IMG/VR virus record: IMGVR_UViG_3300004369_000063
Span: 1-34,344 of that record
Length of the DNA stretch: 34,344 bases
Direction: 5' to 3' (one strand)
Source of the DNA: a virus
The notes under the pieces are model-generated. The model worked only from the letters and a program-made list of their open reading frames with translations, had not been told where the DNA came from and searched no databases. This document shows, piece after piece, positions 1 to 34,344 of this stretch. Within the stretch, counting starts at the first letter, position 1. Each line of letters starts with the position of its first letter. The translations under genes were made by a program, and so were the position numbers.

Positions 1-252
1 AAAGAACTCCTGTATTCATATTATGCTGATATGGAGAATGGAGATGATGTTGAGAGTATTGACTATCGTTCTCTAATTCACATTATCACCGAATTGTGTG
101 ATAGAATAGAACAGTTGGAAAAAGTGAATGCAGCAATGAAAGCAGTAGAAAAACTGTATGAAGAAAATGGTGATGCTCTCAAACGACTTGCCGAGATTGA
201 AATGGAAGAATATACAGATGAACAAATCAAACAGTGGAATGAAGATGACTGA
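1..252 (+). CDS. Small acidic helical protein, 5' end cut by window
   Basis: The frame is open from base 1 to a TGA at 250-252, so the gene probably starts upstream of the window. An internal ATG at 31 would give 73 aa but has no ribosome binding site, and the ten codons before it look like coding sequence. The visible product is acidic and mostly helical, with a likely coiled coil in the middle (heptad-like run from ITELCDRIEQLEKV onward) and an acidic tail ending NEDD. No family is recognised. The stop overlaps the start of the next gene, which suggests translational coupling in a run of small genes typical of cyanophage accessory regions. Function unknown. Confidence 0.6.
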   Translation, partial: KELLYSYYADMENGDDVESIDYRSLIHIITELCDRIEQLEKVNAAMKAVEKLYEENGDALKRLAEIEMEEYTDEQIKQWNEDD

Positions 253-478
253 AGATGACAAAGCTGCATTGAAAGAGTTTCTGCGTGGTGTGGCAGTTAC
301 TATTGGTCTCACTGGTATTATTATTCTAGGTATTGCTATCCTGTCAAACAATGATGTGCCAGAACTCAAACCAACTGCTGAAGTGGTTGACACATACGAA
401 GGATGTGATATAGTAAGATGGACTAACCACCAATTTTCTGAATACAAGTATTTCCTTTATTGTGAGAAGAACAAATGA
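245..478 (+). CDS. Small single-pass membrane protein
   Basis: A 77-aa protein if ATG 245 is used; ATG 239 is an alternative two codons earlier, and the frame stays open to 158 but that would overlap the upstream gene heavily. Start 245 gives an 8-nt overlap with the previous stop, like the other junctions here. After a charged N-terminus (MTEDDKAALKEF) there is one strongly hydrophobic segment at about residues 13-33, followed by a polar domain with two cysteines. It is probably anchored in the host inner membrane with a roughly 40-residue soluble tail. No family is recognised. The stop codon overlaps the ATG of the next gene by 4 nt (ATGA). Confidence 0.6.
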   Translation: MTEDDKAALKEFLRGVAVTIGLTGIIILGIAILSNNDVPELKPTAEVVDTYEGCDIVRWTNHQFSEYKYFLYCEKNK

Positions 479-822
479 CTATTCCCCATTTTAAATCTAA
501 CCACGACTGGGAAGCATTTACCAGTATCTTTGATAGCCAATGGCATTGTAAGAAAGCATTGCTAGATCGTGTCAAGGATGATATGTTCCCTGGATACAAC
601 TGGGATCAACTCCAAGGACAAACACTAGTTACTATCAATGACATCACACAATCTCTCCTGTATGATGTAGATCGTCAGTTCAAAGAGACACACCAGGACT
701 ATAAGACTGCTGATGATGACATCTTCATCCCTTATCGTTCATTTAAAGAGAATGTACTTGAAGCATTGAATGAAGCACTCACGCCATACCAACTACAATA
801 CAAGAATGAATGTGATGAGTAA
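475..822 (+). CDS. Hypothetical protein, 115 aa
   Basis: The start at 475 is fixed by an ATGA overlap with the stop of the previous gene, the usual layout for coupled phage genes. The product is soluble, acidic, rich in aromatic residues and probably alpha-helical, with no membrane segment or signal peptide. I see no catalytic motif and do not recognise the family. Its C-terminus overlaps the next gene by 8 nt. It belongs to a cluster of at least four overlapping small genes and is likely co-transcribed with them. Function unknown. Confidence 0.65.
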   Translation: MTIPHFKSNHDWEAFTSIFDSQWHCKKALLDRVKDDMFPGYNWDQLQGQTLVTINDITQSLLYDVDRQFKETHQDYKTADDDIFIPYRSFKENVLEALNEALTPYQLQYKNECDE

Positions 823-1057
823 TTACAAAGGACCACTCTATGCACCATACGATAATGTACTGATGGGTAAACTCACTAAACGACAATGGCAAGAAGTATT
901 CACCATTGTAAGAAGAGAACAAACATCATTGCTTCATGAAATGTGGGACAAACAACACTATGATGAACTTAATGACATCCTAGACAAACTATACCCATTA
1001 GCATACCCATCTAAAACAGATGTATACCTTGAAGATGGTAACACACCAGATAAATGA
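815..1057 (+). CDS. Hypothetical protein, 80 aa
   Basis: The frame is open from an ATG at 770, but ATG 815 is preferred: it overlaps the upstream stop by 8 nt (ATGAGTAA), matching neighbouring junctions, and the codons before it lie inside the previous gene. ATG 806 is also possible. The product begins MSNYKGPLYAPYDNV and has a helical middle (KRQWQEVFTIVRREQ) and an acidic C-terminus. No family is recognised. It is the last clear gene of the left-hand overlapping cluster; a non-coding gap follows. Confidence 0.6.
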   Translation: MSNYKGPLYAPYDNVLMGKLTKRQWQEVFTIVRREQTSLLHEMWDKQHYDELNDILDKLYPLAYPSKTDVYLEDGNTPDK

Positions 1058-1110
1058 CAACACTATTCATACTCTCATTCATCGTTAGTTATTCCACAGC
1101 CTCCGCATAG
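1054..1110 (+). CDS. Possible 18-aa hydrophobic peptide
   Basis: An ATG at 1054 overlaps the previous stop by 4 nt (ATGA), exactly like the genuine junctions upstream. It opens an 18-codon frame, MTTLFILSFIVSYSTASA, followed by TAG. The peptide is hydrophobic and resembles a signal peptide or a minimal membrane peptide. It may be a real micro-protein, the 5' remnant of a lost gene, or chance. Confidence 0.25.
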   Translation: MTTLFILSFIVSYSTASA

Positions 1111-1155
1111 TAGCTCCCCAGTAACTGTAAGGCTTCTTTACAATGAAATATGTGC

Positions 1156-1189
1156 TTTTCCACATTCCTGGGGAAAAACCTGTGGAAAA
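1156..1189. repeat. Inverted TTTTCCACA pair (DnaA-box-like)
   Basis: TTTTCCACA at 1156-1164 and its exact reverse complement TGTGGAAAA at 1181-1189 are separated by 16 nt. TTTTCCACA is, to my knowledge, the DnaA-box sequence used for cyanobacteria. The pair could bind host DnaA, or simply form a 9-bp stem. Confidence 0.55.
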
Positions 1190-1230
1190 CTTTAAATGTA
1201 TTAAAAAACATAGTATGTGTGAACTATTGT

Positions 1231-1260
1231 TAGAGAATGTTAGAGAATGTTAGAGAATGT
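1231..1260. repeat. Three tandem copies of a 10-bp repeat
   Basis: The unit TAGAGAATGT occurs three times without mismatch, with two further matching bases (GT) immediately before. It lies 42 nt downstream of the inverted DnaA-box-like pair. The roughly one-helical-turn period is typical of iterons or stacked operator sites. Confidence 0.85.
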
Positions 1261-1340
1261 GCGGAGGTGATGTTGGCTTAGCCCACAGTGCATCAAAAGT
1301 CAACCAGATATGTGACAGTTCTCCAAGTGTCCCCGAGATC

Positions 1341-1369
1341 TTGACAAATCCGAGGTTTCCGAGTATATT
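1341..1369 (+). promoter_or_regulatory. Near-consensus sigma-70 promoter
   Basis: TTGACA (1341-1346) is followed after exactly 17 nt by TATATT (1364-1369). This is the best -35/-10 pair I noticed in the window. Transcription would start near 1376 and run through a roughly 110-nt A/T-rich leader into the KTSC-domain gene. Its host-like form suggests early transcription by host RNA polymerase. Confidence 0.6.
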
Positions 1370-1488
1370 AAGAAAGTCAAGAAACCGAGTTTTTCAGAAA
1401 TCTCACTTTTTCACTTTTTTAGAGAAATGAGAAATCTTGAAATTTCAAAAATTAAGATTTAATCGTTTTTTTGACTATTTTCAAAACC

Positions 1489-1734
1489 ATGAAACTGAAA
1501 CCATTGATGTATTCAAACATTAACTCTTCAGCCATCAATAAAATCACAATTGATGGTAATTCTTTGAGTATTGTGTTTACTAGTAGTGATAAAGAGTATA
1601 ATTACTCTATTAACAACACCGAATTTGTTGAATTGTTGGATAAAACAATCAAAAACGGTGATAGTGTTGGTAAATTCATCAATATTTCTCTAAAAGAGAA
1701 GAATATTGAACAAATCCAAGTAGAAACTAAATAA
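1489..1734 (+). CDS. KTSC-domain protein
   Basis: An 81-aa protein from ATG 1489; a TTG at 1471 in the same frame would add six residues, but ATG is preferred. The sequence fits the KTSC domain pattern: an N-terminal SSAI (as in INSSAINKI), a strand ending in LSIVFTSSDKEYNYS, a helix (FVELLDKTIKNGDSVG) and a final KFIN where the family has a conserved Gly/Asn. KTSC domains are found alone in phages and bacteria or fused to lysyl-tRNA synthetase, and are thought to bind nucleic acid; the molecular role is not established. It lies downstream of the promoter at 1341-1369, so it is probably early expressed. No Shine-Dalgarno is visible. Confidence 0.65.
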   Translation: MKLKPLMYSNINSSAINKITIDGNSLSIVFTSSDKEYNYSINNTEFVELLDKTIKNGDSVGKFINISLKEKNIEQIQVETK

Positions 1735-1768
1735 TATCACCATTTATTAGGTATTTCCCCAATAAACA

Positions 1769-1927
1769 ATGAAGAACAATCGTAAATTCAATCCTGATAA
1801 CAATCACAAACAAATTCAGATTGAAGATGATTATGAAGACTTCGGATATGAAGTTAAGAATGCAAAGAGATTCAAAAGCAGAGCAAAACGATCTGCCAAG
1901 TTCAGAGACTACGATGAATTCGACTGA
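1769..1927 (+). CDS. Small highly charged protein, 52 aa
   Basis: The ATG at 1769 opens a 52-codon frame starting MKNNRKFNPDNNHKQ. It has an acidic centre (EDDYEDFGYE), then a Lys/Arg-rich helix (KNAKRFKSRAKRSAKFR) and an acidic end (DYDEFD). The alternating charge blocks look like a real, probably nucleic-acid- or protein-binding mini-protein, and the layout resembles small conserved cyanophage proteins as I remember them. It lies 34 nt after the KTSC gene and may share its transcript. Function unknown. Confidence 0.6.
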   Translation: MKNNRKFNPDNNHKQIQIEDDYEDFGYEVKNAKRFKSRAKRSAKFRDYDEFD

Positions 1928-1977
1928 TATCAACACATTGTGTGCCACTATTTGTAGTGTCCACTAATCCCCCCATT

Positions 1978-2013
1978 CCTGATCATCTCATGTATTGTAT
2001 ATGAGTTGTCAGG
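1978..2013 (+). terminator. Two-part hairpin, weak terminator or leader structure
   Basis: CCTGA (1978-1982) pairs with TCAGG (2009-2013), and inside it CTCAT pairs with ATGAG. The sequence after it (ATTTTCTCATT) is U-rich but broken. It could be a weak terminator after the 52-aa gene or a leader structure for the gene at 2032. Confidence 0.3.
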
Positions 2014-2031
2014 ATTTTCTCATTATTAACA

Positions 2032-2235
2032 ATGAACGACGCTGAACTTTTCCAACTCAAAGAGAACTATGCCAACCACATTATCGATGGGATGGATATG
2101 GATTGCCTGGTGCAAATGTGCCATGATTTGTTACTCGATGCATACAAAGATTGCAGTGAGGATGAGATAATTGAAGAGATCAAAGATTTGTATGATGAAG
2201 ATACTTTGATCGATCTATTGCCTGACGCTGATTGA
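2032..2235 (+). CDS. Small acidic protein, 67 aa
   Basis: This 67-aa acidic, helical protein begins MNDAELFQLKENYANHIIDGM and ends DLYDEDTLIDLLPDAD. I recall closely similar acidic proteins from many T4-like cyanophages, where they are annotated only as hypothetical. There is no membrane segment or catalytic motif. Its last codons (GCTGATTGA) begin a 16-bp sequence that recurs at the end of the gene at 2747-2878. It marks the left border of the G+C-rich island. Function unknown. Confidence 0.7.
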   Translation: MNDAELFQLKENYANHIIDGMDMDCLVQMCHDLLLDAYKDCSEDEIIEEIKDLYDEDTLIDLLPDAD

Positions 2236-2273
2236 TACAAACGCCGCGGCCGCCAGTGGACGGTCGGACTAGT

Positions 2274-2316
2274 GGCACAGGGTGACCCCCAAAGCGTCGG
2301 ACCCTGTGCCTATAAT
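2274..2316 (+). promoter_or_regulatory. Inverted repeat abutting a TATAAT box
   Basis: GGCACAGGGT (2274-2283) and ACCCTGTGCC (2301-2310) form a perfect 10-bp inverted repeat with a 17-nt loop, directly followed by TATAAT (2311-2316). The usual -35 position, 17 nt upstream, reads CCCAAA inside CCCCCAAA; the same CCCCCAAA-N17-TATAAT arrangement recurs at 2926-2956. This is probably the promoter of the gene at 2353, with the inverted repeat as an operator or a DNA hairpin. Confidence 0.5.
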
Positions 2317-2352
2317 GACTTCAGTTCAAACAAACCACTTCACTTCACTCTC

Positions 2353-2676
2353 ATGCGTAAGATCGAGGACATGATGAACGCTGCCGTTGCTAACAACAGC
2401 AACTGGACAAACAGCAACACCAGTGTTACGTACTGCCCTGAATCTGAAGAGTCCAAAGTATACCTGCACGGCAACCACATTGCCACTGTAGGTGACAACT
2501 TCCTCCAGATCTTCGACGGTGGATGGCAATCCAACACCACCAAATCACGCCTGAATGCACTCATCAATCGTTTCTGCAATGGTGCGACCGATGGTGTATA
2601 CCAGTCTAAATTTGAGTGGTTCATTCGTGACAACAACGTGACCAGAGAATTCGAGAATGGTTACATCTTCGCCTGA
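2353..2676 (+). CDS. Conserved phage hypothetical protein, 107 aa
   Basis: The frame is open from 2272, but that start lies inside the promoter hairpin. ATG 2353 follows the predicted transcription start by about 30 nt and begins MRKIEDMMNAAVANNSNW. The core is VYLHGNHIATVGDNFLQIFDG followed by a TTKSRLNALINRF helix, which I associate with a family of phage and marine-bacterial hypothetical proteins. The protein is small, soluble and probably alpha/beta. A strong terminator follows 7 nt after the stop, so this is a monocistronic unit. Function unknown. Confidence 0.7.
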   Translation: MRKIEDMMNAAVANNSNWTNSNTSVTYCPESEESKVYLHGNHIATVGDNFLQIFDGGWQSNTTKSRLNALINRFCNGATDGVYQSKFEWFIRDNNVTREFENGYIFA

Positions 2677-2683
2677 TGTAACA

Positions 2684-2707
2684 GGGGGTTAACAACCCCC
2701 TTTTTTT
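2684..2707 (+). terminator. Rho-independent terminator
   Basis: GGGGGTT (2684-2690), loop AAC, AACCCCC (2694-2700), then seven T's (2701-2707), just after the gene ending at 2676. Confidence 0.9.
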
Positions 2708-2746
2708 ATGCTAAAATATATACAACACACGTAGGAGTTAGTGTAC

Positions 2747-2878
2747 ATGGACTTCAAGGATTACGTCGCAGAAGAGATGAAGTATTACGATGAATTCTAT
2801 GAGGAACTTGATACATTGCTGAAAGAATTGACATTTGAATGTGAATGCTTCGACATTGAATATACTACGGCTGATTGA
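2747..2878 (+). CDS. Very small acidic protein, 43 aa
   Basis: ATG 2747 opens a 43-codon frame beginning MDFKDYVAEEMKYYDEFYEE. A ribosome binding site (GGAG, 2734-2737) sits 9 nt upstream, and a possible -10 (TAAAAT, 2712-2717) follows the terminator. The product is very acidic, aromatic-rich and probably one helix, with two cysteines (ECEC) near the C-terminus. No family recognised. Its last codons form part of the 16-bp repeat GCTGATTGATACAAAC shared with the end of the gene at 2032-2235. Confidence 0.55.
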   Translation: MDFKDYVAEEMKYYDEFYEELDTLLKELTFECECFDIEYTTAD

Positions 2879-2956
2879 TACAAACTGGTCAGCCGCCCGA
2901 CCAGTTGGCAGACTGTCCACCATCGCCCCCAAACGTCCCCACCCTGTGCCTATAAT
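2870..2956 (+). promoter_or_regulatory. Second copy of promoter module, TATAAT next to ATG
   Basis: The module starts with GCTGATTGATACAAAC (2870-2885, identical to 2227-2242) and ends with CCCCCAAA-N17-TATAAT (TATAAT at 2951-2956) inside ACCCTGTGCCTATAATG, also shared with 2301-2317. The middle differs: here it has an 8-bp inverted repeat AACTGGTC/GACCAGTT (2883-2906) and the motif TGGCAGACTGTCCACCA, which recurs with one change at 4165-4181. The TATAAT ends only 6 nt before ATG 2963. Confidence 0.55.
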
Positions 2957-2962
2957 GTCTAC

Positions 2963-3154
2963 ATGAACAATTTCACTATCACCTGCCCCGCTCTGGGCGA
3001 GACCGAGACCACGACCGACCTCGATCGTGCCATGGACATCTGTTTCTCCATGCATGACGAGAGCGGATCCTATGCCTGCATCCGTGACGCCTTCGGTGAT
3101 GTCGTTGGCGAATACGGCGACATTATGGAAGCGGTCGCCGCTGGGGTCGTCTGA
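2963..3154 (+). CDS. Small acidic protein, 63 aa, probably leaderless
   Basis: The start at 2963 lies 6 nt downstream of TATAAT (2951-2956), so the transcript should begin at or within a base or two of the ATG; no ribosome binding site fits. The 63-aa product begins MNNFTITCPALGETETTTDL and is an acidic alpha/beta mini-protein ending in hydrophobic AVAAGVV. Codons are G/C-ending (GAC, ATC, CTC, GCC), unlike the A/T-ending codons of the baseplate genes. No family recognised. Its stop TGA is embedded in the GTCTGACCCC box that leads into the next promoter. Confidence 0.55.
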   Translation: MNNFTITCPALGETETTTDLDRAMDICFSMHDESGSYACIRDAFGDVVGEYGDIMEAVAAGVV

Positions 3155-3166
3155 CCCCTTCCATGG

Positions 3167-3172
3167 TACAAT
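3167..3172 (+). promoter_or_regulatory. -10 box for gene at 3194
   Basis: TACAAT lies 12 nt after the previous stop and 21 nt before ATG 3194. The context TCTGACCCC...TACAAT resembles the other island promoters. No TTGACA-like -35 is visible. Confidence 0.4.
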
Positions 3173-3193
3173 ATTCACAACACACACAACCCC

Positions 3194-3418
3194 ATGCGAT
3201 TCCCCATCAACTGCAACGACTCTCGCTCGGTTTGGACCCTGCGGCTCAACCCTATCACTGGCACCGCTCGCGTTCGCTGGTTTAAAGGTTGCCTGACGGA
3301 GTATCGCCACACCCACGTCAACCGCTGGGAGATTCTTAAAATGCTTTGGTATAGTGGTGATACATCCAAAGGACAGTGGGTAAACTGTCACGCCATCGGT
3401 CCCCATTACGTCTGGTGA
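3194..3418 (+). CDS. Basic small protein, KTSC-like, 74 aa
   Basis: This 74-aa protein begins MRFPINCNDSRSVWTLRLNP. The layout resembles a KTSC domain: an SxSV start, a strand ending ARVRWFKG, a helix (NRWEILKMLW), then SKGQWVN where KTSC proteins have a conserved S-x-G...N. It is more basic and tryptophan-rich than the KTSC protein at 1489, so the assignment is tentative. Codons are G/C-ending, as in its neighbours. The stop TGA (3416-3418) runs directly into the next promoter (TGACCCC then TATAAT). Confidence 0.55.
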   Translation: MRFPINCNDSRSVWTLRLNPITGTARVRWFKGCLTEYRHTHVNRWEILKMLWYSGDTSKGQWVNCHAIGPHYVW

Positions 3419-3423
3419 CCCCT

Positions 3424-3429
3424 TATAAT
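3424..3429 (+). promoter_or_regulatory. TATAAT 6 nt before an ATG
   Basis: A perfect TATAAT lies 6 nt after the stop of one gene and 6 nt before ATG 3436 of the next. The geometry is the same as at 2951-2963 and predicts a leaderless mRNA. The upstream -35 position reads CCCCAT, not TTGACA. Confidence 0.5.
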
Positions 3430-3435
3430 TGACTC

Positions 3436-3624
3436 ATGATCAAAGCACACAACGGAATGTTTCTCCTCAACGACACCGCCGCGGCCGACCCTGCCGTTCA
3501 GGGTGCCATGGCATCCTACATGGCATCGCTCAAAGCAGAGGCAGCACGTCGCGACCGTATCCGTCAGGGTCTCGAGCCCACCGATGGACAATTCGATGTC
3601 TGGCACATCAGCGATCGCGACTGA
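3436..3624 (+). CDS. Small helical protein, 62 aa, probably leaderless
   Basis: ATG 3436 is 6 nt after TATAAT, so translation probably starts on a leaderless transcript. The product starts MIKAHNGMFLLNDTAAADPA, then an Ala/Arg-rich helix (MASLKAEAARRDRIRQG) and an acidic end (FDVWHISDRD). No family recognised. Codons are G/C-ending. The stop (TGA 3622-3624) is followed at once by the box GCCTGACCCTGTAGAATT. Function unknown. Confidence 0.55.
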   Translation: MIKAHNGMFLLNDTAAADPAVQGAMASYMASLKAEAARRDRIRQGLEPTDGQFDVWHISDRD

Positions 3625-3626
3625 TC

Positions 3627-3644
3627 GCCTGACCCTGTAGAATT
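3627..3644 (+). promoter_or_regulatory. Repeated promoter box, copy 1
   Basis: GCCTGACCCTGTAGAATT is identical to 3848-3865 and close to 4198-4215. TAGAAT (3638-3643) is the likely -10; transcription would start near 3650, upstream of a good ribosome binding site. Confidence 0.5.
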
Positions 3645-3670
3645 AACAAGTCAACCAAAGGAGAAAAACG

Positions 3671-3853
3671 ATGCAAGTCTATGTGGTTTTCGGCGGATGG
3701 GACTATGAAGGTGCCGACTCTGCTGGCCCTGCCCTGTTCGATTGCAAGTCTGCTGCTGATGCCTGTGCTGCCCACATGAAGGAAGACTGCAACTACGATT
3801 GGGTTGAGGTCAAATTGCAAACCGTCCACATGGAGTCGGCGCTGGTCGCCTGA
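3671..3853 (+). CDS. Conserved phage hypothetical protein, 60 aa
   Basis: ATG 3671 is supported by AAGGAG (3658-3663) 7 nt upstream, the clearest ribosome binding site in the island. The 60-aa product begins MQVYVVFGGWDYEG and contains LFDCKSAADACAAH and YDWVEV. This YVVFGGWDYEG...LFD...YDWVEV pattern looks like a family of small phage proteins with a beta-alpha-beta layout, annotated as hypothetical. The stop TGA (3851-3853) lies inside the second identical copy of the promoter box. Confidence 0.65.
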   Translation: MQVYVVFGGWDYEGADSAGPALFDCKSAADACAAHMKEDCNYDWVEVKLQTVHMESALVA

Positions 3854-3865
3854 CCCTGTAGAATT
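3848..3865 (+). promoter_or_regulatory. Repeated promoter box, copy 2
   Basis: GCCTGACCCTGTAGAATT again; here the TGA of the box is itself the stop codon of the preceding gene. TAGAAT at 3859-3864 serves the gene starting at 3891. Confidence 0.5.
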
Positions 3866-3890
3866 CTCACATACCAAACGAACCAAGATC

Positions 3891-4160
3891 ATGACCGCCA
3901 ACGCTTCCTACAACGGTTGGGCAAACTACGAGACCTGGAACGCTGCCCTGTGGATCGGCAACGATGAGTTTCTCTACAACACCGCCAAGGCATGTGTGAC
4001 CTATCGCGAGGCAGGCATTGAGACTGCCTGGGAGAAATTCCAGCGTTGCATGATGGACGGGCAGATTGGTCGCTTCCTGGGTGCCACTGGTGACGGGGTG
4101 CGCTGGGATGATCCTGCCATCGATGCCGCCGAAATGGAGGAGATGATCTGGGAACTGTGA
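3891..4160 (+). CDS. NYETWN-motif protein, 89 aa
   Basis: The frame is open from 3804, but that region overlaps the previous gene and the promoter box, so ATG 3891 is chosen (89 aa). The N-terminal motif YNGWANYETWNAALWIGND is distinctive: the NYETWNxxLWIxND signature is shared by many small proteins of phages, archaea and cyanobacteria, with no established biochemical role. The C-terminus is an acidic helix (AEMEEMIWEL). Codons are G/C-ending. A G-rich hairpin follows the stop. The family call is fairly sure; the function is unknown. Confidence 0.75.
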   Translation: MTANASYNGWANYETWNAALWIGNDEFLYNTAKACVTYREAGIETAWEKFQRCMMDGQIGRFLGATGDGVRWDDPAIDAAEMEEMIWEL

Positions 4161-4181
4161 CGGCTGGCACACTGTCCACCA

Positions 4182-4202
4182 GGGGGCAGGAATGCCCCCT
4201 TT
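4182..4202 (+). terminator. Weak terminator hairpin
   Basis: GGGGGCA (4182-4188), loop GGAA, TGCCCCC (4193-4199), then only TTT. The T's overlap the next promoter box. It is preceded by TGGCACACTGTCCACCA (4165-4181), also seen at 2905-2921 with one change. Confidence 0.55.
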
Positions 4203-4215
4203 GACCCTGTAGACT
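4198..4215 (+). promoter_or_regulatory. Repeated promoter box, variant copy 3
   Basis: TTTGACCCTGTAGACT (4200-4215) matches the 3627 and 3848 boxes except for the first bases and one -10 base. The likely -10 is TAGACT (4210-4215); it serves ATG 4240. Confidence 0.45.
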
Positions 4216-4239
4216 GATCACATCGAAACGAAACGACCA

Positions 4240-4449
4240 ATGACCTTCGCCGTTCAACCTACCGCCTGGCAGAACTTCGATCAGTGGGGATGCGACTGGG
4301 CGACCGACATCAACCACGCCTACCGCTTGGGCAAGGCATGGGGTGAGGAGTGCATGATCTGGATGTGCCCCCCTAACGGTGACCCCATCCGCTGGTGTCG
4401 CACCGATGCCAACACCAACGCCATCGCTGATCTTGTCTTTGGGGTCTGA
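4240..4449 (+). CDS. Hypothetical Trp/Cys-rich protein, 69 aa
   Basis: ATG 4240 follows the -10-like box by 24 nt; the gene is 69 codons. The product begins MTFAVQPTAWQNFDQWGCDW and has four cysteines and seven tryptophans in 69 residues. It contains AYRLGKAWGEECMIWMCPPN and ends with a hydrophobic ADLVFGV. No family recognised. The stop is inside GGGGTCTGACCCC, the same GTCTGACCCC context as at the stop at 3154. Codons are strongly G/C-ending. Function unknown. Confidence 0.6.
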   Translation: MTFAVQPTAWQNFDQWGCDWATDINHAYRLGKAWGEECMIWMCPPNGDPIRWCRTDANTNAIADLVFGV

Positions 4450-4462
4450 CCCCATCCCGTGC

Positions 4463-4468
4463 TACGAT
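4463..4468 (+). promoter_or_regulatory. -10 box for nuclease gene
   Basis: TACGAT lies 20 nt before ATG 4489, directly after TGACCCCATCCCGTGC. It is a weaker match than the other island boxes but is in the same position relative to its neighbours. Confidence 0.35.
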
Positions 4469-4488
4469 ACCACCAACGACACAACACC

Positions 4489-5067
4489 ATGACCGCAACC
4501 GTGACCCGCTTTCAGTCCATCATCGACCACTACGCCCACAGCGTAGCCCCACTGCATGAGCAGTACACAAATACTCTTAACGCAGGCGGCATGATGAGGG
4601 GCACCGTAGGTAAACTCTATGAGGACATTGCACAGGGCATTGTGTATAGTGTAGACCCCACACTTGTGGTCAAGCACAATGATTATATCCTCATCGAATC
4701 CAAGGGTGGACATCATTATAAGAAGGTGCAAGTTGACCTGCACGTATACAAGGACGGCGAGTTAGTTTGTGTCATCGAGTGCAAGACTTATCTCGATTCA
4801 TCTATGCTTGACCGTGCATGTAGTGAATTCGATAAGATCCGCCGTGTGTACCCTAACGTACCCGCTGCCGTGTTTACTGGTCAGTTCGATGTAAAAGAAG
4901 AGACCTACGATTGGTTTAAGGATGAATGCGAATTTCAAACGTTCATTGTTAATCAAACCAAGCAACGTGATAGTAACAATCCCATCTACAAATCATGCGA
5001 TCCATTAGATCAGCGAGTCATGCAAGATTTCGCAGATTGGGTGAGCAACTGTGTGAACGCTATGTAA
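4489..5067 (+). CDS. PD-(D/E)XK-type nuclease, restriction-like
   Basis: A 192-aa protein from ATG 4489; a GTG at 4459 in the same frame lies upstream of the promoter-like box and is rejected. The pattern fits a PD-(D/E)XK nuclease: D83 in KKVQVDLHVYKDG, then E97-C98-K99 in VIECKTY, with an upstream helix carrying E45 (GKLYEDIAQG), as in many type II restriction enzymes. A second ESK (70-72) lies just before D83. The size suits a small type II-like endonuclease. No methyltransferase or vsr-like partner is nearby. Roles could be host DNA breakdown, attack on rival phages or DNA processing; all are inference. The first part is G/C-rich, the rest closer to phage composition. A strong terminator follows. 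Confidence 0.6.
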   Translation: MTATVTRFQSIIDHYAHSVAPLHEQYTNTLNAGGMMRGTVGKLYEDIAQGIVYSVDPTLVVKHNDYILIESKGGHHYKKVQVDLHVYKDGELVCVIECKTYLDSSMLDRACSEFDKIRRVYPNVPAAVFTGQFDVKEETYDWFKDECEFQTFIVNQTKQRDSNNPIYKSCDPLDQRVMQDFADWVSNCVNAM

Positions 5068-5072
5068 TCACA

Positions 5073-5099
5073 GGGGGCAGGTAATTTGCCCCCTTTTTT
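5073..5099 (+). terminator. Rho-independent terminator
   Basis: GGGGGCA (5073-5079), 7-nt loop, TGCCCCC (5087-5093), six T's (5094-5099). It closes the G+C-rich island. Confidence 0.9.
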
Positions 5100-5164
5100 G
5101 TATATGTGGGCCGCCGAGCGAAAAAAGTACCGTCTTTCTAACCTACAAAGTGTTACCCAAGCGA

Positions 5165-5172
5165 GATAAATA
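5165..5172 (+). promoter_or_regulatory. T4-type late promoter
   Basis: GATAAATA, one base off the T4 late consensus TATAAATA, in a 165-nt gap otherwise without genes and about 60 nt before ATG 5233. It probably starts the late (virion) region. Confidence 0.5.
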
Positions 5173-5232
5173 TTACGGGTCCCCCATATACAAAAAATTC
5201 CCCCAGAAAATTTTTACCCGTATAGTTGAATC

Positions 5233-5415
5233 ATGAAAGACTACGATGGATATCTGAATAAGCAAGCAGAAGTCCTCAATGAGTTTGACGACTTCTGTGA
5301 GCAATTTGAGAAACGCGCCGCAGAGAACTTTAAGAATGCAGATAAATCAGATGAAAGATTCGAACTACTCAAAGAAATCACAGAACGTGAGTCTGACAAC
5401 GGAACAAGCACTTGA
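5233..5415 (+). CDS. Small coiled-coil protein, 60 aa
   Basis: ATG 5233 begins MKDYDGYLNKQAEVLNEFDD. The 60-aa product is almost entirely charged helix, predicted coiled coil, with no membrane segment. No ribosome binding site is clear. Its end overlaps the next frame by about 29 nt if that gene starts at GTG 5387. It is the first gene after the late promoter at 5165, so it may be a minor structural or assembly protein, but that rests on position only. Confidence 0.55.
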   Translation: MKDYDGYLNKQAEVLNEFDDFCEQFEKRAAENFKNADKSDERFELLKEITERESDNGTST

Positions 5416-5569
5416 GTATGCATTAGAGGCAATCAATGTGCTTAAGCAAGAGATTGAGCGTCTAAAATCTCCTCAACTCATGTATAAGCGTCCTGGCTCT
5501 GATAAACATGAAAAAATTACTGAATTTTTAGATGATGTAGAGATTCGCCTACAGAAGTTAGAGAAGTAA
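5387..5569 (+). CDS. Small coiled-coil protein with GTG start, 60 aa
   Basis: The frame is open from 5279, but the stretch before 5387 lies within the previous gene. The best start is GTG 5387, giving MSLTTEQALEYALEAINVLK and 60 aa. The product is two helices around a short PQLMYKRPGSDKH linker and ends VEIRLQKLEK, a strong coiled coil. Its stop overlaps the next ATG by one base (TAATG), implying coupled translation with the structural gene at 5569. The start remains uncertain. Possibly a chaperone-like or trimerising factor. Confidence 0.5.
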   Translation: MSLTTEQALEYALEAINVLKQEIERLKSPQLMYKRPGSDKHEKITEFLDDVEIRLQKLEK

Positions 5570-6462
5570 TGGCAATACTCATACCTGGACCTGGGTTTAC
5601 GAATGACGGAGGGATGTGGCAGATTTTCCCATCTCCAGGACCTTCATTATTTGAGATACCACGAGCCAGTATCAATCTGAATATCTACGAATTTATCCAA
5701 CCTGTCACGATCACAGCACAGGGTAACCTAATATGCCCTGGAGGCACCCCGTTCTCCCCCATACAACCGTCTCCAGAGTTAATCACGGGTGTTCGTATCG
5801 ATCCTGGCACAGGGACGCCTTTCAACGGTCCTGGGGTGTCAGTCTTGGTAACCAGGGGACCTGGGAATATCCCAGAGATGAATCATGGTGTATTTCGTGA
5901 ACCGAATGTAAATTACTTTGGTATTGGACCAGTTATCCCAGGTAGCCCAACACTTGCTCTCCCGATTGCCCTGTCAGGGTATGTTTCGGAGAAGTATTTG
6001 TGGGATGGGGATGCTGGTTTCAGTGAATTGTATATTGGTGTAGAAACTCCGAGCACTAAAGATAATCTCCGAGGTACTTCAAGGACTGGTGGTATTGGCA
6101 CTATTACTTCTCCAGCGTTTCCGAGGGATAAAGCGATTACTGTGGAAAAGAATATTCCAGGGAGCGGAACTCTGCCCATCAGTCAAAACGAGGTACTTCC
6201 AGGTGCTGCACAAACCATAGGATCTAGATCGGTACAGACTGCTGCGGCAAACAGTAGTTACATGTGGTCGATGAAGCCTTCTCAAATCGTGACGCTGCGC
6301 TTCTTCTATGTAATTACCGTAACTTCTACATGTCCTCCGTATACATGGTACTTCCAAGCGTATATGGATGTAGATAATAACTGGATTCCTCATGCAAAGC
6401 GCATTCAGTACCGCATAAATAAGCAAAAGGCGGCATTACCTGGCGAGGAGGCAAAATTCTAA
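5569..6462 (+). CDS. Probable virion protein upstream of spike tip
   Basis: 297 aa. The N-terminal half is very rich in Gly and Pro (MAILIPGPGFTNDGG, CPGGTPFSP, DPGTGTPFNGPG) with no membrane segment, suggesting an extended beta-rich structural fold. The C-terminal part has an aromatic stretch (TCPPYTWYFQAYMDVDNN) and a basic tail (KRIQYRINKQK). I do not recognise a named family. It is coupled by TAATG overlaps both to the gene before and to the PAAR protein after it, so a role in the baseplate hub or spike is likely. No lysozyme motif is visible, so it is not the T4 gp5 lysozyme part. Function inferred from position. Confidence 0.6.
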   Translation: MAILIPGPGFTNDGGMWQIFPSPGPSLFEIPRASINLNIYEFIQPVTITAQGNLICPGGTPFSPIQPSPELITGVRIDPGTGTPFNGPGVSVLVTRGPGNIPEMNHGVFREPNVNYFGIGPVIPGSPTLALPIALSGYVSEKYLWDGDAGFSELYIGVETPSTKDNLRGTSRTGGIGTITSPAFPRDKAITVEKNIPGSGTLPISQNEVLPGAAQTIGSRSVQTAAANSSYMWSMKPSQIVTLRFFYVITVTSTCPPYTWYFQAYMDVDNNWIPHAKRIQYRINKQKAALPGEEAKF

Positions 6463-6761
6463 TGGCTGCAGGCGGTGGTATGTCAAAACTTGGGGATTTT
6501 GAGAGCGGGCATGGTTGTTGGTTTCCCGTTCCTGTAGTCACAGGATCTGCCAATGTAATGGTGAACAAGATTCCAGCAGTGAAGGTAGGTGATATCACTA
6601 GTATTCATGTGTGTGGCAAGAAACCACCCCATCCAGATAAGTGTGTCAAGGGTTCTTTGACAGTATTTGTCAATAAGAAAAATTCAATGAGAATTGGTGA
6701 CTTGTTATCTGGTGGTGCTGTAATGGCACAAGGATCCCACTCGGTGATTGCGGGTGGATGA
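6462..6761 (+). CDS. PAAR-type spike tip protein (gp5.4-like)
   Basis: A 99-aa protein with PAAR features: a Gly-rich start, ANVMVNKIPAVKVGD, then GSLTVFVNKKNSMRIGD, the paired beta blocks of PAAR folds. Candidate zinc ligands are H17/C19 (SGHGCW), H49/C51 (SIHVCG) and C61 (PDKC). PAAR proteins cap the central spike of contractile tails and sharpen it for membrane puncture; in T4 this is gp5.4. The start overlaps the previous stop by one base, and GAGGAG (6445-6450) lies 11 nt upstream. Length is typical for a stand-alone PAAR protein. The C-terminus (SHSVIAGG) is short, with no attached effector domain. Confidence 0.85.
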   Translation: MAAGGGMSKLGDFESGHGCWFPVPVVTGSANVMVNKIPAVKVGDITSIHVCGKKPPHPDKCVKGSLTVFVNKKNSMRIGDLLSGGAVMAQGSHSVIAGG

Positions 6762-6776
6762 GTTTTATGATATAAT
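6748..6776 (+). promoter_or_regulatory. Sigma-70-like promoter
   Basis: TTGCGG (6748-6753), 17 nt, TATAAT (6771-6776). It overlaps the end of the PAAR gene and drives the small basic protein at 6800. Confidence 0.5.
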
Positions 6777-6799
6777 ATCAAGGTCAACAGATAAGGACT

Positions 6800-6946
6800 A
6801 TGGCAAGAGCAAAAGTTGGATTGATGGGCAACAAGATGATCGAGTCGAAGCCCAAGAATACTCGTCAAGGTATGGGTAAGAATACCAAGTATGCTGCGAC
6901 TTCACGAAACAAGGCAAGTAAGAAGTATCGCGGTCAAGGGCGATAA
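6800..6946 (+). CDS. Small very basic protein, 48 aa
   Basis: ATG 6800 has AAGGA a few bases upstream and opens 48 codons: MARAKVGLMGNKMIESKPKN and so on, ending KKYRGQGR. It has many Lys and Arg residues and hardly any acidic ones, so it probably binds nucleic acid or acidic protein surfaces. I recall near-identical mini-proteins in other T4-like cyanophages, annotated as hypothetical. It has its own host-type promoter at 6748-6776, unlike its late neighbours, so it may be expressed earlier. Its stop codon overlaps a late-type octamer. Confidence 0.65.
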   Translation: MARAKVGLMGNKMIESKPKNTRQGMGKNTKYAATSRNKASKKYRGQGR

Positions 6947-6949
6947 ATA
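6942..6949 (+). promoter_or_regulatory. Late-promoter-like octamer
   Basis: GATAAATA overlaps the stop codon of the 48-aa gene. A transcript from here would begin almost at the terminator hairpin, which is odd; it may drive the gene at 7010 or be chance. Confidence 0.35.
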
Positions 6950-6962
6950 CGAATGAGATAGC

Positions 6963-7008
6963 AACCTCTCTAAAAGTTCTACGTTTGTAGACTTTAGAGA
7001 GGTTTTTT
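6963..7008 (+). terminator. Long hairpin terminator directly before an ATG
   Basis: AACCTCTCTAAAAGT (6963-6977) pairs with ACTTTAGAGAGGTT (6991-7004) apart from one bulged A, followed by T's to 7008. It ends 1 nt before ATG 7010. The shape is that of a strong rho-independent terminator, but its place against a start codon also suggests control of translation. Confidence 0.8.
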
Positions 7009-7009
7009 C

Positions 7010-7192
7010 ATGGGCAATTCACCAACTGATAAAAGTAAAGATTTTATCGAATCAGGAATGACTCTGATTACCGAAGTAGCATCTGATAAGTATCTAAAGA
7101 AAACTGAATACAAGATTCCAGAAGACCGTTATTCAAGACCTTGTGGAGGCGCTCATGGTTTTGATGACTACGTTGAAAGATGGCACGAATGA
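7010..7192 (+). CDS. Small hypothetical protein, 60 aa
   Basis: ATG 7010 begins right after the T-tract of the hairpin and gives 60 aa, MGNSPTDKSKDFIESGMTLI onward, ending DDYVERWHE. No ribosome binding site is available because the hairpin fills the upstream space. The protein is soluble, mixed charge, with no known motif. Codon use matches the phage structural genes. A late promoter follows its stop by 3 nt. If real, expression must come through read-through of the hairpin or from the octamer at 6942-6949. Confidence 0.5.
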   Translation: MGNSPTDKSKDFIESGMTLITEVASDKYLKKTEYKIPEDRYSRPCGGAHGFDDYVERWHE

Positions 7193-7195
7193 CCC

Positions 7196-7203
7196 TATAA
7201 ATA
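7196..7203 (+). promoter_or_regulatory. T4-type late promoter for gp25-gp6 operon
   Basis: A perfect TATAAATA preceded by C, the form typical of T4-like cyanophage late promoters. It is 20 nt upstream of the gp25 start. Confidence 0.75.
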
Positions 7204-7222
7204 AAAATAAAATTGTGTTGTT

Positions 7223-7618
7223 GTGCCCGATTTCGCTCCTTTTAAGGATTTAAAGGTTAATTTCAAGCCACATCCGATTACTGGCGATTTGCAAGTATCG
7301 AAAGAAGATGCTGCTATCAAGCAATCGATTGTGAATTTGTTGTTAACTGTTCCTGGGGAGCGACCCTTTCAACCCCAGTTAGGATCAAGACTTTCTAGAT
7401 TACTGTTTGAACCTCTTGACTTCGGTGTTGCAGCACTGATTAAGAATGAAATTAACGATACTGTTCGTAGATACGAACCTAGGGTTCAGGTTGTTAGTCT
7501 AACAGTAGAACCTAATTATGATGAGAATGCTTTTGACGTTAATTTTGAATTTGATATTCGTGGTCGCGAAGACGCTGCACCACTAGAAATTAACTTCCTC
7601 TTGCAGAGAACTCAATAA
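7223..7618 (+). CDS. 25: Baseplate wedge subunit gp25
   Basis: A 131-aa protein with GTG start (7223), the only sensible start after the late promoter. It belongs to the gp25 / W family of baseplate proteins: VSKEDAAIKQSIVNLLLTVP followed by GERPFQPQLGSRL and a C-terminal beta stretch. In T4, gp25 is the small core of the baseplate wedge, with gp6 and gp53, and nucleates sheath assembly in contractile tails. Length is close to T4 gp25 (132 aa). The stop overlaps the gp6 ATG by one base, so the two partners are translated together. High confidence. Confidence 0.92.
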   Translation: MPDFAPFKDLKVNFKPHPITGDLQVSKEDAAIKQSIVNLLLTVPGERPFQPQLGSRLSRLLFEPLDFGVAALIKNEINDTVRRYEPRVQVVSLTVEPNYDENAFDVNFEFDIRGREDAAPLEINFLLQRTQ

Positions 7619-9414
7619 TGAATTACGTTCAGGTTAGTAATCTAGACTTTAATGATATTAAGACTGCGCTCAAGGAATACTTGAGAGCGCAGACAGATTT
7701 TACTGACTTCGACTTTGAAGGTTCTGCATGGGCAAACCTTCTTGATGTATTAGCATATAACACGTATTACACAGCATTCAACACCAATATGGTGGTGAAT
7801 GAACTATTTCTTGATTCTGCTACCCTGCGTGACAATGTAATCACGTTAGCGAAGCAATTAGGATACAAACCCAAGTCGGTTGTTGCACCAGAAGCCGTAT
7901 TAAACTTTAAGGTAAGTTTTCCTGGTACAGCACCATCTAACATTATTTTAAAGAAAGGCACAGGATTCATTACTACATTTGACGATCAACTGTATCGTTT
8001 TGTTGCTGTCGATGATATCAAGGTTCCTGTTTCTAACAACGAAGCATTCTTTACTAATGTCTCTCTATTTGAGGGAACATTGATTACTAACCGTTTTGTT
8101 GTAAATACCAGCATTAGTAAGCAAAGATTCATGCTTGCTAATCCAAAAGCAGACACTAGCACGATCCGTGTCAAGGTTTTTGATTCTCCTACATCATCTT
8201 CGTTTGTTTATTACAATCAGATTGATACAATTATTGATGTTGCATCTAATGACAATATCTTCTATGTTGATGAGACTCTCGATGAGCAGTATGAACTGTT
8301 CTTTGGTGATGGTGTAATTGGTAGAGCTTTGGATAATCAAGAGGTTGTTGAAGTTTCCTACCTCACTACTAACGGCACAGCAACCAATGGAGCGTCACAG
8401 TTCACGTTTGCTGGCACTCTGGTGGACGATAGCAACCAGACCTACCCAGTCACCATCTCGAACGTAGAGACCGTTTCTAGCGCCTCTGGGGGTGCTGCTA
8501 TCGAGTCTATTGACAAGATTCGATTCAATGCTCCTAAACTGTATGCGACACAGAACAGAGCAGTAACGGCTGCTGATTATGCAGCGATTGTTAGAAAGAT
8601 CTACCCAGCGGTATCAGATATCATTGTATATGGCGGAGAAGAGGAGAGATTCCCAGAATATGGTAAGGTGAAGATTATCATCAAGCCAAACAGTGGATCA
8701 GTGCTTTCAACATTTACCAAGCAGCAAATCGTTGATGGATTGCGTGATTACTCGGTTGCATCAGTCACACCAGAGATTCTTGATGCATCTGTTGTATACA
8801 TTGAGATTAACAGTAAGATTTACTATAACACCAAGAGAACCACCCAGTTCCCCGAAGAGATTCGTGCAAAGGTCATCTCCGCAGTTGATGAGTACACTAA
8901 ACTATCTGGAACCGAGAAGTTCAATGGTAAGTTCAGATACAGTAAGTATGTTGGTGTAATTGATGAGACAGATCCTTCGATCAACTCAAACACCACCACA
9001 ATCACCTTAAGAAAAGATTTTTATCCAGCACTCAACTCCACATTCTATTATGAGTTGTGTTTCCAGAATGAATTTGCAGATTCTTGTGATGGACCAGTAA
9101 TTCAGAGCACTGGGTTCAAGGTAACCGAATATCCCAACTATGTCGTCTATTTCGAAGATAGGGACGGAAAAATTGTCCTATATAGACTGGACCCCTCAAC
9201 TGGTAAAAAGATTGTCCTCAAGGACGATCTCGGAACAGTTGATTATGTAGAGGGTGAAATCAAACTGTATGATGTAACTATCATTTCTGGTAGTTTCTTC
9301 GACAATAGAATTCAGGTTAGAGTACAGCCTGCGAAAAACGACGTTATTGCAGAAAGAAGTCTATATCTAGATGTAGACATCACCAGCAGCAAGTTCACGG
9401 TATACCCAGAGTAA
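7618..9414 (+). CDS. 6: Baseplate wedge subunit gp6 (baseplate J family)
   Basis: A 598-aa protein, near the 660 aa of T4 gp6. The N-terminal part (FDFEGSAWANLLDVLAYNTY, then NELFLDSATLRDNVITLAKQ) is the hallmark of the gp6/J baseplate family. Around residues 308-345 the segment NRAVTAADYAAIVRKIYPAV is another typical J-like block. gp6 dimers link wedges and form the inner ring that opens during contraction. The start overlaps the gp25 stop (TAATG), and 4 nt separate its stop from the next gene, so all three are probably one transcript from the 7196 late promoter. Confidence 0.92.
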   Translation: MNYVQVSNLDFNDIKTALKEYLRAQTDFTDFDFEGSAWANLLDVLAYNTYYTAFNTNMVVNELFLDSATLRDNVITLAKQLGYKPKSVVAPEAVLNFKVSFPGTAPSNIILKKGTGFITTFDDQLYRFVAVDDIKVPVSNNEAFFTNVSLFEGTLITNRFVVNTSISKQRFMLANPKADTSTIRVKVFDSPTSSSFVYYNQIDTIIDVASNDNIFYVDETLDEQYELFFGDGVIGRALDNQEVVEVSYLTTNGTATNGASQFTFAGTLVDDSNQTYPVTISNVETVSSASGGAAIESIDKIRFNAPKLYATQNRAVTAADYAAIVRKIYPAVSDIIVYGGEEERFPEYGKVKIIIKPNSGSVLSTFTKQQIVDGLRDYSVASVTPEILDASVVYIEINSKIYYNTKRTTQFPEEIRAKVISAVDEYTKLSGTEKFNGKFRYSKYVGVIDETDPSINSNTTTITLRKDFYPALNSTFYYELCFQNEFADSCDGPVIQSTGFKVTEYPNYVVYFEDRDGKIVLYRLDPSTGKKIVLKDDLGTVDYVEGEIKLYDVTIISGSFFDNRIQVRVQPAKNDVIAERSLYLDVDITSSKFTVYPE

Positions 9415-9418
9415 TTAG

Positions 9419-12400
9419 ATGAATACACAGATCTCTTCGCTCATTGAAGATCAACTGCCAGGTTTTATCGTAGCTCAATACGAGAACTTTCAGAAAGTTC
9501 TTGAGAATTACTATGAGCACTTGGAGTCTCCTGGCAATCCTCTGGATATTATTACTAATCTAACCACATATCATGATATTGACAACTATGAGAAGAACCT
9601 CCTTCAAGAAAGGACAACGTTGTCAACTTATCTAAACTCTACTGCTACTACTATTATTGTAGAGGATGCATCATCTTTCCCAGAAAGAAATGGATACATC
9701 AAAATTGGCGATGAGATTTGTTTCTATAAAGAAAGAACTCAAACAGAATTTCTAGAAGTTTCCAGAGGTGTCAGTGGAACCACGGAACTTGGTGACCTTT
9801 ATTCTTCATCCAAGTTTGTATCTACAGAATCAGCATCTCATCAATCTGGTGTGTCTGTTGACAATTTAAGTAATCTGTTTTTGTATGCGATCGTAAAATC
9901 ATTCGAAAAGCAATATCTAGAGTCTTTTCCACAGGATTACCTGAAAGAAAACGTAGACAAGAGAACGCTGATCAAGAATATCAGCAATTTCTACAAAGTA
10001 AAGGGAACTGACAAGTCTATTCGCTTCATCTTCAACACTATCGTATCAAAGAGTGCTGATGATGTTCCTACCACATACTTCCCCAAAAATAGCACTTTAA
10101 AAGCTTCCACATCGGATTGGGATTCTCAATTTGCTGTACAGGCAGAAATTTTATCGGGAGATATTAATTGGTTGACTGGACAGACTATTGTCCAACAAGG
10201 CGACAATAATGTTGCTTTGGATTATGCTTCTGCATCTGTGGAAAACTTTTATTCTGTTGACTCTGATGATGGAAAGCAACTGTACAACCTCATCGTAAAT
10301 CCAACTTCAGTAAACTCGGACTTTGTTGTACCACAGAAGACAGTTCTCACCAGATCCATTGCTCCTGCTCTAACAACAGGTGATACTATCACGGTTGACT
10401 CTACTTTTGGGTGGAGTGACAGTAATGGTGTTATTGTTATTAATGGTGAAGTAATTAAATATGAAGGAAAGAATGCCAGACAGTTTGTAATTAAGAAACG
10501 TGGTACTATCACGAGAACTCATGGTGTAGGAGATTTAGTCACTAGTTATTCAACTGCAAAAGCCGTCACTCCAGATGGTGTTGTAACTCTGTTAATTTAC
10601 GGAATTTTAAATAATCTGTCTGTAGGAAGTGTGAGTCCTTACAGCATGATTGGGGATAAGATTACAGCATCAAAACCTGGATTCGAATCATCAGATCCCA
10701 TTATTTACGACCAATCATCTAATAATTACAGATGGAAGATTAATACTACAGGATCTTCCCCGTCTGTTCCATCGGATCCAGCAACGGGTCTTTCTCTCCA
10801 ACCCGTTCTTGCTGATGTTGGTGCGATCTATGAAGATGATGACCTCTACTACGTTGCTACGTCTTCATATCCATCAACATCAATCTTAACTGGTACTGTA
10901 TCTGATTCCCTATCAGATCCAGAACTCCTAAAGCTTATTCCAAAGCAAATTTCTACTACTACAGAGGTATATAAGACTCCCCGTAGAGATATTGGTGTCT
11001 TTGTAGATGGAACTGTAGCGTTTGGATATAAATCAGAGGATCTGATTGAGTATGGTCCTATCACTGGATTTACTATCACCAGTAGAGGATCTGGTTATCA
11101 AAAACCACCATTTGTTCTTATCAACGGAGAACCAGGAAAAGCGGGTGCTGTTCTTTCTGGAGATACTGTAACTGCTATATCTGCTACTACCACAGAAAAT
11201 TTCGTAACTCCACCTACTGTAGAGATTGTTAGTGGTAGAAATGCAGTTTTATCAGCAGTTGTAACTTCTGGTGAGATTAGTAGCATTCGTATTGTAAGCC
11301 CAGGTGAATACTACTCTGCTCCTCCTATCATTCAAATTAGTGATAGAAACGGTAGAGGTAGGTTTGCTGAATATGTTGCAGAACTAACTAGCGAAGGTCA
11401 AATTGCTGATGTTGTCAAAGTCGCTGGTGGTAAGTTCTACACTCAAGAGAATGTAGTTGTTACTGTTATTCCTGATGCTAATTCAAATCCCGCATCGGCT
11501 ACAGCACAAATTAAAGAGTGGGTCAAAAATAGACATTTCGGTGCTACTCTTGACACTAATGGTGGATTAGTAGTACAAAGTGATAATAAGGAAAAAAATT
11601 ACTACGGCGTAATCTCAAATCCTCGTAGATTGAGAAATAGACTTAATGATAACCTTGTTGGATTACTGCTTACAGAAACAGCAGCCTCCAAAGTTCATTC
11701 GCCTATTTTAGGATTTGCTTATGACGGAAATCCTATCTATGGTCCATATGCATTTTCAAATCCATTAGATAGCACTTCAAGTGTTGTTAGGATGGAAAGT
11801 GGATATTCGTTAAAAAATACAAGAACAAATGGTCCTGTAGATGCTCCTTATGCTATGGGAACATTTATTGATGACTATGAGTGGACTCCTACAGTAGATA
11901 CTGGTAAAACCAGATTAGATATCAATAACGGAAGATTTTGCGTTACGCCAGAATATCCAAATGGTGTGTATGCTTATTTTACAACTATTGATGCTGCAGG
12001 AACACCAGTATTCCCATATATCCTAGGCGACAACTTCTATTCACTTCCAGTAAAATCAAATTATCAGTCTGATGTTACGCAGATTGCAATTCCAAAGAAT
12101 GCAAAGAGACTATTCATTCCTGGAACATTGAAAAATGGAAAATCCGAAATTGCGTTTGTAAATTCCGTATCAAGAGGATCCGTTTCTGGAGTTACTGTAG
12201 AAGACTCTCAACCAACTTTCACAATTGGTTCTAAAATTTATGTTGATGATTCTGGAACTGGGGGATTTGGAGCAGCAGGAGTTGTTTCATCTACTTTTGG
12301 CAAGCCAGTCACTTCTCTTGAATCTAGAGAAACCAAAGCATCATCATTGACATCAGTACAACCATTATATTCTTTCGCTGGTGATATTATTACTCAACCA

Positions 12401-15400
12401 TCCACAGGAGCATCTGGAGAACTCATTCGCGATATCATTGAAGAGACTTCTTTTGTATTGAGAGCTATTAGTGGTGACTTTGTTGTGGGTCAACCTGTAG
12501 AGTCTACCACTATTGTTCTAAATTTACTGTTAAACAAGAACAGCACTTATACTAAAGATGCTACGTTAGAGTTAGTATTTTTCGACGACCCAACAAATGT
12601 TATTGCTAGTGGCACTATTCTTTCGGGAACTATTGAATCCAACTCGGTTCGTGTCAAAGTAAACAGTGGTGATTTCGGAGATTACCTAGATTATGCAGAA
12701 GGAGAAACTATTCTGAAGAGTAGTGATCTTGCCAATACTACTGGCACAGAAATTGTTGTAATTAATAACTTAAGTTCTGGTGTTACAATTAGTAGTGTTA
12801 ACACCGAAGTTGCTATTGCAGAAACTAGCGGTCGTCACGATTTTGCAGAAGGTGATGTTGTTGATATTCAGATCGATCCCGATGAGGCAACTACAGAAAC
12901 AACATATTATGTTTCTAAAAAGAGATTTCAAGAACTCACACTGATTCCTCGTGTATACAACGGAAAAGTTGATGATACTGGTGTTGGTTCATATACAATG
13001 GTTGGTCTCGGTAGAGACTACGTATCTGGAGAATTTCAAGATGTAGAACTAGTATTGAGCAATTTTACAAATCAAAGAGATGATATTGTAAATGCAAAAG
13101 CAACTGTAACAGTTTCGGATGATAACTTTGATGGTAGTGGTCAGATTACTTCTATTGTTATTACTGATGGTGGTTCTGGGTACAATACCGATGATATTCT
13201 CACAGTCTCTGGAATGGATAAAGTAGATCCAACAGACTTGAATGTGAGCATTGATCCTACAATGGTATACATCAATGAAGAAATAGTTGACCAATATGGC
13301 ATTTTATATTTTGTTGTTGATGCGGCTGATTATGCTGCAGTAGAAGCGGCACTGCCATCCACGGGGAACGTTTTTGTTGATAGTGAGGGATATGAATACA
13401 TTTATGTTGCTGCTGATCCAGACAACAACAGATTCCAATACTTTAACAATACCCCCTACGATCTAACGACAACGGCAACTGTTTTTGGATTTACAATTTT
13501 AGAAATTCAAGAAGAAACAGCAACAGGTGCTCCAGAACCACAATTTAGATTTGATGTTAATGGAACAGAGAATCCTGACTATGAGATTCGTGTTGGATCT
13601 ACATGGTCTATGGATGCTATTCCATCACATCCTGTTTATATTGTCAATTCTGGATATGTAACTGGATTAAAAGATGATGGTGTTGCTCTCAAGATGGAAG
13701 AGTATACCGAAGCAGATGGTGTAACTAATAATGGTGTTTTGATTGGTGAAGGAGATCCCGCAGAAACTATTACATTTATTCCAACTGCTCCAGGTACATA
13801 TTATTATGTTTGTGTATCACACCCAGAGGCTGTTGGTACAATTACTGTTTACCCAGCGCCCAGCACAGCAATTCCACTTGTTTCTGTAAATGCTGTTGGT
13901 CTGGGACTGCAAAGAACAGATATTAAAGTTGATAATGTATTCTCTTTATCAGTAGATGACATGCTGCAGGTTGGCAGTGAAATTATCAAAATTACTGCTA
14001 TTGATAAACCCAATAAGAAACTAACGATAGAAAGGGGTGTAGAGGGAACCACTCCCGTAAATCATTTAGCAGCATCTAAACTGACAACTTATAAACCAAG
14101 GTATAGATTTGTTCCTGGTGATCAAATTTTTGGAACAGATGTCAATGATCCCTATGTGGTTTCTTATGATCCAGAAACACATCTATTGATTGTCAACTAT
14201 GGGTATAATGCAGTCACTCCAAGAGAGTTAACCACTGTATCATCATTTGCTGATCACAGTGCGCCAGAAAAAATTGTTGCTGTATCTAGTGTCGAAGAGC
14301 CTTCTGACAAGTTGTTGTTCTCTCTAGATCAGAATAACTTCGAAACGAATCCAGTTGTTGATATTCAGAAGTATTACTTCTATAAATTTGATACCAGCCA
14401 TCCATCTATGCTTGGTTCTTATCTGGATGTATCTACCAGTGCGAACTACAATGTATTTACTGAAGAGAAAGAAGTAGGTCTAACAGAACCTGGCAATCCA
14501 GGTGCATTTGTTAGAATTCGTCTTGGGTATGGAGCAAATATTGGTGATGTCAAGCGTAAGGAAGTTAACTTCACTACTTATTATTATTTCTTGACAAGTT
14601 CTGATACTGATACTGGTGGATCTTATTTGAGAGTGGTTGATGACCCTCTTGCTGGTGTCAAAAATGTTGTGTTTACAACTGACACCAAGTTTGTATATGG
14701 TGTTGAATCTCCACCACAATATGATGGTACTGGAGATATTAGATACACAGGTAGATCTGTCGGAAAAATCGCTGCTATCTCTTTGTCTAACCTCGGAGAG
14801 AATTACGAATCACTACCAACAATTAAAGGCGTAGTTCCTGCTGTTGGATATAGAGCCGAAGTAAAAGCAGTTAGAGACGCATCAACAAACTCTATTACAT
14901 CCGTTAATATTGAGTTTGCTGGTCAACAGTATTCCAAACCACAGGCCGTTGTAGCTTCTGGTGATGGGACTGGTTTGGAATTGGAGGTTCAAGAAGATGG
15001 TGGTATTATCACTGCTGTTAAAGTTGTAAATCCTGGTAGAAACTATCTAACCACACCTATTATTGATATCATTGAGACTGATAATAAGTTATTCTTTAAA
15101 TCTAATGATATCGGTATTCCTACTGGTGTTGAGTTTATTAATTACGGGTCGTTCTACCATACAGACGAATCTATCAAGTCTAAATATGAATCTCCAAAAG
15201 TATTTGTTGTTTCTAACTTTAAGAGAAATGCATTTTCTGATGGCGAAAGAATAGAGCAAAAGATTAATGGTGTAGTTTCTGCTACTGGTAGAGTTGCTTC
15301 TGGTGGATGGAAGAACGGGTCTAATATTTTGAGGTTGACAGATATTAATGGTGTATTTGATATTAATTACCCAATTTATGGTTTAGCAAAAGGAAACACT

Positions 15401-18400
15401 GCTAGCATCAATTCCATTCTTTCCAGCGAATTTACTCCTTCTGTTAGTACAAGAATTAAAACTCTAGGCAAATTTAATTCTGATAGAGGAAAAGTAAGTT
15501 CTGCAAATCAGAGAGTTACCGATTCTTTCTTCTATCAGGATTATTCATATGTTGTTAGAAGTAGAACACCTATTAATGACTGGAGAAATGCTGTAAGGGA
15601 TACTACACACCCAGCAGGTTTCAAAATGTTTGGTGAAGTTTACTTGGAGAGTGAAGCTTCTACTGCAATGAATGCTGATCAACCAGTTTCACAGAAATTA
15701 ACTTCTTATTTAATTTTACCATCTTCAGCAATTTCTAGTTTTGCTACAAGAAGAAGTATCACCACTTCAGTTGTAAAAGTTGAAGATTCTAGAGTGGTTA
15801 GAGGAAGAGGTTCTGCTGCGGTTGATTCTTTTGATGAAAGTTTAACCAGGGTCAGAGAAATTGAATTATCTCCAGCATTTGATGGAAGATATGATCCTTC
15901 AACTGGTTTGAAAATTGGAAACAGAACATTTACCATTAAAGATAAAGCTACGGGAACTGCATTTACCCCCCATAATGCAGAATCAATTATGGTTCTGTTA
16001 GATGGAGTTGCTCAAAATCCTGGTTATTCATATAAGGTAAACGGCAATCAAATTACATTTTATGAAGCACCTCTCGGCAAGAGGCAAGAAAATGTTGATG
16101 GAGAGATTATTGATGTCCCAGCACAACAATATTACATTAGAGGTTTTGAGTTTAGGAATGCAACTGATAATAATCGCTACATCAGAAAACTGAAAGATAT
16201 CAAGAATAATTTTGATGGAAGAACACGTATTTTTGATTTGTTCTATGAGGATGGTTCTATAGTTAAGTCAGATAAAAATGAGAATTTTTTGGTTTATTTA
16301 AATGCGGTTCTGCAGCAAGGATCTTACGAAATTCGTAGATTCACAAGTGCGGCTAAAACAGACCAAATTGTATTTTCAAAAGCACCCAAAAATTGGAAAG
16401 ATCTTTATGAGGGGGTTCCAGATCAACTTCAGAATGAAGAATACTTCTTTGCATATTCCGTTGGATCTTACGAAAGACTTCACATTAATGAAAAGTTGAT
16501 TCCATTCAACACAAAAACAAATTCATACCAAGTTCTTGACGTTGATAATAGAGTTAAGAATTTTGATACTCCACTATATGCTTATGTATTTGTTGATGGT
16601 GTTTTACAGAGAGATGGTATTTCTTACAATATTAATGGACCATCCATTACTTTTAGACAACCGCTTGGATTTGCAGAGCAGGGTGATAGAACATATACAA
16701 ATGCCCAAGTAGATATTCTATACTTCTACGGAAAAGATTATGCTCCAACAATTACTCTATTTGATTTCGAAGATGATACGTATTTCAATAGAACTGATGT
16801 TACTATAACTGGAAATAGAGAAGCGTTTGATTCTTGGTACAAACAAAACACAACTTATAAAACAGTTGCATATCAAATTGTAAATGGTGTTCAAAGGGTA
16901 TGGGGAGAAGTAGTCGATATTGGATTATCGAATGGTAATGATTGGCAATTAGCATTGAGATCACAAAACGTAGATGCTGTTGACGGAGAAGACGTTTACT
17001 TCACTAGAAAAGATCCTAGTGGTGGGCAAGACACTATAACGTTGACTTTTGATGCATTTACTTTTGATTATCTAACATCATCTATTACTGGTGAAAGAAT
17101 TTTAAATCGAGTCGAAAGTAATTACATTCCATTTACTTTTGGTCAGGACTTGACGGATAATTATGAATATCGTGGTTTTGTAATTAGAGAGCATCCTAAC
17201 CTACGAGTTGGTGATAAGATTCAAATTGATGGCGAAAGCGAAATGAGAGAGGTATTCAGTGTTCCTCTCTACGCAAGCTCAAAAGAATATCGCCCTGGAA
17301 AACAAGTATCTAACTCATATTACGCAACTATTAATGTTAGTGCATATAATAAAGATACATTTGGTGAAGGATTGGCAGTTACCGCCAATATAGAGAATGG
17401 CGTTGTAACCAGTCTTAATTGGAACAAAAGAGACTTGGATCAATATTTTAACAATGGTATTCTTCTTAATCCAACGGCTTATCAGTATTACACACCACCA
17501 GTTCTAAACTTTGTTCCCGTTGATAATTCTGGTGGTGGCGCTAAAGCCGAAGTTGTGGTGTATGGTGGTCAAGTTATTGATCTGAAGTTGATTGATGGTG
17601 GATCTGGTTACACTAAAGCACCAAGAGTTGTTGTTGCGAGAGGATACAATATTCTACGTAGTAATAACTATGCAGAATCATCGTTCTTGTTACAAAGATC
17701 TGCTGCTCCTGGTGAAGTCAAAGGTCCAAAAATGGTATCAATCATTTCTGGTATTCCATTGTCGTATCGTAACTTGATTGAGCATACCACAACTATGATT
17801 TCTCCAACACCCCATGATTTCAAAGAAATCTTGGTTTGTATTGTTACTCCAGAACCAGGAGTGGTTGATATCAAAGATACTACCTTCTGGAGAAAAGGTG
17901 TTATTGAAAGATTTGCTACTAATAATAATCTATCTCATAATGAAACTCTAATTGAAAGAGACTATTTCAAGGATCTCTCTTTTGCATATGTAACTACATC
18001 ATATCCTGTTACAAAGTATTATCAAACTGGCGTACTGGACATGCATGTAATGCCTATGGGTGATACATCACATCATTTCACTCATGGTATCGCTGGTCCT
18101 TCAGTAAAAGACTTTGTTGATTCTCTCTTCATTGATACTGGATTTGTAAGTGTTTCTGGATTCTCTCTAGAGCAACTAGAATTCTACTTCAATAATGAGT
18201 TCGAAACTGTTGATGAGTGGATGCAAGAGTATGACCGTACAGATACTAGAATCACTTCTACTGGTCGTGAGTTGAATTTTGGTTTACCATCGATGCAAGA
18301 ACTTGCATCTTATTTGGATGCAGATTTATTAATTAACGCCACTACTGCCTACATTCCAGATACTACCAACTTCCCACCATCAGGTAAGTTACTGTTAGGT

Positions 18401-18535
18401 AAAGAAATTATATCTTATTCTAACAAACTTTCTGATCGTTTTACTGGCATCACTAGAGGTGTTGACGGAACAACCGAAGTCGATCACTTTGCTGGTGATA
18501 TTTTGAGGACTATCGGTAATGCTACAACTTCTTAA
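9419..18535 (+). CDS. Giant baseplate/fibre protein, 3038 aa
   Basis: It occupies the gp7 position in the wedge operon but is about three times as long as T4 gp7 (1032 aa). The N-terminus (MNTQISSLIEDQLPGFIVAQ) is typical of the large cyanophage protein in this slot. Seen in order: an IGDE...RGVSGTT module (about 77-135), a second copy (322-377), GSGY-type beta modules (near 557, 625, 1248, 1790, 1831, 1870, 2725), a YHYH-like domain (755-870, with HSPILGFAYDGNPIYG), a cupredoxin-like domain (about 1375-1485), and further IGxE modules at 1501-1559 and 2971-3031. No transmembrane segment or frameshift is apparent. It is probably a wedge protein grown by insertion of beta domains, forming peripheral baseplate or short-fibre structures. 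Exact homology to gp7 is uncertain. Confidence 0.8.
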   Translation: MNTQISSLIEDQLPGFIVAQYENFQKVLENYYEHLESPGNPLDIITNLTTYHDIDNYEKNLLQERTTLSTYLNSTATTIIVEDASSFPERNGYIKIGDEICFYKERTQTEFLEVSRGVSGTTELGDLYSSSKFVSTESASHQSGVSVDNLSNLFLYAIVKSFEKQYLESFPQDYLKENVDKRTLIKNISNFYKVKGTDKSIRFIFNTIVSKSADDVPTTYFPKNSTLKASTSDWDSQFAVQAEILSGDINWLTGQTIVQQGDNNVALDYASASVENFYSVDSDDGKQLYNLIVNPTSVNSDFVVPQKTVLTRSIAPALTTGDTITVDSTFGWSDSNGVIVINGEVIKYEGKNARQFVIKKRGTITRTHGVGDLVTSYSTAKAVTPDGVVTLLIYGILNNLSVGSVSPYSMIGDKITASKPGFESSDPIIYDQSSNNYRWKINTTGSSPSVPSDPATGLSLQPVLADVGAIYEDDDLYYVATSSYPSTSILTGTVSDSLSDPELLKLIPKQISTTTEVYKTPRRDIGVFVDGTVAFGYKSEDLIEYGPITGFTITSRGSGYQKPPFVLINGEPGKAGAVLSGDTVTAISATTTENFVTPPTVEIVSGRNAVLSAVVTSGEISSIRIVSPGEYYSAPPIIQISDRNGRGRFAEYVAELTSEGQIADVVKVAGGKFYTQENVVVTVIPDANSNPASATAQIKEWVKNRHFGATLDTNGGLVVQSDNKEKNYYGVISNPRRLRNRLNDNLVGLLLTETAASKVHSPILGFAYDGNPIYGPYAFSNPLDSTSSVVRMESGYSLKNTRTNGPVDAPYAMGTFIDDYEWTPTVDTGKTRLDINNGRFCVTPEYPNGVYAYFTTIDAAGTPVFPYILGDNFYSLPVKSNYQSDVTQIAIPKNAKRLFIPGTLKNGKSEIAFVNSVSRGSVSGVTVEDSQPTFTIGSKIYVDDSGTGGFGAAGVVSSTFGKPVTSLESRETKASSLTSVQPLYSFAGDIITQPSTGASGELIRDIIEETSFVLRAISGDFVVGQPVESTTIVLNLLLNKNSTYTKDATLELVFFDDPTNVIASGTILSGTIESNSVRVKVNSGDFGDYLDYAEGETILKSSDLANTTGTEIVVINNLSSGVTISSVNTEVAIAETSGRHDFAEGDVVDIQIDPDEATTETTYYVSKKRFQELTLIPRVYNGKVDDTGVGSYTMVGLGRDYVSGEFQDVELVLSNFTNQRDDIVNAKATVTVSDDNFDGSGQITSIVITDGGSGYNTDDILTVSGMDKVDPTDLNVSIDPTMVYINEEIVDQYGILYFVVDAADYAAVEAALPSTGNVFVDSEGYEYIYVAADPDNNRFQYFNNTPYDLTTTATVFGFTILEIQEETATGAPEPQFRFDVNGTENPDYEIRVGSTWSMDAIPSHPVYIVNSGYVTGLKDDGVALKMEEYTEADGVTNNGVLIGEGDPAETITFIPTAPGTYYYVCVSHPEAVGTITVYPAPSTAIPLVSVNAVGLGLQRTDIKVDNVFSLSVDDMLQVGSEIIKITAIDKPNKKLTIERGVEGTTPVNHLAASKLTTYKPRYRFVPGDQIFGTDVNDPYVVSYDPETHLLIVNYGYNAVTPRELTTVSSFADHSAPEKIVAVSSVEEPSDKLLFSLDQNNFETNPVVDIQKYYFYKFDTSHPSMLGSYLDVSTSANYNVFTEEKEVGLTEPGNPGAFVRIRLGYGANIGDVKRKEVNFTTYYYFLTSSDTDTGGSYLRVVDDPLAGVKNVVFTTDTKFVYGVESPPQYDGTGDIRYTGRSVGKIAAISLSNLGENYESLPTIKGVVPAVGYRAEVKAVRDASTNSITSVNIEFAGQQYSKPQAVVASGDGTGLELEVQEDGGIITAVKVVNPGRNYLTTPIIDIIETDNKLFFKSNDIGIPTGVEFINYGSFYHTDESIKSKYESPKVFVVSNFKRNAFSDGERIEQKINGVVSATGRVASGGWKNGSNILRLTDINGVFDINYPIYGLAKGNTASINSILSSEFTPSVSTRIKTLGKFNSDRGKVSSANQRVTDSFFYQDYSYVVRSRTPINDWRNAVRDTTHPAGFKMFGEVYLESEASTAMNADQPVSQKLTSYLILPSSAISSFATRRSITTSVVKVEDSRVVRGRGSAAVDSFDESLTRVREIELSPAFDGRYDPSTGLKIGNRTFTIKDKATGTAFTPHNAESIMVLLDGVAQNPGYSYKVNGNQITFYEAPLGKRQENVDGEIIDVPAQQYYIRGFEFRNATDNNRYIRKLKDIKNNFDGRTRIFDLFYEDGSIVKSDKNENFLVYLNAVLQQGSYEIRRFTSAAKTDQIVFSKAPKNWKDLYEGVPDQLQNEEYFFAYSVGSYERLHINEKLIPFNTKTNSYQVLDVDNRVKNFDTPLYAYVFVDGVLQRDGISYNINGPSITFRQPLGFAEQGDRTYTNAQVDILYFYGKDYAPTITLFDFEDDTYFNRTDVTITGNREAFDSWYKQNTTYKTVAYQIVNGVQRVWGEVVDIGLSNGNDWQLALRSQNVDAVDGEDVYFTRKDPSGGQDTITLTFDAFTFDYLTSSITGERILNRVESNYIPFTFGQDLTDNYEYRGFVIREHPNLRVGDKIQIDGESEMREVFSVPLYASSKEYRPGKQVSNSYYATINVSAYNKDTFGEGLAVTANIENGVVTSLNWNKRDLDQYFNNGILLNPTAYQYYTPPVLNFVPVDNSGGGAKAEVVVYGGQVIDLKLIDGGSGYTKAPRVVVARGYNILRSNNYAESSFLLQRSAAPGEVKGPKMVSIISGIPLSYRNLIEHTTTMISPTPHDFKEILVCIVTPEPGVVDIKDTTFWRKGVIERFATNNNLSHNETLIERDYFKDLSFAYVTTSYPVTKYYQTGVLDMHVMPMGDTSHHFTHGIAGPSVKDFVDSLFIDTGFVSVSGFSLEQLEFYFNNEFETVDEWMQEYDRTDTRITSTGRELNFGLPSMQELASYLDADLLINATTAYIPDTTNFPPSGKLLLGKEIISYSNKLSDRFTGITRGVDGTTEVDHFAGDILRTIGNATTS

Positions 18536-18543
18536 AGTAGCAG

Positions 18544-18557
18544 TATAAATATAAATA
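18544..18557 (+). promoter_or_regulatory. Two overlapping late promoters
   Basis: TATAAATATAAATA contains two overlapping perfect TATAAATA octamers (18544-18551 and 18550-18557), 31-45 nt before the gp8-like gene and just after the giant gene. Confidence 0.75.
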
Positions 18558-18588
18558 ACACAGAAATCCAACCCGTACCTTTTTTTCA

Positions 18589-20466
18589 ATGGCTGCTATC
18601 ATCTCGGAAAAATTTAGAATTTTTAATGCGAAGCAGTTCCTAGAGTCTCTGTCAGAGGGTTCTAGTGATACTGGCAGTGAAAGAAGTAGAATGTACTTCT
18701 TTGTAGGTAGACCCCAAGCATGGGAATCGTACCTAGAAATCTCATCAGTAGACGGTGCTGACAGTTTTGCTGTTGGTGACGGTGTATATGTAGGTGCTTC
18801 TTGGGCAGCTGCTACATTCAAAGCAACTGTAACCGAAGTTCTAGACAACGCACTTCTCCTTAATAGCGTTGGACCTCTAGTTACTGATGCTCCTGCTCTT
18901 GGATCTACGTTAACGGGTTACAACCAGAGCACGAGCGCAAATAAACTTGTATCAGCAACCACGGGTGTTTATAGATTCTCTACCGAGAACATTCCTCCTG
19001 TACCACTTGATAACCAGACCGAGAAGTTTGATATCTACGATGATATCATTGCAGCAAAAAGAATTACTAGTTCTTACGCAAGACACGTCATCAGGCGTTA
19101 TAACTGGGATTTGATTAACAATCCCAAGTTTGACATGTATAAGCCTGATTACTTTGCTACCCCCACAGGTGGTGGTCAGATTGGTAAGTCAACTGCTACG
19201 GGTGCTACCTCTTTAGCAAATGCGAAGTTCTACATCATGAACCAGCAATATGAGGTATTCAAATGCATTTATAATGGAGAAAGTGAGGATGCGCCAACTG
19301 GTGTAAATATTGCTCATGAACCAAAGACTAATCCACAACCTGGACTTGGTTCATATAGTGGTGGCATTTTCACTGCTCCTGATAATTCTTATATCTGGAA
19401 GTACATGTACACCATCCCAACTGATGATGTGCTGGCATTCCTCTCCACAGACTTTATGCCCATCAATGCTGCTGGAGAAGCAACAAGAACTGCAACAGAA
19501 GCATCTGCTGTAAATGGCGCTGTACACGTTTCTCTTGTACCAAACAAAGGAACCCTATCAGCTCCAGTCGCAGGCACCTTCTACGCTCCTGTAGTGGGTG
19601 ATGGTACAGGTGCAGTTGCACAACTTACTATTGCTGGTGGAGAAGTTACAGCTGTATCTATGGTTCAAGCTGGTTCTGGCTATACATATGGATCTATTCC
19701 ATTCGTAACTGGTGTTCCTCTTGGAACTAATGGAAGCACAGAAGCAATTGGTCTTTTTGCCGATGCTGGATTAACAGTTTCAGAAGCAGTCACTGCAACT
19801 GATACCCCCTCGATTGAACCAGTTCTTTCTCCACAAGGTGGTCATGGATCTGATTTCGAGATGGAGCTTAACTCCAAGAGAGTTATGACCAACATCCGTC
19901 TTACCTTCATCGAGAACGCTGGAGATTTCCCTGTAGACAATGACTTCCGTCGTATTGGTATCATCAAGGATCCATATGAGTTTGGAACCACAGATTTTGC
20001 CACTGCGGACACTCTGAATGGTCTTAAAGCAATCAAGATCCAAAATGCAACTGGTGATTACATCCCCGATGAGTTAATTTCTCAAACTGTTGCTGGTGGT
20101 ACTGCATATGGCACAGTTGTATCCTGGACACTAGATGCTGGATCCCCCACCCCAACACCTTCAACTCCTGGTAGTGGTGTTCTTAAGTATATCCAGACTC
20201 CTACAAACCACACAGACACTGGTGTTGTAAGAGCATTTGAAAGTGATGCAGCAAATGCAGTCACAGGATCTCAATCTGGATCTGCAGGTAATGTAGAGGT
20301 AGGACTTGCTAATGGAACCGAGCTTGTAGGTTCTATTTTCAATGCAGGAATTGCAAATCCTGAAATCGAAAATAACTCTGGAGATCTCGTATACATAGAG
20401 AACAGAAGACTAATTACCAGAGCAGCAGACCAAATTGAGGATATCAAATTAGTCATCGAGTTCTGA
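18589..20466 (+). CDS. 8: Baseplate wedge subunit gp8-like
   Basis: A 625-aa protein beginning MAAIISEKFRIFNAKQFLES. The N-terminal region (FFVGRPQAWE, YDDIIAAKRITSSYARHVIR, RRYNWDLINNPKFDMYKPDY) matches what I know of cyanophage gp8 proteins; gp8 is the wedge subunit joining gp7 and gp10 in T4. It is longer than T4 gp8 (334 aa): the C-terminal half adds a GSGY beta module (MVQAGSGYTYGS) and linker regions such as SPTPTPSTPGSG, a flexible Pro/Ser-rich link. It has its own tandem late promoter. The name rests on family resemblance and gene order. Confidence 0.75.
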   Translation: MAAIISEKFRIFNAKQFLESLSEGSSDTGSERSRMYFFVGRPQAWESYLEISSVDGADSFAVGDGVYVGASWAAATFKATVTEVLDNALLLNSVGPLVTDAPALGSTLTGYNQSTSANKLVSATTGVYRFSTENIPPVPLDNQTEKFDIYDDIIAAKRITSSYARHVIRRYNWDLINNPKFDMYKPDYFATPTGGGQIGKSTATGATSLANAKFYIMNQQYEVFKCIYNGESEDAPTGVNIAHEPKTNPQPGLGSYSGGIFTAPDNSYIWKYMYTIPTDDVLAFLSTDFMPINAAGEATRTATEASAVNGAVHVSLVPNKGTLSAPVAGTFYAPVVGDGTGAVAQLTIAGGEVTAVSMVQAGSGYTYGSIPFVTGVPLGTNGSTEAIGLFADAGLTVSEAVTATDTPSIEPVLSPQGGHGSDFEMELNSKRVMTNIRLTFIENAGDFPVDNDFRRIGIIKDPYEFGTTDFATADTLNGLKAIKIQNATGDYIPDELISQTVAGGTAYGTVVSWTLDAGSPTPTPSTPGSGVLKYIQTPTNHTDTGVVRAFESDAANAVTGSQSGSAGNVEVGLANGTELVGSIFNAGIANPEIENNSGDLVYIENRRLITRAADQIEDIKLVIEF

Positions 20467-20505
20467 TTTATTATATTTTTCAAAACCAGACGGTAGTATA
20501 TTACA

Positions 20506-23500
20506 ATGCCACAGAAGACTAATCTTAACGCTATCCCATATTTTGACGACTACGATTCTAGAAAAGACTTCTACAAGGTATTATTCAGACCTTCCTACCC
20601 CATTCAGGGTAGGGAGCTGAATAGTATCCAGTCTATTCTACAGAATCAGATTGAAAATTATGGTAAGTATCAGTTTAAGCAGGGTGACCTAGTTGTCCCT
20701 GGTGAGGTTGGTCTAAACAAAAAACTAGACTTTGTAAAACTATCGTCGGTTTCTGAAGTTGCTGTCAGTATTGACGGAGAAATTGTTTACCAAAAGTATG
20801 ACATTAGTGATCTTGTAGGACAGAAGATTTCTGGTTTATCTTCTGGTGTAATTGCATTGGTAAAGGCTGTGTCAACAGCGACAGATAATAGCAGCGACAC
20901 TCTTTATGTAAAATATCTAACGGCAGGTGATAGTGGAGACGAAGAAACTTTCCGCCAAGGAGAGACTCTGGAAATTATCGATGGTGTTAATAGTCCTCTT
21001 CTTGTTGTTGGCACTGACGGGTCTGTTTTACCTACAAGCGTTGCTGTAACTAATCCCGACACTGGTGTAGTTACTTTTGAAGAAAGTGGAGCCATGGGTT
21101 ATGGTTCTGCTGTAAAAGTAGAAGAGGGTATCTATTTCGTTAATGGATTTTTTGTCCGCAATGATCCAGGACTTATTATTGTAGATGGATATAGTGAGTT
21201 CCCTTCCGTAAAGGTAGGTTTTACAGTAAAAGAAAACATTGTAACTCCAGAGCAGGACTCTAGTCTTTATGACAATGCTACTGGATCATCTAACTTCGCT
21301 TCTCCTGGTGCCCATAGACTACAGGTTAAGTTGGATCTAGTTAAGTATAACTATACCGAAACTCCCGACAAAAACTTTATTCAACTCCTTTCTGTCAAGA
21401 ATGGTGTTATTGAAAAGAAAGTAGAACCAACCCCATACAATCTTCTAGAGGAGACACTTGCTAGAAGAACGTATGACGAGTCTGGAGACTACGTTGTAGA
21501 TAACTTTGACATCGATGTAAGAGAGTATTACCAAAGAGATGGCAACCTCGGTGTTTATGGTCTGGGTGCTGATGGTCTGGTAAATGGATTGTCTCCATCG
21601 GAAGCAGCAGATAAGCTTTTGGTTGCTGTTGGTCCTGGTAAAGCGTATGTGCGTGGTTATGAGATTATCAATAAAGAGACAAAGTATGTAACTATTGATA
21701 AGGCTCGCAATACTTTAACCAGAGATAATATTAGCATTAAGACAAAGGGAACTACCAGTTTCAACATCACCAATGTTTACAACAGTGTTCCTCTTAATGC
21801 TGAAGGTGCTGATCTTACAGCCTATCCCACTATCTACTTAAATTCCGTTTACAACGACGGCACAATTGCTGCCAATAATCTAGAAGCATCAACAAACTAT
21901 CTACAGTCGGTAGACAGAAGAGGAAAGTCTTTTGACAAAGATTCTGCTATCAAGACTATTTACTTATTTGCATCTCTCGATCTGGGATTGATTGACGAGT
22001 CTAGCATTGAGCCCAATACTCCTTCAGATAGAGCAGATCTCAAAAATATTTACTTTGTCCAGTCTAGAACTTCGACTGGTGCAGTTTCTACAGTTAAGAA
22101 GGTAGAGACTATTTCATTCGCAAAAATCACCAGACCAGAAATTGGTGATGTAAATGCACAGTATCTGCAACTGACTGTTGCTGGCAGAAAAGATTATTTG
22201 GATGATCTTTTCTTGGAATATGATGATAATGTCACTACAAGAAGAAGACTTCTTTACAAGTCAGAATCAGATGCCCAGCAAGAGATTAATGACATTGGAT
22301 TTATTGTTGATTATGACGAAACAATTACACCACTAGTGGGTGTAGCAAAACCAAAAGATTTTAGTCTTCTTAAGAAAGCAACTGGATTCAATCCAGATAC
22401 AGACGTAACTATTTCAAAAGGAAGACTATCTTCTGGAACACCAACTTATAATGGTATTTTTGGATTATCATATTTCAACCCACTGTTCTTTACTAGACTT
22501 TTAATTGATTCTCCAATCACTTCTACATTTACTCCTGGTAAGTATATTGTGGGTTCTCAAAGTGGCGCTTATGGTGTCATTGAAGGCAATACCAATGGTT
22601 TTCTTTCTTCTGGTCGTAGCCTTTATGTTAGGACTCTAGCAGGCAACTTTGTATCTGGAGAGACCATTACCAGTGAAGAAGGTGGTGTGTTAAGAATTGC
22701 TAGGGAAAATACAATTTCTCACTTCGTTGTAGCAAGACAAGGAACAGGTTATGATACCACTGCAAAGATTTCTATCGATGGTATTCAATATGAACCTTCA
22801 GAGATTTTTGTAAGTTCTTATCAGTCTACTGATATTGACGTTGGTGTTACTGGCGGCACTCTATACAAAGTAGAAATCGTAAACAGAGATGCGGTATCGT
22901 TGGAGTATGTTGCTCCTCCCGTCATTGAGTTTAGTGGTAGTTATACCATCAAAGCTAATGTTCTTCCTGTTCTATTTAAAAACACAGTTCTAAACTATTC
23001 GGCTCAAAATGTCAAGTCTCTATATTCTGTATATGGATCGGGCAATGTATTCACAGCAGATGTAGAAACAGTAGATTCTAACTATGCATCCTCTACTGCT
23101 GTGACTGAATTTACTTTCTCTGGCACGAAAGGGTATAAGTATCTTGAGTGTACTGGTTTTGGTGCAAGTGCTGGTAGATATCTAGTTCAAGGTGATGCTA
23201 TTCAGTTTAGTGATGATGCAGGAACTATTCATAAGTTTATTGTTTCTTATGCAACTGATGCACAAGGTACAACCAAGTCTAGAATTTACTTTAATGGTGC
23301 TCTTCCAGAAAATGTAACAGCATCTTCTGTTGTAAGATTGCGTCCTATTATTAATAACTCTGCTACTTCATCGTTGGTGTTCCCAACTGGCAGCAAAGAA
23401 GTAAGCAGTCTTATAAAATCTTCAGAAGATACTAAAATTAAGTATTACATTAGACGCGACTTTGTAACTACTGGTTCTAGCAGCGGTGGTAACATCACCT

Positions 23501-26500
23501 TTGCGGCTCAATTAGACTTTGGTACTCAAAGATTTGTAGAATTTAACGATAGAGATTTTCTAGTTACCGTTCTTGACAAAGGAGATTCCGACAGAGTAGA
23601 GACTGGAGATATTGTTTATCTGTCTGATGACTTTGTTAGCATTCTGAACACAACTGATGCTACTTCTGGTCTGTCTTCAGGTAGTATTACACTCACCTTC
23701 CCTGGAAACTTCTTCGGCAATAACGTATCTAATTTCCCCAAACTGAAGTTAACTGCTACTATTGAGGTTTCGAAGGGTAGACCAAAACTCAAAACTGCTG
23801 TAAGAGATAGAAGAATTATTATCAGAGCAGCGGGTGATAGAGTTATTCCTTTGAGGGGTATTAACTATGATGATGAAAGCACAGAATCATTCAGCTACTC
23901 TGATGCATTCCGACTCAAGTATATCTATGAAGGATCTGCTTCTTCGCCACCAACGGTTGATGTAAATGGCAATCTAGTTATTGGTACAGACATTACTAAT
24001 CGTTTTACGTTTGATGATGGTCAGCGTGAGACTTTCTACGATGTATCAAGAATTGTATTGAAGCCTGGTTTTGCACCTCCTACAGGTCAGATTGTTGTTG
24101 CCTTTGATTACTTCGAACATTCTCAAGGTGATTTCTGTACAGTGGACTCTTACATTCACGAAGCAGGTGTTGTAGCTGATGAGATTCCATCTTTCAACAG
24201 CACAGTATATGGTATTGTCAATCTCAAGAATGTTATTGACTTTAGACCCAAAGTAGACTCTAATACTATTATCACTGGTTTCCAGGACACTTCACTGTTA
24301 TCGCAGGCAGACTTTATCAGCTTTATTGGTGACGGTGGTTCTGTATCCAGCACCCCATCTTCAAGCAGACTTCTGCCTTATACCATGTCATTCAGCGAGT
24401 CGCAGTATCTCGATAGAATTGATGGGTTGTTCTTGAATAAGAAAGGAGACTTTATTGTCAAGACTGGCAACTCATCACTAAATCCAACCAAACCAGAAAT
24501 TATTGAAGATGGTATTCCATTGTCTTACATGTATATTCCTGCCTTCACGAAGAGCAGCAAAGATGTAAGAACTATCCCTGTGGATAACCGCAGATATACT
24601 ATGAGGGACATCGGTAAGCTAGAGAAGCGTATCGAGCGTCTTGAGTATTACACAACGTTGAGCATTCTTGAGCAACAAGCACTCAACATGCAGGTTAAAG
24701 ACACTCTTGGTATCGACAAGACAAAGAGTGGTTTCCTAGTAGATAACTTCGAAACACATAAAGTTGGTAATGTCAAGTCTCTAGACTATTTGTGCGCTAT
24801 CGATCCACAACAATCAGTTCTTCGTCCCTCTACGAAAGAAGATAGCTTCAATCTGGAAGAAGTCAACACTAGAGATGACCAGAGAACTATTTCTGGATAT
24901 AAGAATTCAAACGGTGTTATTACACTACCATATAGTGATGTATCTTATGCTTCGAATGCATTTGCTACAAGAACTATTAATCCAAATCCATTCGTTGTTC
25001 TGCAATATGTTGGAGATGCATCGCTACTTCCCAACATTGACCAGTGGTATGACACAACTGTTGCTCCTCTAGTAACTGATAATAACACAAATCTGTTTAA
25101 TATCTTCTTGGCGAAGAGTGATGTCAAGGCAGCATTTGCTAGCATTTATAACTCGTTTGTCATTAACTGGGTTGGAGTTAACAATGCTTTCTCTAATATC
25201 AATAGTTTCGGAGAAAGCAATAGTGCAAATGCAGAATCCACTGTAAATGCCGCTAGTGTTTCTAGTTCTTCTAATGTAAGCCCACAAAACAATGAGATTG
25301 CAAAGGGTGTTGGTTATAAGACTGTAAATGGAACTAGCGTTGCAAACACATTGAGATTCTTCGCAAGATCAATCCCAGTCAAGTTTACTCTCAAGAGACT
25401 GAAGCCCAAGACTCAACTGTTTGTCTTCATGGATCAGAGAGATGTCAATCGTTGGGTCAATCCAGACTCTAGATTCACTGGTGTTGCTGGTAACTCACTA
25501 ACTACATTTAACTCTCCTCTAACTACAGATGAGTATGGTAATGCCAGTGGTATCATTTTGATTCCAGCAGGTCATGCTCCTAGAATGAATACTTCTTGGA
25601 CAGGTGATATTAACACATTGCAGTATGATGAAACATCCGAGGAACTGTACCTGTCAACTGGAGTTAAGAATATCAGATTCACTTCCAGTGCATCTGATGC
25701 GCCTCGTGATGGTGTAGATTCTTACGCCGAGGTTAAGTATTACGCCACTGGCGTTCTTCCAGAAAATCCCGTTTCTATTATTTCTACAGCACCAGCCATT
25801 TTCAAGGCAAATGAAGGTGTTCAGTTGATTGATAGCAATACAGAAAACACAGCAAGACCTAATCCTCTTGCACAAACTTTCAAAGTGGATAACTTTGAGG
25901 GTGGTATGTTTGCTACTGGCGTTGACTTGTTCTTTGCCAAGAAGAGTTCAACTATTCCTTTAAGAGTTTATCTGACTAATATCGAGAGTGAGAAGCCTAG
26001 CAAGTATATTGTTCCTGGTTCTCAAGTTACTCTCTATCCAGATACATTCCTTAAGGTATTCTCTTCTGGTAACATCACCATCAAGGTTGGCGAGTTTGTA
26101 ACTGGCGCTAGATCTCTTGCTTCTGGTCCTATTGCTAAAGTTCTGGATAAGAACAACTTTGAAGTCATTCCTTCTAGTAATGGTGAGATTGTAATTACAA
26201 ACGAGCAAGTATATACGTTTGTTCTTTCTAATCACAATGGTTCTTCTTTCTTTGCTAATGAGGATCTTACTCTCACATCAGTAACCCAGTTCAACAACGC
26301 AAACAATGCAACTGTCGGACTCAAGATTGCTAAAGACTCTGGTAGAGTTGCATCTCTAGATGTTACTTCACTCGGATCTGGATATGAGGGTGCTACGATC
26401 ACAATCGAGAGTCCTCAACTTCCTGGTGGCAGCAACGCTACTGGATCCGCCAAAGTATCGAATGGTCAGGTTTACTTCGCTCAAGTAGCACTTGGTGGTA

Positions 26501-28650
26501 GAGGATACACAGAGGCACCATCTGTTGTCATCAGAGGATCTGGTAACGGGGCTACTGGTGCCGTAATCGAATCTAAACTGATTATCGATGAACCAGCAGT
26601 GAGAATGGGAATTGCTTCTGACGACGGTGTAAGCGTTGATTCCACAACTCCAACTAGATTTAATTTCCACCATCCTGTATATCTCCAGAATGGTGTGGAG
26701 TATGCACTCAATATTGAGTGTGATGATACCGAATATGAGATCTGGTCTTCTCGTCTAGGAGAAACCGATATCTCATCTGGATTGGTTGTAAATGCACAGC
26801 CTCTTCTTGGATCTGTATTTAAGTCCCAGAATACTGATAACTGGACAGAAGATCTATTTGAAGATATTAAGTTCACTCTATACAGAGCAGAATTTGATAC
26901 CTCGCGTCCAGCGGAACTTCTAATCAAGAATAAAGATCTTGGGTATGAAAAACTAGAATCGGATTGTTTTGAGACCTATGCTCTAGCAAACAGCACCGCA
27001 ACTTCTGCTCTGTTCAAGAACAACAGCAATGTTGTTAAGGTTTACCATAGAGACCACGGTTTTGAGTCTGGTGGAGACTCCAAGGTATTCTTCCGTGGTG
27101 TAGAAGATTTTGCTGGTTATGATGAGATTGATATTGAGTCAACTCTATATACCGTTGCTAACTCTGGTGTTGATTCATATACCATTGTTGGACCTAGCAG
27201 AGCGGCATCCACTGGTTTCGGTGGCGGAGATACTGTCCTAGCTTCTTATAATAGAAAGTACGAAAAGCTTTATGCACAGATTCCTTATCTACAAGTTTCT
27301 GGAACAAAAATTGAAAGTTTTGTAAGAACTACGGATATTGTTCCTGTCGATTCTTCGACGACCAACTACGTCTCATATAATGTCAATGATATGGAAACAA
27401 CCTTCTTGAATCAAGAACAATATTTCCTGAACCAAAAGATTGTTTCTTCTAGAATTAATGAGGTAGTTAATGATATTGATCACTCACTGCTCTATAAGAT
27501 CAATCTATCTTCTACTACATCACATCTGTCCCCAGTCATTGATTTGAGAACAGCATCTGTCAAGACAGTATCAAACCGTATTGATAATGCTTCTGGTTCG
27601 GAAGACCGATTTGGTAAGAGATATCAGTCTATCCAAATGTTCCCAGTTTATAAGTTTAGCATTACTGGAAATAATGATGGTCAAGGTGGATCTGATATCC
27701 TAGCAACTATCGGTCAAAATGTTGTTGGTCAGAGCTCTGGTGCAGAATCAGAAGTTCTTCGCGTGATTAACAATGACGTTTATGTAAAGATCAAGAACTC
27801 TTTACAGTTTACAGTTGGTGAAGAACTATACTTCAGCACCCAGTCTGATTCTGGTGGCGACTTCGAGAACTTTACTGTAACAGTTTCCAATGAGGGTGTA
27901 TTCGAGCAAGTACCAAACTTTGTTACTGGATCAACTGTAACTGCTATCAATCCTTCAGTTAGAAGCGAGAAATATGAGAACAAGATTAGCGGTAAGGTTA
28001 TTTCTTGGGATTCCAAGACAAAGATTCTAACGGTTGAGAATGATAAGCAGCCAATCAATAATAACTTTGATAGTGTCATTACATTAGGTAGTGACTATGC
28101 TAGAGAAAGTCAAACATCCAATCAAATTGCTGATATCTTCCGAGTAGGTGATTTGATTGATTTTGAAGGTTCTTCATTCGAGACTTCAAAGTTTGCTGAA
28201 ATCAAGTCGATGAACTTCAGTCAAGGTGTTGACTATGTTCCCGAAACGGGATCTGTAAATACTTCTGGCGTAGCGAAGTATGTCACTAAAGAAGTATTCA
28301 TTAACACTCCTGCAGAATCTCTGAATGTTTATCTAACCATGAACGTAAGAGATGTGGAGAACGTCAAGGTTTACTACAAGATTAAACCAGCATCTTCACA
28401 GCAGAACTTCGACGACATCAACTGGGAATACTTTAATACCAATGGTAACCCAGATCAAGAGAACGAGATCGCAACTGCAGAGAACAGCATCTCTGGTCAG
28501 TTCGAGAAGCAGTCTTCTTATCAAGAGTTGAGGTACACTGCAGAAGAACTCACCGAGTTCTCGTCGTTCGCAGTTAAGATTGTAATGAAGACCGATGATC
28601 CAGCATATGTACCCAAGATTCAAGATCTACGAGCAGTAGCTTCATTCTGA
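20506..28650 (+). CDS. Giant DUF4815 virion protein, 2714 aa
   Basis: The N-terminus (LNAIPYFDDYDSRKDFYKVL then FRPSYPIQGRELNSIQSILQ) is the DUF4815 signature, found in large baseplate-associated proteins of myoviruses. Further on: a GTGY module near 745, a coiled coil at about 1360-1398 (RDIGKLEKRIERLEYYTT), the block NPLAQTFKVDNFEGGMFATG near 1785, two Gly-rich beta repeats at 1951-2022 (LGSGYEGATI and GGRGYTEAPSVVIRGSG), and a receptor-like region with FNFHHPVYLQNGVEYALNIE. No lysozyme or protease motif is seen. Position after gp8 corresponds to T4 gp9/gp10, the baseplate pin and fibre-socket proteins, so it probably fills that role. No late octamer or other clear promoter precedes it. Confidence 0.8.
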   Translation: MPQKTNLNAIPYFDDYDSRKDFYKVLFRPSYPIQGRELNSIQSILQNQIENYGKYQFKQGDLVVPGEVGLNKKLDFVKLSSVSEVAVSIDGEIVYQKYDISDLVGQKISGLSSGVIALVKAVSTATDNSSDTLYVKYLTAGDSGDEETFRQGETLEIIDGVNSPLLVVGTDGSVLPTSVAVTNPDTGVVTFEESGAMGYGSAVKVEEGIYFVNGFFVRNDPGLIIVDGYSEFPSVKVGFTVKENIVTPEQDSSLYDNATGSSNFASPGAHRLQVKLDLVKYNYTETPDKNFIQLLSVKNGVIEKKVEPTPYNLLEETLARRTYDESGDYVVDNFDIDVREYYQRDGNLGVYGLGADGLVNGLSPSEAADKLLVAVGPGKAYVRGYEIINKETKYVTIDKARNTLTRDNISIKTKGTTSFNITNVYNSVPLNAEGADLTAYPTIYLNSVYNDGTIAANNLEASTNYLQSVDRRGKSFDKDSAIKTIYLFASLDLGLIDESSIEPNTPSDRADLKNIYFVQSRTSTGAVSTVKKVETISFAKITRPEIGDVNAQYLQLTVAGRKDYLDDLFLEYDDNVTTRRRLLYKSESDAQQEINDIGFIVDYDETITPLVGVAKPKDFSLLKKATGFNPDTDVTISKGRLSSGTPTYNGIFGLSYFNPLFFTRLLIDSPITSTFTPGKYIVGSQSGAYGVIEGNTNGFLSSGRSLYVRTLAGNFVSGETITSEEGGVLRIARENTISHFVVARQGTGYDTTAKISIDGIQYEPSEIFVSSYQSTDIDVGVTGGTLYKVEIVNRDAVSLEYVAPPVIEFSGSYTIKANVLPVLFKNTVLNYSAQNVKSLYSVYGSGNVFTADVETVDSNYASSTAVTEFTFSGTKGYKYLECTGFGASAGRYLVQGDAIQFSDDAGTIHKFIVSYATDAQGTTKSRIYFNGALPENVTASSVVRLRPIINNSATSSLVFPTGSKEVSSLIKSSEDTKIKYYIRRDFVTTGSSSGGNITFAAQLDFGTQRFVEFNDRDFLVTVLDKGDSDRVETGDIVYLSDDFVSILNTTDATSGLSSGSITLTFPGNFFGNNVSNFPKLKLTATIEVSKGRPKLKTAVRDRRIIIRAAGDRVIPLRGINYDDESTESFSYSDAFRLKYIYEGSASSPPTVDVNGNLVIGTDITNRFTFDDGQRETFYDVSRIVLKPGFAPPTGQIVVAFDYFEHSQGDFCTVDSYIHEAGVVADEIPSFNSTVYGIVNLKNVIDFRPKVDSNTIITGFQDTSLLSQADFISFIGDGGSVSSTPSSSRLLPYTMSFSESQYLDRIDGLFLNKKGDFIVKTGNSSLNPTKPEIIEDGIPLSYMYIPAFTKSSKDVRTIPVDNRRYTMRDIGKLEKRIERLEYYTTLSILEQQALNMQVKDTLGIDKTKSGFLVDNFETHKVGNVKSLDYLCAIDPQQSVLRPSTKEDSFNLEEVNTRDDQRTISGYKNSNGVITLPYSDVSYASNAFATRTINPNPFVVLQYVGDASLLPNIDQWYDTTVAPLVTDNNTNLFNIFLAKSDVKAAFASIYNSFVINWVGVNNAFSNINSFGESNSANAESTVNAASVSSSSNVSPQNNEIAKGVGYKTVNGTSVANTLRFFARSIPVKFTLKRLKPKTQLFVFMDQRDVNRWVNPDSRFTGVAGNSLTTFNSPLTTDEYGNASGIILIPAGHAPRMNTSWTGDINTLQYDETSEELYLSTGVKNIRFTSSASDAPRDGVDSYAEVKYYATGVLPENPVSIISTAPAIFKANEGVQLIDSNTENTARPNPLAQTFKVDNFEGGMFATGVDLFFAKKSSTIPLRVYLTNIESEKPSKYIVPGSQVTLYPDTFLKVFSSGNITIKVGEFVTGARSLASGPIAKVLDKNNFEVIPSSNGEIVITNEQVYTFVLSNHNGSSFFANEDLTLTSVTQFNNANNATVGLKIAKDSGRVASLDVTSLGSGYEGATITIESPQLPGGSNATGSAKVSNGQVYFAQVALGGRGYTEAPSVVIRGSGNGATGAVIESKLIIDEPAVRMGIASDDGVSVDSTTPTRFNFHHPVYLQNGVEYALNIECDDTEYEIWSSRLGETDISSGLVVNAQPLLGSVFKSQNTDNWTEDLFEDIKFTLYRAEFDTSRPAELLIKNKDLGYEKLESDCFETYALANSTATSALFKNNSNVVKVYHRDHGFESGGDSKVFFRGVEDFAGYDEIDIESTLYTVANSGVDSYTIVGPSRAASTGFGGGDTVLASYNRKYEKLYAQIPYLQVSGTKIESFVRTTDIVPVDSSTTNYVSYNVNDMETTFLNQEQYFLNQKIVSSRINEVVNDIDHSLLYKINLSSTTSHLSPVIDLRTASVKTVSNRIDNASGSEDRFGKRYQSIQMFPVYKFSITGNNDGQGGSDILATIGQNVVGQSSGAESEVLRVINNDVYVKIKNSLQFTVGEELYFSTQSDSGGDFENFTVTVSNEGVFEQVPNFVTGSTVTAINPSVRSEKYENKISGKVISWDSKTKILTVENDKQPINNNFDSVITLGSDYARESQTSNQIADIFRVGDLIDFEGSSFETSKFAEIKSMNFSQGVDYVPETGSVNTSGVAKYVTKEVFINTPAESLNVYLTMNVRDVENVKVYYKIKPASSQQNFDDINWEYFNTNGNPDQENEIATAENSISGQFEKQSSYQELRYTAEELTEFSSFAVKIVMKTDDPAYVPKIQDLRAVASF

Positions 28651-28651
28651 T

Positions 28652-28846
28652 ATGCAAAGATACGTCAAAGTCGAAGGACAAGAAGGATTTGTAAGAGACA
28701 TGACTACGGGGGCAATTATCAACACTGCTCCCAAGTCATCTCGCAAATCCTTTTCTAGTGAGTTCCGAAATGTAGTCAGCGAAATAAATACTTTGAAGGA
28801 AGAAATGTCCGAAATTAAGTCCCTACTCAAGCAGTTAATCAAATGA
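28652..28846 (+). CDS. Small coiled-coil protein linked to fibre gene, 64 aa
   Basis: ATG 28652 follows the giant stop by one base. The product has an N-terminal beta part (MQRYVKVEGQEGFVRDMTTG, ending GAIINT) and a C-terminal coiled coil (INTLKEEMSEIKSLLKQLIK). I recall this YVKVEG...VRD..TGAIxNT...EMSEIKSLLKxL pattern as a small protein conserved in T4-like cyanophages at this place. The coiled coil suggests oligomerisation, perhaps an adaptor or fibre chaperone. Its stop overlaps the next ATG by 4 nt (ATGA). Function is not established. Confidence 0.7.
   Translation: MQRYVKVEGQEGFVRDMTTGAIINTAPKSSRKSFSSEFRNVVSEINTLKEEMSEIKSLLKQLIK
28783..28790 (+). promoter_or_regulatory. Possible late promoter inside upstream gene
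   Basis: AATAAATA lies within the 64-aa gene, 52 nt before the fibre gene at 28843. Spacing suits a late promoter for the fibre gene, but the octamer also encodes part of the protein, so chance is possible. Confidence 0.3.
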
Positions 28847-30291
28847 CATTACGCAACGTACCAAAGAGTTTTACGCTGGAACAGCAGCGTTTAGAGATTA
28901 ACGAGCTAGCAGTTGATCTTGACGCTGCTGTAGATGGAGTTCAGACATTTACTGGTGTAAAGACATTTGATGATTTCGTAACGTTTTCCACAGATGTAAC
29001 GTTTGAAGCACAAGCTTACTGGGGAGACGGAGACCAGGCAATTTTTGGTGATGATGCTGACTTAAAAATTTACTACGATGGTGGTGTGGGTGTTGAGACA
29101 TCATTCATTGATTCTGATGCTTTGCAGATTAGATCAGCAACTGATACTAGTGAATTGTATGCCACATTCTTGAAGGATGGACCTGTTGAACTATACTATG
29201 ATGGCACCAAGCGATTTGGGACTTCTGCTACGGGTGCATCGGTTATAGGAACTTTTGATGTTAGTGGAGATACAGAATTTAGTGGAACAACTAATTTAAT
29301 TAGTGGTATTAACAAGTTAAACTTCAATACCAATACAGGACAAGAAGGTCAACTTTGGGCAAGCTCTGAACATTTTTACATCAATTCTAGTGCCACTTTT
29401 GGCATGAATATTCAATCCAATTCTATTGCTATAAGAAGTGCAACTGGCGGAGAAAACTATTTTACTGCTAGTATTAATAATGGCGCACTTTTATATCATG
29501 ATGATGTCAAAAAGTTTGAAACCACCGCTACTGGTGTAAGTATCACAGGAAATATTGATAGTGTTACTGATATTTCTGCTTCTGGTGATGTTTCATTTAC
29601 TGGAGCATCTTCATCTTTCACCGTAGCTGGCAGCACTACCTTCAATAACGATGTTGAATTAGCTGATGATAAGGTATTAAATTTTGGTGCAAGTTCTGAT
29701 GGACGTATTTCTTATACATCTTCTACCAATAGATTTTATGTAAGAACTCCTGGTGGATCTGCAGATCTTATTCTTGGTGCTGGTCCAGCAGTTAGAATTA
29801 CTAATGAAAACGGACTGACAGATAGAGCAGTATTCGATTCTAATGGTGTAACAGTCACAGGAACTGTTGATGCTACAGCATTTACCGTTAGTGGATCTCC
29901 ACTACAGACAGATGTTGCAACCACGACTTCTGTCGGTACTGTACAACCAGATGGAACAACCATTGGTATTGATGCTAATGGCGTCATCAGCGTAATTGGT
30001 GGTGGCTATCAAGGTGAGTTTACACTAGGCACAACTCCTACATGGACTGGAACCGCAGGGGTAACAGTTTCGCAACAGTCTAGTGGCAACTATCGCTTGA
30101 CTTTCACAAGTGCATTTACTAATGCCACTGACTACTATGTCTTCACCAATCATATGGATTATGGTGGTGGTCAGGTAGTATTTGTGAAGACTGATAGATC
30201 TAATACTCATGTAGATTTCACTGTATACAGAGAAGGTGACGGTGCATTCGTTGATACTGGATCTGTCGCAGTTCAGGTTATTGCACACTGA
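28843..30291 (+). CDS. Tail fibre-like protein A, 482 aa
   Basis: The N-terminal adaptor (MTLRNVPKSFTLEQQRLEIN) is shared with the next gene and probably docks the fibre to the baseplate. The shaft is built from modules of the type LYYDGTKRFGTSATGASVIG (near 117-137) and LYHDDVKKFETTATGVSITG (217-237), with related DLKIYYDGG near 73, a repeat style common in cyanophage fibre proteins. The distal domain starts after GTVQPDGTTIGIDANGVISV and a Gly-rich hinge (GGGYQGEF), then a compact beta tip ending VAVQVIAH. The tip is the likely host-surface binding part; its ligand is unknown. It overlaps the gene before by 4 nt. Confidence 0.75.
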   Translation: MTLRNVPKSFTLEQQRLEINELAVDLDAAVDGVQTFTGVKTFDDFVTFSTDVTFEAQAYWGDGDQAIFGDDADLKIYYDGGVGVETSFIDSDALQIRSATDTSELYATFLKDGPVELYYDGTKRFGTSATGASVIGTFDVSGDTEFSGTTNLISGINKLNFNTNTGQEGQLWASSEHFYINSSATFGMNIQSNSIAIRSATGGENYFTASINNGALLYHDDVKKFETTATGVSITGNIDSVTDISASGDVSFTGASSSFTVAGSTTFNNDVELADDKVLNFGASSDGRISYTSSTNRFYVRTPGGSADLILGAGPAVRITNENGLTDRAVFDSNGVTVTGTVDATAFTVSGSPLQTDVATTTSVGTVQPDGTTIGIDANGVISVIGGGYQGEFTLGTTPTWTGTAGVTVSQQSSGNYRLTFTSAFTNATDYYVFTNHMDYGGGQVVFVKTDRSNTHVDFTVYREGDGAFVDTGSVAVQVIAH

Positions 30292-30292
30292 T

Positions 30293-30300
30293 CATAAATA
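30293..30300 (+). promoter_or_regulatory. Late promoter for fibre B
   Basis: CATAAATA, directly after the fibre A stop and 26 nt before ATG 30327, with a GAGG motif in between. Confidence 0.5.
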
Positions 30301-30326
30301 GTAAAATAGAGGAATAGTCTGGTATC

Positions 30327-31754
30327 ATGCCATTAAGAAACGTACCAATTACATATACAGTTGACCAACAACGCCAAGAAATTAATGCGTTAGCGGTAGA
30401 CGTGAATGATATCGATCTCGGATTTAATGAGAGAGTAGATGACCGTGTTGCAGCACTTCTTAATGGTGGTACTGGAGTTGCAACTTCTTATGATGATGCA
30501 AATGGATCTGTAACTATTTCCCTAGCATTTAATGAGTTTTCTACTTCTTCTATTTTAGAAGGGACCAAACTTTTTTATACCGATGATCGAGCCAACGCCG
30601 CGATTGATGCTAGAGTCAATCAAAGTTTTGTTAACAATTTAAACATTACCAGTGTTGGTAATTTAGCAGAGTTGAGTTTAAAATTAGGACAGACAACCAC
30701 TGTTCTAACAGCTCTTAATATGAATTTGACAGAATGGGATACTGCATATAGTTGGGGAGATCATGCTGCTGTTGGATATCTAACATCATATACAGAGACA
30801 GACAATCTACATTCTGTAACTTCCCGAAATGCTGTAACCAGCAACACTATTAATGTTGGTTCTTTAAAAACAAATACAATCACATCAAAATTAGCTGGTG
30901 ATAATTTAGGTATCACAGCATCAAAAACTATTTTTACGAATAGTGCTTCTATTGGTACTTATTCCACAGGTCTTACTAATGACTATGGTATAAATTTAGA
31001 TAAAAATGGTGAAATAACTATTAACCATGCTCCCGATGGTGGTGGTTTTTTCTTGAAAAATGCAGGAACAACCAATTTCTTTGTAGATAGAAATGGTAAA
31101 ATCAACGGAGCGGTAAATTTTGTAACTACCGATGGCACTGCTGGTCAAGCTCTCACAACCGATGGAAATGGTCAGTTAGTTTGGGGTGACGGCGGTGGAG
31201 CAAATGTTAATATTAGCGATGGTCTTCCTACTACTGCCGTTAATGGAGACCTATGGTGGGAATCTGATAGCGGCAGATTAAAAGTTTACTATGATAATGG
31301 AGCAAATCCAGCGGTGTGGGTTGACGCTTCACCACCACTGGAAGCAGATACTCCAAGATCTTCGACTAAAAATAATGTAGGTGCGGTAACTGGTTCTTGG
31401 AATACTACTGGCACTTTATTTGCAGATACTAATGGACCTTTTAATGTTTCTCTGACAACAACTTCATTTGATAAAATTAGAGTAAGACTTTTATTTGGGC
31501 GTCTCTCTGGATCTCCAAATACACAAGGCTATGTAATTTTAGAAAGAAATGTTGGGGGATCTGTTACTCAAATAGCAAAAGTTTGGACTGGACCATCTCA
31601 AGATCTACCACTTTATTTTGAATATATTGACACGCATGGTCAGACCGCAGGAACAAATATTGTATATCAAATCAATCTAGAGCTAGATGTTGCTGGTAAT
31701 AGAACTACTGGTGCTGATGCTACGAGTCAGTTAAGTATCGAAGAGATTAACTGA
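30327..31754 (+). CDS. Tail fibre-like protein B, 475 aa
   Basis: The N-terminus (MPLRNVPITYTVDQQRQEIN, then ALAVDVND) clearly matches fibre A, whereas the rest differs: paralogous adaptors carrying different shafts and tips. Middle segments (YDDANGSVTISL, LTSYTETDNLHSVTSRNAVT) are of a repeat style seen in many cyanophage fibres. A hinge (DGTAGQALTTDGNGQLVWGD) precedes AVNGDLWWESDSGRLKVYYD and a C-terminal beta-sandwich-like tip. GAGG lies upstream of the start, and a late promoter lies at 30293. It is probably a second adhesin or partner in a hetero-fibre. Receptor unknown. Confidence 0.75.
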   Translation: MPLRNVPITYTVDQQRQEINALAVDVNDIDLGFNERVDDRVAALLNGGTGVATSYDDANGSVTISLAFNEFSTSSILEGTKLFYTDDRANAAIDARVNQSFVNNLNITSVGNLAELSLKLGQTTTVLTALNMNLTEWDTAYSWGDHAAVGYLTSYTETDNLHSVTSRNAVTSNTINVGSLKTNTITSKLAGDNLGITASKTIFTNSASIGTYSTGLTNDYGINLDKNGEITINHAPDGGGFFLKNAGTTNFFVDRNGKINGAVNFVTTDGTAGQALTTDGNGQLVWGDGGGANVNISDGLPTTAVNGDLWWESDSGRLKVYYDNGANPAVWVDASPPLEADTPRSSTKNNVGAVTGSWNTTGTLFADTNGPFNVSLTTTSFDKIRVRLLFGRLSGSPNTQGYVILERNVGGSVTQIAKVWTGPSQDLPLYFEYIDTHGQTAGTNIVYQINLELDVAGNRTTGADATSQLSIEEIN

Positions 31755-31755
31755 A

Positions 31756-31763
31756 AATAAATA
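31756..31763 (+). promoter_or_regulatory. Late promoter for gene at 31786
   Basis: AATAAATA, 2 nt after the fibre B stop and 22 nt before the next ATG. Confidence 0.45.
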
Positions 31764-31785
31764 AGTATACGGAGATTACTTACAA

Positions 31786-32415
31786 ATGGCAATTCTATTC
31801 CCAGATACCGCTGGAGAAGCAACAGACGGTTCATTTACACATACAGATGGTGGATTAACCTGGATCTGGAATGGAACCAGTTGGAGATCCAGCGGAGGCA
31901 CTTTAGACTCATACCTTTTACCAACAGCATCTACCACTGTTTTGGGCGGTGTTAAAGTAGATGGAACAACAATCACCATCAGTAATGGAGTAATCAGTTC
32001 TTCTGGAGGTGGCGGTGGTGGAACAAGTCTAGGATCTCGCCAAACATTTACCGCCAGTACATCTTCCACTCACGCAGATGGCACTGACGAGCTTCTAACA
32101 ATTACTGGATTTAAATCTTACGCTTTGTTAAAAGCAACAATATCAGAGCCAGCATGGGTAAGATTGTACTGCGATACCGCTAGCAGAACAGCAGATTCTA
32201 CAAGATCTATTACTGAAGATCCTGCTCCTGGTGCTGGTGTGATTGCAGAATTTATCACAACAACTTCTGGAGAAACCGTTCTTCTTACTCCTGGAGTTTT
32301 TGGGTTCAATAATGACGCAACTCCATCCACAAATATCTATTTACGTGTTGAGAATAGAAGTGGAACTACACAGCAAATTGGAACGACTTTAACTTTAGTT
32401 CAGCTAGAGGCATAA
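31786..32415 (+). CDS. Short fibre/tip protein, 209 aa
   Basis: The N-terminal module (GGLTWIWNGTSWRSSGG) is the small WNGTSW repeat found at the start of many phage fibre proteins. A linker of type LPTASTTVLGGVKVDGTTIT with NGVISSSGGGGGG leads to a C-terminal beta domain (WVRLYCDTASRTADSTRSI ... VENRSGTTQQIGTTLTLVQL). I recall this C-terminal domain in several cyanophage fibres, where it is likely a receptor-binding or capping head. GGAG lies upstream of the start (about 31771). The next gene starts 1 nt after its stop, so the two are probably co-translated. Confidence 0.7.
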   Translation: MAILFPDTAGEATDGSFTHTDGGLTWIWNGTSWRSSGGTLDSYLLPTASTTVLGGVKVDGTTITISNGVISSSGGGGGGTSLGSRQTFTASTSSTHADGTDELLTITGFKSYALLKATISEPAWVRLYCDTASRTADSTRSITEDPAPGAGVIAEFITTTSGETVLLTPGVFGFNNDATPSTNIYLRVENRSGTTQQIGTTLTLVQLEA

Positions 32416-32416
32416 G

Positions 32417-34324
32417 ATGGCAAAGGTAGTTTTAGATGTACATCTTGCTGATGGTGTTGACAAGCAAGAGTTTGTAAATAGTTTCGATCCTGATACTCAA
32501 GCAGATTGGTGGAATATGCTTGATAGTATTCCATGCTGTATTTGTATGCATGTAGAAGAATCTTTTGTAGAGACTTTTAGGCAAGATCCCAGAATCATAT
32601 CTGCTGATGACCGATTAGAAGTTTTTCCAGCTGCTCTACCATCAGCAATTTCTACAACAAAAATAGTAACTGCTTCCACACCATCCACAACATCTAATGG
32701 TGGTGACTATATGCCACTGCAGATGTATGTTGATACTGATCACATCTACCCAACCAATCCTGGGGAAAAGTGTGGCAAAAATGGAACATACGATGACGTA
32801 TCTACCATCCCAAATGCGACACATACTTCAAAATGGACTGGGAGAAATGTTGATATCGTCACTGTAGAAGTTGGTCCTATTAGTTCAGCATATTCTGGAA
32901 ATCACGATACCCATCCAGATTTTGATGATCCTGACAATACAGGGACAAGTAGAGTTATTCCAATGGATTGGAACAGTGTTGCTCCATCTATTACCGAATC
33001 AAGTAATATTCAAGTAACATCAAATTCTCTTTTTAGTAGTCATGCAATGGGTGTTTTGAGTGCTGCTGGTGGGACTATCTGTGGATTTGCAAAAAGATCC
33101 AGCCTACGTGTAATTTACATGACTGGTGCAGATGGAGCAACTGAAGTTATTGATGCTGTTGTTGCATGGCATAATGCAAAACCAAACAATCCAGAAACAG
33201 GAGTTCCCAATCCAACAATTATGATTGGAGAGTTTCAATATTTACAAGATAGAAAACAGTGTATTCCCATTGATTATGTATTTTCAATTACAACTCCAGA
33301 CGGAACAATCAATCGACCAGGATCTAGTTGGGGTACAGATTTCACTCCTTTTGTTGAGAGAAACATAATTCCATTTGCGATATTAAATCCAACTACTACA
33401 ACCTACGAATGGTGTGTAGTTATGCCAACACAATTTAGATCTTCGTCATTACAAGTTTCAACTGATGCTGCGTGGAATGCTGGAATTATTTTTATCAATG
33501 CTGCTGGAAATAATGGTGGAGTATATGTAAAAGAAACCGAAAGGGCAAATTATTCTCTTACCGTAGATGCCGCTACTCCATATTCATATTACACTCTTGG
33601 TGGAAATTCAGTTACCACAGCAACATCATCTGTAACTACTTGGTATCCATTTTATGCATATGGCCCTCATGGATGTGAAAAAGCAATTGATGTTGCTGCT
33701 GGATATAACTCCGAAGGAATTCCTGGTTTAGATACCTATACCAATAGAGGTCCAGGAATTGATATTGTTGGATTGGGAGAAACTACATTTACTGCCTATC
33801 CTTCTCAAACATATGCTGATGGATTCCGATGGGGCATGTTCTCGGGAACTAGCTGTGCAACTCCAACAGTAGTTGGCAAAGCAGCATGTGAAGTTGAAAA
33901 ATATTATTACTTCAATGGCACTTGGCCAACTCCAGAGGAAGTTAAGTCTATCTTAAGAGCAAATGGTAGAGAACTTGTGGTTGGCATTGAAAGCACAGAT
34001 TGGAGTGGTGTTCCTACTGCTGGTGGTTATATATCAAATACCACTGGTGGTGGATTAGCTAGAATATACACTGGATTGAGTGCTAACGGTGGATACTCAT
34101 TTAGCGATTTAGTAGAGACTACTAGAATTAGAGCTCATTTTTCTGACGGTGATGCTAATAATGCGGAGGAAGTCAACGAACTTCCATTAGCGAGAACAAA
34201 TAGATATAAAAGAAGACCATCAGACAACCCAGTAAAAGGTGTTGTTTATCCACGAAGAAAGTTAAGATTCACCCCCGATGTGACTTTCTTATCTCCAAGA
34301 GATGATCTTCCTTCAACGACTTAA
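32417..34324 (+). CDS. Subtilisin-like (S8) protein, Asp replaced by Glu
   Basis: 635 aa. Residues 1-75 resemble an I9 inhibitor/prodomain (ICMHVEESFVETFRQDPRII, then SADDRLEVFP). The S8 fold follows: first catalytic block DIVTVEVG, where Glu151 stands in the Asp position; His209 in SSHAMGVLSAAGG; oxyanion Asn365 in INAAGNNGG; Ser479 in FSGTSCATPTVVG. Spacings are longer than in subtilisin, so loops are inserted (H to N 156, N to S 114). The C-terminus is basic (NRYKRRPSDNPVKGVVYPRR). GAGG (32407-32410) supports the start. The position at the end of the fibre cluster suggests a virion-borne protease or a catalytically weakened binding module that acts on host surface protein or on a fibre. 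Activity cannot be judged from sequence. Confidence 0.8.
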   Translation: MAKVVLDVHLADGVDKQEFVNSFDPDTQADWWNMLDSIPCCICMHVEESFVETFRQDPRIISADDRLEVFPAALPSAISTTKIVTASTPSTTSNGGDYMPLQMYVDTDHIYPTNPGEKCGKNGTYDDVSTIPNATHTSKWTGRNVDIVTVEVGPISSAYSGNHDTHPDFDDPDNTGTSRVIPMDWNSVAPSITESSNIQVTSNSLFSSHAMGVLSAAGGTICGFAKRSSLRVIYMTGADGATEVIDAVVAWHNAKPNNPETGVPNPTIMIGEFQYLQDRKQCIPIDYVFSITTPDGTINRPGSSWGTDFTPFVERNIIPFAILNPTTTTYEWCVVMPTQFRSSSLQVSTDAAWNAGIIFINAAGNNGGVYVKETERANYSLTVDAATPYSYYTLGGNSVTTATSSVTTWYPFYAYGPHGCEKAIDVAAGYNSEGIPGLDTYTNRGPGIDIVGLGETTFTAYPSQTYADGFRWGMFSGTSCATPTVVGKAACEVEKYYYFNGTWPTPEEVKSILRANGRELVVGIESTDWSGVPTAGGYISNTTGGGLARIYTGLSANGGYSFSDLVETTRIRAHFSDGDANNAEEVNELPLARTNRYKRRPSDNPVKGVVYPRRKLRFTPDVTFLSPRDDLPSTT

Positions 34325-34330
34325 TAAATA
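34323..34330 (+). promoter_or_regulatory. Late promoter for a gene beyond the window
   Basis: AATAAATA overlaps the stop codon of the subtilase-like gene; the next gene is outside the window. Confidence 0.45.
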
Positions 34331-34344
34331 CTTTTAGTATATTA

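Follow-up and report, generated by a model that had tools for sequence, protein, structure and literature searches.

Recurrent aspartate/glutamate exchange at the catalytic acid position of cyanophage subtilases paired with a fibre-type gene

The window analyzed here, a 34,344-nucleotide stretch of viral DNA (IMG/VR record IMGVR_UViG_3300004369_000063), encodes a protein with the subtilisin fold in which glutamate occupies the position of the catalytic aspartate, while the other catalytic residues are retained. Across its relatives this position is held by aspartate or glutamate and by no other residue, the two have been exchanged repeatedly, and the gene is paired with an upstream gene of the fibre type. 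The reading that we favor is that of an active, prodomain-bearing Ser-His-Glu subtilase of the phage tail, bound to a fibre protein and cutting a cyanobacterial surface protein; taken as a whole statement, we consider it probable, though narrowly so.

Results and discussion

Sequence and structural features of the subtilase

The gene (32417..34324, on the plus strand like all features discussed below) runs from ATG to stop and specifies 635 residues, and its assignment is based on Pfam, PHROGs and Foldseek. The Pfam Peptidase_S8 model (PF00082) is matched with 34.9 bits, over the curated cut-off of 21.8; as this match is limited to residues 339-514, we located the blocks containing Glu151 and His209 by aligning the protein with relatives in which almost the full length of the Pfam model is matched. 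PF00082 is matched by 25 of the 31 aligned members. The family profile recovers proteinase K-like enzymes and subtilisins with E-values down to 3e-20, and phrog_15006, annotated as 'tail fiber protein' in PHROGs, matches the window subtilase with E 1.7e-170 (570 bits). An AlphaFold2 model computed from a 31-sequence alignment (mean pLDDT 67.9, the core being better and the C-terminus poor) gave 272 PDB matches at E<=0.001 in Foldseek, which point to the subtilisin fold and include the ProteinT protease (E 2e-11, TM 0.69 by target) and unprocessed pro-subtilisin E. In this model Glu151 ends the strand 146-152, His209 starts the helix 208-218 and Ser479 starts the helix 478-500, which we take to be the places of the triad in subtilisin.

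The N-terminal region, residues 1-66 (32417..32614), is a predicted I9-like prodomain, with residues 3-65 modelled by AlphaFold2 as a β-α-β-β-α-β unit. The presence of such a prodomain, as proposed in the initial annotation, is thus supported at the level of fold, by the model and by the pro-subtilisins among the fold matches, but not by Pfam, where I9 (PF05922) is not reached by the window protein and a relative from S-CREM1 attains only E 0.15.

With the S8 enzymes typified by subtilisin and proteinase K (PF00082) the protein shares the fold, the order of the acid, His and Ser blocks, the oxyanion Asn, the GTS-x-A-x-P box and, in the model, the I9-like fold of the prodomain. It differs from them in having Glu for the catalytic Asp, Gly for the second His of HGTH, GTSC for GTSM and I-x-E-x-Q for N-x-S-x-G. 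Because the homology is clear, and the first block of the classical Asp-His-Ser triad carries Glu151, we regard it as a variant related to S8 rather than as a classical S8 peptidase. Two other assignments were considered and rejected. A tail sheath protein with a subtilisin-like domain is at odds with PF00082 being the only Pfam family found at E<=1, and the 'subtilisin' proteins of the tail sheath mentioned in work on a methylophage belong to a different family. The sedolisins (S53, with a Ser-Glu-Asp triad) also combine the subtilisin fold with an active-site Glu (PMC11593635), but their Glu replaces His as the base, whereas that of the window protein replaces Asp, with His209 and Asn365 kept and no Glu at the His position.

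Most relatives within the window clade, defined below, contain either a single inserted domain or two such domains, each ~115 residues long; the window copy lacks both. One insert lies between window residues ~170 and 177 (loci L010, L012, L013, L023, L029, L032-L036 and L038, the last being S-CAM1) and the second at ~304 (L026-L036). In the inserts an invariant Cys-x2-His-x2-Met precedes a His-Pro box, and together they amount to the ligand set of type 1 copper sites in circularly permuted order. An identification as cupredoxin was nevertheless rejected: the model of the inserted domain has a pLDDT of 90, but the PDB entries nearest to it in fold, two-domain laccases, fall short of significance (E 0.86). 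Close to the C-terminus, the motif RRP...G..YPR (34211..34255) is common to Glu-type and Asp-type relatives. It recurs at the end of an ORF of 88 aa, unrelated to the subtilase, that related phages carry (L013:3598-3864), and a role as a general virion tag was rejected, this single ORF, in related loci, being its only other occurrence.

Evolution of the catalytic acid position

The four residues of interest are located exactly as first annotated: Glu151 (codon GAA, 32867..32869) in VDIVTVEVG, His209, the catalytic base (33041..33043), in FSSHAMGV, Asn365 of the oxyanion hole (33509..33511) in AAGN and Ser479, the nucleophile (33851..33853), in FSGTSCATP. All were placed by alignment and, other than Asn365, also by the model. 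Glu151 falls precisely in the column of the catalytic Asp (Asp32 of subtilisin), so that the claim of a subtilase whose acid position is held by Glu is confirmed.

We scored 280 distinct relatives, derived from the wider scans and from isolates, at each alignment column where it was filled. Column 151 contains Asp in 201 proteins, Glu in 77 and a gap in 2, with nothing else, and the copies with filled columns have His209 in 279/279, Asn365 in 276/276 and Ser479 in 272/272. Random residues at 151, 209 and 479, which the initial annotation had named as the observation that would speak against its proposal, were therefore not encountered: there is only D or E at the first, always H at the second and always S at the third. 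Because only Asp or Glu fills column 151 in these 280 relatives, chance is excluded; Glu151 as a chance or sequencing oddity was likewise rejected, being fixed in the whole window clade and recurrent elsewhere. Apparent Lys residues and gaps in this column arose as an artefact when sequences were cut down to their best BLAST segment, and are absent when full spans are used. The earlier suggestion that another Asp may substitute fared less well, for there is no good candidate, the nearest being a clade-specific Glu272 at the position of Ser125.

The window clade consists of S-CAM1-like cyanophages (36 IMG/VR loci and S-CAM1 itself), emerges in the tree as a single group with good support and a long branch, and has Glu in every copy that covers column 151. 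More distant cyanophage relatives, from S-H38, S-CREM1, Sf-FR1 and S-SCSM1, have Asp there. A second clade containing Glu (L171 and its relatives, with the motif HPTA at the His) comprises 37 Glu and 8 Asp proteins, and on a tree built without the catalytic columns it entails at least 4 Glu/Asp changes by parsimony, 3 of which are forced by well-supported branches. Close relatives differ in this residue: identity is 95% between L215 (Asp) and L197 (Glu), and 94% between L205 (Asp) and L203 (Glu), the latter two both being full length. Because the data do not reject a tree that unites both Glu clades (p-AU 0.78), we do not claim two origins of Glu; the switches inside the second clade stand independently of whether there was one origin or two. 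The exchange of Glu and Asp with each other, and with no other residue, is as expected if a carboxylate is needed. Purifying selection is indicated by dN/dS values of 0.13-0.15 between the window subtilase and its nearest relatives, the value against L005 being left out as indels shift the ungapped comparison. A scan of genome contigs found no Glu type in bacteria, and a scan with the Asp clade found six loci in metagenome-assembled or binned bacterial records.

The acid position co-varies with its surroundings. The second His of HGTH, found in most Asp-type relatives, is Gly212 in the window protein (33050..33052, by alignment); it is retained in 185 of the 201 Asp-type proteins and in 0 of the 77 Glu-type ones, which have Gly (40) or Ala (37) instead, an exclusion that is a correlation resting on few lineages. 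Loss of this His probably makes room for the longer Glu side chain. Within the cleft of the window clade, Glu272 (33230..33232, by alignment) occupies the position of the conserved Ser of N-x-S-x-G (Ser125 of subtilisin) in 40/40 proteins; the other scored proteins have Ser, which the second Glu clade also keeps. The window clade has further changed Gly127 to Gln274 and GTSM to GTSC, and these additional changes in the cleft could reflect altered or lost catalysis.

Gene pairing and genomic context

The subtilase follows a fibre-type gene of 209 residues (31786..32415) whose stop ends 1 bp before the subtilase ATG. The window partner has no match in Pfam; its C-terminal domain (32023..32412), ending in LVQLEA, is conserved upstream of both Glu-type and Asp-type subtilases. 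Of the 157 family loci scored, 151 have an upstream ORF whose end lies no more than 15 bp from the subtilase start. The product of this ORF nearly always ends in one domain of ~120 residues that closes with a QLEA-like tail. When this partner domain was used as the query, a subtilase of the family was the next gene in 155 of the 156 cases with enough downstream DNA, among the best 80 loci per scan; this figure is not free of ascertainment bias, because subtilase partners went into building the query and each scan retains only its 80 top loci. Besides the window partner, the genes with the domain are the upstream genes in loci L268-L427, and the subtilases found through it include 109 that are new and distinct. 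A second shared partner domain stands upstream instead in P-SSM2 (L264), S-SCSM1 (L041), Sf-CH8, S-T4 and L011. The motif TPEPG..G..TYR..RE marks this second C-terminal domain, which occupies the same position in L264, L041, L266, L267 and L011.

The wider neighborhood contains genes for a gp8-like baseplate protein and fibres (Pfam, PHROGs), and the order gp8, giant fibre, small ORF, fibres, 213-aa gene and subtilase is kept in S-CAM1. Together with the fibre-type gene 1 bp upstream, these neighbors bear out the original placement of the subtilase in the tail-fibre region. One fibre gene of the window (28843-30291) encodes 482 residues, its counterparts in L003 (1464-3875) and S-CAM1 having 803 and 820 respectively. 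With the L003 subtilase 97% identical to that of the window, the difference in length suggests rapid shortening or replacement of the fibre.

Relationship to known phage subtilases

The initial supposition that such proteins are rare in T4-like phages does not hold for cyanophages: S-CAM1, S-CAM4, S-WAM2, S-RSM4, ACG-2014e/h/i/j, S-H38 and P-SSM2 have relatives, and S8 genes in cyanophages are frequent and already annotated. The record of P-SSM2 describes PSSM2_297 as 'contains PF00082', and an S8 peptidase (T4-GC518) occurs in two co-isolated Prochlorococcus phages (PMC3037559). In the open-access literature, neither Ser-His-Glu subtilases nor the pairing of a fibre-type partner with a subtilase gene turned up, and we found nothing on cyanophage subtilases as enzymes.

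The closest named protein is the 'tail fiber protein' SXBG_00005 of S-CAM1 (phrog_15006), which is 48% identical, has the same Glu and is also encoded downstream of gp8; unlike the window protein, it contains an additional inserted domain with Cys-x2-His-x2-Met and His-Pro-Phe. The Asp-type proteins of S-H38, S-CREM1, S-WAM2, S-RSM4 and P-SSM2 (T4-GC 292) are homologous, with ~24% identity to the window protein over the stretches that tblastn aligns, and several have the YPR motif, but they differ in displaying the canonical Asp, HGxH and GTSM. Those of S-H38, S-CREM1 and S-WAM2 share the upstream partner domain of the window, whereas P-SSM2 and S-SCSM1 have a different one.

Functional implications

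Recurrence of the Glu swap across a large virus family suggests that the genes are probably not dead and encode functional enzymes whose active site is unusual. The initial expectation of some activity thus finds support in the sequences, with Ser, His and Asn invariant and the acid only D or E, and the protein is probably still active. An active tail protease is favored because its machinery is strictly conserved, the exchange of the acid is recurrent and the gene is under purifying selection. We envisage that the prodomain would aid folding and then inhibit the enzyme until it is cleaved, with Ser479 acting as nucleophile, His209 as base, Asn365 forming the oxyanion hole and Glu151 serving as the third residue, although the longer side chain of Glu could misplace the base. 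The subtilase and the upstream fibre-type protein (31786-32415) would be expressed together, and the former probably binds the C-terminal domain of the latter, so that the enzyme would sit on the tail and could cut a cyanobacterial surface protein during adsorption. The link to the virion is suggested by gene position and annotations. The S-SCSM1 homologue is labelled a virion protein in its record; 45 proteins were measured in the S-SCSM1 virion proteome (PMC9602691), of which the subtilase homologue may be one, and for the window clade we found no proteomic evidence of presence in virions. A host surface protein as the substrate is our guess, and one that fits a position on the tail.

Among the alternatives, the one that survives best, though we consider it unlikely, is a protease of fibre maturation, whose target within the infected cell would be the neighboring fibre protein, or nothing but its own prodomain, any place in the virion being incidental. 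The near-constant adjacency of one partner domain (the 155/156 noted above, for the best 80 loci per scan), the start of the subtilase at the stop of the partner and the modelled prodomain are all consistent with such a role. The adjacency, however, fits an assembly partner equally well, and because the C-terminal ending of the partner is conserved to its last residues, it has no obvious removable tail. It is more improbable still that the protein is a pseudoprotease, whose subtilase fold is retained because it gives the fibre a structural or receptor-binding part, with Glu marking the loss of activity. Glu151 and the further cleft changes of the window clade, along with the 'tail fiber protein' annotation, would suit this interpretation. 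Pseudoproteases are, however, expected to lose the nucleophile or the base in some lineages, whereas here Ser, His and Asn are invariant in the covered copies of 280 proteins, the acid never strays beyond D or E, and E and D are exchanged between close relatives. Least probable of all is that Glu272, restricted as it is to the window clade and present in all its members, is the acid partner of His209 there or acts as a pair with Glu151, since the second Glu clade combines Ser at this site with Glu at 151, making Glu151 independent of Glu272, and it is through its carbonyl rather than its side chain that Ser125 of subtilisin contacts the base (PMC11593635).

Extending the favored reading of an active tail protease, we tentatively propose, with rather more doubt than confidence, a natural Ser-His-Glu class of subtilases whose members, having lost the second His of HGTH, can exchange Glu and Asp for one another in the course of evolution, deployed as a tail-mounted two-gene fibre-protease cassette, with Glu272 of the window clade altering specificity or catalysis.

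Conclusion

The natural Asp/Glu pairs, near-identical at 94-95%, make the third residue of the triad testable with almost no engineering. More generally, these observations point to a frequent and little-studied module of marine phage tails, in which a protease gene is locked to one fibre domain. This fibre-protease module may be the way of these phages past the protein layers of their hosts.
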